In this document: piece by piece, positions 1 through 64,000 of the stretch
How positions within the stretch are numbered: position 1 is the first letter of the stretch
How the letters are laid out: the number at the start of each line of letters is the position of its first letter
Assembly: GCA_018110985.1 (NCBI GenBank)
Contig: JAGAWT010000002.1
Coordinates: 1 to 64,000 of the forward strand
Reading direction: 5' to 3'
DNA: 64,000 bases
DNA from: Oscillospiraceae bacterium
GTDB lineage: Bacteria > Bacillota > Clostridia > Oscillospirales > Ruminococcaceae
Made by a program: the position numbers and the translations under genes
The notes under the pieces: model-generated
Told to the model about the DNA's origin: nothing
Seen by the model: the letters and a program-made list of their open reading frames with translations, nothing else
The model's database searches: none

Positions 1-65
1 AGAAGTTCGCTGATCAGCGCTCTGCGTGCCTGTTGTTCCGGTGTCCCTCTTTTTCTCCGTGCCAT
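1..65 (-). CDS. IS256-family transposase, N-terminal fragment
   Basis: Only about 21 codons lie in the window. They begin MARRKRGTPEQQARRALI, which resembles the N-terminus of IS256/Mutator transposases that catalyse DDE strand transfer. The ATG at 65 is preceded by a good ribosome site (GGAGGT, 70-75) and a promoter about 30 bases further upstream. The catalytic DDE core is outside the window, so whether the transposase is intact cannot be judged. Confidence 0.6.
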   Translation of the reverse strand, partial: MARRKRGTPEQQARRALISEL

Positions 66-94
66 AGTTTTACCTCCAAAGTAGTGCTGCTTCC

Positions 95-123
95 ATTATA
101 CACTATTTTGGAGGTTTACACAA
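95..123 (-). promoter_or_regulatory. Promoter of the IS transposase
   Basis: On the minus strand TTGTGT (118-123) and TATAAT (95-100) are separated by exactly 17 bases and lie upstream of the transposase ribosome site. The -35 sits close to the inverted repeat, as is common in IS256-like elements. Confidence 0.5.
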
Positions 124-159
124 GATTTGGGATAGACTCGAAATAGCAAATGGTAACCG

Positions 160-384
160 GTGTTTTATTGGAAACCAGCCGATCCGACACTTACCTTATC
201 GGAAAAAGAATTTGGAGTTTTTTATGGTTATGATCTGACTGATGACCCAACAGATTTAACAGGTAACAACGATGGTTATAATCACATCAATACAAGAGGC
301 AGAAGGGGAACCGCAACCGGAACCCCATTTTACGAGGATGTTTCTCCCATAGGTTGCCCGGCAATTGTAATCCACAAGAAGTGA
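160..384 (+). pseudogene. Short ORF abutting the IS end, probable gene remnant
   Basis: This is a 74-codon frame starting at GTG just after an in-frame TAA and lacking a ribosome site. I do not recognise the protein. It has an acidic N-terminal half and a Gly/Arg/Thr-rich stretch with no clear motif. It lies about 20 bases from the presumed IS end and 120 bases from the pnp stop. A gene interrupted or eroded by the insertion, or a chance frame, is likelier than a working gene. Confidence 0.2.
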
Positions 385-450
385 ATATATCGGAATACTA
401 AGCATCCAATAATTCTGCAGCTTTTTCCGGGTGATATGACTGAACACAAA

Positions 451-481
451 GATCCCTGCCGGAGCGTTTCCGACAGGGATC
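451..481 (-). terminator. Hairpin downstream of pnp
   Basis: On the minus strand the pnp stop is followed within 25 bases by a hairpin with stem GATCCCTG / CAGGGATC and a GC-rich upper part, then TTTGTG. The U-tract is weak, but the position fits a rho-independent terminator. Confidence 0.6.
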
Positions 482-503
482 TGTTTATTTCTCTGCTTTG
501 TTA

Positions 504-2630
504 TCAGCCGTTTCTCTTTGCCTCCAGGTCTGCAAGAGCATCCTTTCTGGAAAGGTTTATGCGGCCCTGGCTGTCTATCTCCATTACCTTTACAACGATC
601 TCATCGCCGATGGAGACCACATCCTCCACACGCTCAACTCTTGACTTGTCCAGCTTGGAGATGTGAACGAGGCCGTCCTTGCCGGGAGCTATCTCAACGA
701 AAGCGCCGAAGTTCATGAGCCTTACTACCTTGCCCTTGTAGATAGCGCCTATCTCGGGGTCGTTGGCGATAGTGCTGATTATCTGGAGAGCCTTGCGGCA
801 GCCTGCCTTGTCTACGCCGCTGATGAACACATCACCCTCGTCGTTGATGTCGATCTTGACATTGCAGTCTGCGGATATCTTCTGGATGACCTTTCCGCCC
901 TGACCGATAACTTCCCTGATCTTGTCAACGGGAACGGTGGTCTTGAGCATCTTGGGAGCGTATTCGCCCACCTCTGCACGGGGCTCGGGTATAGCCTTCA
1001 GCATTACCTCATCAAGTATGTAGTCCCTTGCCTTGTGGGTCTTGGCAAAAGCCTCACGGATGATGTCATAGGTAAGGCCGTCTACCTTGATATCCACCTG
1101 GATCGCAGTGATACCCTTCTTTGTACCGCCTACCTTGAAGTCCATGTCGCCGAAGAAGTCCTCAAGGCCCTGGATATCCACCATGGTCTGGAAGGAGCCG
1201 TCGTCTCTGGTGATAAGACCGCAGGAAATGCCTGCAACAGGGGCCTTTATGGGCACGCCCGCATCCATGAGAGCCAGTGTGGAGCCGCATATGGAGCCCT
1301 GAGAGGTGGAGCCGTTGGAGGAGAGCACCTCGGACACCAGTCTGAGAGCATAGGGGAATTCCTCAACGGAGGGGATAACAGGCACGAGAGCACGCTCTGC
1401 AAGGGCGCCGTGGCCTATCTCTCTTCTTCCGGGGCCTCTTGAAGGCTTGGTCTCGCCTACGGAATAGGAGGGGAAGTTATAGTGGTGCATATACCTCTTT
1501 GTCTCTTCCTCGTCTATGCCGTCTATCTTCTGGGAATCGCTTACGGGACCCAGTGTGGCGATGGTGAGCACCTGTGTCTGACCTCTGGTGAAAAGGCCTG
1601 AGCCGTGAACTCTGGGGAGAAGACCTACCTCTGCTGCCAGAGGACGGATGTCGTCAAGACCTCTTCCGTCAACTCTCTTGCCCTCATAGAGCCAGTTGCG
1701 GACTATCTTCTTCTGCAGCTTGTAGATGCACTCATCTATCATGAGCTGCTTTTCAGGATATTCTTCATCAAACTTGGCGTGGATGTCATCCTTTATGGGA
1801 TTGAGCATTTCCTCACGCTTGTTCTTGTCGTCGGTATCGAGAGCCACCTTCACCCTGTCGGAAGCAAAAGCCTCGATAGCATCGAACATATCGTGATCCA
1901 CTTCCATGGACTCGAATTCAAACTTCTTCTTTCCGATCTGAGCCTTTATATCCTCGATGAAGGCAACTATCTTCTTGATCTCCTCATGACCCTTTATGAT
2001 AGCCTCCAGCATGGTGTCATCATCCACCTCGTTGGCGCCTGCCTCGATCATTACAACCTTGTCCTTGGTACCTGCCACGGTAAGGTTCAGATCCGTTGCT
2101 GCACGCTGTGCCAGATCGGGGTTGAGAACTATCTCGCCGTCCACAAGGCCTACGCTGATACCGCCGATAGGACCGTTCCAGGGGATATCGGAAATGGAGA
2201 TGGCAACAGAAGTTGCTATCATGCCCATGATCTCGGGCTGAGTGTCGGGATCCACTGCAAGGACGGTTATAACAACGGAAACGTCATTCCTCATGTCCTT
2301 GGGGAAAAGGGGTCTGATAGGACGGTCTACGCAGCGGGATGTGAGTATGGCCTTTTCGGAGGGCTTGCCCTCTCTCTTTGTAAAGGAGCCGGGAATCTTT
2401 CCTACGGAATAGAGCTTTTCCTCATAGTCAACGGAAAGGGGGAAGAAATCCACGCCCTCTCTGGGCTTCACGCTGGCAGTAACATTTGCCATTACAACAG
2501 TGTCACCGTAGCGCACCCAGCAGGAGCCGTTGGAAAGCTCACAGGTCTTGCCGGTCTCTACGGTAAGCTCTCTGCCTGCAAATTCGGTCTTGAAAACCCT
2601 GTAGTTATCAAAGGTCTTTTTGCTGTTCAT
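504..2630 (-). CDS. pnp: Polyribonucleotide nucleotidyltransferase (PNPase)
   Basis: PNPase degrades RNA 3' to 5' by phosphorolysis and can add tails. It acts as a cytoplasmic trimer. The 708-residue protein has the full family architecture: first RNase PH domain from about residue 10, a helical linker, a second RNase PH domain from about residue 330 (GLFTRGQTQVL), a KH domain near 570 (REVIGQGGKVIQ) and a C-terminal S1 domain from about 630 (NFGAFVEIAPGKDGLVHIS). I start at the ATG at 2630 rather than the frame-opening ATG at 2675, because GGAGG lies 7 bases upstream and MNSKKTFDNYR is a normal PNPase N-terminus. It follows rpsO in the conserved rpsO-pnp order. A 42-base element upstream is shared with the RNase J gene. 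Confidence 0.97.
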   Translation of the reverse strand: MNSKKTFDNYRVFKTEFAGRELTVETGKTCELSNGSCWVRYGDTVVMANVTASVKPREGVDFFPLSVDYEEKLYSVGKIPGSFTKREGKPSEKAILTSRCVDRPIRPLFPKDMRNDVSVVITVLAVDPDTQPEIMGMIATSVAISISDIPWNGPIGGISVGLVDGEIVLNPDLAQRAATDLNLTVAGTKDKVVMIEAGANEVDDDTMLEAIIKGHEEIKKIVAFIEDIKAQIGKKKFEFESMEVDHDMFDAIEAFASDRVKVALDTDDKNKREEMLNPIKDDIHAKFDEEYPEKQLMIDECIYKLQKKIVRNWLYEGKRVDGRGLDDIRPLAAEVGLLPRVHGSGLFTRGQTQVLTIATLGPVSDSQKIDGIDEEETKRYMHHYNFPSYSVGETKPSRGPGRREIGHGALAERALVPVIPSVEEFPYALRLVSEVLSSNGSTSQGSICGSTLALMDAGVPIKAPVAGISCGLITRDDGSFQTMVDIQGLEDFFGDMDFKVGGTKKGITAIQVDIKVDGLTYDIIREAFAKTHKARDYILDEVMLKAIPEPRAEVGEYAPKMLKTTVPVDKIREVIGQGGKVIQKISADCNVKIDINDEGDVFISGVDKAGCRKALQIISTIANDPEIGAIYKGKVVRLMNFGAFVEIAPGKDGLVHISKLDKSRVERVEDVVSIGDEIVVKVMEIDSQGRINLSRKDALADLEAKRNG

Positions 2631-2678
2631 TTTGATCCTCCGTTTACGGAAGAAGCAGCCCGGATAATTTAGCATTAA

Positions 2679-2720
2679 ATCCGATATATTGACGGCAATA
2701 TACCCGGTTTAGTGCTAAAT
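2679..2720 (-). promoter_or_regulatory. Conserved leader element upstream of pnp (shared with RNase J gene)
   Basis: Read on the minus strand, this 42-base stretch begins ATTTAGCA and ends AATATATCGGAT, with TGCCGT in between. The same blocks in the same order occur at 34517-34561 upstream of the RNase J gene. Function is unknown. A shared promoter, operator or mRNA element for RNA-decay genes is an inference. Confidence 0.45.
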
Positions 2721-2805
2721 ATGATATCCGAAAGCCTGCCTCGAATGGTTTCGGGGAAAGTTTTTTCCGGGCACTCCCCTGCCTGCACCCTTTTGATACT
2801 TTTAA

Positions 2806-2835
2806 ATGTCTGCCCCGTAAATGCGGGGCAGACAT
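2806..2835 (-). terminator. Hairpin between rpsO and pnp
   Basis: A perfect 11-base stem (ATGTCTGCCCC / GGGGCAGACAT) lies 14 bases after the rpsO stop on the minus strand, followed by TTAAAAG rather than a long U-run. It may be a partial terminator or a processing site. In E. coli the rpsO-pnp gap carries an RNase III-cleaved hairpin used in PNPase autoregulation. That role here is inference only. Confidence 0.5.
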
Positions 2836-2848
2836 CTGTCTGGCTGTC

Positions 2849-3115
2849 TTACTTACGAAGACCGAGCTTTGCAACTATTGCACGATACCTCTCAATGTCG
2901 TTCTTCTGGAGATAGCCCAGAAGGTTCCTTCTGCGGCCGACCATCTTGAGAAGACCTCTTCTGGAGTGGTGGTCATTCTTGTGGATCTTCAGGTGTTCGG
3001 TAAGGTCATTGATCCTCTTGGTAAGGATAGCGATCTGTACCTCAGGTGAACCCGTATCGGTGTCTGACAGTCTGTACTGCTCGATCAAAGCAGTCTTTTC
3101 TTCCTTTAACAGCAT
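2849..3115 (-). CDS. rpsO: 30S ribosomal protein S15
   Basis: S15 is a primary binding protein of 16S rRNA in the small subunit platform. The 88-residue product has the usual length and the diagnostic segments [24 protein letters not shown] ([18 protein letters not shown]) and LGYLQKND. The start at 3115 is chosen over the longer frame to 3184 because AGGTG lies just upstream and [15 protein letters not shown] matches S15. A good promoter and a 120-base leader precede it, and pnp follows. Confidence 0.98.
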
Positions 3116-3236
3116 TTTTATCACCTCATTGAAATATTTCCGTTCCATAGTAAGCGGCAGGGTGAAACTCCCCGGACGGGGCATACACCGCAGACTGCGG
3201 CAACGGTAAAGCTGTATGCGTAATAACGCAAACCCT
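3116..3236 (-). promoter_or_regulatory. Structured 5' leader of rpsO
   Basis: The leader between promoter and rpsO start contains a CCCCGTCCGGGG self-complementary element and a CCGCAGTCTGCGG inverted repeat. Bacterial rpsO leaders often bind S15 for feedback control. I see hairpins but cannot assign a known S15-leader class. Confidence 0.35.
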
Positions 3237-3265
3237 ATTTTAACATATATTTTTGTTTTTGTAAA
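3237..3265 (-). promoter_or_regulatory. rpsO-pnp promoter
   Basis: Minus-strand TTTACA (3260-3265) and TAAAAT (3237-3242) with an exact 17-base spacer lie about 120 bases upstream of rpsO. This is a sigma-A-type promoter. Confidence 0.75.
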
Positions 3266-3292
3266 GGGGTTTTTTAAAATTTTTCCGCCCGT

Positions 3293-3646
3293 TTACAATT
3301 TTTTCAGTTCCCAGTAGAATTTCCTTTTTGCAAGCGGAAAATCGTCCATGACACCGTGTTCCGGGTCGTAGAAGGTGCCTTCAAAGTAAAGAGACCAGTG
3401 CCAGCAGCGTGGAGTTTCAAGGCTGAGAAGTGCGGCAGGCGGAAGCTCCTCCTTCGACTGTGCCTCTTTCCTCTCATCCCCCACGGAAAAGCCGTGGGCA
3501 GTGAGATAGTCCTTCATTTCCCTGAACCGTGTCTCTCTTTCGTTGGATAGCTCCGCACAGACCTGCTCCACCGGGATATCCGTCAGCATGGCAAGCACAG
3601 CCTGTCCGCACTGCAGGTCCGTGGGCTCATGTACAAATCCTGTCAT
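3293..3646 (-). CDS. Small C39-like (papain-fold) peptidase-domain protein
   Basis: The 117-residue protein looks like a stand-alone peptidase C39-like domain: a candidate nucleophile in DLQCGQAVLAML near residue 10 and a candidate histidine in CWHWSLYFEGTFYDPEHG near residue 90. The start at 3646 forms an ATGA overlap with the stop of the upstream transporter gene, so it is translationally coupled. The longer frame to 3862 would only read antisense over the transporter. No signal peptide is visible, so it is probably cytoplasmic. The substrate is unknown. It is the last gene of the pyr operon run. Confidence 0.65.
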   Translation of the reverse strand: MTGFVHEPTDLQCGQAVLAMLTDIPVEQVCAELSNERETRFREMKDYLTAHGFSVGDERKEAQSKEELPPAALLSLETPRCWHWSLYFEGTFYDPEHGVMDDFPLAKRKFYWELKKL

Positions 3647-4557
3647 ACAGCCCCCAGAAGTACCGTAAGCGGCAGTGTCACCGCAGACAAAAGAGTGGTG
3701 GATGCAAAGATCATGGCTGAAAGCTCCGGCATCTTCTTGTATCTGAGAGCGAACATGGTGCCGGTGGCTGCCGCAGGGCAGCCCGTGGCTACGAGTATGG
3801 TAAGGAACACCACCTCGGGTATGCCGAACCACCTGAACACTGCCCAGAACATGACGGGGCATACTGCAAGACGCAGCAGCAGTGCGCCGTATACCGCCTT
3901 ATCACGCACAAAGCTTTTAAGCTCCGTTCCGGCGATCGTCACTCCCGCACATATCATGGCAAGCGGAGTATTGCAGCCCGAAATGTAGTTTGCGGCTGCA
4001 GCCGGTATCTCCGGCAGGCGGATATTGGTCACAAAGCAGATAAAACCCAGTATGATGGCTATGATCGAGGGGGATGTGAGTATCTTCTTTATGTTGGCGC
4101 TTTCCTTTCCTCCGAAAAGGATCACCCCGTGTGTCCACACCATGATGTTGAACACGGTGATATATCCCGTTATATACAGCACTCCCTCGGAGCCGAAAAG
4201 TCCGTTCAGAAGCGGTATCCCCATAAATGCACAGTTTGAATAGACCGTTGCGAAGCGGACTATTATGCTTTTGTCGCTTTTGTCTCCCCTGAAAATGATC
4301 CCAAGAAGCAGGAGAGTCATGGCATAGGATGCCGCTCCCAGTGCCACGGACAGCCCCAGCCCTTTCAGGAGCTCGGTGTTGAACTCCGTCTGGTAGGACA
4401 TGAAGATGAGCACCGGGTTTATGATGTCCAGCACGAACACCGAGAGCTTTGAATTGGTGTCCTTGTCTATAATGCCTGTTTTGCCGCAGAGAAATCCCAC
4501 AGCCACAAGCAAAAACATTATGATTATCTGTTTCAAGCAGATAAGAGCCAGTTCCAT
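3643..4557 (-). CDS. AEC-family transporter (auxin efflux carrier type)
   Basis: The 304-residue integral membrane protein has about ten hydrophobic segments and the AEC family pattern, including CGKTGIIDKDTNSKLSVF near the N-terminus and the PLAMICAGVTIAGTEL segment in the second half. Bacterial members carry small carboxylates such as malate or malonate. It starts 12 bases after carB with AAAGGA as ribosome site and lies in the pyrimidine operon. A link to carboxylate intermediates such as orotate or dihydroorotate is possible but is only inferred from position. Confidence 0.8.
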   Translation of the reverse strand: MELALICLKQIIIMFLLVAVGFLCGKTGIIDKDTNSKLSVFVLDIINPVLIFMSYQTEFNTELLKGLGLSVALGAASYAMTLLLLGIIFRGDKSDKSIIVRFATVYSNCAFMGIPLLNGLFGSEGVLYITGYITVFNIMVWTHGVILFGGKESANIKKILTSPSIIAIILGFICFVTNIRLPEIPAAAANYISGCNTPLAMICAGVTIAGTELKSFVRDKAVYGALLLRLAVCPVMFWAVFRWFGIPEVVFLTILVATGCPAAATGTMFALRYKKMPELSAMIFASTTLLSAVTLPLTVLLGAV

Positions 4558-4569
4558 AAGGGTCCTTTC

Positions 4570-7500
4570 TCAGATGGAGCAGATGTCCACCATTTCCTCT
4601 TCGTCTATATTCTTGCCCATGGAGAGGATATCCGCCACTGCGTTGGCGGTGTCGATGGAGGTAAGGCAGCAGACAGAGCGCTCCACCGTTTTTCTGCGTA
4701 TCTTCACGCTGTCACGCTGCGGCTGTCTGCCGTGGGCGGAGGTGGAGATCACATAGTCTATCTTCCCGCTGTCAAGCAGGGTCATTACATTGGGAGCAGG
4801 CTCGGATGCCTTTCTCACCATGTTTGCGGCTATCATATTGCGGTTGAGGACAGAGGCCGTGCCGCTCGTTGCATAGATATCAAAGCCCAGCCGCTCAAAC
4901 TTCTCCGCCACATAGAGTATCTCCTGCTTGTCAGTGTCACGGACTGTTATCAGGACGCCGCCCCTCTTTTTCGTGTCCATGTTGTAGCCTGCGGCGATAA
5001 GCCCCTTGTACAGTGCATCCTCAAAGGTCTTTGCAATGCCCAGTACCTCGCCTGTGGACTTCATCTCAGGCCCCAGTGCCGTATCCACGTCATGGAGCTT
5101 TTCAAAGCTGAATACGGGCACCTTTACGGCTATGTGCTCCGCCTCCCTGTAAAGGCCGCCCTTATAGCCCTGCTCCGCCAGTGAGGAGCCGAGCATTATC
5201 TTTGTGGCTATGTCCACCATGGGAACGCCAGTCACCTTTGATATATAGGGCACCGTTCTTGATGAGCGGGGATTTACCTCTATAACATAGACCTCATTGT
5301 TGTAGACTACATACTGTATGTTCACAAGACCTATGACATCAAGAGCGAACGCCAGCTTGCGGGTATAGTCGATTATAGTCTCACGCACCCTTTTGGTGAG
5401 CGTCATGGCGGGGTAAACGGAGATACTGTCTCCGGAATGGACACCTGCTCTTTCTATATGCTCCATTATGCCGGGGATGAGAACATCCTTCCCGTCACAG
5501 ATGGCGTCCACCTCTACCTCCTTGCCCATCATATACTTGTCGATAAGCACTGGGTTTTCGAGGCCGCCTGCGGTGATTATCGCCATGTATTCCTCTATAT
5601 CCGTATCGGAATGGGCGATTATCATGTTCTGCCCGCCCAGCACATAGGAGGGTCTCATAAGTACGGGGTAACCCAGAGAATTTGCGGCAGACTTTGCCTC
5701 CTCCGTGTTCATCACCGTATGACCTGCGGGACGTGGTATACCGCACTTGTTCAGCAGCTCGTCGAACCTTTCCCTGTCCTCTGCCGCATCTATGCTGTCG
5801 GGGGATGTCCCGAGTATGTTCACGCCCATATCCGCCAGATGGCGTGTCAGCTTTATGGCTGTCTGTCCGCCGAACTGCACCACCGCACCGAAAGGCTTTT
5901 CCGTCTCAATGAGGGAGCGCACGTCCTCCGGGGTAAGAGGGTCGAAATAGAGCCTGTCTCCGGTGTCAAAGTCCGTGGAAACGGTCTCCGGGTTGTTGTT
6001 GCAGATGACTGCCTCATAACCCATCTCACGCAGCGCCCACACACAGTGAACGGAACAGTAGTCAAACTCTATGCCCTGACCTATGCGTATCGGTCCCGAG
6101 CCGAATACCAGCACACGCTTCTTTCCCGTGTCGTGACGCTGTATGAATTCCTCTGCCTCGTTTTCGTCGTCAAAGGTGGAGTAGAAATAGGGAGTTTCGG
6201 CGGCAAACTCTCCGGCACAGGTATCAACAGGCTTGTAGACTGCATTTTTGTGCATGGGGCACTTCTGTCCGCTTATTTCCTCTATGGTCTTGTCGAGGTA
6301 GCCGTACCTTTTTGCATAAAGGTATTTTTCCTCCGTCAGCTCACCCTCCGAAAGCTCCCTTTCGATCTGCACCAGATGCAGGAGCTTTCCCAGGAACCAC
6401 TTGTCTATCTTTGTGATGTCGTGTATATCATCAAGGCTCACTCCCCTCCTGATGTTCTCAAACACCACAAAGGAGCGTATATCATCCGTGTTGCGGAGCA
6501 TATCGTAAAGGGTCTTGTCGTCGATGAATCTGAGCCTTTTCATGTTCATGGAGTCAAGACCCAGTTCTATGGAGCGCACAGCCTTCATAAGAGCGTGCTC
6601 AAATGATGTGCCTATCGCCATTATCTCGCCTGTCGCCATCATCTGGGTGCCGAGCGTCCTCTTTGCGTAAACGAATTTGTCAAAGGGCCACTTGGGGAAT
6701 TTCACAACTATATAGTCCAGTGCAGGCTCAAAGCAGGCATAGGTCTTTCCCGTCACCGCATTTACTATCTCGTCGAGAGTGTAGCCGATGGCTATCTTTG
6801 CAGCCACCTTTGCTATGGGGTAGCCCGTAGCCTTAGATGCAAGGGCGGAGGAGCGGGAAACTCTAGGGTTCACCTCTATGACCGCATATTCAAAGGAATC
6901 CGGCTTCAGTGCGAACTGACAGTTGCAGCCGCCCTCCACTTTGAGCTCGGAGATTATGTCGAGAGCAGCGGAGCGAAGCATCTGATACTCCTTGTCCGCC
7001 AGTGTTACAGCAGGTGCCACGACGATGGAATCCCCCGTGTGGACGCCTACCGGGTCGAAATTCTCCATGGAGCAGACGGTGATGACATTCCCCTTGCTGT
7101 CACGGATCACCTCAAACTCGATCTCCTTCCAGCCGCTGATGCATTTTTCCACAAGTATCTGTGTTATGGGAGAAAGGCGCAGGCCGTTGGTCGCAATGTC
7201 CCTGAGTTCCTCTTCGCTGCCGGCTATACCGCCTCCTGTGCCGCCCAGAGTAAAGGCAGGGCGGACTATGACGGGGTAGGTTATGACCTTTGCAAATTCC
7301 ACCGCATCCTCAACGGTCTCCACCACCTTTGAGGGTATGACAGGCTGGCCTATCTTCTCCATAGTGTCCTTGAATGCCTGTCTGTCCTCTGCCTTGTGTA
7401 TGGTGAGAGGGTCGGCTCCAAGGAGCTTTACGCCCATTTCTTCAAGAAATCCGCACTCTGCCAGCTGCATCGACAGTGTGAGCCCCGTCTGACCGCCAAG

Positions 7501-7767
7501 TGTAGAGAGCAGGGAATCGGGTCTTTCTATGCGTATGACCTTTTTTACGGCTTCAAGGGTGAGAGGCTCTATATACACCTTGTCCGCCATTGCCTTGTCT
7601 GTCATTATGGTGGCGGGATTGGAGTTTATGAGCACCACTTCAAGACCCTCTGCCTTTAGCGCTCTGCACCCCTGAGTGCCCGCATAGTCAAATTCGGCTG
7701 CCTGACCTATGATTATGGGACCCGAGCCGATAATAAGCACCTTTTTGATATCACTTCTCAGCGGCAT
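4570..7767 (-). CDS. carB: Carbamoyl-phosphate synthase large subunit
   Basis: CarB makes carbamoyl phosphate from bicarbonate, ammonia (from CarA) and two ATP, feeding pyrimidine and arginine synthesis. The 1065-residue protein is full length. It has two homologous ATP-grasp halves, beginning KKVLIIGSGPIIIGQA near residue 8 and KRVLVFGSGPIRIGQG near 550, and a C-terminal MGS-like allosteric domain from about 930. I use the ATG at 7767, with GAGGAG 8-9 bases upstream, over the GTG at 7776. It overlaps the end of carA by 17 bases, so the two subunits are translationally coupled. Confidence 0.97.
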   Translation of the reverse strand: MPLRSDIKKVLIIGSGPIIIGQAAEFDYAGTQGCRALKAEGLEVVLINSNPATIMTDKAMADKVYIEPLTLEAVKKVIRIERPDSLLSTLGGQTGLTLSMQLAECGFLEEMGVKLLGADPLTIHKAEDRQAFKDTMEKIGQPVIPSKVVETVEDAVEFAKVITYPVIVRPAFTLGGTGGGIAGSEEELRDIATNGLRLSPITQILVEKCISGWKEIEFEVIRDSKGNVITVCSMENFDPVGVHTGDSIVVAPAVTLADKEYQMLRSAALDIISELKVEGGCNCQFALKPDSFEYAVIEVNPRVSRSSALASKATGYPIAKVAAKIAIGYTLDEIVNAVTGKTYACFEPALDYIVVKFPKWPFDKFVYAKRTLGTQMMATGEIMAIGTSFEHALMKAVRSIELGLDSMNMKRLRFIDDKTLYDMLRNTDDIRSFVVFENIRRGVSLDDIHDITKIDKWFLGKLLHLVQIERELSEGELTEEKYLYAKRYGYLDKTIEEISGQKCPMHKNAVYKPVDTCAGEFAAETPYFYSTFDDENEAEEFIQRHDTGKKRVLVFGSGPIRIGQGIEFDYCSVHCVWALREMGYEAVICNNNPETVSTDFDTGDRLYFDPLTPEDVRSLIETEKPFGAVVQFGGQTAIKLTRHLADMGVNILGTSPDSIDAAEDRERFDELLNKCGIPRPAGHTVMNTEEAKSAANSLGYPVLMRPSYVLGGQNMIIAHSDTDIEEYMAIITAGGLENPVLIDKYMMGKEVEVDAICDGKDVLIPGIMEHIERAGVHSGDSISVYPAMTLTKRVRETIIDYTRKLAFALDVIGLVNIQYVVYNNEVYVIEVNPRSSRTVPYISKVTGVPMVDIATKIMLGSSLAEQGYKGGLYREAEHIAVKVPVFSFEKLHDVDTALGPEMKSTGEVLGIAKTFEDALYKGLIAAGYNMDTKKRGGVLITVRDTDKQEILYVAEKFERLGFDIYATSGTASVLNRNMIAANMVRKASEPAPNVMTLLDSGKIDYVISTSAHGRQPQRDSVKIRRKTVERSVCCLTSIDTANAVADILSMGKNIDEEEMVDICSI

Positions 7768-8857
7768 TTTTATCACTCCTCATCATCCCGATAAATTCGT
7801 CGAACAGGAAAGCCGTATCCCTGGGGCCTCCGCAGGCCTCCGGGTGGAACTGCACCGTAAAGCAGGGGAAGGCAGTGTAGCGTATACCCTCGCAGGTGCC
7901 GTCATTGGCGTTTATATGGGACACCCTGCCCGCCGAAGGAGGGAGGGAATCGCTTATCACCGCATAACCGTGGTTCTGGGAGGTCACAAAGGTGCGGTCA
8001 AGGTCTGTGTCCTTTACGGGCTGGTTGGCACCTCTGTGTCCGTAGTGGAGCTTTTCGGTCCTTGCACCGTTGGCAAGAGCCATTATCTGATGGCCCAGGC
8101 AGATGCCGAAAATGGGTATGCCCGTCTTTGTCAGCTTTTTTACCTCCACTATGACGGAAGTATTTTCCGCCGGGTCTCCCGGTCCGTTTGAAAGCATTAT
8201 GCCGTCCGGGGCTATTTCCTTTATCCGCTCTGCGGTGGTGTGTGCAGGCACCGTGATAACGGTGCAGCCCCTTTTCAGAAGCTCTCTGCGTATATTCTCC
8301 TTGCTGCCGAAATCGTAAAGCACCACACGGTATTTTTCGTTTTCGGGCTTTTGGGTCTTTTCTTCCTTTACCGTAACGCTCTCAACGGCATTTTCTATCC
8401 TGTAGGAACGCACCTTTTCAAGCAGAGCTGCCCGTATGCCCTCATCCTCCGCATTCTCCGTGGTAAGAGCGCCGTTCATGACGCCCTGCTCACGGATCAT
8501 CTTTGTCAGGTGCCTTGTGTCTACTCCGCTGATACCCGGGATGCCGTTTTCAATGAGAAAGCCGTTTATGCTGCCCTCACTCCTGAAATTTGAAGGCATA
8601 TCGCAGAATTCTCTTGCTATATAGCCTTTGAGATAACAGCCGCCCGATTCCTTATCCTCTTTGTTGACACCGTAATTTCCTATGAGGGGAAAGGTCTGCA
8701 TGACTATCTGCCCGTAGTAGGAGGGGTCGGTAAGGGTCTCCTCATAGCCTGTCATCCCTGTGGCAAAGACTATCTCCCCTATCGCCGTACCCTCTGCGCC
8801 GAAATGCTCCCCTTTGAAAAGAGAACCGTCAGCAAGGAGTATATATGCTTTTTTCAT
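7751..8857 (-). CDS. carA: Carbamoyl-phosphate synthase small (glutaminase) subunit
   Basis: CarA hydrolyses glutamine and passes ammonia to CarB. The 368-residue protein has the CPSase small-chain domain (GEIVFATGMTGYEETLTDPS near residue 28) and a class I glutamine amidotransferase domain with nucleophile Cys in FGICLGHQIMALA (about 250) and His-Glu in FHPEACGGPRDT near the C-terminus. It lies 27 bases after the pyrC-pyrF ORF and overlaps carB. Confidence 0.97.
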   Translation of the reverse strand: MKKAYILLADGSLFKGEHFGAEGTAIGEIVFATGMTGYEETLTDPSYYGQIVMQTFPLIGNYGVNKEDKESGGCYLKGYIAREFCDMPSNFRSEGSINGFLIENGIPGISGVDTRHLTKMIREQGVMNGALTTENAEDEGIRAALLEKVRSYRIENAVESVTVKEEKTQKPENEKYRVVLYDFGSKENIRRELLKRGCTVITVPAHTTAERIKEIAPDGIMLSNGPGDPAENTSVIVEVKKLTKTGIPIFGICLGHQIMALANGARTEKLHYGHRGANQPVKDTDLDRTFVTSQNHGYAVISDSLPPSAGRVSHINANDGTCEGIRYTAFPCFTVQFHPEACGGPRDTAFLFDEFIGMMRSDKNAAEK

Positions 8858-8884
8858 CTTCTGTTCATCGTCCTTTGCTTTGTC

Positions 8885-11089
8885 TCAGCCTATGTGTCCT
8901 ATGACCGCCATGAGCTCATCCCTCATACGGATTGCTTCACGGCGTGCTGCTGCCGCAAACTCATGCTCCTCACAGCCCTCTTTCTTATAGGCGCACATAA
9001 TGGCTCTCGAAGAATTGACTATCGCACCGAGTCCCTTTTTGTCAAAGCCCTTTGCCGCAGCCTCCGCAGAACCTCCCTGAGCACCGTAGCCGGGGATGAG
9101 GAAGAAGGTGTGGGGCAGCTTTGCCCTCATTTCCTCAAGCTGTGCGGGATAGGTGGCGCCTACCACCGCTCCCACGGATGAATACCCGTATTCTCCCGCA
9201 TGATCCTTTCCCCAGCGCTCGCACATATCGCCCATGGTCTCATAGACCGTCTTTCCGTCGCAGAGCCTTCTGTCCTGAAGCTCTCCAGAGGAGGGATTGG
9301 AGGTCTTTACCAGTGCAAATATCATGCCGCCCGTGGCAGTGGCGGGAGATATACCGTCAGTCCCCAGATAGCCGTTGACCGTCAGTGCATCCGCGCCGAA
9401 GGCAGGGATGCTCTCGCCGAAAACATCCGTCTCACCAAGGTAGGCAGTCGCATATGCTGTCATGGTGGCACCGATGTCGTTCCTCTTGCCGTCCACTATG
9501 ACGAACATCCCCTTTGACTTTGCGTAGGCTATGGTCTTTTCAAGAGCCTTTACTCCCGCAGAACCGTACATCTCATAGTAAGCTGCCTGGGGCTTTATGG
9601 CGGGGACAATGTCGCAAAGCTCGTCTATAAGCTCCCTGTTGAACCTGTAAATGGCCTTTCCCGCTGCTTTAAGGGTATTGCCGTACTTTTCGGTGCAGGC
9701 TCTCTTGATGTACTCCGGTATGTATTCCAGTCTCGGATCCAGTCCCGCAACGGTGGGGTTCTGCTTTTCTATTATCCTTGATATGAGCCTGTCCGCAGCA
9801 GACCTGCTCTCTCCCTTGAATTCCTCTGCCATATAGATCCTTCTCCCTTCGGTTATGGTCATCATTACCTTGCCCTTTAAAAGCCGCCCCTTGAATATGG
9901 AATTTTTGGAGCGGGAATGCAGCCTTTCGGGCTCCACATACCATTCAAGCTCGGTATCCGCTATGATAAATTCCGCCTTTGCTCCTTTTTCCAGCCGGAC
10001 GGGCGGTATGCCGGCGATCTCTCTCGGTCTTTTGGACATGAGCCTTACTATGTCCTGCATTTTCAGAAGTCCCGTGTGGTAGAAGCAGGTGAGCGTGGCC
10101 GCAAAGGAAGTCTCCAGTCCCACCACTCCGTTGGGAGCCTTTTCAAAGACCGCCTTCTCCTCCTTGGTATGGGGGGCATGGTCGGTCATTATGCAGTCAA
10201 CAGTGCCGTCCAGCACAGCATCAATGACCGCACGACGGTCCTTTTCAGTTCTCAGGGGCGGGTTCATGCGGTAATCCGCATCCCTTGAAAGCAGCAGCGA
10301 ATCATTGCACATAAAGTAGTGGGGTGCAGTCTCACAGGTCACATCCACGCCCCTCTTCTTGGCATCACGCACTATGTCAAGGCTGCCTGCGGTGGATATG
10401 TGGCAGATATGTATGTGTGCTCCCAGCGAATCCGCAAGAGCCACCTCTCTCGCCACTATACTGTCCTCGGAGGCACGGTCTATGCCCTTTACACCCAGCT
10501 TTTCGGAGACCTCGCCCTTGTTCATTATGCCCCCGTTCACTATATCCAGATCTTCGCAGTGGGAGGCTATGAATATATCGTTCTTCTTTGCCTCCTCCAT
10601 GGCGTGCCTCATGACCTCCGCATTTGATACGGGGTGGCCGTCATCGCTTATCATGGTGACTCCCGCCTCGTGATATGCCTTGTAGTCACAGAGCTCCCTG
10701 CCTTCCATATTCATGGTGACAGCGCCTATGGGATAGACCTTTATCCCCGTACCCTCCGCTTTTTTGCGCATATACCCGATTATGTCAGTATTGTCGCATA
10801 CCGGAGTGGTGTTCGGCATACAGCAGACAGCCGTAACGCCGCCGGCAGCCGCAGCCCCACATCCTGTGATGATATCCTCCTTATGGGTCTGCCCCGGATC
10901 TCTGAAATGAACGTGTATGTCGCAGAGCCCCGGGAGGGCTGTAAGTCCCTCACAGTCTATGACTGTGTCCGCAGCCGTTTCGGAGATATCGCCTATGTCC
11001 TCTATAATGTCTCCGTTTACCAGTATGTCTCCTTTTATGTGTTCCTTGTCCGTGTAGATGTCAAGATCCTTGTACAGAGTTTTCCGCAT
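8885..11089 (-). CDS. pyrC-pyrF: Fused dihydroorotase / orotidine 5'-phosphate decarboxylase
   Basis: One 734-codon frame encodes two pyrimidine enzymes. Residues 1-419 are a class I dihydroorotase (metal motif DIHVHFRDPG near 58, MTDHAPHT near 300), which closes carbamoyl aspartate. Residues from about 425 are a type 2 OMP decarboxylase (AGLDPRLEYIP near 447 and the catalytic VDGKRNDIG near 528), which forms UMP. No stop separates them, and both catalytic motif sets look intact. An internal ATG at 9832 has a strong ribosome site (GGGAGAAGG, 9839-9847, 6 bases away) exactly at the domain junction. Free PyrF may therefore also be made. It is the second gene of the PyrR-controlled operon. Confidence 0.93.
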   Translation of the reverse strand: MRKTLYKDLDIYTDKEHIKGDILVNGDIIEDIGDISETAADTVIDCEGLTALPGLCDIHVHFRDPGQTHKEDIITGCGAAAAGGVTAVCCMPNTTPVCDNTDIIGYMRKKAEGTGIKVYPIGAVTMNMEGRELCDYKAYHEAGVTMISDDGHPVSNAEVMRHAMEEAKKNDIFIASHCEDLDIVNGGIMNKGEVSEKLGVKGIDRASEDSIVAREVALADSLGAHIHICHISTAGSLDIVRDAKKRGVDVTCETAPHYFMCNDSLLLSRDADYRMNPPLRTEKDRRAVIDAVLDGTVDCIMTDHAPHTKEEKAVFEKAPNGVVGLETSFAATLTCFYHTGLLKMQDIVRLMSKRPREIAGIPPVRLEKGAKAEFIIADTELEWYVEPERLHSRSKNSIFKGRLLKGKVMMTITEGRRIYMAEEFKGESRSAADRLISRIIEKQNPTVAGLDPRLEYIPEYIKRACTEKYGNTLKAAGKAIYRFNRELIDELCDIVPAIKPQAAYYEMYGSAGVKALEKTIAYAKSKGMFVIVDGKRNDIGATMTAYATAYLGETDVFGESIPAFGADALTVNGYLGTDGISPATATGGMIFALVKTSNPSSGELQDRRLCDGKTVYETMGDMCERWGKDHAGEYGYSSVGAVVGATYPAQLEEMRAKLPHTFFLIPGYGAQGGSAEAAAKGFDKKGLGAIVNSSRAIMCAYKKEGCEEHEFAAAARREAIRMRDELMAVIGHIG

Positions 11090-11101
11090 TTTCTGCTCCT
11101 T

Positions 11102-11626
11102 TCACGCTCTGAGTATTTCCACGCAGTCTGCCGCATCCTTTTCACCAAGGCGGACATTTATCTTCTCTTCCCTTGATGTAGGCACGTTTTTCCCTATATA
11201 ATCCGGTCTTATGGGGAGCTCCCTGTGACCTCTGTCTATGAGCACCGCCAGCTGTACGGAGCCCGGACGCCCCCGCCTTATGACAGCATCCATGGCTGCT
11301 CTGGCGCTTCTTCCGGTGTAAAGCACATCATCCACCAGCACGATGTTTTTCCCGGTAACGTCAAAATCCAGCCTTGTGCGGTCGGGACCCGTCTGCTTTC
11401 TGTCGTCCCTGAAGGGTGTGATGTCAAGTATGCCCACAGGCACCTCCACTCCCTCGTTTTCCCGTATCCTCTCCGCTATGCGCTGTGCCAGCAGCACGCC
11501 GCCTGAAAGTATGCCCACAAGACAGACGGAGGACACTCCCTTGTTTCTCTCTATGATCTCGTAGGATATACGGGTGACAGCTCTGTTTACAGCCTTTTCA
11601 TCCAGTATTACCGTTCTTTTTTCCAT
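11102..11626 (-). CDS. pyrR: Bifunctional pyr operon attenuation protein / uracil phosphoribosyltransferase
   Basis: PyrR binds UMP and then a leader RNA site, causing termination. Many also have uracil phosphoribosyltransferase activity. The 174-residue protein has the PRPP-binding loop [16 protein letters not shown] near residue 100 and the family N-terminus [22 protein letters not shown]. The start at 11626 has GAGGG upstream and lies 12 bases after the attenuator U-run. The longer frame to 11689 would run through the terminator. It is the first gene of the operon that continues with pyrC-pyrF, carA and carB. Confidence 0.95.
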
Positions 11627-11637
11627 TTTGCCCTCAC

Positions 11638-11722
11638 AAAAAATACCTGCCGCCCACGGGGCAGACAGGTACAGATATGCCAAACTCACGACACATTACC
11701 TTGCCGACCTCACGGGATCGAT
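11638..11722 (-). promoter_or_regulatory. PyrR-binding attenuator in the pyr leader
   Basis: On the minus strand the leader contains GATCCCGTGAGGTCGG (about 11704-11722), a good match to the PyrR loop consensus ATCC.G.GAGG. It is followed by a terminator hairpin ending CGGCAGGTA and TTTTTT (11638-11643). UMP-bound PyrR would block the antiterminator and favour termination just before pyrR. Confidence 0.85.
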
Positions 11723-11809
11723 TTAAAGGGTGAAGCGATAAACCATTGTTATTATGTTTTACAGACACACGGAGCAAAGTCCCGCTTTGTCCCGCATGTC
11801 ACTTCATTC

Positions 11810-11838
11810 ATTATACTATAAGTTTTTTTGTATGTCAA
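11810..11838 (-). promoter_or_regulatory. pyr operon promoter
   Basis: Minus-strand TTGACA (11833-11838) and TATAAT (11810-11815), both perfect and 17 bases apart, sit about 190 bases upstream of pyrR and 9 bases after the end of the MATE gene. Confidence 0.9.
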
Positions 11839-11846
11839 GTGTCGGA

Positions 11847-13232
11847 TCATGAAAAATTTTCACGGACTGTGCTCTCCGTTTTGTGTATATAACTGTTTCT
11901 TGCAAAGAGGAAGAAAACAGTATTCACCAAAAGCGCCAAAAACCATGATATCGGGTATGACCAGTATATGGTGTCCGCCCTGTGGTACTCCGGCATCATA
12001 AATACCGTCGCTATCCACAGCATCCTGAAGCCGCAGACACAGACAAAGGAAACTATCATGGGGGTGATGGAGTGTCCCGTCCCCCTGAGAGCCCCCACCA
12101 TAACATCCATGGAGCCGCACAGGAAATAGGTCTTCATGATGATATCCATCCTCACCTTTCCCGCTGCTATTACATCGGGGTTGTCGGAGTATACGGAAAT
12201 GAGCTCTTCCGAAAAGCGCAGGCAGAAAAGCCCCAGTGCGATGCCCGTCACAAGCACGCACCCGAAGGCATAGAGCACCACCTTGTCGATACGCCTGTAC
12301 TTTCCCGCTCCGTAGTTCTGCCCCACAAAGCTGATGCAGGACTGGTAGAAGGAATTCATGGACACATAGACAAAGCCCTCTATATTGAGCCCAGCGGAGT
12401 TCCCTGCCACCACCAGGTTCCCGAAGCTGTTGACGGAGGACTGTATCACCACATTTGAAAGTGAGAACAGGCAGCCCTGCAGCCCTGCGGGTATACCCAG
12501 CTTCAGGATCATGATGAGCTTTGTCTTCTCCATTTTAAGGGATCTGAGGTCCAGCTTTATCATCCCCTCCTCCTTCACAAGGCAGCGGACGATGAGAAAG
12601 GCGGAAACAGTCTGGGAAATGATGGTAGCCAGTGCCACGCCTGCCACATCCATTTTGAAAAAGATGACAAAGACAAGGTTCAGTATCACATTTATGACCC
12701 CTGCCGTCAGCAGGTAGAAAAGGGGTCTTTTCGTATCTCCCGCCGCTCTGAGGATAGCGGCGCCGAAGTTGTAGATCATGTTGGAGGTCATCCCGAGAAA
12801 GTATATGCGCAGGTATGCCGCCGCAAGAGGCAGCACCTCTTCGGGAGTTGCCATGAGCCTTAATGCCGTCTCGGAAAGGAAAAAGCCCACAACGGTCATG
12901 ATGAGCCCGCAGACTATGCTCAGTGCCATGGAGGTGTGCACCGTAAGGCTCACCTCTTTTTTCTGCTTTGCGCCTATGAACCGGGCAGCCGCTATGTTTG
13001 CACCTATGGAGAGCCCTATGAAAAGGTTCACCAGCAGGTTCACAAGTGAACCGGTGGAGCCCACCGCCGCAAGGGAATTTTCACCCGCAAAGCGCCCCAC
13101 CACCACTATATCCGCTGCGTTGAAAAGGAGCTGCAATACGCCCGATGCCATAAGAGGCAGGGAAAAGGCTATCATTTTTGTGAGTATGGGTCCCTCACAC
13201 ATATCTATACGGTTTTTCTTCTGTTCTCCCAT
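11847..13232 (-). CDS. MATE-family multidrug/toxin efflux transporter
   Basis: The 461-residue membrane protein has about twelve hydrophobic segments and the MATE pattern, with MIAFSLPLMASGVLQLLFNAADIVVVGRFAG near the N-terminus and a repeated half-structure. Members export cationic or organic compounds using Na+ or H+ gradients. The substrate cannot be told from sequence. The ATG at 13232 has a ribosome site (GAGGGGTG) and its own promoter at 13266-13294. The gene ends 9 bases before the pyr promoter. Confidence 0.9.
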   Translation of the reverse strand: MGEQKKNRIDMCEGPILTKMIAFSLPLMASGVLQLLFNAADIVVVGRFAGENSLAAVGSTGSLVNLLVNLFIGLSIGANIAAARFIGAKQKKEVSLTVHTSMALSIVCGLIMTVVGFFLSETALRLMATPEEVLPLAAAYLRIYFLGMTSNMIYNFGAAILRAAGDTKRPLFYLLTAGVINVILNLVFVIFFKMDVAGVALATIISQTVSAFLIVRCLVKEEGMIKLDLRSLKMEKTKLIMILKLGIPAGLQGCLFSLSNVVIQSSVNSFGNLVVAGNSAGLNIEGFVYVSMNSFYQSCISFVGQNYGAGKYRRIDKVVLYAFGCVLVTGIALGLFCLRFSEELISVYSDNPDVIAAGKVRMDIIMKTYFLCGSMDVMVGALRGTGHSITPMIVSFVCVCGFRMLWIATVFMMPEYHRADTIYWSYPISWFLALLVNTVFFLFARNSYIHKTESTVRENFS

Positions 13233-13265
13233 CTGGTCACCCCTCTGCTACAAAGTCATAGGATT

Positions 13266-13294
13266 ATTCTATACTTTTTAAGAGTTTCCGTCAA
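13266..13294 (-). promoter_or_regulatory. MATE gene promoter
   Basis: Minus-strand TTGACG (13289-13294) and TAGAAT (13266-13271) with a 17-base spacer lie 34 bases upstream of the MATE start. Confidence 0.7.
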
Positions 13295-13460
13295 TCGTCA
13301 GAATAGACAAAGAAATGAAGGAAGAAAACGGATATATGACCACAAGCCGCAGGGTCCTCCGGTGCCGGGTGCGGTGTTTTCGTTCGGCAGGGATACGCTC
13401 ACCTCTGATCGAAAAACAGGCCGGCACCTGCCGCTCGTTTGCCGAAGGCAGGCTGTAACG

Positions 13461-13517
13461 CAAAAAGCCCGTTCCCAAAGAGCTTTCCGGGAACGGGTCA
13501 ACATACACTGCACCAAC
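13461..13517 (-). ncRNA. Candidate ~55-nt short transcript or leader attenuator
   Basis: A promoter (13524-13553) is followed after about 20 transcribed bases by a strong terminator: stem CCCGTTCCC / GGGAACGGG (13468-13497) and TTTTT (13462-13466). The product would be a tiny RNA. Alternatively it is an attenuated leader whose read-through would reach the MATE gene 230 bases downstream. No match to a known riboswitch is apparent. Confidence 0.4.
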
Positions 13518-13523
13518 TCTATC

Positions 13524-13553
13524 ATTATATCACAAATTCAGAAAAAATGTCAA
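13524..13553 (-). promoter_or_regulatory. Minus-strand promoter of the short transcript
   Basis: Minus-strand TTGACA (13548-13553) and TATAAT (13524-13529) are 18 bases apart. It is divergent from the plus-strand promoter at 13612. Confidence 0.65.
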
Positions 13554-13611
13554 TAGTAAAAATCCCTAAAAATCATGCACAAAGTATGTGAGTTATTTTC
13601 AGGGAAATCTA

Positions 13612-13640
13612 TTGACATTGAACAAAAGATATGGTAGTAT
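13612..13640 (+). promoter_or_regulatory. Promoter of the repetitive plus-strand transcript
   Basis: TTGACA (13612-13617) is followed after 17 bases by TAGTAT (13635-13640). A perfect TATAAT overlaps it 3 bases further on (20-base spacing). Transcription would enter the motif-rich 13.65-14.98 kb region. Confidence 0.6.
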
Positions 13641-13735
13641 AATATCAACGACAGGGAAGTCCGAAAGGAAACAGCTCGAGGGAGCATTCCAAGGAGGTAC
13701 CGGTCGAATATGCGAAAGGTTTGGAGGCGAGTCCC

Positions 13736-13798
13736 ATGGCAACAGTGACACAGCTTAAAAGAGAGTTCCGCAGCGGCTCGGCTCTCGGCGAGATTTAG
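13736..13798 (+). CDS. 20-codon small ORF at the head of the mini-ORF array
   Basis: The ATG at 13736 has GGAGG 8 bases upstream (13723-13727) and sits in a repeat copy (GAGTCCCATGG). The frame runs MATVTQLKREF... to a TAG at 13796-13798. The predicted peptide is short and basic in the middle. I recognise no family. Translation is plausible from the ribosome site but function is unknown. Confidence 0.3.
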   Translation: MATVTQLKREFRSGSALGEI

Positions 13799-14102
13799 GG
13801 AAGTTTAAAGGTAGTTGCGGCGAAGTTGCCGCCCACTTCCGGAGTTAAAAGATCTTGCTTTTGAACCGATAAGCTTGAGCCGCAGGAGCTGCAGCATGAG
13901 GACATCCTCTGTTAGGTGCATCTCGGGCGGTATTTTTGTACCCCCGAACAAGAAAACGAGGTGCGGAGTTGGCGGATGTCTCAGTCTTTCCCGACGGTTC
14001 TCTCTTTATCAAAGCTGTAACGGAAAAACGACGGAGGTTTTTCCAAGGAAGCCTATCATCCTGCGGGGTGGTATAGACACACTCGTAACAGAGGTGATCA
14101 TT

Positions 14103-14138
14103 ATGAAAGGTTTCAGGTTTGCATCCGCTTTCATCTGA
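14103..14138 (+). CDS. 11-codon small ORF within the array
   Basis: GAGGTGAT (14091-14098) precedes an ATG at 14103 by 4 bases. The frame reads MKGFRFASAFI and stops with TGA. It is hydrophobic/aromatic with two basic residues. It may be a leader-type peptide or chance. Confidence 0.25.
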   Translation: MKGFRFASAFI

Positions 14139-14940
14139 TTAAAAGGGAGTGAGTCCAACAGGCTACTTAGTACGGCTGTAACTTTTCGTACAGCAGAGGT
14201 TTGAAGACTTTAAGTTAGGAGTGAGTCCAAAAAGCAGTTCACAGAGCGGGCGCATGGTCCGCAGGATAGCTTTATGAATGGAAGGAGCACTTCTGGTATG
14301 CAGACACGAGGTTTTCACGATCTGAATCACAGGTAACGCCGGGTCTTCGGATGGTCTTTCGGGGGCTGCGGAAAAAACAGACAGACAATACACGGTGAGA
14401 GGTACGGTCCAATGGACAGTTAAAGATCATTACGAGTTTCCTATCCATAAATATGTTGAAGGAGATACTCCGATGTACAGTTTATAGTTTCTCTCGACTC
14501 GTTTTACAGATCCCGGATGTTAAGGAGTTAGTCCCATGGACAGTTAGGTTTTTTACAAAGATCGACTCTGAGTAAAGGAGATAATTCCAATGTGCTGAGC
14601 AAGGCTTTTCGGCAACACTTTAGGATTTGTTTGGCTTGTATAAGGAGAAGTCCCATGGACAGTTGAAATTGCGTATCGGCTGCAAATTCATGAAAAGGAG
14701 AAGGATCCCGATGGCATGATCACTTTTATCCGGTGATATTTAAAATGTCAGGAGATAGTCCAATGGAAAGTTAGTTACCATAAATTTACCGCATGATGAA
14801 TGCTTTAAATAGAATTCTCAGTATTCCTGAAAGGAAGCGTTTAAAGGAACTATTTTGAAGTTTATTCGGGCACTATAGATGAGAGGGAGTGATTCCACCT
14901 GAAAGGTCAGTCGGGCTCGTGTGACGAGCAGGAAGAATAA

Positions 14941-14977
14941 ACACCGCCTTGGTACGAGGGTACAAGGCGGTGTTTTG
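14941..14977 (+). terminator. Rho-independent terminator of the repetitive transcript
   Basis: A perfect ACACCGCCTT / AAGGCGGTGT stem, with a further GTAC/GTAC pairing near the loop, is followed by TTTTGTTGT. This is a strong plus-strand terminator. Confidence 0.85.
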
Positions 14978-15085
14978 TTGTCTGTGAGGAAAACTTCCCC
15001 GTTCCCGCCCTCGTCCCCTCGGGCAGCTCATATCAGGTAATAAAGATAAAGCTAAAGATACATTCGTACACCGTCAGGGGCGTAA

Positions 15086-15136
15086 CTATCCCTGCAGGAT
15101 TCGGACCTGCTTATACTGCCCGAGTATAACCAATAG
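15086..15136 (+). other. Compact two-hairpin element with complementary loops (tRNA-like on the minus strand)
   Basis: GCAGG-ATTCGGA-CCTGC is immediately followed by TTATAC-TGCCCGA-GTATAA, and both are enclosed by CTAT/ATAG. Both loops have 7 bases, and TCGG of one can pair with CCGA of the other. On the minus strand the first hairpin resembles a tRNA T-arm (loop TCCGAAT), but no 7-base acceptor or normal anticodon loop is present. The stretch 14978-15213 otherwise holds no gene that I can see. Confidence 0.4.
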
Positions 15137-15213
15137 ACAATGAATTTCTTCATACAGCCCTCAGAGCCGCTGCCGCTCCGATATGCACCCTGCTTTCGGG
15201 GACTACCTGCCGA

Positions 15214-15672
15214 TCATTTACCGATCAGTTCTGTTTTCCAGTTGCTCTCCTGCAAAGTATTGTCAAGGAGCCGCAGCTCCTTTGCTATGCTGTCGGCAGT
15301 CCTTTGCAGCTCGGATGCCTTTATGACGGGAAGTATCTTTATCTCCGTCCCTCTCGACCTTGAAACGCTCTGTCCTGCCACATGGACCATATCACGGTAG
15401 GCAGAGAGCCTGAGAGCCAGCATATCCTTCCTTGCGATCATCTCCGTAAGGCTGCTCCCATTTACTTCCGTAACACAGTTTGTGTGGTTTATGGCAACAG
15501 TAAGGCGGGAAAGCCTGTCCGCTGCATTATCCAGCTCCTTTATAAGCTGATCCGGATCCTCCGGGGGTTCCTCACCCTCCTGTGTCAGAAGGCTCTGGGA
15601 GATCCTCCTCCTCAGCTCCTCTATCTTCCTGTTGAGATCCGCTCTTTCCTGCAAAGCCTCAGCAAGCTTCAT
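15214..15672 (-). CDS. DIP1984-family protein
   Basis: The 152-residue protein matches the DIP1984/septicolysin-like small family: MKLAEALQERADLNRKIEEL at the start, a mid-region VAINHTNCVTEVNGSSLTEMIARKDML and a long helical C-terminus. The function of the family is unknown. The predicted structure is mostly alpha-helical and coiled-coil. The start at 15672 has GGAGGTG upstream and overlaps the SIR2 gene by 14 bases. The TTG-initiated longer frame would swallow that ribosome site. It is the last gene of the hisZ-hisG-rodA-SIR2 run. Confidence 0.8.
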   Translation of the reverse strand: MKLAEALQERADLNRKIEELRRRISQSLLTQEGEEPPEDPDQLIKELDNAADRLSRLTVAINHTNCVTEVNGSSLTEMIARKDMLALRLSAYRDMVHVAGQSVSRSRGTEIKILPVIKASELQRTADSIAKELRLLDNTLQESNWKTELIGK

Positions 15673-16531
15673 TTCCTTCACCTCCAAGTATTTCCAGTAC
15701 CCTCTTTATATCTGCGTTTATGCACACGGACTTATCCTCTATCTCACGGGGCACCGCAGCCTGCCCCATATTCACGCAGGCATAGGTCATATTGGGGAAT
15801 TCGTCCGCCATTCTCCAGAAGGGGTATTTTATGATGCCCGGCGTGTTCATCCCCACGCCCAGTTCCAGCAGCAGCATCCTTTTCAGCACATGAGAGCTTA
15901 CAAAGTCGTTGTATCTGTCAAGGGCATCATGCCAGCCCTCATCCTCAACGAATCTCTCATCGGAGCGCAGGTTCATCACCATAGGCCTGCCGCACACAGG
16001 GCATTTGGGCAGGAGCTCCGACGGCACCTTCATATCCCTTTGCTCCCTATACATCCGACCAATGACCTCTTCATTGTCGTATGTCCTGCTGTGACAGGGC
16101 TCGGAGCACTGAAAAAGGCCGTAATCCCCCTGTGTGTAGAAAATACGCTTTTTGTCAAATCCCGCCTTCTGAAAAAGGTGATCCACATTGGTGGTGATAA
16201 CAAAATAGTCCTTGTCCTTTACAAGGTCGAGAAGCATTTTGTAGGTGCCGTTATCCTCATCCCTGTAACGGTTGATGTAAACAAGGCGGGAGAAAAAAGC
16301 CCACCTTTCTTCCTCTGTGGGGAAATCGCAGAATCCGCCGCTGTACATATCGGAGATACCGTACTTTTTTTCAAAATCGGAAAATTCCTTTTTGAAGCGC
16401 TCCCCCGAATAAAGAAAGCCCGCAGAGGCGGAAAGCCCCGCCCCTGCGCCTATAAGCACGCTGTCACACACCGAAAGTTCGTTTTTCAGAGCCATGCAGC
16501 CCAGATAAAGTTCATCTTCAGTCATTATCAT
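15659..16531 (-). CDS. SIR2-family NAD-dependent protein deacylase/ADP-ribosyltransferase-like
   Basis: Sirtuins use NAD to remove acyl groups or transfer ADP-ribose. The 290-residue protein has the NAD-binding GAGAGLSASAG near residue 30, YFVITTNVDHLFQKAG near 120 and a Cys-x2-Cys zinc pair in PKCPVCGRP, with a second cysteine pair in FQCSEPC. The TTNVD motif replaces the canonical TQNID, as in class M-like bacterial sirtuins. ATG codons at 16531 and 16525 both lie inside the end of rodA; 16531 has AAGGTG 4 bases upstream. The substrate is unknown. Confidence 0.8.
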   Translation of the reverse strand: MIMTEDELYLGCMALKNELSVCDSVLIGAGAGLSASAGFLYSGERFKKEFSDFEKKYGISDMYSGGFCDFPTEEERWAFFSRLVYINRYRDEDNGTYKMLLDLVKDKDYFVITTNVDHLFQKAGFDKKRIFYTQGDYGLFQCSEPCHSRTYDNEEVIGRMYREQRDMKVPSELLPKCPVCGRPMVMNLRSDERFVEDEGWHDALDRYNDFVSSHVLKRMLLLELGVGMNTPGIIKYPFWRMADEFPNMTYACVNMGQAAVPREIEDKSVCINADIKRVLEILGGEGNEAC

Positions 16532-17654
16532 AAAACACCTTATGTTTCTTTTCACAATGGGCATAAGTGCTCATAACAAGCCCTATGCCGATATAAAACG
16601 CCAAAGCGGATGTACCGCCCTGAGAAAGGAAAGGCAGCGGAACGCCTACTACCGGGAATTTTCCAACTACCATCCCCACATTGAGCATACAATGGATGAT
16701 GACCATGGCAAACACACCGATGCAGATGTGTTTTCCGAGAGGATCCCTTGCGATCCTTGAATCCGCAAGTATCTTTAAGCAGATGAAAAGGAAAACGAGC
16801 AGCACCACTGCACAGCCTATGAAGCCGAAGCACTGACCCACATAGGAAAAAATAAAGTCGTTCGCCACTTCCGGCACCTTCACATATTCCGATCCGTAGA
16901 GCCCCTTGCCCGTAAGCTGCCCCGAACCCAGTGCCAGCTTGCTCACTCTCTGGTGATAGCCGATACCCAGAGGATCCAGTTCATCGTTGAAAAGCACCAG
17001 AAAGCGCATTTTCTGAAAGTCCTTCATCACATGGTTCCACACCAGATAACCCACCACCGGCAGGGCTATGAGGCAGGGTATGATATAAAGCCAGGACAGA
17101 CCCGCTCCGAACATCATTATGGCGGCGATAAGTGCAAAGACCAGCAGTGTGCCGTCATCCCCCTGCAGGAAAACTATGCCCATCGGCACAGCAGCATGGA
17201 GGAGGAGCAGCAGGAGACTGCCTATCTTGTTGATGTTTTCCCCTACATGGGAAAGGTGCATGGCAAAGGTGGTTATAAAGGCGATCTTCAGCAGTTCCGA
17301 GGGCTGGATGGTAATGAATTTCAGATCCAGCCACGCCTTATCCCCTGCCACCTCTATGCCAAGGCTCGTAAAGACCAGCAGGGACAGCCCTATGGCAAAA
17401 GGGGCGTACACCACAGACAGCTTAACCACGGAGGAATAGTCTATGGCGCAGATAATGAACGCCACCACCCAGGATGCAGCCGTTATGATCGCCTGTGTCT
17501 TGTACATGCCGGAGTTTATGGCGATGGTAGCCGCATCGTTTGCCACGGCAGAGCGCAGCAGCACCACGCTGAACACCGACAGCAGCGCAGGCATAAGGAA
17601 AAGTGCCTTATCTACCCTTTTCCAGCCGTTTCTTACAGTCTCAAAGAATTTCAA
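16518..17654 (-). CDS. rodA: SEDS-family peptidoglycan glycosyltransferase, RodA type
   Basis: RodA/FtsW polymerise lipid II into glycan strands with a partner PBP2. The 378-residue protein has about ten membrane segments and the SEDS signatures: ITIQPSELLKIAF near residue 115, the QGDDGT extracellular loop with the likely catalytic Asp near 165, and VVGVPLPFLSQGGTS near 345. It overlaps hisG by four bases (ATGA) and the SIR2 gene by 14. RodA rather than FtsW is favoured by overall similarity, but no mreC/D or pbp2 is nearby. Confidence 0.88.
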   Translation of the reverse strand: MKFFETVRNGWKRVDKALFLMPALLSVFSVVLLRSAVANDAATIAINSGMYKTQAIITAASWVVAFIICAIDYSSVVKLSVVYAPFAIGLSLLVFTSLGIEVAGDKAWLDLKFITIQPSELLKIAFITTFAMHLSHVGENINKIGSLLLLLLHAAVPMGIVFLQGDDGTLLVFALIAAIMMFGAGLSWLYIIPCLIALPVVGYLVWNHVMKDFQKMRFLVLFNDELDPLGIGYHQRVSKLALGSGQLTGKGLYGSEYVKVPEVANDFIFSYVGQCFGFIGCAVVLLVFLFICLKILADSRIARDPLGKHICIGVFAMVIIHCMLNVGMVVGKFPVVGVPLPFLSQGGTSALAFYIGIGLVMSTYAHCEKKHKVFYDND

Positions 17655-18301
17655 ACGGCATTCCCCGCAGAAAGGTTTTTCTCTATCTTTGCGATAAGCT
17701 CCTCTATCTCGGTCTGTCTGAGCTTTAAGGAGACCATATTGGCAATGAGCCTTGCGGAAATGGGGCAGATGTATTCAAAGACCTCAAGTCCGTTTTCCTT
17801 CAGAGTGGTGCCTGTCTCCACTATGTCCACAATGGCATGGGACAGTCCCAGAAGAGGTGCCAGTTCAACACTGCCCTCGATCTTGACTATCTCCACATCC
17901 ATATTCTTCTTTTCAAAGAAATTCCGGGTGACGGTGGGGTACTTTGTGGCAATGGTGCGCACATGGGTGCCGCTGTAAAAGTCGTCCCCCTTCTTTCCCG
18001 CCAGAGCGAAGCGGCATCTGCCGAAGCCCAGGTCACAGAGCTCAAAGAATTTGCCGTTCATTTCTATGATGGTGTCCTTGCCTACAACGCCCAGGTCGCA
18101 GACACCGTTTTCCACATAGGTTATAACATCCGCAGCCTTTGCAAGCACTACCTCAATGGTGTCCCCCACGGGAAGGATGAGCCTCCTGCCCTTTTCACGC
18201 ACCTGTGTGCAGTCATAGCCCATTTTTTCAAGGAGCCCCACCGTGTCCTTTTCGAGGCGTCCCTTTGTAAGAGCTATGCGAAGCGGTCTCTGTTCCTTCA
18301 T
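17651..18301 (-). CDS. hisG: ATP phosphoribosyltransferase, short form
   Basis: HisG joins ATP and PRPP, the first step of histidine synthesis. The 216-residue protein is the short form lacking the C-terminal regulatory domain, so it needs HisZ. N-terminus LRIALTKGRLEKDTVGLLEKMG and the PRPP-binding IVDIVETGTTLKENGL near 155 are typical. It abuts hisZ with a TAATG junction and overlaps rodA by four bases. No other his genes are in the window. Confidence 0.96.
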   Translation of the reverse strand: MKEQRPLRIALTKGRLEKDTVGLLEKMGYDCTQVREKGRRLILPVGDTIEVVLAKAADVITYVENGVCDLGVVGKDTIIEMNGKFFELCDLGFGRCRFALAGKKGDDFYSGTHVRTIATKYPTVTRNFFEKKNMDVEIVKIEGSVELAPLLGLSHAIVDIVETGTTLKENGLEVFEYICPISARLIANMVSLKLRQTEIEELIAKIEKNLSAGNAV

Positions 18302-19476
18302 TACTGCACCTCCCCGGGCAATGTATATAACTTCATGCCGTGTTCAGCGGCGTATCTTACTGCGCTTTCCTTATCATCGCAAACAGCGGTCTCAACGGTC
18401 CTTCCCTCTGCCGTGAGCTTTCCCGCAAGTGACAATGCCTCTGCCTCATAGCCATCTTCCCAGAATACAAGGGTATCAGCAGACCGAAGCACCGGCGGCT
18501 CCGTCTTCATTTCCGCTCTAGCGACGGAATCCGTATTCACTGCAAAGCCTACCGCAGGCACATCAAGGCCGAAATCTGCCAGAAGATTGTCATACCTTCC
18601 GCCCGAGAGCACAGCCTCGCCGAAGCCCTCCACATAGCCCTTCATCACGATGCCTGTGTAGTAATCCATACGGTTCACAAGCCCCAGATCTATGGTGATG
18701 CTGCCCTTTTCCATCATTCCTGACAGCACCCCGTAGGTCTTTTTCAGATCTTCAAGGGCGGCAAGGGCTGCACTATTGCCCTTTGCTATGGCTGCTGCCT
18801 TGTCAAATACCTCTGTCCCGCCGAAAAGTCTGGGAAGGTGCTTCAGCGCATCTCTGTCCGCACTCTGGGGAAATTCCGAAAGAAGATCGTCCAGTGCGGG
18901 GTAATTCTTGTATTCTATGAGGGAACGTATCTCCTCCACAGTGTCACTGTCAAATTCGGACAAAAACGCTTTGAAAAAGCCGATGTGACCCAGCTCCAGC
19001 CTTGATCCTCCTGTTCTGAAGGAGCGGAGGCTGTCAAGAGCCATAGACAGCACCTCAAGCTCTGCACGCTTTGTGCCAGCACCTATCAGCTCTATGCCTG
19101 TCTGGCGTATCTCGTCACGGCGCCCTCTCATACCGGGGCGGTTCCTGAAAACGCTCTGAGAATAGCAGAGGCGTATAGGCAGCGCACGGTCTTTAAGACG
19201 GGTGGCCGTCATCCTTGCGATCGGCATGGTAGTATCGGGGCGCACCACCATAAGGCGTGACCTGTTGTCTACCAGCTTGTACATGCTCTCTTGCGGAAAA
19301 TACCTTGACTTGGAGTCAAATACATCGTAAAACTCAAGTCCCGGAGTGGTGACCTCGGAGTATCCCCTGTCGGAAAACATTTTCAGCAGCCTTCCCTCCA
19401 CGGACTTCACTGCCGCACATTCCTCGAAAAGCAGGTCTCTTGTTCCCTCCGGAGTTATTAGATCAAATCTGTTCAT
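18301..19476 (-). CDS. hisZ: ATP phosphoribosyltransferase regulatory subunit
   Basis: HisZ is a catalytically inactive histidyl-tRNA-synthetase paralogue that assembles with short HisG and confers histidine feedback. The 391-residue protein keeps the class II fold (FDLITPEGTRDLLFEE at the start, VVRPDTTMPIARM near 75, DLGLVNRMDYYTGIVMKGY near 265) but ends without a clear anticodon-binding domain. Ribosome site AAAGGGAGAG precedes the ATG. It directly follows rnpB and its hairpin. Confidence 0.93.
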   Translation of the reverse strand: MNRFDLITPEGTRDLLFEECAAVKSVEGRLLKMFSDRGYSEVTTPGLEFYDVFDSKSRYFPQESMYKLVDNRSRLMVVRPDTTMPIARMTATRLKDRALPIRLCYSQSVFRNRPGMRGRRDEIRQTGIELIGAGTKRAELEVLSMALDSLRSFRTGGSRLELGHIGFFKAFLSEFDSDTVEEIRSLIEYKNYPALDDLLSEFPQSADRDALKHLPRLFGGTEVFDKAAAIAKGNSAALAALEDLKKTYGVLSGMMEKGSITIDLGLVNRMDYYTGIVMKGYVEGFGEAVLSGGRYDNLLADFGLDVPAVGFAVNTDSVARAEMKTEPPVLRSADTLVFWEDGYEAEALSLAGKLTAEGRTVETAVCDDKESAVRYAAEHGMKLYTLPGEVQ

Positions 19477-19522
19477 AGCTCTCCCTTTATTTAAGCAAAG
19501 TTATCCCGTATCCGATAACACA

Positions 19523-19544
19523 AGCCGCAGATCTCTCTGCGGCT
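19523..19544 (-). terminator. Hairpin after RNase P RNA
   Basis: AGCCGCAG / CTGCGGCT lies just past the 3' end of rnpB on the minus strand, followed by TGTGTT. It is probably the rnpB terminator or processing stem, with a weak U-run. Confidence 0.5.
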
Positions 19545-19551
19545 CTGTGGC

Positions 19552-19884
19552 AACCAAGCCGATAAGCCGGGTTTTGTCGTGTGCGGTCATCTATCTGAGT
19601 GAAACGTCGCCGTAACACTTTAGCCGCCATTACAGCAAGACTGTCGAGCAAACATCATCTTGACTGTACCAATAGGCGTTGCATCGGACAGGGTTTACAC
19701 GGCAGCACGGTCTCCCGTGCCCCGGTGAGCTCTTGCCTCGCCTTTTCACCCTTACCCTTGCGGGCGGTAATTTTCTGTTGCACTTTCCCTAAGGTCGCCC
19801 TCGGCTGCCGTTAGCAGCTGCCCTGCTCTGTGATGCCCGGACTTTCCTAACGCATGAGCGTTCAGACCGCATAGCTTGCTTGCC
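19552..19884 (-). ncRNA. rnpB: RNase P RNA
   Basis: RNase P RNA is the catalytic subunit that trims tRNA 5' ends. On the minus strand the conserved blocks appear in order: AGGAAAGTCCGGGC near the 5' end, AGGGAAAGTGCAACAGAAA about 100 bases on, and the 3' AAACCCGGCTTA. The 5' AAGCAAGC can pair with the 3' GGCTTGGTT region as the closing P1 stem. About 333 bases, which is slightly short for the Bacillus type. The ends are approximate. Confidence 0.95.
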
Positions 19885-19889
19885 ATACC

Positions 19890-19918
19890 ATTATATCATC
19901 ATTTTACGGGGCTGTCAA
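19890..19918 (-). promoter_or_regulatory. rnpB promoter
   Basis: Perfect minus-strand TTGACA (19913-19918) and TATAAT (19890-19895) with a 17-base spacer end 6 bases before the predicted RNA start. Confidence 0.9.
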
Positions 19919-20005
19919 GTAAAAAGGAAGGCATTTTTCGTGAATGTATATGACCGCAGTCCGTGTCCCATCTGCGGGATATGTGCGGGCACGCCACCTG
20001 ATACG

Positions 20006-20036
20006 CAAAAATCCCCGGAGCATCGCCGCTCCGGGG
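20006..20036 (-). terminator. Terminator of the phospho-sugar mutase gene
   Basis: A CCCCGGAGC / GCTCCGGGG stem followed by ATTTTTG on the minus strand lies 14 bases after the stop codon. Confidence 0.85.
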
Positions 20037-20049
20037 AATATATCCTTTA

Positions 20050-21765
20050 TCAGAAGCCCAGTATCTTCGCAAAGTCGGCGGAGATCACCTTTTCCTGCTC
20101 CTTTGCCGCATCCTGGGTCTCGCCCTTGGTGGTGTAGTAGCACTTTATCTTCGGCTCAGTGCCGGAAGGACGGATTATTACCCCTGCACCTTCTTCAAGA
20201 GTGTATGCCAGAACATCGGACTTGGGAAGAGTGAGCATGGTCTTGGCGCCGCTTTCGGTATCAAGAGCAACAGAGGTGGAATAATCCTCTATCTTCTTTA
20301 CTTTCAGACCGCCTATCTCCTTGGGAGCGTCTGCACGCAGACCTGCCATTATCTCCTTCATGCGCTCCATGCCGCTGGCGCCCTCGCAGGTAAAGGAGGA
20401 CTGGGTGTGGAGGTATGCACCGTACTTGGCATACATATTTGCCCTTGCCTGAAGGAGGGAGATGCCCTTTGTACGGTAGAAGGCTGCCATCTCGCAGATG
20501 AGCATGGAAGCCACAACAGCATCCTTGTCTCTTACATAAGTGCCGGCAAGGTAGCCGTAGCTCTCTTCAAAGCCGAATACATAGCGGTTCTCCTCGCCCT
20601 TGTTCTCCAAAAAGCCTATCTGCTCGCCTATGAACTTGAAGCCCGTGAGCACGTTTATCATCTCAACACCGTATTCCTCGGCTATCTTTGCAGCGATCTC
20701 GGTGGTAACGATGGTCTTTACGGCAATGGGATTTTCGGGCATGGTGCCTGTCTTTATGCGCTCGGAGCAGATGTATTCAAGGAGAAGAGCACCTGTCTCA
20801 TTACCTGAGAAGAGAACATAGCCGTTATCGGAAGGAACAGCTATACCCACTCTGTCGCAGTCGGGGTCGGTTGCAAGGAGCAGGTCGGGCTTTTCTGTCT
20901 CACAGAGCTTGAGACCCAGCGCCAGTGCCTCCTTGATCTCGGGGTTGGGGAAAGGACAGGTCTTGAAGGTGCCGTCGGGGTACTCCTGCTCGGGGACTAC
21001 TACTACCTTCTCCACGCCTATCTTGTCAAGGATAGCACGCACAGGCTTGTTTCCCGTGCCGTTGAGGGGAGTGTAGACTACCTTCAGACCGCTGGACTTA
21101 ACAAGGTCGGTGTGTATGCCCTGCTTCAAAACTTCATTCAGATAAGCATCTATAACATCCTGGGAAATGATGTTTATCATTCCGGAGGCAAGGGCTTCAT
21201 CGTAATTTGCCACCTTTGCGCCGCCGAACATATCAAGGGCGTTGATATTTCTCAGCACCATTTCGGCAGCATCAAGAGTGAGCTGGCATCCATCGGGGCC
21301 GTACACCTTGTAGCCGTTGTACTTGGCGGGGTTATGGGAAGCGGTGACCATGATACCTGCTGCGCACTTGTGGGCACGCACCGCATAGGAAAGCATGGGT
21401 GTGGGCATAAGCTCGGGATAGATATATACCTTTATCCCGTTGGCGGCAAGAACGCTTGCAGCCTGCTTTGCAAACACATCGGACTTGATGCGGCTGTCAT
21501 AGCTGATAGCTACGGAAGGGTCGGTAAATGCCTTGTTCACATAATCCGAAAGCCCCTGTGTGGCACGTCTTACGGTGTAGATATTCATTCTGTAGGTACC
21601 TGCGCCTATAACACCTCTGAGGCCGCCGGTGCCAAACTCAAGATCCCTGTAGAATCTGTCCTGTATAGCCGCGTCATCACCCTTTACGGATTCAAGCTCC
21701 GTCTTGAGGTCGGGATCGTCTATCGCCTTTTCACACCAGAGCTCATATAATTCTTTCTCGTTCAT
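20050..21765 (-). CDS. pgcA: Phospho-sugar mutase (alpha-phosphoglucomutase type)
   Basis: The enzyme interconverts glucose-1-phosphate and glucose-6-phosphate (or mannose analogues). The 571-residue protein has the four domains of the alpha-D-phosphohexomutase superfamily: phosphoserine loop TASHNPAKYNGYK near 145, metal loop DPDCDRVG near 300, sugar loop GFEESYGYLAG near 395 and phosphate loop RPSGTEPKIKCYY near 540. The start at 21765 has AAGGGTGG upstream. It has its own terminator and appears monocistronic. Confidence 0.92.
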   Translation of the reverse strand: MNEKELYELWCEKAIDDPDLKTELESVKGDDAAIQDRFYRDLEFGTGGLRGVIGAGTYRMNIYTVRRATQGLSDYVNKAFTDPSVAISYDSRIKSDVFAKQAASVLAANGIKVYIYPELMPTPMLSYAVRAHKCAAGIMVTASHNPAKYNGYKVYGPDGCQLTLDAAEMVLRNINALDMFGGAKVANYDEALASGMINIISQDVIDAYLNEVLKQGIHTDLVKSSGLKVVYTPLNGTGNKPVRAILDKIGVEKVVVVPEQEYPDGTFKTCPFPNPEIKEALALGLKLCETEKPDLLLATDPDCDRVGIAVPSDNGYVLFSGNETGALLLEYICSERIKTGTMPENPIAVKTIVTTEIAAKIAEEYGVEMINVLTGFKFIGEQIGFLENKGEENRYVFGFEESYGYLAGTYVRDKDAVVASMLICEMAAFYRTKGISLLQARANMYAKYGAYLHTQSSFTCEGASGMERMKEIMAGLRADAPKEIGGLKVKKIEDYSTSVALDTESGAKTMLTLPKSDVLAYTLEEGAGVIIRPSGTEPKIKCYYTTKGETQDAAKEQEKVISADFAKILGF

Positions 21766-21804
21766 AGTTACCACCCTTAATAATCATACATTAGCAGACC
21801 GAAA

Positions 21805-22212
21805 TCACAGCTTTTTCATAATGGTGAGGATGTTTTTTCCGTCCTCATAGCGATAGGTCATGCCATCCATTGACTTTTTTACCATATAGATGCCGAGACC
21901 GCCGATCTGCCTTTTCTCCGCCGACAGGGTAACGTCCGGATCCGGCTTTGCAAGCGGATCATAGGGCACACCGCCGTCGATGAAGGTTATCAGAGCCTCG
22001 TTTTTTTCCCTGTCCGCCTCAAAGCGTATACAGGCACCGCCTTCACCCGGCGCATAGGCATAGCTTGCTATGTTTACGAAGATCTCCTCCACAGCAACAT
22101 CTATCTGGACCTGCACCTTCATAGAGCAGTCCGTTTCATCGAGCTGCCGATTCACAAAATCTATGACCTCATCCAGGTTATCTACCCTTGCGGGTACATT
22201 CAGCTCAGCCAT
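21805..22212 (-). CDS. RsbW/SpoIIAB-like anti-sigma serine kinase (HATPase_c)
   Basis: The 135-residue protein is a single GHKL ATPase domain: N-box VAVEEIFVNIASYAYAP near residue 45, G1 ITFIDGGVPYDP near 80 and G2 QIGGLGIYMVKK near 108. Such proteins bind a sigma factor or other partner and phosphorylate a STAS antagonist. A STAS gene lies 174 bases upstream in the same orientation, so the pair likely works together. No sigma factor or PP2C phosphatase is adjacent. The start at 22212 is chosen because MAELNVPARVDNL resembles family N-termini. Confidence 0.85.
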   Translation of the reverse strand: MAELNVPARVDNLDEVIDFVNRQLDETDCSMKVQVQIDVAVEEIFVNIASYAYAPGEGGACIRFEADREKNEALITFIDGGVPYDPLAKPDPDVTLSAEKRQIGGLGIYMVKKSMDGMTYRYEDGKNILTIMKKL

Positions 22213-22275
22213 TGGACACACCCTACCTTTCCCCATCTGCCGTCACGGAAAGCCCGTCCCTGCGGGGCGCAAAGC

Positions 22276-22314
22276 AGCAGCTGCCGTTCTTGCGTGAACG
22301 GCTGCCTTTTTTTT
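22276..22314 (+). terminator. Plus-strand terminator-like hairpin without an upstream plus gene
   Basis: GCCGTTC / GAACGGC extended by GCAG/CTGC is followed by eight T residues on the plus strand. No plus-strand gene precedes it. It could stop antisense transcription into the STAS gene. Confidence 0.5.
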
Positions 22315-22352
22315 GCAGAACGAAGATGAGTGCAAAAATGCGTTTCTTATTC

Positions 22353-22383
22353 AAAAAGCGTTCCTGCGGGCAGCCGCCCGCAG
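22353..22383 (-). terminator. Terminator after the STAS gene
   Basis: A CTGCGGGC / GCCCGCAG hairpin lies four bases after the STAS stop on the minus strand, followed after seven bases by TTTTTG. It may only partly stop transcription into the RsbW-like gene. Confidence 0.55.
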
Positions 22384-22386
22384 ATA

Positions 22387-22683
22387 TTATTCAATGGTGA
22401 GCAGATCCACAAAGCCCGTAACGTCAAAGATCTCCATGATGGAATCATTTGCGTTCCTGATTATCATCTTGCCCTGCTTGTTCATCACCTTCTGGGTGGA
22501 GAGCAGAACTCTGAGACCTGCGGATGAGATATAGTCAAGACCTGCGAAATCGAAAACAAGAACGGTCACGCCGTCAAGGGAGGTCTTGAGCTCTGCCTCA
22601 AGAGTAGGCGCTGTAACGGTGTCGAGCCTTCCGGATACCTCTACTGTGAGTTCTTCGCCGTTTGCTATCTTCTTTATGTCCAT
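22387..22683 (-). CDS. STAS-domain anti-sigma factor antagonist
   Basis: The 98-residue protein is a single STAS domain. It has the conserved phosphorylatable serine in LDYISSAGLRVLLS near residue 55 and the N-terminal LTVEVSGRLDTVTAPTLEAEL. Unphosphorylated antagonists release partners from RsbW-like kinases. It precedes the RsbW-like gene and has a sigma-A promoter at 22778-22806. It is divergent from the hydrogenase-like sensor at 23049, which suggests a common signalling circuit. Confidence 0.9.
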   Translation of the reverse strand: MDIKKIANGEELTVEVSGRLDTVTAPTLEAELKTSLDGVTVLVFDFAGLDYISSAGLRVLLSTQKVMNKQGKMIIRNANDSIMEIFDVTGFVDLLTIE

Positions 22684-22777
22684 TCTGAATACCTCCGTAT
22701 CGGGGATCCCGCATGGCAGGACCTGCTGCCGGATATGTCAGGACCCTCTGACAATTTTTACTGAATTATACTACTTC

Positions 22778-22806
22778 ATTTTATATCAAATCTCCAAAAA
22801 AGTCAA
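22778..22806 (-). promoter_or_regulatory. STAS gene promoter
   Basis: Minus-strand TTGACT (22801-22806) and TAAAAT (22778-22783), 17 bases apart, lie 95 bases upstream of the STAS start. Confidence 0.7.
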
Positions 22807-22947
22807 TACCTTTCCGAAAATTTAAAATAACAGGGAGCCGTCTCCGCAAAACTTTGCATTATACACTATCCATGATAAATTTAATGGTAATAATAGCTAA
22901 ACTTTACTTTTATTATTTGTGTGATATATTCATTTGAATAAAAACTA

Positions 22948-22976
22948 TTGATATTTTGGGATTTTTGTGGTAGAAT
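22948..22976 (+). promoter_or_regulatory. Promoter of the hydrogenase-like sensor run
   Basis: TTGATA (22948-22953) and TAGAAT (22971-22976) are separated by 17 bases, 73 bases upstream of the ATG. The rest of the 365-base divergent gap (22684-23048) is AT-rich with no gene. Confidence 0.7.
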
Positions 22977-23048
22977 TGTAAACAGTAATGTCCTTATTAA
23001 AAGGGAATGTTAGGAGCATCTTATACACACGGATAAGGAGTCATTCAT

Positions 23049-24695
23049 ATGAAATTGTCACCCATCATAGAAACAAACCATGAACGCTGCGACGGATGCA
23101 GAAAGTGTGTGAGCGTATGTCCTTCTCCGCTCGCAAACTTTGTACGGACCCTTGACGACGGCAGACAGGTCATAGAGATAGACAACAACAAGTGCATCGC
23201 CTGCGGTGCCTGTGTTGCAGCCTGCGACCACGGCGGAAGAGATTATAACGACGACACGGAAAAGTTTTTCAGAGACCTGGGTGACCGCAAGATCATCATC
23301 ATTGCTCATCCTGCGGTAAAAGCCGCCTTCGGGACAAAGTGGCAGGCACTTCTCAGGTGGTTCCAGCAAAACGGAGCAGACGGGATCTACGACGGCGCAT
23401 TCGGTGCCGATATAGCTTCATGGATGTACTGCAAGAACATAGAGAACGGCACATCCAAAAATGTCATCTCCAACCACTGCCCCGCAGCAGTGCGCTATAT
23501 GGAGGTGTATCATCCTGATGCCATGGACAGTGTGGCGCCCATACACAGCCCCATGTCCTGTGAAGCCGTATATGTAAGGGATTTCATCAAGAAAAGCTAT
23601 GCAGTAGCCGTACTCTCTCCCTGCCCCGCCATGTCCCTTGAATTTGCGGAGACCTCCCATGTAGAGTACAATGTCACCTACAAAAGGCTCAGAGAGTATT
23701 TCCGCCGCAAGAGGATAGAGTTCAAGGATATCAGCAACGGCAGTATGCTCTACGATTTTGACGATATGTCCCAGGGTCAGCTTGGCGGCCTCTACGCCTA
23801 CCCCGGCGGTATGCGTGAGAGCATTGCCGTGAACGAGCCCTCCGCCATCATCGCCAGCAGCGACGGCAAGGGCTGCTATAAGGATATGGATGAGTTCGTC
23901 AACGAGAACCTTCCCGAGGATAAGATACGCCCGGATGTGCTGGAGGTCCTGACCTGTGCAGGCGGATGCGGCTTCGGCATAGGTGCTTTTGACGACGACG
24001 ATGCCACAGCTCTTGACATCAAGACCATGCGCAGGCGTGTGGAGATAGATGCCCGCAGCAGGAGAAAGACCAACCTCACCGGCACGGACAGGAATTTCAA
24101 GCTCTTTGACGACAGGATAAACCCCAGAAGCGTTGTCAGAAAGTATATAGATCTTCCCGACAAGCCTACCTTTGACGATATATCAAGAAGAAAAGCCGCT
24201 CTGGAGGAATTCTTTACGGCAAAGGAGCAGGCGGAAGCACCCGCTGCCGCTCCCGTGACAGAGACCGTTCCCGCACCTGCTCCCGAGCCTCAGCCCGCAG
24301 ATAACGAGCTCATCGCCAAGGTGGCTCAGTCTGCCGTAGGAGTGAAGAAGCTCACCGACAAGGTTGCCGATGATGTGCGCTCTCTCAGGGATACACTTAA
24401 CAATCTGGGCAGCACCAATACCCAGGCCATTTCCATGTCCGAGAAGATAGAGGATATACTCTCCAAGGTGATAGCCCTTTGCAGGGCAAACGACAGCCTT
24501 GACGAAGAAAGCCTTCCCCAGCTTGTCATGATACTTGACAAGCTCCAGAATGCCGTTTCCACACTCAAGGGGAACCTGACCGACAACAGGAGCACGGGAG
24601 CAGTGGTGGAGGATTCCGCCTCAAAGACTGCCGACATAGCAGACGAGCTCCAGCAGGCAGTAAACGGCCTCATACTTGCTGTCGCAGACCGATAA
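23049..24695 (+). CDS. [FeFe]-hydrogenase-like sensor protein with ferredoxin domain
   Basis: The 548-residue protein begins with two 4Fe-4S motifs (CDGCRKCVSVCP near 15 and CIACGACVAACDHG near 52). A hydrogenase large-subunit domain follows. The H-cluster cysteines are recognisable in SNHCPAAVRY (near 140), LSPCPAMSLE (near 190) and LTCAGGCGFGIG (near 302). The usual proton-relay Cys of TSCCP is His here, and the Lys of PCxxK is Met. After a Pro/Ala linker (about 400-420) the C-terminal 120 residues are coiled-coil-like. This suggests a redox or H2 sensor rather than a bulk hydrogenase. It is divergent from the STAS/RsbW-like pair. The promoter is at 22948. Confidence 0.82.
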   Translation: MKLSPIIETNHERCDGCRKCVSVCPSPLANFVRTLDDGRQVIEIDNNKCIACGACVAACDHGGRDYNDDTEKFFRDLGDRKIIIIAHPAVKAAFGTKWQALLRWFQQNGADGIYDGAFGADIASWMYCKNIENGTSKNVISNHCPAAVRYMEVYHPDAMDSVAPIHSPMSCEAVYVRDFIKKSYAVAVLSPCPAMSLEFAETSHVEYNVTYKRLREYFRRKRIEFKDISNGSMLYDFDDMSQGQLGGLYAYPGGMRESIAVNEPSAIIASSDGKGCYKDMDEFVNENLPEDKIRPDVLEVLTCAGGCGFGIGAFDDDDATALDIKTMRRRVEIDARSRRKTNLTGTDRNFKLFDDRINPRSVVRKYIDLPDKPTFDDISRRKAALEEFFTAKEQAEAPAAAPVTETVPAPAPEPQPADNELIAKVAQSAVGVKKLTDKVADDVRSLRDTLNNLGSTNTQAISMSEKIEDILSKVIALCRANDSLDEESLPQLVMILDKLQNAVSTLKGNLTDNRSTGAVVEDSASKTADIADELQQAVNGLILAVADR

Positions 24696-24708
24696 GGGAG
24701 TAAAGAGC

Positions 24709-25599
24709 ATGGCACTTGTATCCGTAAAGGATGATATCCTTCCGCTCATAGAAAAGGAGCTGCCGCCCCTGGAATGTGTAAAGCTGCGCTTCACTGCGCA
24801 AAAATGCAGTCTGTGGCAGTCTAAGGCAGGGGGTACTCCCTATTATCCCAAGGGCATGGGATGGCCCGAGGGCAGCGGGGAGACCGAAAGCGGAAGGACA
24901 CTCAGGTTCCTCGCCCAGCTCAACTTCGGGGAACTGCCCCATACAGACGGTTTCCCCCGCAAAGGGATACTGCAGTTCTTCATCTGCCCCGACGGAGACT
25001 ACGGTCTGCCGCATATGGGTTCTTTAGAGGGCGGATACAAGGTCGTCTACCATGAAAACATCATCACAGACCCGGCACTTCTGTATTCGGAGAAGGATAT
25101 CCCGGAAACGGATGAAGAGTACGACGAATTCCCCGTCCGGGGAGAATATCTTATCACAGGCGAAAAAGGCATCAGCCGTGCCACCGCAGACGATCACCGC
25201 TTTGAACGGATAGTTCTCCGTGTCATAGAGGAAAAGACAGGTGTCAGAGCCGACTCCCTGTTTCACCTTTACAGAAAGGAATTCAAAGGCACTCTCGAAA
25301 AGTGCTTCGGTGCCGAAGAACTGCCGGAAGAGCTGTGGGAAATAAACAGCAGCGGCGAGGATGACAACTTCTCTCAGACAGGCGGCTATCCGAGGTTTGA
25401 ACAGCAGGATCCCAGAGCCTCCGAGGACTTTCTGAAGGATCACAACATCATCCTTTTCCAGTCGGACTGTGTGTACGATCCGGAAAACGATGTCTGCATC
25501 GAATGGGGCGACGGCGGCACAGCCAATTTCTTCATCACCCCGGAGGATCTTAAAAGACTTGACTTCTCCAAAGTCCTCTTTAACTGGGACTGCGGCTGA
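24709..25599 (+). CDS. YwqG/DUF1963 family protein
   Basis: The 296-residue protein matches the YwqG family: SLWQSKAGGTPYYPKGMGWP near residue 30, LRFLAQLNFGELPH near 65, ILQFFICPD near 90 and an acidic C-terminal ...IEWGDGGTANFFITPEDLKRLDF. The family has a duplicated beta fold and no established biochemical role. The start at 24709 follows GGGAG by 8 bases and lies 14 bases after the sensor gene, so it is probably co-transcribed. Confidence 0.8.
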   Translation: MALVSVKDDILPLIEKELPPLECVKLRFTAQKCSLWQSKAGGTPYYPKGMGWPEGSGETESGRTLRFLAQLNFGELPHTDGFPRKGILQFFICPDGDYGLPHMGSLEGGYKVVYHENIITDPALLYSEKDIPETDEEYDEFPVRGEYLITGEKGISRATADDHRFERIVLRVIEEKTGVRADSLFHLYRKEFKGTLEKCFGAEELPEELWEINSSGEDDNFSQTGGYPRFEQQDPRASEDFLKDHNIILFQSDCVYDPENDVCIEWGDGGTANFFITPEDLKRLDFSKVLFNWDCG

Positions 25600-25642
25600 T
25601 TCTATACTGCAGTCACCGACTGCCTAAAGAAGGTGTATATTT

Positions 25643-27622
25643 TTGACAGGTAAAGGCTGGAGAGCATTCAAACTCGTTTCCATGCTGCTTGTTCTGGCGG
25701 CACTTGTGTGTGCGTTCTCCCTTTCCATGTACAATGACTTTTTGTTCTGGATAATGCTTGCCATTATTTCCGCACTGGTGATAGTCTACCTCATACTTTT
25801 TTCAAAGTCGAGAGACAATCTTTTCAGATTCGTGTCGGAAATGGAGGAGCAGTTCAACCTCACCGAAAAGGACTCTCTGTACAAGTTCCCCGCTCCCGCC
25901 CTTATAATTGACAGCAGCGGCGTCATAATCTGGTTCAACCTTGCTTTCAGCGAAAGGATCAAGGGCGGCGAGATCTACGGCACCAACCTGAAGTCTATCG
26001 TGGATGTGGATCTGACGAAGCTGACGGAAAACAAGGAAGTGACCGTGGAATTTGAATCGGGGGATTTCAGAGTTCGTGCCCTCACCACCGACAAGGAATA
26101 CGAGGGCGGCTCTTCGGAGCTTACTCTCCTCTGCTTTGAGGACATGACAGAGCTTATCCGCACAAGAAAGCAGTTCCTTGACGACCGCACAAGGGTGATG
26201 ATCGTCCTTATAGACAACCTTGATGAAATGATCTCCAACAGCAAGGACTCCGACAAGGGTCACATCACCATGCAGATCGACCGTCTTATAGAGGAATTTG
26301 TGGACGAGCACAGCGGCATCATACGAAAAATGTCCACCGACCGATATTTCTGCCTTATCAGTGATGCAGAGCTGGCAAAGCTCATATCCGACGGCTTCAA
26401 ATCCATTATGGAAAAGGCTCACAGGATAATGGTGGGAGAACACACTCCCGTGACACTGTCGATAGGTGTGGGAAAGGGCTCAGGCACACTGAAGGAATGT
26501 GAGGTACTGGCAAAGCAGGCACTGGAAATGACCCAGGGACGCGGAGGCGACCAGGTGGCCATAAAGGACGACAAGGAATTCACCTTCTTCGGCGGCAATT
26601 CCCAGACACAGGGCAAGAACACCAAGGTAAAGGTGCGTATCTTTGCATCCGGGCTCCTGAGCCTTCTTTCGGGAGCCGAGCACGCCGTTATCATGGGTCA
26701 CTCCTGGGGCGACCTTGATGCCGTAGGCTCCGCTGCGGGTCTTGCGGGAGCGCTCCGCCTTGCGGGTGTAAATGCCTATGTGTATTCAAACATCTCCGCC
26801 ACCCTTGCCATGCCTATCATTGACAGGCTGAAAAACAACCTTGACGAGGGAGAGGATCTCTTTGTGGACGAGGAGACCGCCGTTTCCATGGTAAAGGACA
26901 CAGGCGTTCTCATAGTAGTGGATACCAACAACAAGGAGCTCCTTGACTCAAAGGCGGTATATGAGGCAGCTCACAGAGTGGTGTACATAGATCACCACAG
27001 GCAGGTAGTCACCTGCATAGACAATGCCGTTCTTTCCCTTCATGAACCCTACGCCTCATCTGCGGCAGAAATGGTGACAGAGGTCATACAGTATCTTGAT
27101 ATTCCCGGAAGCATATCAAGCTACTATGCCGATGCCCTTCTTTCAGGCATAATGCTGGATACGAAAAATTTCATCGTCAAAACAGGCGTGCGCACCTTTG
27201 AAGCAGCCGCCTACCTGAAAAAGCTGGGAGCAGACACCATTGCGGTAAAGCTGCTTTTTGCAAGCTCCATTGAAACGGAGCTGATGCGCTCCAAATTCAT
27301 TACGACCACCGAGATATACGACCGGTGTGCGGTGGCAGTCAGCAATGAGAACACCCCTGAGGTCAGGGTCGCAGCAGCACAGGCTGCGGATGAGATGCTT
27401 GGCATCATAGGAGTGGACGCCAGCTTCGTGGTATTTGCCACGCCCGCAGGCAGCAACATTTCCGCCCGTTCTTTCGGCGCCCTCAATGTACAGCTCGTAA
27501 TGGAAAAGCTGGGAGGCGGCGGTCACCAGACCATGGCAGCCGCACAGCTTGAAGTCCCCCCTGATGAAGCAAAGGTAAAGCTCATAGAAGCCATTGGTGA
27601 GACTATGAAGGCACTTGAATAA
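25643..27622 (+). CDS. gdpP: Cyclic-di-AMP phosphodiesterase GdpP
   Basis: GdpP is a membrane-bound enzyme that cleaves c-di-AMP to pApA. The 659-residue protein has two N-terminal membrane helices (about 10-52), a PAS domain (about 80-155), a degenerate GGDEF domain (about 175-300), a DHH domain with HSWGDLDAVG near 348 and VYIDHHRQV near 450, and a C-terminal DHHA1 with GGGGHQTMAAAQ near 630. The start is TTG with AGAAGGTG upstream. The canonical HxxPDxD reads HSWGDLD here. Confidence 0.93.
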   Translation: MTGKGWRAFKLVSMLLVLAALVCAFSLSMYNDFLFWIMLAIISALVIVYLILFSKSRDNLFRFVSEMEEQFNLTEKDSLYKFPAPALIIDSSGVIIWFNLAFSERIKGGEIYGTNLKSIVDVDLTKLTENKEVTVEFESGDFRVRALTTDKEYEGGSSELTLLCFEDMTELIRTRKQFLDDRTRVMIVLIDNLDEMISNSKDSDKGHITMQIDRLIEEFVDEHSGIIRKMSTDRYFCLISDAELAKLISDGFKSIMEKAHRIMVGEHTPVTLSIGVGKGSGTLKECEVLAKQALEMTQGRGGDQVAIKDDKEFTFFGGNSQTQGKNTKVKVRIFASGLLSLLSGAEHAVIMGHSWGDLDAVGSAAGLAGALRLAGVNAYVYSNISATLAMPIIDRLKNNLDEGEDLFVDEETAVSMVKDTGVLIVVDTNNKELLDSKAVYEAAHRVVYIDHHRQVVTCIDNAVLSLHEPYASSAAEMVTEVIQYLDIPGSISSYYADALLSGIMLDTKNFIVKTGVRTFEAAAYLKKLGADTIAVKLLFASSIETELMRSKFITTTEIYDRCAVAVSNENTPEVRVAAAQAADEMLGIIGVDASFVVFATPAGSNISARSFGALNVQLVMEKLGGGGHQTMAAAQLEVPPDEAKVKLIEAIGETMKALE

Positions 27623-27646
27623 AAGACACAATAAGGAGTTTTCACT

Positions 27647-28474
27647 TTGGAATACAGGATATTGGAGGAGGCAGTCGCCTCTGTCAGAAAAGTAACGGAT
27701 TTCAGACCCGAAGTTGCGGTCATCCTGGGCAGCGGTCTCGGAGGCTATGCCAACAAGATATCATCCATGATACCCATTGATTATGATGAGATAGCCCATT
27801 TCCCCACAAGCACCGTTCCCGGACACGAAGGATATCTTATATTCGGACAGGTAGGCACCATAAAAGTGGTGCTCATGCAGGGCAGAGTGCACTACTATGA
27901 GGGATACACTCCCGATCAGGTGGTCATGCCCATCAGGGTCATGAATATGCTTGGAGCAAAAAAGCTCATCATCACCAATGCTGCCGGCGGCATCAACTGG
28001 GGCTTTGTACCCGGAGATCTTATGCTCATAAGGGATCATATCTGCATGGTGCCCTCTCCGCTCATAGGGAAAAACATGGATGAACTCGGTCCCAGGTTCC
28101 CGGATATGTCGGATATATACTCCGCAAAGCTGAGAGACCTTGTAAAGCTGCAGGCACGCAAAAAGGACATCGACCTTAAAGAAGGGGTGTACATCCAGGT
28201 ATCGGGTCCCCAGTACGAGACCCCCTCGGAGATCAGGATGTACAGATCCTGGGGTGCTGATGCTGTCGGTATGTCCACCGCAGTTGAAGCCATAGCCGCA
28301 AGGCACATGGGAATGCGCACAATAGGGCTTTCCCTCATCACTAACCTTGCCTGCGGCATGACGACCAGAGAGCTCTCCCATGCGGAGGTAGAACAGACCG
28401 GACGTGAGTCCGCCGCTCGCTTTGAAACTCTCCTCACTGCCACCATAAAGGCAATAGGAGGATCCGAAAGGTAG
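27647..28474 (+). CDS. punA: Purine nucleoside phosphorylase
   Basis: The enzyme phosphorolyses purine nucleosides to base plus ribose-1-phosphate. The 275-residue protein is a trimeric-type PNP: VAVILGSGLGGYANKI near residue 25, phosphate/His site VPGHEGYLIFG near 60, GRVHYYEGY near 85, ITNAAGGIN near 113 and the base-binding VGMSTAVEA near 205. The start is TTG after AAGGAG. It lies 24 bases downstream of gdpP and 6 bases before the zinc-ribbon gene. Confidence 0.95.
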   Translation: MEYRILEEAVASVRKVTDFRPEVAVILGSGLGGYANKISSMIPIDYDEIAHFPTSTVPGHEGYLIFGQVGTIKVVLMQGRVHYYEGYTPDQVVMPIRVMNMLGAKKLIITNAAGGINWGFVPGDLMLIRDHICMVPSPLIGKNMDELGPRFPDMSDIYSAKLRDLVKLQARKKDIDLKEGVYIQVSGPQYETPSEIRMYRSWGADAVGMSTAVEAIAARHMGMRTIGLSLITNLACGMTTRELSHAEVEQTGRESAARFETLLTATIKAIGGSER

Positions 28475-28480
28475 AAGCCT

Positions 28481-29272
28481 ATGAAAATTAAATGCGATTA
28501 CTGCGGAAACATGGTGGATGAAAGGGAGGAGACCTGCCCTCAGTGCGGCGCTCCCCTTTCGGGCGTGACCCGCACCGCATCCTCGGAGCCGCAGACCATA
28601 GAGCAGCTGCAGGAATGGTACGCACAGCGAAACCTTCCTCCCGAAAACATCACACGCTTTTTTATAGGCAAGGACATAAAAGAGCCCCGTGCCTTCGGTA
28701 TCTACCGTGATGAAGACGGTGATGTGGTAGTCTACAAGAACAAGGCAGACGGCAGCAGAGCCGTCCGCTACAAAGGCTCCGATGAAGCCTATGCCGTAAA
28801 CGAGATCTACCAGAAGCTGCGTGCGGAGATCAGCAACCAGAAAGCACACAATGCACCCGACCGCAGCGGCGGAAACGGCGGCAGCGGCGGCGGGGGATGC
28901 TTTTTCAACATCTTTATCATTATAGTAGTCCTGTTCTTTATAGGCGGCATAGTTGCCTGCATACTGGACAAATCCCCCTCAAACGGATACTACAGATACA
29001 ACAACAGGGATTATTACTACCAGAACAACACCTGGTACTATTACGATGACACCTATGATGACTGGTACCGCTCCGATGAATCCCTTTCCGACTACATAAA
29101 CATCGACAACCAGGAAGATTACAAGATCAGCGGCAACAGCGGAAAGGATTTTGAGGATTCCAGCTGGTACGACGACAACGATTCCGGCTCCGACAGCTGG
29201 GACGACAGCTACGACTGGGACAGCGGTGATTCCTGGGACAGCGGCGGTATGGACTGGGATTCCGACTGGTGA
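28481..29272 (+). CDS. Zinc-ribbon membrane protein with acidic Tyr/Asp/Ser/Trp-rich tail
   Basis: No family is recognised. The 263-residue protein has an N-terminal zinc ribbon (CDYCGN...CPQCGAP, residues 5-25), a soluble part with an EDGDVVVYKNKADGS beta segment, a Gly-rich linker near 130, one membrane helix (about 143-163) and a C-terminal tail of about 95 residues. The tail is dominated by Tyr, Asp, Ser, Trp and Asn, and ends DSDW. Zinc ribbon inside and tail outside is the likely topology. It ends the gdpP-punA run. Confidence 0.7.
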   Translation: MKIKCDYCGNMVDEREETCPQCGAPLSGVTRTASSEPQTIEQLQEWYAQRNLPPENITRFFIGKDIKEPRAFGIYRDEDGDVVVYKNKADGSRAVRYKGSDEAYAVNEIYQKLRAEISNQKAHNAPDRSGGNGGSGGGGCFFNIFIIIVVLFFIGGIVACILDKSPSNGYYRYNNRDYYYQNNTWYYYDDTYDDWYRSDESLSDYINIDNQEDYKISGNSGKDFEDSSWYDDNDSGSDSWDDSYDWDSGDSWDSGGMDWDSDW

Positions 29273-29443
29273 TCGGCTGTGCAGGCTGCCGCCCGTATAT
29301 TTATCTTTCCGGGAGCAGTCACACAGAGCACGGTAAATATTCTTTTGTAACCGACCAAATACCTGTCCTGTGAGGCAGAGAGGCGCAGCTTCTTTATTCT
29401 GAATCGGTCACGATGATCACAACACTCGAAAGGACAATATCAT

Positions 29444-30409
29444 ATGTACGACAAGGTTTTCTGCAAAGGCTACACTTGGGGGTTTGGCAGCAGAGACGGC
29501 GAAATGCTGAGTGAAAATGCCCGCATATCCATGCAAAGGCTGGCAGATGACGGCTGCGACTGGATATGTATCACGGTGAATGCTTTCCAGGAGAGCTTTT
29601 CATCCCTGCGTATCTTCTCAGCCTACGGCATCACCCAGACAGACGAGGAGATCATCCACGCCATAGACATGGCAAAGGGAATGGGCATGAAGGTATGCCT
29701 AAAGCCCATGGTGAACTGTCTTGACCACGCCTGGAGAGCGAGGATAGATTTTCCCACCGAATACTGTGAATACTGGGGGAAATGGTTTGAATCCTACACA
29801 AGGTTCATGCTCCACTACGCTAAGCTGGCACAGCGTAAAGCCTGCGAGATGCTCTGCACAGGCTGCGAAATGGCAGGCATGGACAAGCAGGCGGAGCACT
29901 GCCGCAGGATGATAGCCGAGGTGCGCAAGGTGTACGGCGGCTTTATCATGCACAACATAAACCACGGAGACGAGCTCCGCTTTGAATGGCTGGACGCTGT
30001 GGATATCATAGGCATCAGCGGATACTACCCCGTCAGCACCATTTCCGACCGTTCTGCGGACATGATGAGGAGTAAATGGGCGCAGGTGGTGCCCGTCCTT
30101 GAAAAGTGCAGTCAAAAGTACGGAAGACCCGTTATGTTTGCGGAGATAGGTGTGCGCAGCGAAAGCGGATGCACTGCCTATCCATGGGATTTCATGTACC
30201 GTCCCGAAAGGGAGAACGACGAGCAGGAGCAGGCTGATTTCTACCTTACCGCCATGGAATGTACCTGGGATCTGGACTTCTTTGCGGGCTATTTCTGGTG
30301 GGACTGGAAATGCACACTTCCTCCCGCTGAGAAGATACACACCCAGAGAGATTTCATGATCTACGGCAAAAAGGCAGAAGAGGTCATGACAGAATGGTAT
30401 AAAAAGTAA
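29444..30409 (+). CDS. GH113-like glycoside hydrolase (clan GH-A fold)
   Basis: The 321-residue protein resembles GH113 and related TIM-barrel beta-glycosidases (beta-mannanase-like): CDWICITVNAFQES near residue 37, GMGMKVCLKPMVN near 77, a candidate acid/base Glu in LCTGCEMAGMD near 138, VDIIGISGYYP near 187 and a candidate nucleophile Glu in VMFAEIGVRS near 230. There is no signal peptide or dockerin, so it is probably cytoplasmic and acts on imported oligosaccharides. The substrate is not established. The 171 bases upstream show no clear promoter. A strong terminator follows. Confidence 0.75.
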   Translation: MYDKVFCKGYTWGFGSRDGEMLSENARISMQRLADDGCDWICITVNAFQESFSSLRIFSAYGITQTDEEIIHAIDMAKGMGMKVCLKPMVNCLDHAWRARIDFPTEYCEYWGKWFESYTRFMLHYAKLAQRKACEMLCTGCEMAGMDKQAEHCRRMIAEVRKVYGGFIMHNINHGDELRFEWLDAVDIIGISGYYPVSTISDRSADMMRSKWAQVVPVLEKCSQKYGRPVMFAEIGVRSESGCTAYPWDFMYRPERENDEQEQADFYLTAMECTWDLDFFAGYFWWDWKCTLPPAEKIHTQRDFMIYGKKAEEVMTEWYKK

Positions 30410-30412
30410 AGA

Positions 30413-30455
30413 ACACACGGCATACGCAGCAGTCGTATGCCGTGTGTATCGTTTT
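30413..30455 (+). terminator. Terminator after the GH113-like gene
   Basis: A perfect 14-base stem ACACACGGCATACG / CGTATGCCGTGTGT is followed by ATCGTTTTC on the plus strand. Confidence 0.85.
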
Positions 30456-30514
30456 CTAACAAATGCGAACGCTGTCTGAGGCCTGGATACCGTCTGTACA
30501 GAGAAGCGACAGTG

Positions 30515-31033
30515 TTATTCTTTCTCTTCCTTTCCTTTATCAAAAAGCCTCAGTCTTCTTACTATCACGGAGAAAAGCATTTCAACTCCGAGAATCCGTA
30601 TGTGGGTGTGAAAATGCTCAAAAGGGTCAAACATCAGCAGCACCGCAAGAATGATCGTAAATACATAACCTACTATATTTCTTGGGGTGTAGCTTTTTTC
30701 ACGGAAGGTGACATTCATTTCAGCCGCCGTTTCCTGCAATGAAAACACTGCCCATATGACACCCATGGTGACTACGGAATGTTCCCCCTGCAAAAGGAGC
30801 ACAAGCCCCACAGCCGCAGCAAGCACCGAATCACCCACTTCAGTATCCGAATCGGGAACAGCGTAGAATACGATCAGGTTCACCACAGCATAGACCAGCA
30901 TCACTGCGCCTATTATATCAGGCAGCACACCTGCCACACGATGCGGCACCGCTATCAGCACGAAGGCAAAAAGGGCATAGAGCACTGCCAGATGGTCTTT
31001 GTTCAGGTTCAGAGAGTGTATGAATTTCTTTAT
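30515..31033 (-). CDS. Small multi-pass membrane protein (DUF308/HdeD-like), possible AUA start
   Basis: The protein has four to five hydrophobic helices with short polar loops, resembling DUF308/HdeD-like proteins of unknown function. The first conventional start in frame is a GTG at 30985, which lacks a ribosome site and would cut into a helix. Sixteen codons upstream an ATA at 31031-31033 lies 8 bases after GGAGG (31042-31046). From there the protein reads (M)KKFIHSLNLNKDHLAVLYAL, a natural N-terminus for a 172-residue protein. AUA initiation or a sequence error at this codon are the alternatives. Confidence 0.6.
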   Translation of the reverse strand: MKKFIHSLNLNKDHLAVLYALFAFVLIAVPHRVAGVLPDIIGAVMLVYAVVNLIVFYAVPDSDTEVGDSVLAAAVGLVLLLQGEHSVVTMGVIWAVFSLQETAAEMNVTFREKSYTPRNIVGYVFTIILAVLLMFDPFEHFHTHIRILGVEMLFSVIVRRLRLFDKGKEEKE

Positions 31034-31061
31034 CTTCTTATCCTCCGTATTTTCAGAAATA

Positions 31062-31095
31062 CCCCGGGACGATCTTTTTTAAGGTTGTCCCGGGG
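31062..31095 (-). terminator. Terminator-like hairpin after the 356-residue protein gene
   Basis: CCCCGGGAC / GTCCCGGGG lies 20 bases after the stop of the upstream minus-strand gene, followed by TATTTC. The stem is strong and the U-tract weak. Confidence 0.55.
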
Positions 31096-31114
31096 TCAAA
31101 AAGTCCATATATTG

Positions 31115-32185
31115 TCAGCTTATGGAGAGTATAGCCATATCGCCGTTATTGCTGAGCTGTGCCTTGGATTCGGACTCCACGACCATTCTCAGCGGATTTC
31201 CCTTGATGCTGCGCAGGCCGGTATCAAAGGCGGTTATAACGAACACAAAGTCCTCATCGGGGGTCTTTGAGCCGTAGATGTAGCAGGAAACTGCTACTTT
31301 AAGTGCGTTGTACAGTGTGTTGAGGAATACGAAATTCTTCCAGAGATCCACACTGATATCCGCATAGGGGAAGCAATACGTCCAGATATAGTTTACCATT
31401 ATCTGTTCCATATAGTAGCTGCGGTCGATCTTCTCGGGATCCTCAGCAGGTGTCTCTCCCTCCTTAACGGGCTTGAAGGCGAACATTTCCTCATAGGAAT
31501 CCTTTATCTTCTTGTGGAGCTCCTCATCATACTGGAAGGAATCCGCTCCCTTGGGGATACCTGCGTGCTTGCATATAATGGTCAGCAGCTTCTTGGTCTC
31601 CTCTGTTTCGGGGAAGGTACGCAGCATGGATATGCCGTCTGCGATGCCGTAGGGAGTGTTGGGCTTTATGTCCGCAAAGTACTTTTCGACCACATGGTCG
31701 TGGTTCTCCTCACGGAGCATGGACTGTATGAAGCCCTCTATGTTCCTGTCGAGTATCTCCGCCCTCTGCTCATCGTTCTGAGCCTTGTTGTTGGGGTCGG
31801 GATTCTCTATGATATACTGTATGGTCTTGTAGGCATAGTTCAGGAGCCACATCCTGTGATCGAGGCTGTATCGCCTGTCCTGCAGGAGGTTCATTGTAAG
31901 GGTCTTCATAGACCAGTAGTGCTTGAGTATGGGGAATTTCTCTACTATCTCCGCACCCTTCTTTGCAAACTCCTCCTCAGCTTCGGGCTTTAAGGGAGTC
32001 ATCTTGAAGGAAAGAGATTCCTTTTGCTGCATGAGCCTTCTGACTACCTTTTCCTGATTGAGAGGGAACGCATACTCCACAGCCGCAGGGGTGTTGAGTA
32101 TAATATATTGAAGATTTGCATTTTCGGGATTCTTAGGGTCTGTCAGCTCCTGAAAAAATGAAGGGGTGATTATAGGGTAAGGCAT
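31115..32185 (-). CDS. Conserved-looking hypothetical protein, 356 residues
   Basis: I do not recognise this protein. It is soluble, rich in charged residues and mainly helical, with a hydrophobic aromatic patch (VNYIWTYCFPYADISVD) near 275 and a C-terminal beta-like segment VVESESKAQLSNNGDMAIL. No catalytic motif or signal peptide is seen. It has its own promoter (32265-32293) and a leader in which the obvious AAGGAG is separated from the start codon by a hairpin. The neighbours, RNase J and a small membrane protein, do not suggest a role. Confidence 0.7.
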   Translation of the reverse strand: MPYPIITPSFFQELTDPKNPENANLQYIILNTPAAVEYAFPLNQEKVVRRLMQQKESLSFKMTPLKPEAEEEFAKKGAEIVEKFPILKHYWSMKTLTMNLLQDRRYSLDHRMWLLNYAYKTIQYIIENPDPNNKAQNDEQRAEILDRNIEGFIQSMLREENHDHVVEKYFADIKPNTPYGIADGISMLRTFPETEETKKLLTIICKHAGIPKGADSFQYDEELHKKIKDSYEEMFAFKPVKEGETPAEDPEKIDRSYYMEQIMVNYIWTYCFPYADISVDLWKNFVFLNTLYNALKVAVSCYIYGSKTPDEDFVFVITAFDTGLRSIKGNPLRMVVESESKAQLSNNGDMAILSIS

Positions 32186-32193
32186 TATCTGAC

Positions 32194-32228
32194 CATCACA
32201 GCAGTTCTCTGCCGTGATGTACTCCTTT
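32194..32228 (-). promoter_or_regulatory. Leader with Shine-Dalgarno, hairpin and 3-codon upstream ORF
   Basis: On the minus strand AAAGGAGT (32221-32228) is followed by a hairpin (ATCACGGCAG / CTGCTGTGAT, 32195-32218). Then comes ATG-GTC-AGA-TAA, whose TAA overlaps the main ATG at 32185 (TAATG). This could be coupled reinitiation or a hairpin bringing the ribosome site close to the start. Confidence 0.4.
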
Positions 32229-32264
32229 CGATCATTGCATTAGGGTCGGTACAAGACCCATATC

Positions 32265-32293
32265 ATTATAACACAGTATTTTCCCAAAATCAA
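32265..32293 (-). promoter_or_regulatory. Promoter of the 356-residue protein gene
   Basis: Minus-strand TTGATT (32288-32293) and TATAAT (32265-32270) with a 17-base spacer. Confidence 0.75.
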
Positions 32294-32330
32294 CAGTTTT
32301 CTGAAAAAATGTTGATTTATCAAGGATATT

Positions 32331-34460
32331 TCATATTTCCTCAATAATGGGCAGGATCATGGGGTTTCTACCCGTTTTCTTGTATATGAAGTCGGACAGA
32401 TCGTTTCTCATGGCAGTCTTGATGGAATTCCAGTCACGGTTCCTCTTTTCAAGGCACTTTTCCAGTGTATCCGCCAGCAGCGTGCGTGCCTCGTCCATCA
32501 TTTCCTCGTTCTCACGCACATACACAAAGCCCCTTGACAGCACATCCGGGCCTGCTGCCACATATCCGCTTTCCGAGTCAATGGTCGCCGCCACGACTAT
32601 AAGACCGTCCTCAGCCAGATGCTTCCTGTCACGCAGCACCACCGATCCCACATCTCCTATGCCGAGACCGTCCACCAGCACCTTTCCCGCCGGCACCTTT
32701 CCGGTGATAGCCATTTTTACGCCGTCGGTCTCGATAACATCACCTATGGCACCGATAAATACATTTTCCTCGGGGATCCCCATGGAAACTGCTATGGACT
32801 TGTTCTTCTTCAGGTGCTTGTACTCACCGTGCACTGGTATGAAGAAACGGGGCTTCGTAAGCGCCATTATCAGCTTTATCTCCTCCTGACAGGCGTGTCC
32901 CGAAACGTGTACATCGTACATGGACTCATACACTACCTCCGCTCCCGCTCTCAGAAGCTCGTTCACCACACGGGTCACGAATTTCTCATTTCCCGGGATG
33001 GGGTGCGCACTTATGATTATATAGTCGTTGGGGGTGATGGTGACCGTCCTGTGCTCCCCCATTGCCATACGGGTAAGGGCTGACATAGGCTCTCCCTGGG
33101 AGCCTGTGGTGATAAGGCAGACCTTTTCGGGCGGGTACTGGTTCATCTGCTCCACATCTATGAAAATGTCTTCAGGTGCATCCAGATAGCCAAGCTCCGT
33201 GGCGGCTGCCACGGCATTGAGCATACTTCTTCCGAATACTGCCACCTTTCTGCCGTCCTGCTCCGCATTGTCAACTATCTGCTGTATGCGGTGGATGTTG
33301 GATGCAAATGTAGCTATTATTATCCTTCGTCCGTCTGCCCTTGCAAAGAGGCGTTCAAAGCTCTCCCCCACTATTTTTTCGGAGGGCGTGTGTCCGGGTC
33401 TTTCCGCATTGGTGGAGTCGGACATAAGGGCTAAAACTCCCTTTGAGCCCAGCTCACCGAAACGGGCAAGGTCTATTATCTCACCGTCAATGGGAGTATA
33501 GTCCACCTTGAAATCTCCCGTGTGTATGATAACTCCTGCGGGGGTGTGAATGGCAAGTCCCACCGAATCGGGAATGGAGTGGTTCACCCTGATAAACTCC
33601 ACCGTCATGCAGCCCAGCTTTACGGACTGTCCCGGAGAAAGGACATTCAGCCTGCAGGATGAAAGTATCTCATGCTCCTTCAGCTTTCCCTCTATAAGTG
33701 CGATGGTAAGACGGGTGGCATAGACAGGCACATTCACCTTCATCAGCAGATAGGCAAGGCCGCCTATGTGATCCTCATGACCGTGGGTGATTATGATGCC
33801 CCTTATACGGTCTGCATTCTGCTCTGCATAGGTAAAATCCGGGATAACAAGGTCAACGCCCGGCATATCCGAATCCGGGAAGGCAAGTCCGCAGTCTACG
33901 ATGAATATGTCATTCCCGCACTCAAAGGCAGTCATGTTCTTTCCGATCTCATTCAGTCCGCCCAGAGGGATTATCTTCACCGGAGCGTGCTTCATGGGCA
34001 CATGGTTCGACAGGGAGCGTTCTGTTTTGGGAGTTTCCTTCTTCTCTGCCTTTTTCTTTTTTTCCTTCGGCGCTGCTGCCGTGTCCGAACGCATCGTAGC
34101 AGCCTTTATAGCCTTTTCGGTCACTGTGCCGCTGTCGTAGTAATTGTCAAAGAGCTCCGCATCCGAGAGAAGCCCTCTGCTCTTTTTCTTTTCTTCCTTT
34201 TTGGGAGCAGCACCCTTTGCCTTTTTTTCACTGTAAAGGCTTTCAATAAGCTCCTTTTCAAAGGATGTCTTGGAGTAGACCGTGTTGCCCATGAGCTCCA
34301 GCTCCGCAGGCAGCTTCTTTGCCACTCCCTTCACGCCCTTTGCAGACTTTCTCGTTTTCCTTTCACCCTTTTCGGATGACAGCAGAGATGGAAGGGGCGG
34401 ACGCTTTTTTTCCTTTTTGGGAACAGGCTCCGCCTTTTTTTCTTTTGTTTTTTTTGCCAT
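32331..34460 (-). CDS. rnj: Ribonuclease J with a long basic N-terminal extension
   Basis: RNase J is a metallo-beta-lactamase-fold 5'-exonuclease and endonuclease central to mRNA decay in Firmicutes. The 709-residue protein is about 150 residues longer than usual. Residues 1-155 are Lys/Glu/Pro-rich and probably disordered. The enzyme core starts at VKIIPLGGLNEIGKNM, with the metal motif THGHEDHIGG near 228, beta-CASP GRSMLNAV near 400, and VHVSGHACQEEIK and FFIPVHGEYKHL near 520-550. The ATG at 34460 has AAGGAG upstream. It shares a leader element with pnp. Confidence 0.92.
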   Translation of the reverse strand: MAKKTKEKKAEPVPKKEKKRPPLPSLLSSEKGERKTRKSAKGVKGVAKKLPAELELMGNTVYSKTSFEKELIESLYSEKKAKGAAPKKEEKKKSRGLLSDAELFDNYYDSGTVTEKAIKAATMRSDTAAAPKEKKKKAEKKETPKTERSLSNHVPMKHAPVKIIPLGGLNEIGKNMTAFECGNDIFIVDCGLAFPDSDMPGVDLVIPDFTYAEQNADRIRGIIITHGHEDHIGGLAYLLMKVNVPVYATRLTIALIEGKLKEHEILSSCRLNVLSPGQSVKLGCMTVEFIRVNHSIPDSVGLAIHTPAGVIIHTGDFKVDYTPIDGEIIDLARFGELGSKGVLALMSDSTNAERPGHTPSEKIVGESFERLFARADGRRIIIATFASNIHRIQQIVDNAEQDGRKVAVFGRSMLNAVAAATELGYLDAPEDIFIDVEQMNQYPPEKVCLITTGSQGEPMSALTRMAMGEHRTVTITPNDYIIISAHPIPGNEKFVTRVVNELLRAGAEVVYESMYDVHVSGHACQEEIKLIMALTKPRFFIPVHGEYKHLKKNKSIAVSMGIPEENVFIGAIGDVIETDGVKMAITGKVPAGKVLVDGLGIGDVGSVVLRDRKHLAEDGLIVVAATIDSESGYVAAGPDVLSRGFVYVRENEEMMDEARTLLADTLEKCLEKRNRDWNSIKTAMRNDLSDFIYKKTGRNPMILPIIEEI

Positions 34461-34516
34461 TAAAAAACTCCTTTTGCTTGTTTTTGCGGATAATAAATAA
34501 AGCGTTTTGTGATGCT

Positions 34517-34561
34517 ATCCGATATATTAAACGGCATTGCCGTTAATGTTCATTGCTAAAT
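34517..34561 (-). promoter_or_regulatory. Conserved leader element upstream of RNase J (shared with pnp)
   Basis: The 45-base minus-strand stretch begins ATTTAGCAATGAAC and ends AATATATCGGAT. It contains the self-complementary AACGGCAATGCCGTT. The flanking blocks match 2679-2720 upstream of pnp, with a 3-base length difference in the middle. Confidence 0.45.
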
Positions 34562-34627
34562 GAGCCTGACGGGAAGACGATCCGCCGCTGTCCAAAAAGA
34601 CCACTTCCGGATCGGGAGATCCCTCTG

Positions 34628-34813
34628 TTATTCTGTCACGGCTCGCTTTGTCTTTTTAGTCGCTGCTGATACATACGCAGTGACGAACTGTGGTACCCAT
34701 TCCCTGTAAGGGGTAAAAAGCAACCCGCCGTAAATAAGGCACAGTATCAGGGCAGAACGTGCGATCATCCTGTCCCGTTTCTCCTGTTTTCCGGCGCTCT
34801 GCTTTTCTGTCAT
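34628..34813 (-). CDS. Small single-helix membrane protein
   Basis: The 61-residue frame begins with a charged stretch (MTEKQSAGKQEKRDRM), then has a hydrophobic helix of about 18 residues (IARSALILCLIYGGLLF) and ends Lys/Arg-rich. It starts 8 bases after the gpsA stop in the same direction, so it would be the last gene of the der-plsY-gpsA operon. No strong ribosome site or family match is seen. Confidence 0.45.
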   Translation of the reverse strand: MTEKQSAGKQEKRDRMIARSALILCLIYGGLLFTPYREWVPQFVTAYVSAATKKTKRAVTE

Positions 34814-34821
34814 ACCATATC

Positions 34822-35841
34822 TTATTTATCTATATCAGAGGTCATAAGTGCCTCTACTTCGTTTTCGTGCTTTTTGGGTCTTTCCATAAGTACACGCAGA
34901 GCCGCATGAGGATCCACACCCTCGAAGAGCACCTTGTAGCACTGCTCGGTTATGGGCATGACCACGCCTGTCTGCTTTGCAAGCTCATAGGCGGCACGGG
35001 TGCAGAAATAGCCCTCTACCGTACCCACCTGCTTTACGGCTTCCTCCGGGGAGACTCCCTGACCTATGAGTATACCCGCTCTGCGGTTCCTTGAGTGCAT
35101 GGATGTACAGGTAACTATAAGATCGCCTATGCCCGTGAGGCCCGCAAAGGTCTCCGCCTTTCCGCCGAGAGCCATGCCCAGGCGGGTTATCTCCCAGATG
35201 CCCCTTGTCATAAGGGCTGCCTTTGTGTTGTCACCAAAGCCCATGCCGTCGCAAATGCCCGCACAAAGGGCGATTATGTTTTTAAGCGCTCCTCCCAGCT
35301 CACTGCCTACCACATCGCTGTTAAGGTAGACTCTCAGCACCGAGGAGGTCATCACATCCTGTACGAAAGCGGCATCCTTCATATTCTCCGAGGCTGCCGC
35401 AAGGGTGGTGGGCATACCTATGGCGACTTCCTCCGCATGGGAGGGGCCTGTGAGCGCTACCACGCTTTTTCCCAGTTCTTCCTTCAGAAGAACGCTCATC
35501 CTCTTGTATGTTCCTGCCTCAAGTCCCTTTCCGGTGTTGGCTATCACCGTATTCTCTTCTATATACGGAGCCGCCTCACGGGCTACGCTCCTCAAAAAGC
35601 TGACAGGTATGCCGAAGATCACCAGGTCTGCCCCTTTTACGCATGATATATCCGAAGTAAGCGCTATCTTGGGGCTGATATGGACTCCCGGCAGCTTCTG
35701 TCTGTGTTCTCCGTATTTTCTTATGTCCTCTATCTCGCTTTCAAATTTTGACCATACCGTAACATCATTCCCGTTTGAATTGAGCGCCTGTGCAAGGGCA
35801 AGACCGAATCCGCCGGAACCTATAACAGTTATCTTAGCCAT
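34822..35841 (-). CDS. gpsA: Glycerol-3-phosphate dehydrogenase [NAD(P)+]
   Basis: GpsA reduces dihydroxyacetone phosphate to sn-glycerol-3-phosphate for phospholipid synthesis. The 339-residue protein has the Rossmann motif ITVIGSGGFGLALA at the start, VALTGPSHAEEVA near 138 and the catalytic-lysine region ELGGALKNIIALCAGICDG near 182. It follows plsY by 24 bases. GpsA supplies the acyl acceptor that PlsY uses. Confidence 0.96.
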   Translation of the reverse strand: MAKITVIGSGGFGLALAQALNSNGNDVTVWSKFESEIEDIRKYGEHRQKLPGVHISPKIALTSDISCVKGADLVIFGIPVSFLRSVAREAAPYIEENTVIANTGKGLEAGTYKRMSVLLKEELGKSVVALTGPSHAEEVAIGMPTTLAAASENMKDAAFVQDVMTSSVLRVYLNSDVVGSELGGALKNIIALCAGICDGMGFGDNTKAALMTRGIWEITRLGMALGGKAETFAGLTGIGDLIVTCTSMHSRNRRAGILIGQGVSPEEAVKQVGTVEGYFCTRAAYELAKQTGVVMPITEQCYKVLFEGVDPHAALRVLMERPKKHENEVEALMTSDIDK

Positions 35842-35865
35842 AATATACCATCCTTTAACATAAGA

Positions 35866-36525
35866 TCAGGAGTCTTTTTTCTTCTCACCCAGCTTGTTTT
35901 CCGTGCCGTTTCTAAGTCTCTGTATATTGCTGCGGTGCATATAGATGAGCACGGCTGCCTCCAGTGCAGTGCATATCGTGTAGGAAAGCACAGCAGAGAG
36001 AGCCGTATGACGCATGAAGTAATTCATTGCAAATGTCATGGCAACATAGAACAGTGCAGCGGATATAGAGCCTACGGAAACATATTTTGTGGCTGCGGTC
36101 ACTATCGCAAAGAACACTATCACTATAGCAAATGCCGGCGGATCGATGACCAGCAGCACCGAACTGCACACAAGTACACCCTTTCCGCCCTTGAATCCGT
36201 AGTAGAGGGGGAATATATGCCCCAGGACCGCAAAAAGGCCGCAGAAATAGCCCACGAACCTGAGGTCGTAGGTGCCGCCGCTCACAGCGTTCATTATAGC
36301 CTGCGAAACAAGCACAGCCACTACGCCTTTTGCAAGGTCGCCTATAAGGGTGAGCAGGGCAGGGAATTTTCCGTAGCACCTCAGGGTATTGGTAAGCCCT
36401 GCATTCTTGCTGCCGTGCTCCCGTATATCTTCGTTCTTTAACAGCTTTACAACGATTATAGCGGAATTAAGGCTGCCCATCAGGTATGAGATCAGGGCAC
36501 AGACTATAAGCGAAATAAGGATCAT
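35866..36525 (-). CDS. plsY: Acyl-phosphate:glycerol-3-phosphate acyltransferase
   Basis: PlsY transfers acyl groups from acyl-phosphate to glycerol-3-phosphate at the membrane. The 219-residue protein has about five helices and the three loop motifs: YLMGSLNSAII near 14, REHGSKNAGLTNTLR near 35 and LFAVLGHIFPLYYGFKGGKGV near 97. It lies between der and gpsA in the order common in Firmicutes. Confidence 0.95.
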   Translation of the reverse strand: MILISLIVCALISYLMGSLNSAIIVVKLLKNEDIREHGSKNAGLTNTLRCYGKFPALLTLIGDLAKGVVAVLVSQAIMNAVSGGTYDLRFVGYFCGLFAVLGHIFPLYYGFKGGKGVLVCSSVLLVIDPPAFAIVIVFFAIVTAATKYVSVGSISAALFYVAMTFAMNYFMRHTALSAVLSYTICTALEAAVLIYMHRSNIQRLRNGTENKLGEKKKDS

Positions 36526-36564
36526 TTTATCATCACCGAAAAAGTATTTATGGGGAACTGCAGG

Positions 36565-37896
36565 TCACTTTACATCCTGTCTGTCTCTTTCCCGCACCAC
36601 AAAACGCACGGGGGTCCCCGTAAGACCAAAGGTCTTTCTTATCTGATTCTCTATGTAGCGCTGATAGGAGAAGTGGAAAAGATCGCTGCGGTTCACAAAG
36701 ACCACAAAGGTAGGGGGACAGGTAGAGGGCTGGGTGATGTAGTATATCTTCAGCCTTCTGCCCTTGTCGGAGGGAGGCTGCACCCTTGCCACTGCGTAAG
36801 ACAACACATCGTTGAGCATACCGGTAGTAACACGCATATTGTTCTGCTTGTGTACGTCCTTTATAAGCTCAAAGAGCTTGTCTACCCTCTGTCCTGTCTT
36901 TGCGGAAATGAAGATAAACGGAACATAGGACATAAAGGAAAAGCTGTCTGCGAGCTTTGCCTTGTACTCATCCATAGTGTGGGTGTCCTTGTCCACTATA
37001 TCCCATTTGTTCACTGCCACTATGCAGGCTTTTCCCTTTTCGTGGGCATAGCCCGCTATCTTGGAATCCTGCTCTGTAAAACCCTCTGTGCCGTCTATCA
37101 TGATAACAGCCACATCTGCGGTATCTATTGCCATATAGGCACGGAGCACACTGTAATGCTCCACCTTTTCCGTCACCTTGGACTTTCTCCTGATACCTGC
37201 GGTATCCACAAACACATACCTGTCTTCGCCCCTGACAACGATACTGTCCGTAGCATCCCTTGTGGTGCCCGCAATGTCGGACACTATGGCTCTTTCCTCT
37301 CCCGTGATGTAGTTTATGAGAGAGGATTTCCCCGAATTGGGCTTTCCTATGACTGCAACTCTTATCTCCCCATCGTCGGCAGTGTCATCGCTCTCCTGCG
37401 GGAAGTGTCTGTATACCTCATCCAGAAGATCTCCCGTACCGTGACCGTGTTCTGCGGACACCGGAAAGGGATCTCCCAGTCCGAGATTGTAAAATTCGTA
37501 GAATTCCGGCGCCGGGTCTCCGGTGCGGTCGCACTTGTTCACGGCAAGGACTATGGGCTTGCCGGACTTCATGAGCATGGCAGCCACATCGCTGTCATTA
37601 GCTGTGACACCGCATCTGACATCGCAAAGCAGTATGATGACATCTGCCTTGTCTATGGCGATAGCAGCCTGCCGCCTCATCTGTGCAAGTATCATATCGT
37701 CCGTCTTGGGCTCTATGCCGCCTGTGTCCACCAGCATGAACTCACGCCCACGCCACTCACAGCGGCTGTATATCCTGTCTCTTGTAACGCCCGGGGTATC
37801 CTCCACTATGGACAGGCGCTTGCCTATCAGCTTGTTGAAAAGGGTGGATTTACCCGTGTTTGGTCTGCCGACTATGGCAACTATGGGTAGTGACAT
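36565..37896 (-). CDS. der: Ribosome biogenesis GTPase Der (EngA)
   Basis: Der has two tandem GTPase domains and a KH-like domain and acts in 50S assembly. The 443-residue protein shows GRPNTGKSTLFNKL near 9 with DTGG near 57 and NKCD near 118. The second domain has GKPNSGKSSLINYI near 185, DTAGIRRKS near 232 and NKWD near 297. A C-terminal KH-like region from about 350 ends RERDRQDVK. It heads the der-plsY-gpsA run. Confidence 0.97.
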   Translation of the reverse strand: MSLPIVAIVGRPNTGKSTLFNKLIGKRLSIVEDTPGVTRDRIYSRCEWRGREFMLVDTGGIEPKTDDMILAQMRRQAAIAIDKADVIILLCDVRCGVTANDSDVAAMLMKSGKPIVLAVNKCDRTGDPAPEFYEFYNLGLGDPFPVSAEHGHGTGDLLDEVYRHFPQESDDTADDGEIRVAVIGKPNSGKSSLINYITGEERAIVSDIAGTTRDATDSIVVRGEDRYVFVDTAGIRRKSKVTEKVEHYSVLRAYMAIDTADVAVIMIDGTEGFTEQDSKIAGYAHEKGKACIVAVNKWDIVDKDTHTMDEYKAKLADSFSFMSYVPFIFISAKTGQRVDKLFELIKDVHKQNNMRVTTGMLNDVLSYAVARVQPPSDKGRRLKIYYITQPSTCPPTFVVFVNRSDLFHFSYQRYIENQIRKTFGLTGTPVRFVVRERDRQDVK

Positions 37897-38068
37897 AATT
37901 TCTTTCCTTTATTTTAATGATCCGGTATTATTACAATGTTTCCTATGAAAGGGGGAAAAGCTCATATATCCCCGGAACAGCTTGTCCTGCAAGTACAAAT
38001 GGGGTCAGAAAGCAAAAGGATGATGTTTATCAAGACATATAGAAGGTCAGCCTTTACGCTGCTTTCCC

Positions 38069-38320
38069 CTACGATGCATGAAGCACGATGTCGAGGGTAA
38101 GTATCGCTCTGTACACAAAGTACATGAGAAGCCCGTCAAAAAGCATAAGGCCTGCATATATCATATACTGCTTTATGCCCTGTTTCCTCTTTACTGCCTT
38201 TACAAGGGATATGATAAGTATCACAAGCCCGCCCACAGGGGTCACGACAAATGTGACTGCCAGTATGACAGCCAGTGAAACAAGTACCAGACGGATGATA
38301 GCTTTCCCGATGATATCCAT
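38069..38320 (-). CDS. Small two-to-three-helix membrane protein
   Basis: The 83-residue protein has a long N-terminal hydrophobic stretch (about 8-40), a basic loop (KAVKRKQGIKQ) and a second helix near 52-75. No family is recognised. It lies after the rpmF terminator and before der, with AAAGG upstream of the ATG. Confidence 0.5.
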   Translation of the reverse strand: MDIIGKAIIRLVLVSLAVILAVTFVVTPVGGLVILIISLVKAVKRKQGIKQYMIYAGLMLFDGLLMYFVYRAILTLDIVLHAS

Positions 38321-38340
38321 AGGCAGTGACCTTTATCTGT

Positions 38341-38379
38341 CAAACAAAATCGGGCAGAAGGACTTCGACCCCCTGCCCG
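38341..38379 (-). terminator. rpmF terminator
   Basis: A CGGGCAG / CTGCCCG stem followed by ATTTTGTTTG on the minus strand, 7 bases after the rpmF stop. Confidence 0.8.
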
Positions 38380-38385
38380 GTTTCC

Positions 38386-38571
38386 TTACGCATCTTTCTT
38401 AGCTAAAACCTCTACACCCTTGTAGTATCCGCAGTTCTTGCAAACCTTGTGGGGAGGAACGAGCTCACCGCAATGAGAGCATCTCGAAAGTGCAGGAGCA
38501 CTGAGCTTCCATACGGCACTGCGTCTCTTGTCACGCCTTGCTTTGGAAGTCTTTCTCTTTGGTACTGCCAT
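38386..38571 (-). CDS. rpmF: 50S ribosomal protein L32
   Basis: L32 is a small protein of the large subunit near the peptide exit region. The 61-residue protein starts AVPKRKTSKARRDKRRS and carries a zinc-binding Cys4 set (CSHCGE...CKNCGYYKG). It follows yceD by 24 bases, the classical pairing. The zinc-binding form may be subject to zinc-dependent replacement in some bacteria. Confidence 0.97.
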   Translation of the reverse strand: MAVPKRKTSKARRDKRRSAVWKLSAPALSRCSHCGELVPPHKVCKNCGYYKGVEVLAKKDA

Positions 38572-38595
38572 CTATCAGCACCTCCTTTGGTTCTT

Positions 38596-39042
38596 TTATG
38601 GCATTTCACACCCGCAGCCGCCTTCGTTGAGATCGGCACCGCACACAGGGCAAAGCCCCTTGCAGTCCTCCCTGCACAAAAACTTCAGCGGCATTTCAAG
38701 CAATATGTCGGTAAGAGCAGTTTCACTCATATCCAGCACACCGCCCGGGGCAGTTATGAAGTCATCGTTACCGGTATCGTTTTCTCGCACCAGAACGTGC
38801 TCAAAGTGATGTTCTTCTTTCAGTTCAAGCTCTTTAAGACACCGTGCGCACTGCACCCTTACGGAAGAATGGGCGGTGTATTCCATCATCACCACGCCCA
38901 CCTTGTTTGAAACAAGCATTTTCAGGGGCACTGCTTCGGTGAAAGTCACACCCTTGAGACCTTGAAGCTCCTCTAAAGGGATAGTCTCCTCATAGGTGTA
39001 TTCACCGGGGTAGTCAAAAGCTTTACTGACATTTATCGTCAT
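38596..39042 (-). CDS. yceD: YceD family protein (DUF177)
   Basis: YceD is a small protein almost always encoded upstream of rpmF and implicated in 23S rRNA maturation in some bacteria. The 148-residue protein has RVQCARCLKELELK near 82 and a C-terminal cysteine cluster (CREDCKGLCPVCGADLNEGGCGC), typical of the family. The start at 39042 has GGGAGG 6 bases upstream. The longer frame to 39108 would cover the promoter. Confidence 0.92.
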   Translation of the reverse strand: MTINVSKAFDYPGEYTYEETIPLEELQGLKGVTFTEAVPLKMLVSNKVGVVMMEYTAHSSVRVQCARCLKELELKEEHHFEHVLVRENDTGNDDFITAPGGVLDMSETALTDILLEMPLKFLCREDCKGLCPVCGADLNEGGCGCEMP

Positions 39043-39079
39043 GGGGTACCTCCCAAGCGACATTTTAACACAGTTATTT

Positions 39080-39108
39080 ATTGTATCACAAAAAAACTGT
39101 GATGTCAA
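39080..39108 (-). promoter_or_regulatory. yceD-rpmF promoter with an inverted repeat in the spacer
   Basis: Minus-strand TTGACA (39103-39108) and TACAAT (39080-39085), 17 bases apart. The spacer is TCACA-N7-TGTGA, a perfect inverted repeat that could serve as an operator. Confidence 0.75.
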
Positions 39109-39123
39109 TAGTTTTCTTAAAAT

Positions 39124-39531
39124 TTACTTCTCGTACTTCTTGACACTGTCGGGAAGGTCTGCCTTATCCGCAGAAACCGTGAACACAACATTGACATCTT
39201 CGCCGGTGAGCTTGTCGATTTTTGCCAGAAGAGCGCCCAGAGCCTCGAAATCCTGACCGCCCACCTTGAGGATGGAATCAACGAAGATATCCTTTATGTC
39301 GTAGTTTCCGGCAAGAAGACCTGCTACCAGACCGTAGAAAGACTCATAGGAGTAGATGCTGTTCTCATCGGTGCTGACGATCCTGACACTGTGAGGGATA
39401 TCGTAGCGCAGCTTGTCGTTCTTGTCAACGCACACTACATAACCGTCAGTGTTCTTGGATGCGGCATTTATCTGGTCTATAAGGATCTTGGTCTTGCCGG
39501 AGCCCTTGTTGCCTGTAATGATCTTTACCAT
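39124..39531 (-). CDS. Small P-loop NTPase-like protein
   Basis: The 135-residue protein has a Walker A motif at the start (IITGNKGSGKTKIL, residues 4-17) and a possible Walker B-like IKDIFVDSILKVGG near 80. It lacks further recognisable motifs and is too short for a kinase or helicase of known type. It lies 37 bases after pgi. Its role is unknown. Confidence 0.7.
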   Translation of the reverse strand: MVKIITGNKGSGKTKILIDQINAASKNTDGYVVCVDKNDKLRYDIPHSVRIVSTDENSIYSYESFYGLVAGLLAGNYDIKDIFVDSILKVGGQDFEALGALLAKIDKLTGEDVNVVFTVSADKADLPDSVKKYEK

Positions 39532-39568
39532 AGTAATTCCTCCGTGTGACAGCTTGGCTGTCGTTTAT

Positions 39569-40909
39569 TTATTTACCGAGCTTTGCCTCTAAGGCTGCCT
39601 TTGCGTCCTCATAACCGGGCTTGCCCAGAAGAGCGAACATATTCTTCTTGTAGCTTTCAACGCCGGGCTGATCGAAGGGGTTTACTCCCAGCATATAGCC
39701 GCTTACGGCGCAGGCCTTCTCAAAGAAGTAGATCATGTAGCCCAGGGTGTACTCGGAAGTATCCTCCGCCTCTATGATGATGTTGGGCACGCCGCCCTCG
39801 GTGTGGGCAAGCACTGTGCCTTCAAGTGCACGCCTGTTGACCACGGACATCTCCTGAGAGGACAGGAAGTTCAGGCCGTCAAGGTTGGCGGGATCGGGTT
39901 CGATGAACCTGTCGGATGCGGGCTTCTTTATATCCACGACCGTTTCAAACATAACTCTTGAACCGTCCTGTATGAACTGACCCATAGAGTGGAGGTCGGT
40001 GGAGAAGATGCAGGATGCAGGGAAAAGTCCCTTGTTGTCCTTGCCTTCGCTCTCGCCGAAAAGCTGCTTGAACCACTCTGCCATCATTGCAAAGGAGGGC
40101 TCGTAGGATACGAGGAGCTCTACGCTCTTGCCCTTTCTGTAAAGGATGTTGCGCAGTGCCGCATATTTCAGGATATCGTTCTCCGCAAAGGGAGCAGAGG
40201 ACTCCTTCTGTGCAGCGGCAGCACCTGCCATCAGCTTGTCTATGTCTGCACCGGAAACTGCAATGGGGAGCAGTCCCACAGCGGTGAGAACGGAGTAGCG
40301 GCCTCCCACGTCATCGGGGATGACGAAAGTCTCATAGCCTTCCTTGTCGGAAAGCTCCTTGAGAGTTCCCCTTGCCTTGTCGGTGGTGGCGTAGATCCTG
40401 CCCTTGGCACCCTCCTTGCCGTACTTGTCCTCAAGGAGCTTCTTGAAGATCCTGAAAGCAAGAGCAGGCTCTGTGGTGGTGCCGGACTTGGAAATGACAT
40501 TTACGGAGAAATCCTTGCCGTCAACGATGGATATGACATCATTGAGGTATGCGGGGGAAATGCTGTTGCCCACATAGTAAATGTCGGGGGTGTCCTTTTT
40601 AAGAGAATTGTAAAGGGGAGAGCTGAGATACTCTATAGCTGCCCTTGCTCCCAGATAAGAGCCGCCTATACCGATGACGATAAGCACCTGTGAATCGGAC
40701 TTTATCTTCTCCGCAGCCTTCTTTATACGGTCAAACTCTTCCTTGTCATAGTCCACAGGGAGAGAAGTCCAGCCGAGGAAATCCTTTCCTTCACCGCTCT
40801 TTTCATCGAGTACCTTTGCAGCAAGCTCTGCCTGGCGTGCGGCAGCACAGAGTTCGTGCTCACCCACAGATCCGCTCAGATATGCTGTATTTAACCTAAT
40901 CGGTGCCAT
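39569..40909 (-). CDS. pgi: Glucose-6-phosphate isomerase
   Basis: Pgi interconverts glucose-6-phosphate and fructose-6-phosphate. The 446-residue protein is of the bacterial Firmicutes type: [14 protein letters not shown] near 80, [16 protein letters not shown] near 135, [17 protein letters not shown] near 200, catalytic Glu in [10 protein letters not shown] near 275, and [16 protein letters not shown] near the end. The start at 40909 has GGAGG upstream. The promoter is at 40967-40995. Confidence 0.96.
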
Positions 40910-40966
40910 TTCATGAAACCTCCCGTGCCGAGCGTAAGAACGCAGCACATATTTTGATACATAATC

Positions 40967-40995
40967 ATTTTACTATAAAATGATACGATTTTCAA
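40967..40995 (-). promoter_or_regulatory. pgi promoter
   Basis: Minus-strand TTGAAA (40990-40995) and TAAAAT (40967-40972) with a 17-base spacer, about 58 bases upstream of pgi. Confidence 0.7.
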
Positions 40996-41090
40996 TATAT
41001 TTTTCAAATAGTCAGAAAAATTCTATTATTTTTGTCTATATCTCACAAATATCGTAAGGAATATTTGTCACACTTTTTGTGCCGATTCCA

Positions 41091-41504
41091 TCAGGTGGCA
41101 GGCGCTAAAGGCAGGCAATCCTTCGTTTCGCACTGCATACACTTTTCGATATGCTCCTTGAGCCTGTCAAAGGATTCCTTGCTGATATCATGTTCCAGCT
41201 TGCAGGCATCATCTGCGGCAGTCTCCTTCTCAACGCCAAGGTCGGTGAGCCAGTCCGTCAGCACTATATGCCTTTCGTAGATGCTCTCCGCCACGATGCG
41301 CCCTGCCTCTGTAAAGCTGATAAACCCGTCTGCATCGATATTTATGAAGCCTCCGTCCTTCAAAAGACCCACTGCCCTGCTGACACTGGGCTTCGAGACA
41401 TGAAGCTCTCTTGCAATGTCTACCGAGCGCACCTCTCCGGCTCTGTTGCGAACAACAAGTATAGCCTCCAGATAATCCTCGCCCGATCTTCTCAGCTTCT
41501 GCAT
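41091..41504 (-). CDS. DtxR/MntR-family metal-dependent regulator
   Basis: The 137-residue protein has the family layout: winged helix with RSGEDYLEAILVV at the start and VRSVDIARELHVSKPSVSRAV near 26, then a dimerisation/metal domain (YERHIVLTDWL near 77 and CKLEHDISKESFDRL near 103, containing typical His/Glu ligands). It ends with a CMQCETKDC cysteine cluster. Such proteins repress Mn or Fe uptake genes. No transporter is adjacent, so the target is unknown. The start at 41504 has AAAGGCGG upstream. Confidence 0.9.
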   Translation of the reverse strand: MQKLRRSGEDYLEAILVVRNRAGEVRSVDIARELHVSKPSVSRAVGLLKDGGFINIDADGFISFTEAGRIVAESIYERHIVLTDWLTDLGVEKETAADDACKLEHDISKESFDRLKEHIEKCMQCETKDCLPLAPAT

Positions 41505-41632
41505 AAATTCCGCCTTTCTAACCTTCAAAGGTGTCCGTTTGCTTATCCCGATCCACAGCCGATGTACAGGCAAAGCGCTGTAATACCGGCTTTTCCTTTA
41601 CTGCCGCCCGTGGCGTGTGGGAATAAACAGCA

Positions 41633-42862
41633 TCATTCCTCCGGAGCAAACTCCGTGTAATCGTCATCAGCCGCTATGTCTATATTGATGTCGGGGTAAT
41701 CCTCACCGCCGGAGGAACTGCCGTCCTCCTCGTTCAGCAAAGCATCAAGCTCCCCGTTCTCCGCAGCCTTTTCCGCCGCCTTATTCTTCGCCTTTTCCTC
41801 CTGGATCTTGTCGGACATGGCTTTCTGAGCCTCATCCTTCATCTCGATTATCTTATCCTCTATCTCACTGAGGGTGTCGGGATTGTCCGCAAGGTATTTC
41901 TTGGCAGCCTCACGCCCCTGACCTATCTTGGCTCCCTCATAGCTGAACCAGGCGCCCGATTTCTTGACTATCTTCAGGTCAACTGCAATGTCGATTACCT
42001 CGCCCATGCGGTCGATGCCCTTTCCGTAGATGATATCGAACTCGCACTCCTTGAAGGGAGGCGCCACCTTGTTCTTCTTGACGGTGCACTTGGTGATATT
42101 TCCCACCACGCTGTCACCTATCTTAATCTTCTGACCTGCGCTCACCTGTATCCTGACGGAGCTGTAGAATTTAAGGGCTCTGCCGCCGGGAGTGACCTCC
42201 GGGTTTCCGTAGGATATGCCTATCTTCTCTCTTACCTGATTGATGAAAATAGCAACGCAGCTTGTCCTTGAAATAACAGATGTGAGCTTTCTCATCGCCT
42301 GTGACATGAGTCTTGCAAGCATTCCCACATGGGAATCTCCCATGGCACCGTCTATCTCGCTCTTGGTAGTAAGGGCTGCAACAGAGTCCACAACTATCAT
42401 GTCGATAGCTCCCGAGCGCACCAGCTCCTCTGTTATGTCCAGAGCCTGCTCGCCGCTGTCGGGCTGTGACACCAGCATATTGTCTATATCCACGCCCAGA
42501 GCCTTTGCGTATACGGGATCAAGAGCGTGCTCCACATCTATGAAGGCTACCTCTCCGCCCCTCTTCTGAGCCTCTGCGATACAGTGGAGGGCAAGAGTGG
42601 TCTTTCCGGAGCTCTCCGCACCGAACAGCTCTATTATCCTGCCCTTGGGGAGACCTCCCACGCCCAGAGCCATATCAAGGGTCATGGAGCCGGTGGGTAT
42701 AACATCAACTGCTGCCGTGGGAACGGCGCCCAGACGCATTACCGCACCCTTTCCGTAGTTTTTCTCTATATGAGCCAGAGCCGCTTCAAGAGCAGCCTTT
42801 TTCTCGTCATCCGTCACCTTTCTGACGGGTACAGCTCTTTCCTTTTTCTTCTTATCTGCCAT
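41633..42862 (-). CDS. recA: Recombinase A
   Basis: RecA forms filaments on single-stranded DNA, drives strand exchange and activates the SOS response. The 409-residue protein has Walker [11 protein letters not shown] near 85, Walker B VDSVAALT near 165, loop 1 and 2 regions, and [15 protein letters not shown] near 325. The C-terminal tail of about 70 residues is Glu/Asp/Ala-rich, longer than E. coli RecA. The start at 42862 has GAGGTCGG upstream and MADKKKKE, typical of Firmicutes. The frame upstream to 42958 lacks a ribosome site. Confidence 0.97.
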
Positions 42863-42932
42863 TGTTCCGACCTCGTTCTTTGGTTGGTTTTCGTTAATAC
42901 TGTATATACTCTCTGCCCCGCCATGCTGCCCA

Positions 42933-43301
42933 TCAGCTGCCGGAGTGGATATAATCATCCATGCTCAGGTGCTCCGAGGCAAGGCTCAGAGCCCTCTGAT
43001 GCCGCTGCTCCGCCCTGTCGGGGGCATCCTCCGAAGCCTTGTATTCATCTTCAAGGCTTTTGAGCATCTCGTCGTAGCCCTCCTGTGTAAGAGGATATTC
43101 CCTGTGAGTGCTCTCCTCTGTGCGGTCAAGGCAGTTCATGCCCTTCCAGGTGTAGAGATTCAGGACATTACCACCCTCTCTCTTTTCGGGCACCACCTTG
43201 TAGTTCAGATCCTTTTCGCCCGCACTGCCGGAAAAGATCCCGAAAACGCTGAATACGAAAAACTTTGGTATCTCCAGATACTCCGATGCGGATGAACGCA
43301 A
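42933..43301 (-). CDS. Hypothetical protein upstream of recA
   Basis: The 122-residue frame starts at TTG with AGAGGTG 5 bases upstream. It has a short hydrophobic patch near the N-terminus ([13 protein letters not shown]), then a beta-like [18 protein letters not shown], and a charged helical C-terminus. No family is recognised. It lies between the aminotransferase gene (30 bases upstream) and recA (about 70 bases downstream), so it is probably co-transcribed. Confidence 0.55.
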
Positions 43302-43331
43302 GATATCACCTCTTTCACGGACATTTACGCC

Positions 43332-44510
43332 TTATCCCAGCAGCCTTCCCAGTATCTCACAGCCCTTGACAAGCTGTTCGTCGGTGGGAGTGGAGAAATT
43401 CATCCTGAAGGAATTGGTGCTGTCCTTGGGAGAGCAAAGGAACGCCGTTCCGGGCACCACAGCCACACCCTGTGCGGGAGCCTGCCTGCAGAATTCAAGC
43501 ATATCTATCCTGTCCGGAAGGTCTGCCCATATGAAAAGTCCTCCCTGAGGCTTGGTGACCTTCACATCCTTCGGGAAATACTTCTCTATCGCATCCGCCA
43601 TTATGCGGTACTTTCTGCGGTAGATATCCCTGAGCTTCGAAAGGTGGCTGTCAAAGTCCGTTTCCGTCAGCAGCCTGTGACATATCATCTGTGCCAGTAT
43701 GTTGGAATGTACATCGGACACCTGCTTGCAGACCACTATCTTTGAGATTATCTCGGGAGCAGCGCTCACATAGCCCACTCTCATTCCCGGAGAGATTATC
43801 TTTGAAAAGCTACCCGCATAAATAACTCTTCCCTCTTTGTCAAGGGATTTTATGGTAGGGATGTCCTCACCCTCAAAACGCAGCTCCCCGTAGGGGTCGT
43901 CCTCTATTATCACGAAATCCAGCTCGCACGCCAGTTCATAAAGCTCCCTGCGGCGCTTGGCAGTCATGCACTTTCCCGTAGGGTTCTGGAAGTTGGGTAT
44001 CACATAAACGAGCTTTACATTCGGCTCTCTCTTTACAGCATCTCTCAGCTTCTCTATGCTGATGCCCTCCTCATCCATCTCAACTCCGACAAGATTGGCA
44101 TTGTATGAGCGGAAGGCGTTGAGGCACCCTACAAAGCTGGGAGATTCAGCGATTATTGTGTCTCCCTCGTTGAGGAAGGACTTGCAGGAAAGCTCCGTTG
44201 CCTGCTGTCCGCCGGAGGTGATGATGACCTCATCCTTTCCCTCGATGTAGGATCCTTTCTTTGCAAGCCTTGCCTTCACATCCTCACGGAGAGGCACATA
44301 TCCCTCGGTGATGCTGTATTGAAGGGCAGCTATGGGATCTGCTGAGAGTATCTCACCCGTTATGCGCTTTATATCCTCAACAGGGAAAGCATCGGGGGCG
44401 GGATTTCCTGCCGCAAAGGATATTATCCCCGGAACAGAGGTCATTTTAAGTATCTCTCTGATGGCAGAGGGCTTCAGATTTGAGACTTTTTCGGAAAACT
44501 TGTATTCCAT
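43332..44510 (-). CDS. PLP-dependent aminotransferase (class I/II, 2-aminoadipate/MocR-like)
   Basis: The 392-residue protein has the fold type I aminotransferase pattern of the LysN/AraT-like group: ISFAAGNPAPDAFPVEDI near 30, ITSGGQQATELSCKSFLNEGD near 97, VIPNFQNPTG near 170, DDPYGELRF near 205 and the PLP lysine in AGSFSKIISPGMRVGY near 235. There is no N-terminal GntR domain. The substrate is probably a branched, aromatic or aminoadipate-type amino acid, but it cannot be fixed. Confidence 0.88.
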   Translation of the reverse strand: MEYKFSEKVSNLKPSAIREILKMTSVPGIISFAAGNPAPDAFPVEDIKRITGEILSADPIAALQYSITEGYVPLREDVKARLAKKGSYIEGKDEVIITSGGQQATELSCKSFLNEGDTIIAESPSFVGCLNAFRSYNANLVGVEMDEEGISIEKLRDAVKREPNVKLVYVIPNFQNPTGKCMTAKRRRELYELACELDFVIIEDDPYGELRFEGEDIPTIKSLDKEGRVIYAGSFSKIISPGMRVGYVSAAPEIISKIVVCKQVSDVHSNILAQMICHRLLTETDFDSHLSKLRDIYRRKYRIMADAIEKYFPKDVKVTKPQGGLFIWADLPDRIDMLEFCRQAPAQGVAVVPGTAFLCSPKDSTNSFRMNFSTPTDEQLVKGCEILGRLLG

Positions 44511-44555
44511 AGAGCTTGACTTCTTTCTGATATGATCTAAACTTATGTGATGAAA

Positions 44556-46556
44556 CTATTTGCCCAGAAGAACATAGACCAGCATAAAGGATGCGGCTGC
44601 CGCCAGCATCGTTACTATCACCTTGAAAGCCGCTGACACCTTCGGGTCTTTTTCCTCTTCGACGATATCCGTCGTTTCCGTCAAAACGGTCTTGTCCGCC
44701 TCTTCGGTCACGGAAGATGCTGTCTCCGTGCCGGAAAGCCCGGTTACGGGCACCGCCGCCTCTGTAACGGCAGAAACGGTCTCCGTGCCGCTTTCGCCGG
44801 GTGTCGGCATCTCGGTACGGGAAAGAGTCGGTTCATCCTCGGTCACAGCAGTCACAGAGGTCTCGGCAGGCTGTGCCTGAACATCCCCTGCCTTCTCCGA
44901 TGAGCTGCTTTCCGTCTCCGATGCAGATGTTACTTCTTCTGCAAATTCCTCCAGCACCAGCAGATAAGCCGATGTGGTGTCGGAAGTGAAAGTGATGAAG
45001 TTCCCTTCCATATCAAAGTCACCCGCATTCAGCTCGTATATGTCTGCATTTTCATGGTCTATAGACCATGCACTCTTTATCTGGAAGAACCTGTCTGTAT
45101 CCAGGGTGATATCAAAGGTCTTGGGCATGACCTTGTTCTGGTTGGTCACTATGAGGGTAAGGGTGCCGCTGCCGTCTTCGGAGCACCACAGTGAATCGTG
45201 ATCCGTGCCCCCCTCTTTTTCAAGGAGAGTATCGCCGAAGCGGGAACCGTAGCCGTCATAGTTCGTAAAGAGATCAAGGGCAGCCACCTGGAAATCACAG
45301 TTCTCATCCGGCTCCAGGCACGCAAGGTATACCTCCTGTTCCGCAAAGATACCCAGAGTATCTATCTCTGCGATGGCACCGCTCATATTGGTGCCGCCGC
45401 CGAAGGAGTATTCGGAAAAGGACAGCTTCGTGTCCGGGTAGCTGAGCCTGATGGAGGACTGGAGGGCAGGGATGAAAGGAGTGAATTCCTTGTTTCTCAG
45501 AGCCGTAACGCTGTTTTCCGTAAAGCCCGCATCCCAGAGGGTGCGTGTCGCCTGCATCCTGGTCTCATCCGTAAGCTCGTCCATGCCGTAAAGCACGGAA
45601 GTACCATTCTGAGTGGCAGCCTCGGTGTAATAATGTATGTCCAGCACATCCAGCAGCCTTATCCCCGCCTTGTCTGAGGCCTTTTTCATCTGTGAAAGGT
45701 AGTAGTCTATGAACCACAGATATTCGTCGCTGCGGGCTATGCGCTCCCAAGCCTTTTCATTGCCCAGGTTTATGCTGCCAGAAATGGAATCCACCGAAGG
45801 CCCGAACACCATGGCGGCAGGATCCACCATTTTCACGCTCTGTGCCAGCTGCGCCGCCTTGTCCGTATATTCCTTGGGAGTTACCGGAGGAAGCCCCGTG
45901 TAGGGGAAGTTCTCCGCCCACTTATCCGGCTCTCTGTCCAGAAAATAGCCGTAGATCCCCCCGTCATCCGCAGTGGAATACTTGTTCACAAGGTACGCAA
46001 GGTATTCGTCTATATAAACTATGCCGTCGCTCCCGTCGGGCTCGGTGTTGTAAACATCCTCCTTGACAAAGGAAATGTCCGACCAGCGGGATGTAAGGTC
46101 TTCCTCACTTACCACACCTATGGAATCCGCCGCAACTCTGCCCATCATTTGGAGAGTGACCAGCTTTACGGGGTTCCCGAACCTGTCTGCATGGGACACA
46201 AGTATATCCGTATACAGGGCAGGTCTTGACCACATACTCGCAGAATATCCCTTTACAAGAGATACATCATTGGTGTTTCCAGCTTCTGCCCCCGAATTGG
46301 AGAAATTATTCTCCCAGTTGTACGCTGAAACGGCTACATCGCTTTGCTTCAGGGCTGTGGCTGTCACATCCCTGAGACCGACAGCATCATTGATACCGTA
46401 GATATAGGGGCTTATGCTTTTGCCTTTTCTGTCCGTATAGACGGTGTATGCGGTCTTTGTGCCCTCTGCGGATGTATCCGCCGAGGCAGTTTCCGACACA
46501 CCTTCGAGCAAGGTCGCTGCCATAAGGCAGGCAACGGCAAGATGTCCCTTTTTCAT
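44556..46556 (-). CDS. Membrane-anchored GH44-like endoglucanase/xyloglucanase
   Basis: The 666-residue protein has a signal peptide (MKKGHLAVACLMAATLL...) cleaved about residue 26. A GH44-like catalytic region follows (ISPYIYGIND near 48, SAYNWENNFSNSGAEAGN near 77). Candidate catalytic residues are the Glu in FLDREPDKW near 210 and the Glu in LSFSEYSFGGG near 385. A beta-rich C-terminal part follows, then a Ser/Thr/Glu-rich linker of about 110 residues and a single C-terminal membrane helix (about 643-663). There is no dockerin or CBM. It probably acts on cellulose or xyloglucan at the cell surface. It lies 41 bases after the Mrp gene. Confidence 0.8.
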   Translation of the reverse strand: MKKGHLAVACLMAATLLEGVSETASADTSAEGTKTAYTVYTDRKGKSISPYIYGINDAVGLRDVTATALKQSDVAVSAYNWENNFSNSGAEAGNTNDVSLVKGYSASMWSRPALYTDILVSHADRFGNPVKLVTLQMMGRVAADSIGVVSEEDLTSRWSDISFVKEDVYNTEPDGSDGIVYIDEYLAYLVNKYSTADDGGIYGYFLDREPDKWAENFPYTGLPPVTPKEYTDKAAQLAQSVKMVDPAAMVFGPSVDSISGSINLGNEKAWERIARSDEYLWFIDYYLSQMKKASDKAGIRLLDVLDIHYYTEAATQNGTSVLYGMDELTDETRMQATRTLWDAGFTENSVTALRNKEFTPFIPALQSSIRLSYPDTKLSFSEYSFGGGTNMSGAIAEIDTLGIFAEQEVYLACLEPDENCDFQVAALDLFTNYDGYGSRFGDTLLEKEGGTDHDSLWCSEDGSGTLTLIVTNQNKVMPKTFDITLDTDRFFQIKSAWSIDHENADIYELNAGDFDMEGNFITFTSDTTSAYLLVLEEFAEEVTSASETESSSSEKAGDVQAQPAETSVTAVTEDEPTLSRTEMPTPGESGTETVSAVTEAAVPVTGLSGTETASSVTEEADKTVLTETTDIVEEEKDPKVSAAFKVIVTMLAAAASFMLVYVLLGK

Positions 46557-46597
46557 TGCAAACTCCGTATCATGACCGTGTCAGAACGACACGGGTA

Positions 46598-47431
46598 TTA
46601 TTCCTTTCCGGGCAGCGCTTCTATGATCTCTGCCGCAGCTCCCAGCCATTCGTCCTCCAGCTTTTCGACCTCTCCCCTGTCGCAGCATTCCGCTATGAGA
46701 GGATCCACCGGGATAGAGCCCAGCACCTGCAGACCGTACTCCTCCGCTGCCTTTTCCACATGGCTCTCACCGTAGAGATATATCTTCTTTCCGCAGTCCG
46801 GACATGAGATATAGCTCATGTTCTCGACTATGCCGAGTATGGGGATGTTCATCATCTGAGCCATTCCCACTGCCTTGCTGACTATCATGGAAACAAGGTC
46901 CTGAGGAGTAGCCACCACTATCACACCGTCAAGGGGCACTGACTGAAAGACCGTAAGCGGCACATCTCCCGTTCCCGGAGGCATATCCACGAACATATAG
47001 TCCACATCGCCCCAAAGGGTCTCCCCCCAGAACTGCTTTACCACTCCGGCTATGACGGGTCCTCTCCAGATAACAGGGCTGTGCTCGTCTTCAAGGAGAA
47101 GGTTCAGGCTCATGAGCTTTATGCCCGTAGCCGTCTCCACAGGTATTATCCCATCTTCGGAGCCTGTGGCTCTCTGAGAGATGCCGAACATCTTGGGTAT
47201 GGAAGGACCTGTGATATCCGCATCCATAACAGCGGTATGGTACTTCTTCCCGAAGCGTGCCGCAAGAAGGCCGGTCACAAGCGATTTGCCCACGCCGCCC
47301 TTTCCGCTCACTATACCGATGACCTTTTTCACGGTGCTCCCCTTTGCAAGAGGGGTAAGAAAGCTCTGCGGCGCCGTTCTTCTGTCACAGCTCTGCCCGC
47401 AGGATGAACATTCGTTGTTGCAGCTGCTCAT
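46598..47431 (-). CDS. Mrp/NBP35-family Fe-S carrier ATPase
   Basis: These P-loop ATPases carry and transfer iron-sulfur clusters. The 277-residue protein has a Cys-rich N-terminus (CNNECSSCGQSCD), a deviant Walker A GKGGVGKS near 45, VMDADITGPSIPKMFG near 70, VDMPPGTGDVPLTVFQS near 150 and a CxxC in MSYISCPDCGKKIYLYG near 210. It ends 41 bases before the GH44-like gene. The functional link to that gene is unclear. Confidence 0.93.
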   Translation of the reverse strand: MSSCNNECSSCGQSCDRRTAPQSFLTPLAKGSTVKKVIGIVSGKGGVGKSLVTGLLAARFGKKYHTAVMDADITGPSIPKMFGISQRATGSEDGIIPVETATGIKLMSLNLLLEDEHSPVIWRGPVIAGVVKQFWGETLWGDVDYMFVDMPPGTGDVPLTVFQSVPLDGVIVVATPQDLVSMIVSKAVGMAQMMNIPILGIVENMSYISCPDCGKKIYLYGESHVEKAAEEYGLQVLGSIPVDPLIAECCDRGEVEKLEDEWLGAAAEIIEALPGKE

Positions 47432-47452
47432 TTTATATCTTCCTTTCAGTGT

Positions 47453-48400
47453 TCATTCTTCACTTTTATTTTCCGCATCCCCTTCGGTCTCCGCCTCATC
47501 GGAGGTGCTCCGCTCCGCATCACGGGTGATGACCACTACCTCCGGTTCCTCATCCTCCTTCTTCCGTGAAAGGAAGTTGTCTATCCTTGACTTGAAGGTG
47601 TTGACCGTGGTGCTTATGGGGAAATCCAGTGAGAAATAGGTATAGGTCCAGCCTCTGTCGGCTATGTCATACCTTGCCTCGCCGTTTTCTATCTTTATGT
47701 AGTTGTTCTCGTTGAAGTACTCCTCACCGTTGATGTAAAGCTGAGGACCCTCCCATTCGCAGGTAAACTCCACAGGATTGGCTTCCTGCCTTACCAGCTT
47801 CTTTATGGTGGTGTCAAGGCGCATGAAGCCCTTGTCTATATCAAGGGTATTGGGCTGTATGTACACATATTTCTTACCCGTTGCCTTGTTCTTTGCATCT
47901 ATCACATAGCAGCGGAAAGCGCCCGACGGCGACACGCTGGTATCCACCAGGGTATTTACCGTAGATACACCGAAAACATTGGTGAACAGGTAGAAAACTA
48001 TGCCGCCCAGAATGTACAGCAGCAAGAAGAAGGTGCCGAAAATGGTCTTGAGGGTCTCGTTCATGTGGCAGTTGAAAAAGCAGAATACCGTAAGCGCCGC
48101 CGCAGGCACCAGCAGGGGCCAGTTTCCCCAGTCAAGCAGCAGCAGGGGGAAAAACAGCAGGCAGTTCACCATGGCGATGACCGCCGTCACGGGAGACCTC
48201 CTCGTGTAAAGGCTGAGGAGCGCCACAAGCACGCAGAAAACCGGTGCCATGACAGCAAACACCTTTTTGTTGGTGTACTCTATGTTGTAGAAGAAAACTA
48301 TATAATCAAAGTAAGCCATCACAACGGCAGATATGATGCCTGCAAAGCTTACGCCAAACTTGAACCATTTGTTGTCGATAACGGTCTTTATCTTTTCCAT
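47453..48400 (-). CDS. Multi-pass membrane protein with extracellular-type C-terminal domain
   Basis: I do not recognise this 315-residue protein. About five hydrophobic helices lie in residues 15-165. A soluble beta-rich region follows (SGAFRCYVIDAKNKATGKKYVYIQ, VEFTCEWEGPQLYINGEEY), and the tail is acidic and charged. The start at 48400 has CGGAG 6 bases upstream. The longer frame to 48487 runs towards the promoter at 48494-48522. It resembles DUF5412-like proteins in layout, but this is not certain. Confidence 0.65.
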   Translation of the reverse strand: MEKIKTVIDNKWFKFGVSFAGIISAVVMAYFDYIVFFYNIEYTNKKVFAVMAPVFCVLVALLSLYTRRSPVTAVIAMVNCLLFFPLLLLDWGNWPLLVPAAALTVFCFFNCHMNETLKTIFGTFFLLLYILGGIVFYLFTNVFGVSTVNTLVDTSVSPSGAFRCYVIDAKNKATGKKYVYIQPNTLDIDKGFMRLDTTIKKLVRQEANPVEFTCEWEGPQLYINGEEYFNENNYIKIENGEARYDIADRGWTYTYFSLDFPISTTVNTFKSRIDNFLSRKKEDEEPEVVVITRDAERSTSDEAETEGDAENKSEE

Positions 48401-48493
48401 ATATAACTCCGGCAGGGCTGTTAAGAGACGTGTGCGGACGACCCTTGACACAAATGCCCTTTTCATCTTTGAAATGACATAAATCATCTTCTA

Positions 48494-48522
48494 TTTTACT
48501 ACATTTCAAAGACAATTTCAAG
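48494..48522 (-). promoter_or_regulatory. Promoter of the multi-pass membrane protein gene
   Basis: Minus-strand TTGAAA (48517-48522) and TAAAAT (48494-48499) with a 17-base spacer. Confidence 0.65.
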
Positions 48523-48630
48523 TAAAAACAGCAAATTGTGGTTTTTGCATAAATTCACCTTAAAATCCCAAGCGAATTCTATGCAACACAACAAAGAACG
48601 GTATATACCGTGGCATATACCGTGTGATCC

Positions 48631-49086
48631 TTATTCGGGGACAAACAATATAACTATCATATAGATAAACGTAGCCGCAGGGAGACCCAGAACGGTCAGG
48701 AACGCCAGCTCCTCAGGGCGCATACTGACTGTCATACCGCAGAGGATAAAGGCTGCAAACACATTGGCGATGACCATTAAAAAGCAGAAGATAAGGGCTG
48801 TGACTATGTAGGCTGCTTTAAAGCCTCCGCTGTTCGTCACAGGGTCGTAGATCAGCTTTCTGAAAAAGAGCTTCCCCGAAAGATGGACACCGCCGCAGTA
48901 GAGGACGATCCCAAGAATATAGAAAAGCGGGTGATATGTATATATATTGCCGCTGAATATAAAGCTTGAATAGCTGTCAACGAACCTCCTGCCCACAAAC
49001 TGCAGCAGGGTGCAGCCAAAGCCCGCAGCACCCGCAAGCAGGAGATACAGCGCCTCAAAGCCGATTATTTTCGCTCCCTGTTTCAT
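48631..49086 (-). CDS. Four-helix membrane protein of unknown function
   Basis: The 151-residue protein has four hydrophobic segments (about 8-30, 52-68, 88-112 and 128-148) with short loops. No family is recognised. The ATG at 49086 lies 38 bases after the -10 of its own promoter and begins MKQGAKIIGF. The frame opening at 49152 would start inside the -35 box. It is divergent in no pair and looks monocistronic. Confidence 0.6.
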   Translation of the reverse strand: MKQGAKIIGFEALYLLLAGAAGFGCTLLQFVGRRFVDSYSSFIFSGNIYTYHPLFYILGIVLYCGGVHLSGKLFFRKLIYDPVTNSGGFKAAYIVTALIFCFLMVIANVFAAFILCGMTVSMRPEELAFLTVLGLPAATFIYMIVILFVPE

Positions 49087-49123
49087 ACATCCACATCCTG
49101 TTGCCTTGATGATCTTTTTACCG

Positions 49124-49152
49124 ATTATACCGCATTGCAAGGATAATTTCAA
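49124..49152 (-). promoter_or_regulatory. Promoter of the four-helix membrane protein gene
   Basis: Minus-strand TTGAAA (49147-49152) and TATAAT (49124-49129) with a 17-base spacer. Confidence 0.75.
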
Positions 49153-49197
49153 GCCTTTTTAAGGTCAAACCATGCCGGGACAAATGATATATGCAAA

Positions 49198-49224
49198 GCA
49201 GGGAAGAGCGCCGCCCTTCCCTGC
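49198..49224 (-). terminator. Terminator after the EF-G paralogue
   Basis: A GCAGGGAAG / CTTCCCTGC stem lies 25 bases after the stop on the minus strand, followed by TTTGC. A T6 run on the plus-strand side means it could work in both directions. Confidence 0.65.
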
Positions 49225-49249
49225 CTGATATCTTTTTTCCGTCAGCTCA

Positions 49250-51325
49250 TCAGTCGCTGCCCACAGAGAGGATGACCTCGCTCACAAGGTTTGCGGGGAG
49301 CTGTTCATAACGCACAAACTCAAAGTCAAAGCTGCCCATGCCACGGGTTATCTGCCTCAGCTGTGTGGCAAAGGTCTGCATCTCCTTTTCGGGTACTTCC
49401 GCCTCTATAACGGTCATGCCCTCCTCGGATGCGGGGTTCATGCCCAGCACTCTGCCTCTGCGCTTGTTGAGATCTCCCATTACATCACCCGTGTTCTCGT
49501 TGGGAACGGTGACCTTCAGTGAACCGATAGGCTCAAGTATAGTGGGATCGGCCTTCTTCATGCCTTCCTTGAAGGCGATGGATGCAGCGGTCTTGAACGC
49601 CATTTCCGAGCTGTCAACAGGGTGATAGGAGCCGTCTACCAGTATCGCCTTCACGCCTGTAACGGGGCAGCCTGCCAGAACGCCCTTTGCCATGGACTCC
49701 TGCAAGCCCTTTTCAACTGCGGGGAAGAAGTTTCTGGGAACGGCGCCTCCGAATACCCTCTCCTCAAATACAAGGCTGTCGGAAACACAGGGCTCGAACT
49801 CTATCCAAACGTCGCCGTACTGACCGTGACCGCCGGACTGCTTCTTGTGCTTGCCCTGTACCTTCACCTTGCTGCGGATAGTCTCTCTGTATGCCACCTT
49901 CTTGGGAGCCAGTTCTATATCGGAGCCGAACTTTGACTTCAGCTTTGAAGCAGCTACTTCAAGGTGCTGCTCACCCAGACCGCTGAGGACGAATTCTCCT
50001 GTCTCCGCATTCTGAACGAAGGAGATGGAGGGATCCTCTTCCATTATCCTTGCAAAGCCGGAGGACACCTTTGTTTCGTCTCCCTGTGCCTTTGTGCGCA
50101 CTGCCATATGGTAGCAGGGCTTGGGGAAGCTGATCTTCTCATACTCGAAAACATCGCCGGAGCAGAGAGTGTCATTGGTCTGAGCGGAGATCTTCACTGC
50201 AACGCAGATATCGCCCGCTCTTGCCTCGGTCATCTCCACCTGTCTCTTGCCCACGAGAGTGCAGATCTTTCCTATCTTTTCGGTCTCGCCCGTGCGTGCA
50301 TTGGTAAATTCGGTGTTGGGTCTGAGGATACCGGAATTTACTCTGATAAAGCTCATCTTGCCCACGAAGGGGTCGGCTATGGTCTTGAACACCACGGCGG
50401 AGGCAGGAGCATTCTCATCGCAGGGCACCTCTATGATATCGTCGCCCTTATAGGCGGTGGCAGGCTTGGCATCCGCAGGTGAGGGGAAGAGGAGTTCTAT
50501 CTCCTTGAGGAGAAGATCCACGCCGCCCAGCGTAACGTCGGAGGTGCAGACAACGGGGGTTATCATACCGTTGTTCATACCGTCATGGAGAGCCTTTACA
50601 AGCTCCTTGTGGGTAAAGGGCTCGCCCTCGAAGAATTTCTCCATAAGAGCCTCGTCCGTTTCTGCAACAGCCTCGGTAAATGCGGCTGTAAGACCGTCCA
50701 GTCTGTACTCCAGCTTCTCCGATATGTCGGATGTGGGCATCTCACACTCTGTGGGAGTCCCGCCCGCATCGTACTTATAGCACTTTTCCTCTATCAGGTT
50801 GATGTAGGACACCACCTGACCGTTCTGCAAAACAGGAACTATAACGGGACACACCGTAGGACCGAAGACTGTCTTGAGCTCCGTAAGCACATTGTAGAAG
50901 CGTGCTTCGGGGTCGTCTACCTTGGTCACCACGAAAATGGCAGCCTTGCCCAGTTCCTTTGCAGCCTTGTAAGCCTTCTTGGTACCCACCTTAACTCCGG
51001 ATTTTCCGGAAACCGTGATGATGACCGTATCTGCTGCGTAAACAGCTTCCTTCATGTCCGCCTCGAAATCAAAAAGACCGGGAGCGTCAAGAATATTCAT
51101 CTTCAGGCCGTTCTGTTCAACTGCCGCAAGAGCTGCGCTCAGTGAAGCCTTGCGCTTGATCTCTTCGGGATCGTAGTCACAAACGGTATTACCGTCTGCG
51201 GTCTTGCCTATCCTGTCGGATGCTCCTGTTTTATAGATAAGAGCCTCTGCGAGGGTGGTCTTGCCCGAGCCGCTGTGACCGGCGATGGCGATGTTGCGGA
51301 TATCGGCCGCACTGTACTGTTTCAT
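49250..51325 (-). CDS. Elongation factor G paralogue (EF-G2-like)
   Basis: The 691-residue protein has all EF-G domains: G domain at the N-terminus, domain II near 305, and domains III-V from about 400 (GQYGDVWIEFEP near 500, GRVLGMNPASEEGM near 625). The G domain is unusual. The P-loop is AGHSGSGKTTL, switch II reads DAPGLFDF instead of DTPGHVDF so the catalytic His is Leu, and NKMD is replaced by TKVD. This matches EF-G2-like proteins of Firmicutes rather than the translocase encoded with rpsL/rpsG. Its role in translation is not settled. It has its own promoter at 51396-51424. Confidence 0.9.
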   Translation of the reverse strand: MKQYSAADIRNIAIAGHSGSGKTTLAEALIYKTGASDRIGKTADGNTVCDYDPEEIKRKASLSAALAAVEQNGLKMNILDAPGLFDFEADMKEAVYAADTVIITVSGKSGVKVGTKKAYKAAKELGKAAIFVVTKVDDPEARFYNVLTELKTVFGPTVCPVIVPVLQNGQVVSYINLIEEKCYKYDAGGTPTECEMPTSDISEKLEYRLDGLTAAFTEAVAETDEALMEKFFEGEPFTHKELVKALHDGMNNGMITPVVCTSDVTLGGVDLLLKEIELLFPSPADAKPATAYKGDDIIEVPCDENAPASAVVFKTIADPFVGKMSFIRVNSGILRPNTEFTNARTGETEKIGKICTLVGKRQVEMTEARAGDICVAVKISAQTNDTLCSGDVFEYEKISFPKPCYHMAVRTKAQGDETKVSSGFARIMEEDPSISFVQNAETGEFVLSGLGEQHLEVAASKLKSKFGSDIELAPKKVAYRETIRSKVKVQGKHKKQSGGHGQYGDVWIEFEPCVSDSLVFEERVFGGAVPRNFFPAVEKGLQESMAKGVLAGCPVTGVKAILVDGSYHPVDSSEMAFKTAASIAFKEGMKKADPTILEPIGSLKVTVPNENTGDVMGDLNKRRGRVLGMNPASEEGMTVIEAEVPEKEMQTFATQLRQITRGMGSFDFEFVRYEQLPANLVSEVILSVGSD

Positions 51326-51395
51326 AATCTGTTCGCTCCTTTATAACTGACCCTTTTTACAGGGATAAGATCAAGCCATTTAGACTTACCATATA

Positions 51396-51424
51396 ATTAT
51401 ATATTATCTGTGAACTGATTTCAA
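51396..51424 (-). promoter_or_regulatory. EF-G paralogue promoter
   Basis: Minus-strand TTGAAA (51419-51424) and TATAAT (51396-51401) with a 17-base spacer. Confidence 0.7.
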
Positions 51425-51578
51425 TAGGAATTTAAAAAATGTACAGAAAAGTACACAAAACATATTCTCTCTTGGTAATTTTGCACAAAGAAATACAGAC
51501 AAAAAGAGCGCATTTTCCATCGGCGCACCGGATTTCTATTTTTCGGATGAAGAGTGTCAGTTAAAAGGGGCAGACAAT

Positions 51579-51698
51579 ATGAGCATTTTCATTGGATCAC
51601 ATAATTCCCCGGATATGTTTTCGGTCATACTGAATTTCATTGTCACAAAAAAAGGATATGTCTCTCTGCCCCCGTGCATTATCATTACAGGGGTGTAA
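51579..51698 (+). CDS. 39-codon small ORF upstream of the pseudokinase/NHLM locus
   Basis: AAAAGGGG lies about 8 bases before an ATG at 51579. The frame is 39 codons and ends with TAA. The peptide has a hydrophobic middle (MFSVILNFIV), a Lys pair, and ends PPCIIITGV with one Cys. It lies on the same strand as the export locus. It lacks the long acidic leader and the GG cleavage site expected of a NHLM precursor, so it is not a convincing substrate. The rest of 51326-51893 holds only the two promoters. Confidence 0.3.
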   Translation: MSIFIGSHNSPDMFSVILNFIVTKKGYVSLPPCIIITGV

Positions 51699-51785
51699 TT
51701 GATTACAAAACGGTGTCAAAGCCAGGATAAAAATAAAAAAATGATTAAATTTACCTCTTTATTCTTTACAATTTAAGTAATACCA

Positions 51786-51814
51786 TTGACCCAAAGGCAA
51801 ATCCATGTTAGAAT
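51786..51814 (+). promoter_or_regulatory. Promoter of the pseudokinase gene
   Basis: TTGACC (51786-51791) and TAGAAT (51809-51814) with a 17-base spacer lie 80 bases upstream of the ATG. A second TATAAT-like box lies near 51825. Confidence 0.65.
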
Positions 51815-51893
51815 TATATGTTGATTATAATATGAGGAAGTTGTATGTTGATATATTTCATATCGCATTTTTGCGGAAAAGAGGTGCAGTGGG

Positions 51894-53813
51894 ATGTCCG
51901 AAACAAAACTTGAGCTTTGCATGGGCTGTATGAGACCCGCAGAGGCGGGTACAGAGGTCTGCCCCCGCTGCTCCTTCAGGGCAGGAACGCCAAACGCTGC
52001 GGCATATCTCCCCACAGGAACTGTGATAGGCAGCAGGTACATCGTGGGAAAGATGCTCAGGTTCAACGGCGAGAGCGCCGAATACATAGGCTACGACAGA
52101 AAGAACGAGCAGAGAGTGGTGGTAAGGGAATATATGCCCGACACCCTCTGTTCAAGGAGCAAAAACGGCATATCCATGTCGGTGGACAGGGACTTTGTAG
52201 CTACCTATAAGGCATTTATGTCCGAATTTGTGGAGCTGAACAAGTCCCTTGCCAAAATGCGCAGCCTTACGCATATCAGCACCCCTGTGGATATGTTCGG
52301 CGAGAACAACACGGGCTACGTTATTTTCAGGTATGTGGACGGGCTGAGTATCAGGCAGTATTTTGCGGGATTCAGTGACAAGATGTCCTGGAACGACACC
52401 AAGGAGATCTTCTCTCCCCTCTTTACCACCCTTTCGCTGGTGCATAATGCAGGGATCATCCACAGAGGCATAGCTCCCGACAATATAGTTATAAACGAAA
52501 ACGGAGAGCCCGTTCTCATCGGGTTTTGCATCCCGGATGCACGCACCTCCGGCACAAGGCTCTCTGCGGAGCTGTACCCCGGATACAGTGCGCCGGAGCA
52601 ATATTCCACCAGTTCAAGACAAGGTCCCGAGACTGATGTCTACGGTCTTTGTGCGGTGCTTTACAGAGTGCTCACGGGCATAACCCCTGTCCCCGTGGCA
52701 AAAAGGATGGGAGACGACCTTCTTTTCCCACCCCACGAGATAGACGAGACCATACCCGAACACGTTTCCGATGTTATAATGAAGGGGCTCGACCTTTCCC
52801 AGGACAAGAGGATAAAAAGCGTTACCGAACTGGTGACCGCACTTTTTGAGGAACAGGCAGCTCCCGAACGGCACCGTTCCGAAAGCAGGCACATCTCACA
52901 TGAAACACACCACAAGGGTGCTTCCGAGGTATACGGAGAGAGCAAAAAGGGCTCCGGCAAGGCTTTCGGCATAATACTTGTCATAGCAGCCATAGTCATA
53001 GGCGTGATAATCGGAGTTGCGATGATGGCTCTTGACGACAATTCAACAGGCGGTCTCATGGGGATGCAGACGACCGCTCCCGTGACCGTGGCTCCCGAGA
53101 CCTACACAGTCACCACCGTTCCCGCAGAGGAGACCTCTGTCACCACCATGCCCACCCTTGCGGTGGAGGAGACCTTCGCCGAGGAGGAGACTTCCCGCAG
53201 CACCGTGGATGACGGCACTCCCATTTATGTCATGAACGACCTTACCGGCAAGACCTATGATATGGTAAGGAACACTCCCGCAGTGGAGAACCTGAACATA
53301 ATCCCCGATTATGTGTACACCGATGGCGTTCAGAAGGGTCTTATCTTTGCCCAGTCCATAGAAAAGGGCACAGGCTACCACAAGGGAGACGAATGTATCA
53401 TTTCGATCAGTATGGGTCCCTCCAAGGTGGCAGTCCCGGATTTCACAGGGCTCAGCCGCAAGGACTATTTTGAACTGCTGAATGAGAACGGCATAAAGTA
53501 CGAAGAGGAATATTACCAGACAAACAGCATCTTAAACGGCTATGTGGCATATCTCAGCATGGAGCCGGGAGATATAATCGACCTTGAAAACGGAGAAGTG
53601 CTGACAGTCTATATCGCCTACAACAGCCGCCCCGCAGAGACCGAGGCAGCGACCACCATAGTTACCATCCCTCCCGACGAAACTCTCCCTACCGAACCTT
53701 TGGAGACCGAAGAGCCCGCTCCCACGGAGATATTCGAGGAGCCCGAATGGGATGAGATAACCGAAGAACCGGAACAGACCTTTGAAGAGCTTTTTCCCGA
53801 GCCCGCCGAATGA
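51894..53813 (+). CDS. Zinc-ribbon / pseudokinase / PASTA membrane protein
   Basis: The 639-residue protein starts with a zinc ribbon (CMGCMRPA...CPRCSF, residues 9-27). A Hanks-type kinase fold (about 45-320) follows with its catalytic residues lost: the VAIK lysine is Arg (VVVREYMP), HRD is HRG (IIHRGIAPDNIVI near 190) and DFG is GFC (VLIGFCIPD near 207). APE survives in GYSAPEQY. A basic linker, one membrane helix (about 362-385), a Thr/Val/Glu-rich spacer and two PASTA-like repeats (about 450-585) complete it, with an acidic Pro-rich tail. It probably senses or scaffolds at the envelope. It precedes the NHLM exporter but is separated from it by a terminator. Confidence 0.85.
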   Translation: MSETKLELCMGCMRPAEAGTEVCPRCSFRAGTPNAAAYLPTGTVIGSRYIVGKMLRFNGESAEYIGYDRKNEQRVVVREYMPDTLCSRSKNGISMSVDRDFVATYKAFMSEFVELNKSLAKMRSLTHISTPVDMFGENNTGYVIFRYVDGLSIRQYFAGFSDKMSWNDTKEIFSPLFTTLSLVHNAGIIHRGIAPDNIVINENGEPVLIGFCIPDARTSGTRLSAELYPGYSAPEQYSTSSRQGPETDVYGLCAVLYRVLTGITPVPVAKRMGDDLLFPPHEIDETIPEHVSDVIMKGLDLSQDKRIKSVTELVTALFEEQAAPERHRSESRHISHETHHKGASEVYGESKKGSGKAFGIILVIAAIVIGVIIGVAMMALDDNSTGGLMGMQTTAPVTVAPETYTVTTVPAEETSVTTMPTLAVEETFAEEETSRSTVDDGTPIYVMNDLTGKTYDMVRNTPAVENLNIIPDYVYTDGVQKGLIFAQSIEKGTGYHKGDECIISISMGPSKVAVPDFTGLSRKDYFELLNENGIKYEEEYYQTNSILNGYVAYLSMEPGDIIDLENGEVLTVYIAYNSRPAETEAATTIVTIPPDETLPTEPLETEEPAPTEIFEEPEWDEITEEPEQTFEELFPEPAE

Positions 53814-53819
53814 CTGCAG

Positions 53820-53857
53820 AAGGGGATCCTTACAAATGTGTGGGATCCCCCTTTTTG
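53820..53857 (+). terminator. Terminator between the pseudokinase and exporter genes
   Basis: A perfect GGGGATCC / GGATCCCC stem followed by CTTTTTGG lies 8 bases after the pseudokinase stop. Read-through would feed the exporter genes. No separate promoter is obvious between it and 53901. Confidence 0.8.
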
Positions 53858-53900
53858 GAATTTGAGAGCCGAAAAAGCCTTCCCTGAAAGGGTGATAAAC

Positions 53901-54317
53901 TTGGAAAACGAGATCTTCAGAAAGAAAAGTCTTGACAGGATAAAGTCCCCGGACGACCTTGATATCTACCTGCGGGTACAGACCCCTGCGGTATGGATGA
54001 TACTGGGTGCAGTCATCGCCCTTCTGGGAGGGCTCACATTCTGGATGTTCACCGCCAACGTGGAAAACACCCTCTCCGCCCATGCAGTCTGCGAGGGAGG
54101 TCTTGCGGTGATGACCCTGAGCATTGAGGACGGCAGGGATGTGGCTGCGGGTATGAAGGTGCGCATCGGGAATGTGGAGACCTCCATTGAAGCGGTTTCC
54201 GACCCGGGCATGGGTCAGGTAAAGGCATCCGCTCCCGCAGCCCTCCCCGACGGCACCTACGAAGCGGTGATCGTAACAAAGACCATGAACCCCATAGACC
54301 TGCTGACGGTGTCCTGA
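53901..54317 (+). CDS. Short membrane-fusion (HlyD-like) protein of a NHLM export system
   Basis: The 138-residue protein begins ENEIFRKKSLDRIKSPDDLDIYLRVQTPAVW, which matches the N-terminal signature of NHLM-system secretion proteins (FRKxxLExLSSPEQLDxLxxVTSPxxW). A membrane helix (about 33-55) and a short beta domain with MKVRIGNVETSIEAV follow. Canonical HlyD-type partners have 250-400 residues with coiled coils, so this one is much reduced. TTG at 53901 has AGGGTG upstream. The longer frame from 53838 would start inside the terminator hairpin. It abuts the ABC transporter gene. Confidence 0.75.
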   Translation: MENEIFRKKSLDRIKSPDDLDIYLRVQTPAVWMILGAVIALLGGLTFWMFTANVENTLSAHAVCEGGLAVMTLSIEDGRDVAAGMKVRIGNVETSIEAVSDPGMGQVKASAPAALPDGTYEAVIVTKTMNPIDLLTVS

Positions 54318-54318
54318 T

Positions 54319-56499
54319 ATGAAGGAAAAAAAGATAAAAAGCCCGGTGGAAAAGGGCGTGGCAAACGTACCCGTCATAATGCAGATGGAATTCATAGAGT
54401 GCGGCGCCGCCTGCCTTGCCATGGTGCTGGCATATTACAGCAAGTGGCTCCCCCTTGCAAAGGTACGTTCCGACTGCGGCGTTTCACGGGACGGCTCCAC
54501 CGCAAAAAACATACTCTCCGCCGCAAGAAGCTACGGTCTTGAAGCCGAAGGGTACAGGCTGGAGCCCTCCGAGCTGAGAGACAACGGCATCTTTCCCTGC
54601 ATCGCCCACTGGCAGTTCAATCACTTTATAGTCGTAAAGGGGTTCAAAGGCAGGTATGTCTACATAAACGACCCTGCAAGGGGAAGCGTAAGGATGACCT
54701 TTGAGGAGTTTGACAAAGGCTTTACGGGTGTGGCTCTTGTTTTTTCCCCGTCGGATCTTTTCCTGCCCGAAGGCAGCCCCTCAAGCATAAAGGAATTTGC
54801 AAAAAGGCACCTGAAAGGAACAGGGAGCGCAGCCGCACTTGTAGCCGTCACCACCCTGCTCGCCTATATTTTCGGAGTGCTGCAGCCCATGGGCTCACAG
54901 GTCTTTGTGGACAGGGTGCTCTCCGGGGAAAATGCGGACTGGCTCATCCCTCTGACAGGGATACTGCTGCTTGTGGCAGTCCTTCAGATCACAGTCAGGT
55001 GCGTTACGGTGATATATTCATGGAAGCTCAGCGGAAAAATGGCTGTGATGGGCTATTCCTCCTTTATCTGGAAGGTGCTGAAGCTCCCTGCGGAATTCTT
55101 TTCCCACCGCTACGCAGGCGACATCATACAAAGGGGAGACGCAGGGGCATCCTCCGCAAAGTTGCTGATGGATACTGTCGTTCCGCTTGCCCTCAACGCC
55201 TTCATGATGGTGTTCTATCTTGTGATAATGTTGGGATACTCCCCTGTCCTTACCCTTGTGGGCATACTCTCCATAGTGCTGAACCTCTGGGTCTCCGGTC
55301 TTATCGCAAGGAAAAGGGTGAATATCACACGAGTTTATATGCAGAACAGCGGAAAGCTGTCCTCTGCCACCCTGAGCGGCATCAGCATGATGGACACCAT
55401 GAGAGCCTCAGGCTCCGAAAACGGCTTCTTTGAGCGGTGGGCAGGACTGCAGGCGGCAGTGAACCAAGGGAAATGCGACCTTAGCAACATAAACACCTCT
55501 CTCGGTCTTATACCTTCCCTCGCACGCAGCCTTGCAAACCACACCGTCCTTTTCATAGGCATATTCCTCTGTCTGAAAGGAAAATTCACCCTCGGTATGG
55601 TAATGACCTTCCAGTCCCTCCTTTCCTCCTTCTCCGAGCCTGCGTCCTCTCTCATAAACGCAGGGCAGACCATCCAGGAGATGAGAGCGGATATGGAGCG
55701 CATAGAGGATGTGCTGGAATACCCGGACGACCCCGTTCTGTACGACACCCCCGCAGACGAAAGCACCGACTACGCAAAGCTTTCCGGCAGCATTGAGATA
55801 AAAAATGTGACTTTCGGGTATTCAAGGCTGTCCGCTCCCGTCATAAGGGACTTTTCCCTTTCCGTAAAGGCAGGGACCAGCATCGCAGTCGTGGGAAAGA
55901 GCGGCTGCGGCAAATCCACCCTTTCAAAGCTCATATCCGGGCTTTATCTCCCGTGGGAGGGAGAGATACTCTTTGACGGAAAGAGTATAAAGGAGATAGA
56001 CAACAGCGTTTTCACAGGCTCTCTTGCGGTGGTGGATCAGGATATAGTCCTCTTTGAGGACAGTATCTCGGAAAATATCCGTATGTGGGACAAGTCCATA
56101 GAGGATTTTGAAGTCATACTTGCGGCAAGGGATGCACAGATACACGATGATATAATGGAGCGCCCCGGCGGATACCGCTCAAAGCTCATAGAAAACGGGA
56201 GCGATCTTTCGGGCGGTCAGCGCCAGAGGCTGGAGATAGCCCGTGTGCTCTCACAGGATCCCTCAATGATAATACTTGACGAAGCCACCTCCGCCCTTGA
56301 CAGCGTAACCGAATCCAAGGTGATAAGAGCCGTAAGGGACAGGGGCATCACCTGTATAGTAATAGCCCACAGGCTCTCCACCGTAAGGGACTGCGACGAG
56401 ATAATCGTACTTGATGACGGCATGATAGCCGAAAGAGGCACCCACACGGAGCTTATGGAGAAAAACGGACTTTACAGAGAGCTTGTGACAAGCGAGTAA
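54319..56499 (+). CDS. NHLM-type peptidase-containing ABC exporter (C39 peptidase, TM, ATPase)
   Basis: PCAT proteins cut a leader at a double-glycine-type site and export the peptide. The 726-residue protein has a C39 peptidase (about 10-150) with nucleophile Cys in MEFIECGAACLAMVLAYY, His in HWQFNHFIVVKGF and Asp in YINDPARG. A six-helix transmembrane region (about 170-445) and an ATPase domain follow, with Walker A GKSGCGKSTLSKL near 525, signature LSGGQRQRLE near 633 and Walker B MIILDEATSALD near 655. All key residues are intact. It starts one base after the fusion protein gene. Confidence 0.93.
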   Translation: MKEKKIKSPVEKGVANVPVIMQMEFIECGAACLAMVLAYYSKWLPLAKVRSDCGVSRDGSTAKNILSAARSYGLEAEGYRLEPSELRDNGIFPCIAHWQFNHFIVVKGFKGRYVYINDPARGSVRMTFEEFDKGFTGVALVFSPSDLFLPEGSPSSIKEFAKRHLKGTGSAAALVAVTTLLAYIFGVLQPMGSQVFVDRVLSGENADWLIPLTGILLLVAVLQITVRCVTVIYSWKLSGKMAVMGYSSFIWKVLKLPAEFFSHRYAGDIIQRGDAGASSAKLLMDTVVPLALNAFMMVFYLVIMLGYSPVLTLVGILSIVLNLWVSGLIARKRVNITRVYMQNSGKLSSATLSGISMMDTMRASGSENGFFERWAGLQAAVNQGKCDLSNINTSLGLIPSLARSLANHTVLFIGIFLCLKGKFTLGMVMTFQSLLSSFSEPASSLINAGQTIQEMRADMERIEDVLEYPDDPVLYDTPADESTDYAKLSGSIEIKNVTFGYSRLSAPVIRDFSLSVKAGTSIAVVGKSGCGKSTLSKLISGLYLPWEGEILFDGKSIKEIDNSVFTGSLAVVDQDIVLFEDSISENIRMWDKSIEDFEVILAARDAQIHDDIMERPGGYRSKLIENGSDLSGGQRQRLEIARVLSQDPSMIILDEATSALDSVTESKVIRAVRDRGITCIVIAHRLSTVRDCDEIIVLDDGMIAERGTHTELMEKNGLYRELVTSE

Positions 56500-56631
56500 A
56501 GGCGGTCTTGCGGCTGCCGTCCCCATTCGGGAGAGGTGCGCTTTCCCTGAGTGGAAACACACAGCCCCAAAGGGCTGACAGAGGGGTGATCTCTCCTCTT
56601 ATTTCTGAATTCTGTCAAAGGCGGTGATCCG

Positions 56632-58806
56632 GTGGGCTGGTTCGACGAACAGATAAGGCAAAGAAAGCTATCCGACGAGGAGCTTACGGAGGATTCCTTT
56701 CTCATGCTAGCTTCCGTGGTGCTTGGACGCAGAGAGCACGAAAGAAAGCTGGATGAACACATCATCACAAAGCAGGCTCTGGACGACATCATAAGGTATT
56801 TTCGCCTGAAGCCCGTGGAAGCTCCCTCCGATATAAAGGATGCGGAGGAGCAGCTTGAATATGTGCTGCGCCCCTACGGTATCATGAAAAGAAATGTGAC
56901 GCTGAAAGGGAACTGGTACAAAGACGGCTGCGCAGCCCTTCTTGCCTATACCCGTGACGGAGATGCGGTGGCACTGCTGCCCGCAGGCTTATGGGGCTAT
57001 TCCTACACCGACCCCGTGACCGGAAAAAAAACCCGTCTGACCGGGAAGAAAGCCTCACTTTTCCGTGAGGATGCCCTGTGCTTTTACCGTCCCCTGCCCT
57101 GCAAAAAGCTCCACACCCACGATCTCATACTGTATATGAAGGACTGCCTTTCCCCCGGAGATATTGCAGGCATCGGGCTCACATCGCTTTTCATCTCACT
57201 GATAGGGATGCTGACTATCTCCGTCACCAAAGTCCTGTCGGGGGAGGTCATTGACACGGGCAGCATGGGGCTCCTTTTGTCCGCAGCCGTACTCATCGTC
57301 TGCCTTACAGCGGCGACCCAGCTCATGACCGCCGCCAAGACACGCTTTCTGTCAAGGATACAGTCGAAGATATCCCTTTCGGTGGAGGCTGCGGTGATGA
57401 TGCGCATACTTACCCTGCCTGCTCCGTTTTTCCGCAAGTATTCCTCCGGAGAGCTCTCCTCAAGAGCAAACTCCGTGAGCTCCCTCTGCAATGTGATACT
57501 GGGAAATATAATGAGCACGGGGATATCCTCCCTCTCCTCTCTGCTTTTCGTGGGTCAGATATTCATTATAGCAAAGCCTCTCTTGCTGCCCTCTGTTATC
57601 ATCATCCTCCTTACCCTGGGCGTGACGGTGATCTCCTCGGTCATGCAGCTGAGGTTCACATCCATGTATATGCACGAAGAGGCAAAGCGTTCGGGCTTCA
57701 CCTTTGCCATGATAAACGGCATAAACAAGATAAAGCTGTCGGGTGCCGGCAAAAGAGCCTTTGCAAAGTGGGCAGAGCTTTACAGCAAAGAGGCTAAGCA
57801 CTACTACGACCCGCCTGTATTCATAACCGTCAGTGATGTCATTGTGCAGGCGATAAGTGTTTTCGGCACCATAGGTCTCTACTGCATCGCTGCCGCAAAC
57901 GGAGTGGACAGGGCAGGCTTCTACGCATTCACCCTTTCCTATGCCATTATAATGGGCGCATTTACATCGCTGGCAGGAAGTGCGATATCCATCGCAAAGC
58001 TTTCCCCCATAATGGAGATGGCAGCTCCCATCCTTGAAGAGGTACCAGAGACATCAGGGGACAAGGAAGTGATAACAAGGCTTTCCGGCGGGGTAGAGCT
58101 CTCAAACATCACATTCAGGTATAATGCTGACCTGCCGCCTGTCCTGAACGGAGTGTCCCTGAAGATAAAAAGCGGTGAATATGTGGCTGTGGTCGGAAAA
58201 ACTGGCTGCGGGAAATCCACCCTTGTGCGTATACTATTAGGGCTTGAAAAGCCCGAAAAGGGTGCTGTATACTACGACGGACGGGACCTTGAAAGCATAG
58301 ACAAGCGCTCACTCCGCCGAAAGATAGGAACGGTCACACAGAACGCCCGCCTTTTCCAGGGAGATATCTTCTCAAACATCGCCCTGTGTGCCCCGGGACT
58401 GACCCTTGAAGGGGCATGGGAGGCTGCGGAGACCGCTGATGTGGCAGCGGACATAAGGCAGATGCCCATGCAGATGCAGACCGTCATATCAGAGGGGGGC
58501 GGAGGCATATCAGGCGGTCAGCGCCAGCGTATAATGATAGCCCGTGCCATAGCTCCGAAGCCAAAGATACTCATATTTGACGAAGCCACATCCGCTCTCG
58601 ACAACAAGGCACAGAAGAAGATATCCGATGCCCTTGACAGGCTCAGGTGCACACGCATAATCATAGCACACAGGCTTTCCACCATCAAAAACTGCAGCAG
58701 GGTCATCCTTATGGATGAAGGCAGGATAGCCGAGGTCGGCACTTATGATGAGCTTATGGCAAAGGGCGGAAAATTTGCCGAGCTGGTAAAGGCACAGGTA
58801 GTATAA
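56632..58806 (+). CDS. NHLM-type ABC transporter, second ATP-binding/permease protein
   Basis: The 724-residue protein is the usual partner of the NHLM peptidase-transporter. It has a unique N-terminal region of about 160 residues without C39 residues (it keeps a cysteine-poor LPAGLWGYSYTDPVTGKK segment), six membrane helices (about 175-445) and an ATPase domain with Walker A GKTGCGKSTLVRI near 525, ISGGQRQRIMIA near 625 and Walker B ILIFDEATSALD near 645. GTG start with AAGGCGGTG upstream. The 132 bases before it (56500-56631) hold no precursor gene that I can see. Its stop overlaps the first base of a 105-bp repeat. Confidence 0.9.
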   Translation: MGWFDEQIRQRKLSDEELTEDSFLMLASVVLGRREHERKLDEHIITKQALDDIIRYFRLKPVEAPSDIKDAEEQLEYVLRPYGIMKRNVTLKGNWYKDGCAALLAYTRDGDAVALLPAGLWGYSYTDPVTGKKTRLTGKKASLFREDALCFYRPLPCKKLHTHDLILYMKDCLSPGDIAGIGLTSLFISLIGMLTISVTKVLSGEVIDTGSMGLLLSAAVLIVCLTAATQLMTAAKTRFLSRIQSKISLSVEAAVMMRILTLPAPFFRKYSSGELSSRANSVSSLCNVILGNIMSTGISSLSSLLFVGQIFIIAKPLLLPSVIIILLTLGVTVISSVMQLRFTSMYMHEEAKRSGFTFAMINGINKIKLSGAGKRAFAKWAELYSKEAKHYYDPPVFITVSDVIVQAISVFGTIGLYCIAAANGVDRAGFYAFTLSYAIIMGAFTSLAGSAISIAKLSPIMEMAAPILEEVPETSGDKEVITRLSGGVELSNITFRYNADLPPVLNGVSLKIKSGEYVAVVGKTGCGKSTLVRILLGLEKPEKGAVYYDGRDLESIDKRSLRRKIGTVTQNARLFQGDIFSNIALCAPGLTLEGAWEAAETADVAADIRQMPMQMQTVISEGGGGISGGQRQRIMIARAIAPKPKILIFDEATSALDNKAQKKISDALDRLRCTRIIIAHRLSTIKNCSRVILMDEGRIAEVGTYDELMAKGGKFAELVKAQVV

Positions 58807-58910
58807 TACTGATTCTTCCTGGATGTATAGACGATCTTCAAGCCTCAGATCCCTTATATTCAAGCATTTGCGGCTTGTTTCTTGTCTGTACATCGGTCAG
58901 AGATCAGTAT
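58806..58910 (+). repeat. ~105-bp palindromic MITE-like repeat, copy 1
   Basis: It starts ATACTGATTCTTCC and ends TCAGAGATCAGTAT, with inner arms GATGTATAGAC / GTCTGTACATC and a core containing TTCAAGC...GCGGCTTG. It is about 90% identical to the copies at 59654 and 61210. The ABC gene stop codon TAA shares its first base. Confidence 0.88.
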
Positions 58911-58983
58911 AGAACGCCATCTGTTCCCGCAGGACAAAACATCCCCGCCGCTCTTAAGAAAGATACTCATATAGAAGTTTTAA

Positions 58984-59028
58984 GCCATAGTATTTCTGAT
59001 TTACAGTCAGAAGTACTATGGCGTTTTT
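58984..59028 (+). terminator. Terminator downstream of the export locus
   Basis: A GCCATAGTA / TACTATGGC stem, extended inward by TCTGA/TCAGA, is followed by GTTTTTA. It precedes the PNPOx-like gene promoter directly. Confidence 0.8.
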
Positions 59029-59029
59029 A

Positions 59030-59058
59030 TTGACAATGCAGCAATGTTATGCTATAAT
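59030..59058 (+). promoter_or_regulatory. Promoter of the PNPOx-like gene
   Basis: Perfect TTGACA (59030-59035) and TATAAT (59053-59058) with a 17-base spacer. Confidence 0.9.
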
Positions 59059-59096
59059 TGTTACGAACATAATTCGGGATTTAGAGGTGAAAAGAC

Positions 59097-59516
59097 ATGA
59101 AAAACTGGAACGATCAAGCGGAACGTATCATGACTGAACGATTTGGAAAAGATACAGTTATTTCATTAGCAACTGTCGAAAACGGAATTCCTTATGTCAG
59201 ATATGTGAATGCATATTATGAAAACCACTGCTTTTATACGATCACCTATGCTCTTTCCAATAGAATCAGGCAGATCGGAAAAAATCCCGTTATAGCTATT
59301 GCAGGTGAATGGTTTACTGCTCACGGACAAGGCACCGATCTTGGCTTTTTCGGAAAAGAAGAAAACATTGAAATTGCCACAAAACTGAAAACAGCTTTTG
59401 CAGCGTGGATAGATAATGGGCACAATGATCTTAATGACCGAAACACAGTGATATTATGTGTAGAATTAACAGATGCTGTGTTATTGTCCCACGGAACAAG
59501 GTATGAGCTTAATTGA
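59097..59516 (+). CDS. Pyridoxamine 5'-phosphate oxidase-like flavin-binding protein
   Basis: The 139-residue protein fits the small split-barrel PNPOx-like family: DTVISLATVENGIPYVRYVNAYYENHCFY near 19-47, then a helix with ALSNRIRQIGKNPVIAIAGEWFTAHG. Members bind FMN or F420 and reduce small molecules. The substrate is unknown. GAGGTG precedes the ATG. The gene is clearly more AT-rich than its neighbours and is flanked by repeats, which suggests transfer. Confidence 0.8.
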   Translation: MKNWNDQAERIMTERFGKDTVISLATVENGIPYVRYVNAYYENHCFYTITYALSNRIRQIGKNPVIAIAGEWFTAHGQGTDLGFFGKEENIEIATKLKTAFAAWIDNGHNDLNDRNTVILCVELTDAVLLSHGTRYELN

Positions 59517-59555
59517 CATATTCTGATCTGTCTTAGCAGCTATGAAATGTACGAT

Positions 59556-59585
59556 GCCCCGAAGCACATTCAAATGCTTCGGGGC
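59556..59585 (+). terminator. Hairpin after the PNPOx-like gene
   Basis: A perfect GCCCCGAAGCA / TGCTTCGGGGC stem is followed by AAAAC on the plus strand. The stem is strong and there is no U-run. Confidence 0.5.
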
Positions 59586-59653
59586 AAAACTTCTATATGG
59601 GAATCTGTTTTAACGGGCGGCGGGGATGTTCATTTTACGATCTTTCGGATACC

Positions 59654-59758
59654 ATACTAATTCTTCCTCGATGTATAGACGATCTCCAAGCCTCAAATCC
59701 CTTATATCCAAGCATTTGCGGCTTGTTTCTTGTCTATACATCGGTCAGAAATTAGTAT
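59654..59758 (+). repeat. ~105-bp palindromic MITE-like repeat, copy 2
   Basis: Same layout and orientation as copy 1, starting ATACTAATTCTTCC and ending CAGAAATTAGTAT. The change GAT to AAT in one arm is matched by ATC to ATT in the other, so pairing is kept. Its last base belongs to the stop codon of the amidotransferase-like gene on the other strand. Confidence 0.88.
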
Positions 59759-60750
59759 CAGTCGTTTTCAAGGTAGTCCTCGAAATACTCAAATACGGAC
59801 ATGGCGGTGCTGCGGCTCATGAAGTCCCCGGCGTTGGCAGCCTTGTTCGCATACTTCGTTACGGCTGCTTCCGGATGGAACTGGAGACCCAAAGCAAAGC
59901 TCTTGTCGGTGCGCTCCACTGCCTCTATCATGCTGATGCCCTGTGTGTCCGTGGTGCCTGTCACTTTCAGGCGGGTGTTGTCCACATTTTCCACTGCCTG
60001 ATGATGCCATGAGGGGCAGCCTTTGAGCGTAGTCCTTCTCACCATCCTGTAAAGAATGGAATCCTTTTCCACCTTCACATCATGAGCGGAATAGTCCCGG
60101 TAATCCTCAGGCTTAGCCTTCTGATTGCGGTGGATATAGTTGTAGTCTATGCCCTTGTCCTTGAAATATGTGGGTATATCCTGTATCACTTCTCCGCCGG
60201 ATACTACACAAAGCATCTGCATACCACGGCAAAATCCCATAATGGGGATATCCTTGTCAAGGCAGTATGACATCGTGAGGTAATCCGAAACATCACGCTC
60301 TGCGCAGTAGTCTATCTCTTCCTCTATGCCGTGCCATTTCACCTGCTTATAGAAAAGAGAAGGGCTTATATCCTCGCCGCCCGTGAATATTACCGCATCC
60401 ACGCCCGAAACAGCCTTGGCTGCGTTGGAGCCCTGCCATGAATTGCAGCGAACCATTTTTCCCGAAGCCCTGGATAACGCACCCGTTTTGAGTATTCCCT
60501 TTATCACCTTTCCGTCCTTGTTGTATTTAAGGTCGGGAGACTTTACCTGGGGCAGCAGAACGTGCTCGAGACCTGCTTCGTCAAGAGCGGCACAGATATT
60601 GGTGTAGAACTCGGAATCCGTATCCGCACGCCACGCTATACCCACAACGGGATCATCGTCATCTGCGGTCTTGGCGGCAGCGGGCACATAGACAAAGCCT
60701 ATGCACATTACAAGTGACATAAATACCGACAGCAGTTTTTTCATATACAT
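59758..60750 (-). CDS. Secreted class I glutamine amidotransferase-like hydrolase (peptidase C26)
   Basis: The 330-residue protein has a signal peptide (MKKLLSVFMSLVMCIGFVYVPAAA) and a gamma-glutamyl-gamma-aminobutyrate hydrolase-like domain: VIFTGGEDISPSLFY near 122, nucleophile Cys in IMGFCRGMQMLCVV near 173, and His/Glu in LGLQFHPEAAV near 293. The intracellular family members hydrolyse gamma-glutamyl compounds. Export of such an enzyme is less usual. ATG at 60750 has GAGG 5 bases upstream. The alternative ATG at 60744 is possible. Confidence 0.85.
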   Translation of the reverse strand: MYMKKLLSVFMSLVMCIGFVYVPAAAKTADDDDPVVGIAWRADTDSEFYTNICAALDEAGLEHVLLPQVKSPDLKYNKDGKVIKGILKTGALSRASGKMVRCNSWQGSNAAKAVSGVDAVIFTGGEDISPSLFYKQVKWHGIEEEIDYCAERDVSDYLTMSYCLDKDIPIMGFCRGMQMLCVVSGGEVIQDIPTYFKDKGIDYNYIHRNQKAKPEDYRDYSAHDVKVEKDSILYRMVRRTTLKGCPSWHHQAVENVDNTRLKVTGTTDTQGISMIEAVERTDKSFALGLQFHPEAAVTKYANKAANAGDFMSRSTAMSVFEYFEDYLEND

Positions 60751-60945
60751 ACTCACCTCATCATTATTTGACCGTATGGCCGATCTTCGTTCCTTTTATC
60801 CTATCAAATATCGCAAAGTATATCAAGCGAATTTTGTGCACCTTTTATTTACAAAACATTAAAACATACTCGCAGATAAATTTATACTAAAATGGTATGA
60901 TATAGTAGAAGAATATCCCCCACATCAAAGAAAGGCGGCAGAAAA

Positions 60946-61206
60946 ATGCTGAAAACCACTGTGAATATAGACGGGATGATGTGCAATATGTGTGAGGCTC
61001 ATATAGCCGAAACTGTGAGAAAGGCCATACCGCAGGCAAAAAGCCTTAAAGTGTCCCACGGAAAGGGAACGGCTGTGTTCCTGACGGAGAATGCCCCTGA
61101 CACGGAGACTTTGAAGGATGCCATAAACGCAACAGGCTACACCTTTGTGTCTGCATCCACGGAGGAGTACACAAGGAAAGGCTTTCTGGGCGGTCTCTTC
61201 GGATGA
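60946..61206 (+). CDS. Heavy-metal-associated (HMA) domain protein, copper-chaperone-like
   Basis: The 86-residue protein is one ferredoxin-like HMA domain with metal motif GMMCNMCEAHI near residue 10 and a C-terminal Gly/Phe-rich end GFLGGLFG. Such proteins bind Cu(I) or other soft metals and hand them to ATPases. No ATPase is nearby. GGCGG lies 8 bases before the ATG. It lies between repeat copies 2 and 3. Confidence 0.85.
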   Translation: MLKTTVNIDGMMCNMCEAHIAETVRKAIPQAKSLKVSHGKGTAVFLTENAPDTETLKDAINATGYTFVSASTEEYTRKGFLGGLFG

Positions 61207-61209
61207 ATA

Positions 61210-61313
61210 ATACTGATTCTTCCTCGATGTATAGACGATCTCCAAGCCCCAAATCCCTTATATTCAAGCATTTGCGGCTTGTTTCTTGTCTATACATCGG
61301 TCAGAATCAGTAT
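61210..61313 (+). repeat. ~104-bp palindromic MITE-like repeat, copy 3
   Basis: It starts ATACTGATTCTTCC and ends GTCAGAATCAGTAT, one base shorter than the other copies. Arms CGATGTATAGAC / GTCTATACATCG pair perfectly. It begins three bases after the HMA gene stop. Confidence 0.9.
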
Positions 61314-61315
61314 AA

Positions 61316-61350
61316 CAAAAAACACCTCCCCCGAAGGGGAGGCTTTTTTC
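61316..61350. terminator. Bidirectional terminator between HMA and lipoprotein genes
   Basis: A CCTCCCC-CGAA-GGGGAGG hairpin has CTTTTTT on the plus side and GTTTTTT on the minus side. It therefore serves both convergent genes. Confidence 0.85.
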
Positions 61351-61355
61351 ATGGC

Positions 61356-62876
61356 TCAGGGAGCAAAGGGCGTAAACTCAACGGAACCATCGTAGCCGCT
61401 CTGGCTGATGTCAAAATAATGCTTCCTGCCGTAGCTGTCCTTGTAGGAGATGCCATAGCCGGGAATGGAACCCGTAAATTCTATGACGGGATTGAAACGG
61501 ACACCCTCTTCCACCAGCGGCATATTCATCAGCACCCTTATGTTATATGAAGGGACACCGTCATCGGAGATATCCTTGTATTCCAGCTTCAGAAGGCTGA
61601 GATCTGTTATCTTTCCGGTGGTCTTCAGTTCAAGGGAGACAGGAGCGCTGAGAGGCACGCCGTCATAGCCGTTTGCGGATGATAGCTCCGTCACGCTTAC
61701 GGGCTCAAATTCGCAGCCGTAGATAAACTGTACGCTCTCCCCTGCCGCAGTCAGTTCAGCCTTGTCCGCAGAAGAATCGGAGAGTTTCAGAGAAGCATTT
61801 CCTCCAAGTTCCCCTTCCGTGGCAATAAGTGTAAAGCTGCCGTTTCCGACGGCTTCAACAGTACCGCTGATATTCTTTTCGCTGTCCGAAAGGGTGAAGG
61901 TGTTCTTCTCGATGAACAGTGTCTCCTCGCTGCCGGGACTGCGCCATGTGCCCCAGACCTTTTTCAGTTCCTCGCCGTAGATCTCACCAAGGTCTATGCC
62001 GCTCTCTGATGCCGTATCACCCATGAATCCGATGATGCTCCCCCACTCCGGGGCTGTAACGCCGCTGTCATCCATAAGTGCGCCGAATTCCTCGGCGGAC
62101 ATTTCGACCCTCTCAGACTCCTCCGCCTCAAAGGAACCTGTATCGTTGTGATAGTAGATGATCTCCTCATCCTCTATATCCGTGAAGTATATATCATCCC
62201 ACACCGTCCGGGTGCCGTCCTCCGAAAGGCGGCACTTGCCTGTGTAGGTGTTGGCTGCTCCGCCTGATCCCAGGTAGAAGAATCTGCCGTCACCCATGTA
62301 TCCGTAGCTGCTTCTCACCCATCCCTCGATCACAATGAGGGGAGAGCCGTCCTTCACGGTGTAAACGGCGTAAACGGTGCTTTTCGGGTCGCTGCCCTCG
62401 TAGGAAGTGTTTTCACCTATCATCAGTTCGGGGATGCCGTCCCCGCTTATATCCTCCATAATATAGCCCACACAGGACATCAGATCGTCCTCTCCGGGAT
62501 ACATGACCCTTTCGATAAGCCCTGTGGAGATATACGCATATTCCTTTTCAATGTCGCCGTTCCTGATAAGGTCGAAGCATTCACCGAGGACCGGAGCGTA
62601 GATGCTGTTATAGTTCGCAGCTTCTTCTGCCATAGTAGTCTCTTCCGGCTGAGGCTCCTCTGTAACGGCAGCGGACTCGGTCTCCGACGGAACAGCCTCT
62701 GTCACCGCAGGTGTAGTCTCTGCTGATGTGTATGTATCTGCCTGTTCAGCCGCCTCCGTGATCAGGGAGGTCTCCTCCTCGGCAGGGGCAGCGGGAGCCT
62801 CCGCAGCATTTCCTCCGCAGCCCGCAAGCAGCAGGGAAAAGATCATCAAGGCCGTTTTCATATATCCGTTTTTCAT
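61356..62876 (-). CDS. Large secreted lipoprotein of unknown function
   Basis: The 506-residue protein has a lipoprotein signal (KTALMIFSLLLAGCGG, lipid-modified Cys near residue 20) and an Ala/Glu/Thr-rich linker to about 90. A globular region follows with a calcium-loop-like EDISGDGIPELMIGE near 140. A beta-rich part beginning GTWRSPGSEETLFIEKNTFTLSD near 310 looks like DUF5640-type lipocalin-like domains. No enzyme motif is seen. The start at 62876 has GGAAGG upstream; other ATGs nearby are possible. Confidence 0.75.
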   Translation of the reverse strand: MKNGYMKTALMIFSLLLAGCGGNAAEAPAAPAEEETSLITEAAEQADTYTSAETTPAVTEAVPSETESAAVTEEPQPEETTMAEEAANYNSIYAPVLGECFDLIRNGDIEKEYAYISTGLIERVMYPGEDDLMSCVGYIMEDISGDGIPELMIGENTSYEGSDPKSTVYAVYTVKDGSPLIVIEGWVRSSYGYMGDGRFFYLGSGGAANTYTGKCRLSEDGTRTVWDDIYFTDIEDEEIIYYHNDTGSFEAEESERVEMSAEEFGALMDDSGVTAPEWGSIIGFMGDTASESGIDLGEIYGEELKKVWGTWRSPGSEETLFIEKNTFTLSDSEKNISGTVEAVGNGSFTLIATEGELGGNASLKLSDSSADKAELTAAGESVQFIYGCEFEPVSVTELSSANGYDGVPLSAPVSLELKTTGKITDLSLLKLEYKDISDDGVPSYNIRVLMNMPLVEEGVRFNPVIEFTGSIPGYGISYKDSYGRKHYFDISQSGYDGSVEFTPFAP

Positions 62877-63123
62877 GTCCATCATCCTTCCGATGTTTGA
62901 AAGCTGTGCTTTCCGCAGAACAGCAGAAACATCGCTGTTCCCACAGCGGGCATATTCCCGCCGTCATATTCTCATTTTAATTTTAGCATAAATACAGTTC
63001 GATTGTCATTAGTGTTGATACCTAAGAATTGCGGATATTCACATATATTATTGTATATATTGACGAAATAGACACATTTATTTCCGAGTGTACACACATT
63101 GCCGCAGACAACGCCCTTAGCTT

Positions 63124-63165
63124 ATACCTCATTTCTGACCAATGTACAGACAAGAAACAAGCCGC
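63124..63165 (-). repeat. Fragment of the ~105-bp repeat, inverted
   Basis: On the minus strand it reads GCGGCTTGTTTCTTGTCTGT then ACATTGGTCAGAAAT, matching the right half of the full copies. The left half is missing. Confidence 0.75.
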
Positions 63166-63182
63166 TTTGACTGCAGACCGTG

Positions 63183-63226
63183 AACACCCCCTTTTCCGCT
63201 GCATATGCGGCAAAGGGGGTGTTTTT
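63183..63226 (+). terminator. Terminator-like hairpin near the HD-domain gene
   Basis: AACACCCCCTTT / AAAGGGGGTGTT with an inner CCGC/GCGG stem is followed by TTT on the plus strand. It lies 30 bases past the stop of the minus-strand HD gene and may be its terminator, although the minus-side U-run is poor. Confidence 0.5.
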
Positions 63227-63256
63227 CAGATGATCGGACAGAGAAAGTGCCTGTGG

Positions 63257-64000
63257 TCACGCACCGAACTCCGTCTTTAGCTTTTCATATACTTCCGCAT
63301 ACAGCCTTTTTCTGCCGTTCAGAAGGATGTCTCCCACATCCTTTTTAAATGCAGTATCCTCAAAAAGCTCCGCCATGAAAGGAGCGTATCGTGTACCCGC
63401 CGTTTCTCTCAGCTCCTCACCGAACTCTTCAATGTCCTTTCCCCTCTTGTAGCTGCGGCCGCCTGTATCGGTGGCTGCATCAAGGCAGTCTGCGGTCGTG
63501 ACTATATCTATGATGGTCTTGTAAGGACTTGAGCGGCTGTCTCTTTTCATGGGATACCCTCTCGAGCAGTCATACCACTGGTGGTGACACTCTATAACAT
63601 CCGCAAAGTCTTTTGTGGACGGGTGCTCTGCTGCCATCATCGCCCCAACGACAGGGTGCTTTTTCAGTATGGAGAACTCATCATCCAGAAGTCCTCTGCC
63701 GTACATGGCAACGGTGTCTATCATAAACAGCTTTCCTATGTCGTGGCACAGTGCGGAATGGTAGGTATATCCGATTATCCAGTCTGCTTCCTGCTTTACC
63801 TTATCCACGGAGCCGCAGCCCGGGAGATTTGCAAAAAGCTCGGGACGCTTTTCTAAGAGGTGCCTTACCATACATTCGGACAGCTGTGCCACCATTTTGC
63901 TGTGGACATAGGTGGATGGGTGCATCACAGCAAAAGCATTCATACAGAAGGTATCAAAGGTCATCGCATCAGGCACTTCTCTGAAATAGTTCAGCAGATT
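63257..64000 (-). CDS. HD-domain (HD-GYP-like) phosphohydrolase, C-terminal part
   Basis: The frame is open to the window edge, giving 247 residues of a larger protein. It has a metal-binding HD motif in SALCHDIGKLF near residue 96 of the visible part, an upstream HSKM helix, a downstream HHQWYDCSRGYP (resembling the HD-GYP HHExxDGxGYP) and DIVTTADCLDAATD. HD-GYP proteins cleave cyclic dinucleotides, but the Glu and GYP context is altered. The N-terminal sensory part is outside the window. Confidence 0.8.
   Translation of the reverse strand, partial: NLLNYFREVPDAMTFDTFCMNAFAVMHPSTYVHSKMVAQLSECMVRHLLEKRPELFANLPGCGSVDKVKQEADWIIGYTYHSALCHDIGKLFMIDTVAMYGRGLLDDEFSILKKHPVVGAMMAAEHPSTKDFADVIECHHQWYDCSRGYPMKRDSRSSPYKTIIDIVTTADCLDAATDTGGRSYKRGKDIEEFGEELRETAGTRYAPFMAELFEDTAFKKDVGDILLNGRKRLYAEVYEKLKTEFGA

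What the first reader, a model, noticed from the sequence alone, without database searches (positions are those of the whole stretch)
13612..14977. A 1.3-kb promoter-to-terminator array of minimal reading frames (Shine-Dalgarno, ATG, 1-3 codons, stop)
Between a plus-strand promoter and a strong terminator there is no normal gene. Instead a motif GGAG-N-TCC-N-ATGG recurs at least a dozen times. In seven successive copies (ATG at 14412, 14473, 14536, 14590, 14655, 14711, 14763; spacing 52-65 bases) it forms a good ribosome site, a start codon and an immediate stop, giving M-D-S three times and M-Y-S-L, M-C, M-A and M-E-S once each. The motif is kept while intervening sequence differs, so selection on the initiation unit is more likely than recent duplication. 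Possible roles are a ribosome or initiation-factor decoy RNA, a generator of f-Met di- to tetrapeptides, or a structured RNA whose hairpins (GTCC/GGAC around the ATG) mimic start sites.
Basis: partly seen in the sequence, partly recalled or inferred. Interest (0 to 1): 0.8.

Follow-up and report, generated by a model that had tools for sequence, protein, structure and literature searches.

The report
RNA gene of start-stop ribosome traps
A stretch of DNA conserved across several genera of Ruminococcus-like bacteria carries a row of ribosome-binding signals about 55 bases apart whose start codons are in most copies followed within one to three codons by a stop; it is predicted to be copied into one free-standing RNA that likely loads and holds ribosomes instead of making a protein.

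Summary
Window 13612-14977 is a predicted free-standing RNA: promoter, 5' domain with covarying helices, short reading frames, seven SD-ATG-(1-3 codons)-stop units 52-65 nt apart, terminator. It is not in Rfam. A covariance model of the 5' part matches 17 of 20 genomes of the genus and 36 of 396 sampled genomes of the family (13 of 126 genera); arrays of two or more units were seen in 16 of those 17 and in 13 of 20 fetched loci of other genera (five genera). Start-stop is kept although codons differ: in the genus 72 of 87 distinct units stop within four codons in frame, against 9 and 11 in the other frames; in other genera 41 of 46, against 2 and 4. Spacing is kept too (54 of 57 gaps are 47-77 nt; 12 expected). 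GTG replaces ATG in two genomes. The array reads as translation sites under selection, not a repeat, decayed gene or plain RNA motif. Best mechanism: each unit holds a ribosome by repeated initiation and termination (reported in vitro for other 2-8 codon ORFs), so the RNA works as a ribosome trap. Transcription, ribosome binding and role are untested. Seven literature searches found nothing like it.

The parts
13577..13590 (+). conserved upstream box GCACAAAGTATGTG, 21 nt before the -35
   Evidence: GCACAAA exact in 16 of 18 genus copies (counted by eye) and in 9 of the 19 other-genus loci with a promoter-like site
13612..13643 (+). promoter TTGACA ... TAGTATAAT, with TG before the -10
   Evidence: TTGAC with a TATA-like -10 at the same place in all 18 genus copies that hold the 5' end and in 19 of 20 fetched loci of other genera
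13736..13798 (+). ORF1, MATVTQLKREFRSGSALGEI, RBS GGAGGCGAGTCC
   Evidence: ATG invariant in 18 of 18 genus copies; a short ORF listed from the same place in 18 of 20 fetched loci of other genera
13727..13781 (+). helix pairing the ORF1 RBS (GCGAGUC) with the end of ORF1 (GGCUCG)
   Evidence: 93.7% of cells paired, one pair with a change on both sides; GACUCG in some other genera keeps pairing
13799..13840 (+). helix GGAAGU..ACUUCC with a variable inner hairpin
   Evidence: 95.2% of cells paired, 3 of 6 pairs with changes on both sides; inner hairpin covaries in 16 sequences
13879..13937 (+). terminator-like hairpin GCCGC..GCGGT followed by TTTTT, possible attenuator before the array
   Evidence: about 20 of 38 sequences with a 5' part by eye; a second detector gives the same stem in 12; not found by the scan
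14103..14138 (+). micro-ORF MKGFRFASAFI
   Evidence: MKG... micro-ORF in the same order in G019, G001, G011, G003a, G003b
14146..14156 (+). GGAGTGAGTCC motif without start codon (followed by AACAGG)
14218..14228 (+). GGAGTGAGTCC motif without start codon
14298..14336 (+). micro-ORF MQTRGFHDLNHR ([F/Y]HDLN peptide)
   Evidence: 44 of 45 HDLN-like sites have an in-frame start, against 7 and 2 in the other frames
14412..14423 (+). minimal ORF MDS
14473..14487 (+). minimal ORF MYSL
14536..14547 (+). minimal ORF MDS
14590..14598 (+). minimal ORF MC
14655..14666 (+). minimal ORF MDS
14711..14719 (+). minimal ORF MA
14763..14774 (+). minimal ORF MES
14886..14896 (+). 3'-terminal GGAGTGATTCC motif without start codon
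   Evidence: such a copy before the 3' end in 12 of the 16 genus pieces that reach it
14939..14975 (+). terminator hairpin, T-rich tail
   Evidence: 13-nt perfect arms, loop 11

Best explanation
Window 13612-14977 is predicted to be transcribed as one free-standing RNA of about 1.3 kb whose 3' half carries a row of Shine-Dalgarno/ATG/stop units about 55 bases apart, each likely loading a ribosome that starts, makes at most three peptide bonds, stops and starts again on the same site, so that the RNA would act as a ribosome trap. Shown by sequence: a conserved promoter, the conserved units with their spacing and near stops, covarying 5' helices, micro-ORFs with a conserved peptide, and a terminator with no gene of the same strand directly after it. 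Inferred: that the RNA is made, that ribosomes occupy the sites, and that they are retained by repeated initiation, as reported in vitro for other ORFs of 2-8 codons (PMC6495379, passages seen). The most likely role is to take ribosomes and initiator tRNA out of use, or keep them in reserve, under a conserved and possibly regulated promoter and perhaps an attenuator in the 5' domain. The role in trans is the least certain step.
For: Stops within four codons in frame: 72 of 99 distinct genus units against 13 and 15 in the other frames; without ORF1, 72 of 87 against 9 and 11; other genera 41 of 46 against 2 and 4. Products vary (28 kinds in the genus), as do stop codons and Ala codons. GTG replaces ATG in VA* of G016 and G218. 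Spacing: in the 16 genus arrays of three or more units, 54 of 57 gaps are 47-77 nt, against 12.1 expected and 23 at most in 2000 redraws. A slot keeps its length when its ORF has 11 codons or no start: G231 55,52,50,53,51,52,49,52; first nine gaps of G160 53-57. SD pairing to the 16S tail at -6 kcal/mol or better: 97% of minimal units, 69% of long-ORF first ATGs, 23% of random places. The array is not unusually folded in four of five RNAs tested (z 0.8 to -0.6). Conserved promoter and terminator.
Against: No expression or ribosome data exist for any member. GGAGTGAGTCC also occurs without a start codon, so part of the motif serves something else. Of 20 fetched loci from other genera four have no minimal ORF by the regular expression and three have one; one G003 copy ends before the array; three genus genomes (G008, G013, G017) gave no match. 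The 5' helices and the HDLN peptide are conserved too and are not explained by a trap. The SD is in a weak GGA/UCC hairpin, which would lower loading. The L030 array folds better than chance (z -2.2) and the 5' domain as a whole does not (z 0.7 to -1.5).
Confidence: 0.42

Rival explanations
1. The ribosomes on the minimal ORFs serve in cis: they coat the RNA, protecting it from RNases or keeping it unfolded, so that its 5' domain and micropeptides can work. The trap is a side effect.
For: A two-codon minigene in axe-txe acts in cis, possibly by protecting its mRNA from an endonuclease (PMC8708949, abstract and outline seen). Regular spacing would give an even coat.
Against: A coat is usually provided by one long ORF (general knowledge); the spacers between units are poorly conserved, so it is unclear what the coat would protect.
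Confidence: 0.2
2. It is a polycistronic mRNA for micropeptides (ORF1 about 20 aa, HDLN peptide about 12 aa, others); the start-stop units only couple or tune their translation.
For: 44 of 45 HDLN-like sites have an in-frame start (7 and 2 in the other frames); [F/Y]HDLN kept with TTT/TTC/TAT/TAC, CAC/CAT, CTG/TTG codons; five copies in one RNA (L029).
Against: In the window the array lies after these ORFs, and in the genus it makes 28 different products of two to five residues. The codon test within the genus was inconclusive (11 synonymous, 16 non-synonymous codons). A near stop does not discriminate at the HDLN sites (44, 38 and 11 of 45 in the three frames).
Confidence: 0.17
3. The repeated GGAGUGAGUCC hairpin is a binding site for a protein or small RNA and the RNA is a sponge for it (CsrB-like in logic); start and stop codons are by-products.
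For: The 11-mer recurs with and without ATG and is well conserved.
Against: A by-product would not keep the stop in frame 72 of 87 and 41 of 46 times against 2-11 in the other frames, nor replace ATG by GTG. In many minimal units only GAGG..CC remains of the motif.
Confidence: 0.1
4. The array drains peptidyl-tRNA or initiator tRNA: short products drop off as peptidyl-tRNA and lower translation (as recalled for lambda bar minigenes).
For: Peptidyl-tRNAs drop off early in E. coli, 10.5% on average for the peptides measured (PMC10192219, passages seen).
Against: The second codons are diverse (GCA, GAC, GAA, GCT, GAT, TAC ...), so no single tRNA is targeted.
Confidence: 0.08
5. Artefact: recent tandem duplication, decayed gene or chance.
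For: Five 16-nt copies in the window are 81-100% alike.
Against: Arrays in six genera, the own one included, with different spacers and codons.
Confidence: 0.01

Closest known systems
Two-codon minigenes / mini-ORFs (lambda bar, recalled; axe-txe mg2, PMC8708949)
   Same: SD, ATG, one codon, stop; acts through the ribosome rather than through a product
   Different: the known ones named here are single units within longer transcripts; here up to eight stand in a regular row in an RNA that ends in a terminator
Very short ORFs translated repeatedly without ribosome release (mccA of microcin C, PMC6495379)
   Same: ORF length in the 2-8 codon range where repeated translation on one site was reported
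   Different: mccA makes one heptapeptide for biosynthetic enzymes; here the peptides vary; the two genes next to the window's array are MatE and DUF6847
Large structured bacterial ncRNAs (OLE, ROOL, GOLLD)
   Same: free-standing, long, narrowly distributed, covarying helices
   Different: no Rfam match; carries conserved translation starts, which those classes are not known for (recalled)
Leader peptides / uORF attenuators
   Same: SD-micro-ORF followed by a terminator-like hairpin (ORF1, 13879-13937)
   Different: no same-strand gene follows; many ORFs instead of one
CsrB/RsmZ-type sponge RNAs (recalled)
   Same: many copies of a GGA motif in one RNA

Membership tests
Any Rfam 15 family | match at or above gathering score | tested here: not met
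   no match in the window apart from RNase P elsewhere; lax searches: window stretch E 2.5-4.4; L030 one E 0.007 match to BSnc120 on the other strand over the terminator, 24.9 bits against a cut-off of 114, the rest E 1.5 or worse
minigene (start-stop ORF) | SD, start codon, 1-3 codons, stop | tested here: met
minigene (start-stop ORF) | is translated and affects translation | not testable with these tools
   needs ribosome profiling or toeprinting
leader peptide / uORF | regulated gene directly downstream | tested here: not met
   in the window a terminator (14939-14975) and then the DUF6847 gene on the other strand; other loci also end in a terminator by eye, though some have a same-strand gene further on (L026, L030)
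CsrB-type sponge | cognate CsrA-like protein in the genome | not tested
CRISPR array | near-identical repeats with unrelated spacers of constant length | tested here: not met
   only 16 nt repeat, five copies 81-100% alike; units vary
protein-coding gene | conserved long reading frame | tested here: not met
   longest + strand frames of 20 genus pieces vary from 35 to 107 aa at different places; the window's 107-aa frame matches no other longest frame below E 8 by blastp, and only G019 by tblastn below E 0.1 (56 aa, E 1e-4)
phage element | present in viral contigs | tested here: not met
   two pattern scans of viral contigs gave 7 contigs; the stretches held show no three units within 250 nt

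The most novel reading that the evidence does not exclude
A new kind of RNA gene: a ribosome-parking RNA, made from a strong, conserved promoter, that strings ribosomes at 50-60 nt intervals on start-stop sites and so sets the pool of free ribosomes in several genera of gut Clostridia. It would be an RNA counterpart of protein hibernation factors.
Probability: 0.33. Interest if true: 0.95.

Novelty: categorically new. Interest (0 to 1): 0.82.

Why it matters
If ribosomes do sit on these sites, bacteria possess a dedicated RNA for occupying them, a way of regulating translation capacity that I know only from proteins and small molecules. It also shows that selection can act on 'start, then stop' as such, in an RNA gene without a protein. 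The RNA recurs in several genera, so a cultured relative may allow a direct test. Gene finders are likely to miss it because its ORFs are too short, and Rfam lacks it.

Tried and rejected
Rejected: recent duplication, decayed gene, CRISPR-like array, viral element, Rfam family (see rivals and membership). The hairpin GTCC/GGAC around ATG: only in copies with GAC as second codon. Ribosome bypassing that would join the units into one protein: considered, not tested, no support, since codons and products vary.

Uninformative searches. Searches (promoter pattern in the own genome; promoter plus upstream box) had a wrong spacer length and did not match the window itself, so their zero counts mean nothing; one search repeats the first with the right spacer. 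The pattern (two linked units, 295 genomes of the order) also misses the own genome, so its single hit, without an array, says nothing about the order. One search found no 16S gene in the own assembly. The pattern was built from the window promoter and one rRNA promoter (G012), so their zero mismatches are by construction. Rfam found no gene in the ten loci of that search: their contigs end 90-421 nt after the promoter. The family hits outside the genus (six genomes) show no array in their loci and are taken as chance. Seven literature searches (open-access PMC only) list nothing that I recognised as such an array; PMC11109978 was looked through for terms only. A codon test of RGFHDLN inside the genus was inconclusive. 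Protein homology, structure prediction and fold searches were not used, because no protein of useful length is encoded.

Dropped before counts: identical units were counted once (104 to 99, 62 to 56); ORF1 was left out in the counts of 87 and 46; of 29 genomes of other genera that matched the model, 20 were fetched; G245, G432 and G272 were left out of the slot spacings; one search counts only runs of three or more units with gaps up to 130 nt. L028, G010 and G018 copies are cut by contig ends; G003a is a truncated copy. The HDLN pattern was written after seeing the variants and does not cover those of G001, G003a and G166.

Full report
What is there. The stretch 13612-14977 runs from a promoter (TTGACA 13612, TATAAT 13638) to a terminator hairpin (14939-14975) on the + strand. 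The simple consensus scan adds nothing; conservation does (below). No long conserved frame lies on that strand and no Rfam family matches. Before them lie three longer short frames (ORF1 MATVTQLKREFRSGSALGEI 13736, MKGFRFASAFI 14103, MQTRGFHDLNHR 14298) and copies of GGAGTGAGTCC without a start codon. The neighbours, both on the other strand, are a MatE transporter before and a DUF6847 gene after it.

It is conserved. Blastn matched 8 of 61 genomes, the own one included, all in the genus; one of these matches (G012) is only an rRNA promoter. A nucleotide pattern in named genomes gave nine MAGs called Ruminococcus sp., Oscillospiraceae or Clostridia, several with omasum, rumen, cecum or rectum in the isolate name, plus one unrelated Aestuariibacter hit. 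A covariance model built from 18 copies of the 5' part matches 17 of 20 genomes of the genus, 8 of 8 among the good ones, and 36 of 396 sampled genomes of the family at E<=0.01, in 13 of 126 genera, the own one included. Two or more minimal ORFs are present in 16 of the 17 genus genomes (the 17th, G006, is cut by a contig end) and in 13 of the 20 loci fetched from other genera, which belong to five genera (g3, g46, g116, g135, g142); three more have one, four have none. So the 5' part is known from 13 genera and the array from six. By eye, genomic neighbours differ between relatives, so the unit behaves as its own gene.

The start-stop rule is selected. The regular expression asks for an SD-like core and CC one or two bases before ATG or GTG, and says nothing about what follows. 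Of 99 distinct units in the genus, 72 stop within four codons in frame, 13 and 15 in the other two frames; elsewhere in the window 6 of 39 do. Without ORF1 the figures are 72 of 87 against 9 and 11, and, as an independent sample, 41 of 46 against 2 and 4 in other genera. The products differ: MA 22, MDS 9, MES 5, MAR 4 and 24 others in the genus. Two genomes use GTG for the start of VA* (G016, G218). Among close relatives the same slot reads MA, MAR or MALSDCP. So the start and the near stop are kept, the peptide much less.

Spacing is selected. In 16 genus arrays 54 of 57 gaps are 47-77 nt; redrawing positions inside each array gives 12.1 on average and 23 at most in 2000 draws. Across 20 genus pieces and 17 loci of other genera, gaps between slots of any kind peak at 50-59 nt (123 of 366; 217 in 40-69). 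In G231 and G153 slots of 2, 3, 5, 10 and 11 codons and a slot without a start follow each other at 49-55 nt. In G160 and G235 minimal ORFs alternate with start-less GGCGTGAGTCC slots every 52-58 nt. A start-to-start distance that ignores ORF length is what one expects if each slot has to hold one ribosome without touching the next; that is inference.

Translation signals. SD pairing with the 16S tail is about as good as at long-ORF starts (medians -8.8 and -8.3; the long-ORF starts are uncurated first ATGs). The array is not unusually folded in four of five RNAs tested, while the 3' ends with the terminator are (z -2.0 to -4.4). HDLN-like sites have an in-frame start in 44 of 45 cases (the exception is cut by a contig end), against 7 and 2 in the other frames; a near stop does not discriminate there (44, 38, 11). 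The codons vary while [F/Y]-H-D-L-N mostly stays, though within the genus the codon test is inconclusive. These micro-ORFs are probably translated and their peptide probably matters.

Structure. The ORF1 ribosome site pairs with the end of ORF1, and a second helix follows. Together 94.0% of cells pair, four pairs show changes on both sides, and none of 500 shuffles reaches the covariation score, but the number of pair types is ordinary (322 of 500 shuffles reach it), RNAalifold's covariation term is small (-0.27), and the 5' domain as a whole is not more stable than shuffles. The GGAGUGAGUCC module without ATG is often followed by a covarying hairpin (25 selected copies). A terminator-like hairpin at 13879-13937 lies before the array in about 20 of 38 sequences by eye (12 by a second detector), so the array could be under attenuation; this is a guess from shape.

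Promoter. A box GCACAAA..TGTG 21 nt before the -35 is exact in GCACAAA in 16 of 18 genus copies and in 9 of 19 promoter-bearing loci of other genera. A pattern made from this promoter and one rRNA promoter hits ten places besides RNAs of this kind, the template among them; all lie within 421 nt of a contig end and two show the 16S start. That suggests rRNA-like strength, weakly.

How it may work. ORFs of 2-8 codons can be translated over and over in vitro without the ribosome leaving (PMC6495379, passages). A free-standing RNA with a row of such ORFs would keep one ribosome per slot. I commit to a trap or reserve in trans as most likely (0.42), with a ribosome coat in cis (0.20) and micropeptides as the main product (0.17) next. 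A motif sponge (0.10) does not explain the in-frame stops. The start-less slots remain unexplained; they could bind 30S subunits without starting, or a protein.

Known or new. Single minigenes, leader peptides, repeatedly translated short ORFs and large ncRNAs are all known. A conserved, evenly spaced row of start-stop units as a separate gene is not in Rfam, and I saw none in the listings.

Noticed in passing
window 13553-13458, - strand: Strong divergent promoter (TTGACA-18-TATAAT, 12 of 12) followed after about 30-60 nt by a GGGAACGGG hairpin and T run: a possible short divergent RNA. By eye a similarly placed divergent promoter lies upstream of the RNA in G014, G015 and both G003 copies.
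   Followed up: partly
L023 (G003:C11): Two copies of the RNA about 2 kb apart; the upstream one keeps ORF1 and the HDLN micro-ORF but ends in a terminator-like hairpin before any array.
   Followed up: partly
L030 4000-4560, L029 2370-3215, G010 (L046, L057), G018 (L050, L059): The HDLN micro-ORF, mostly with its GGAGTGAGTCC-hairpin module, is multiplied in tandem (two to five copies on a contig), and assemblies of G010 and G018 break inside it.
   Followed up: partly
GGAGTGAGTCC copies in all loci: The 11-mer has three fates after it: N-ATG-G (start), R-ACA-GG or similar (no start), or R-CC (3'-terminal copy before the terminator); why the start-less copies are kept is unexplained.
   Followed up: partly
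window 19547-19882, - strand: Bacterial RNase P class A RNA.
   Followed up: no
upstream of the RNA in L026, L028, L029, L030, L033: A divergent small acidic protein gene (DUF1292 by Pfam in L030; the others by eye) is the upstream neighbour in one subgroup, while the downstream gene differs by eye (MATE-like or dynamin-like GTPase).
   Followed up: partly
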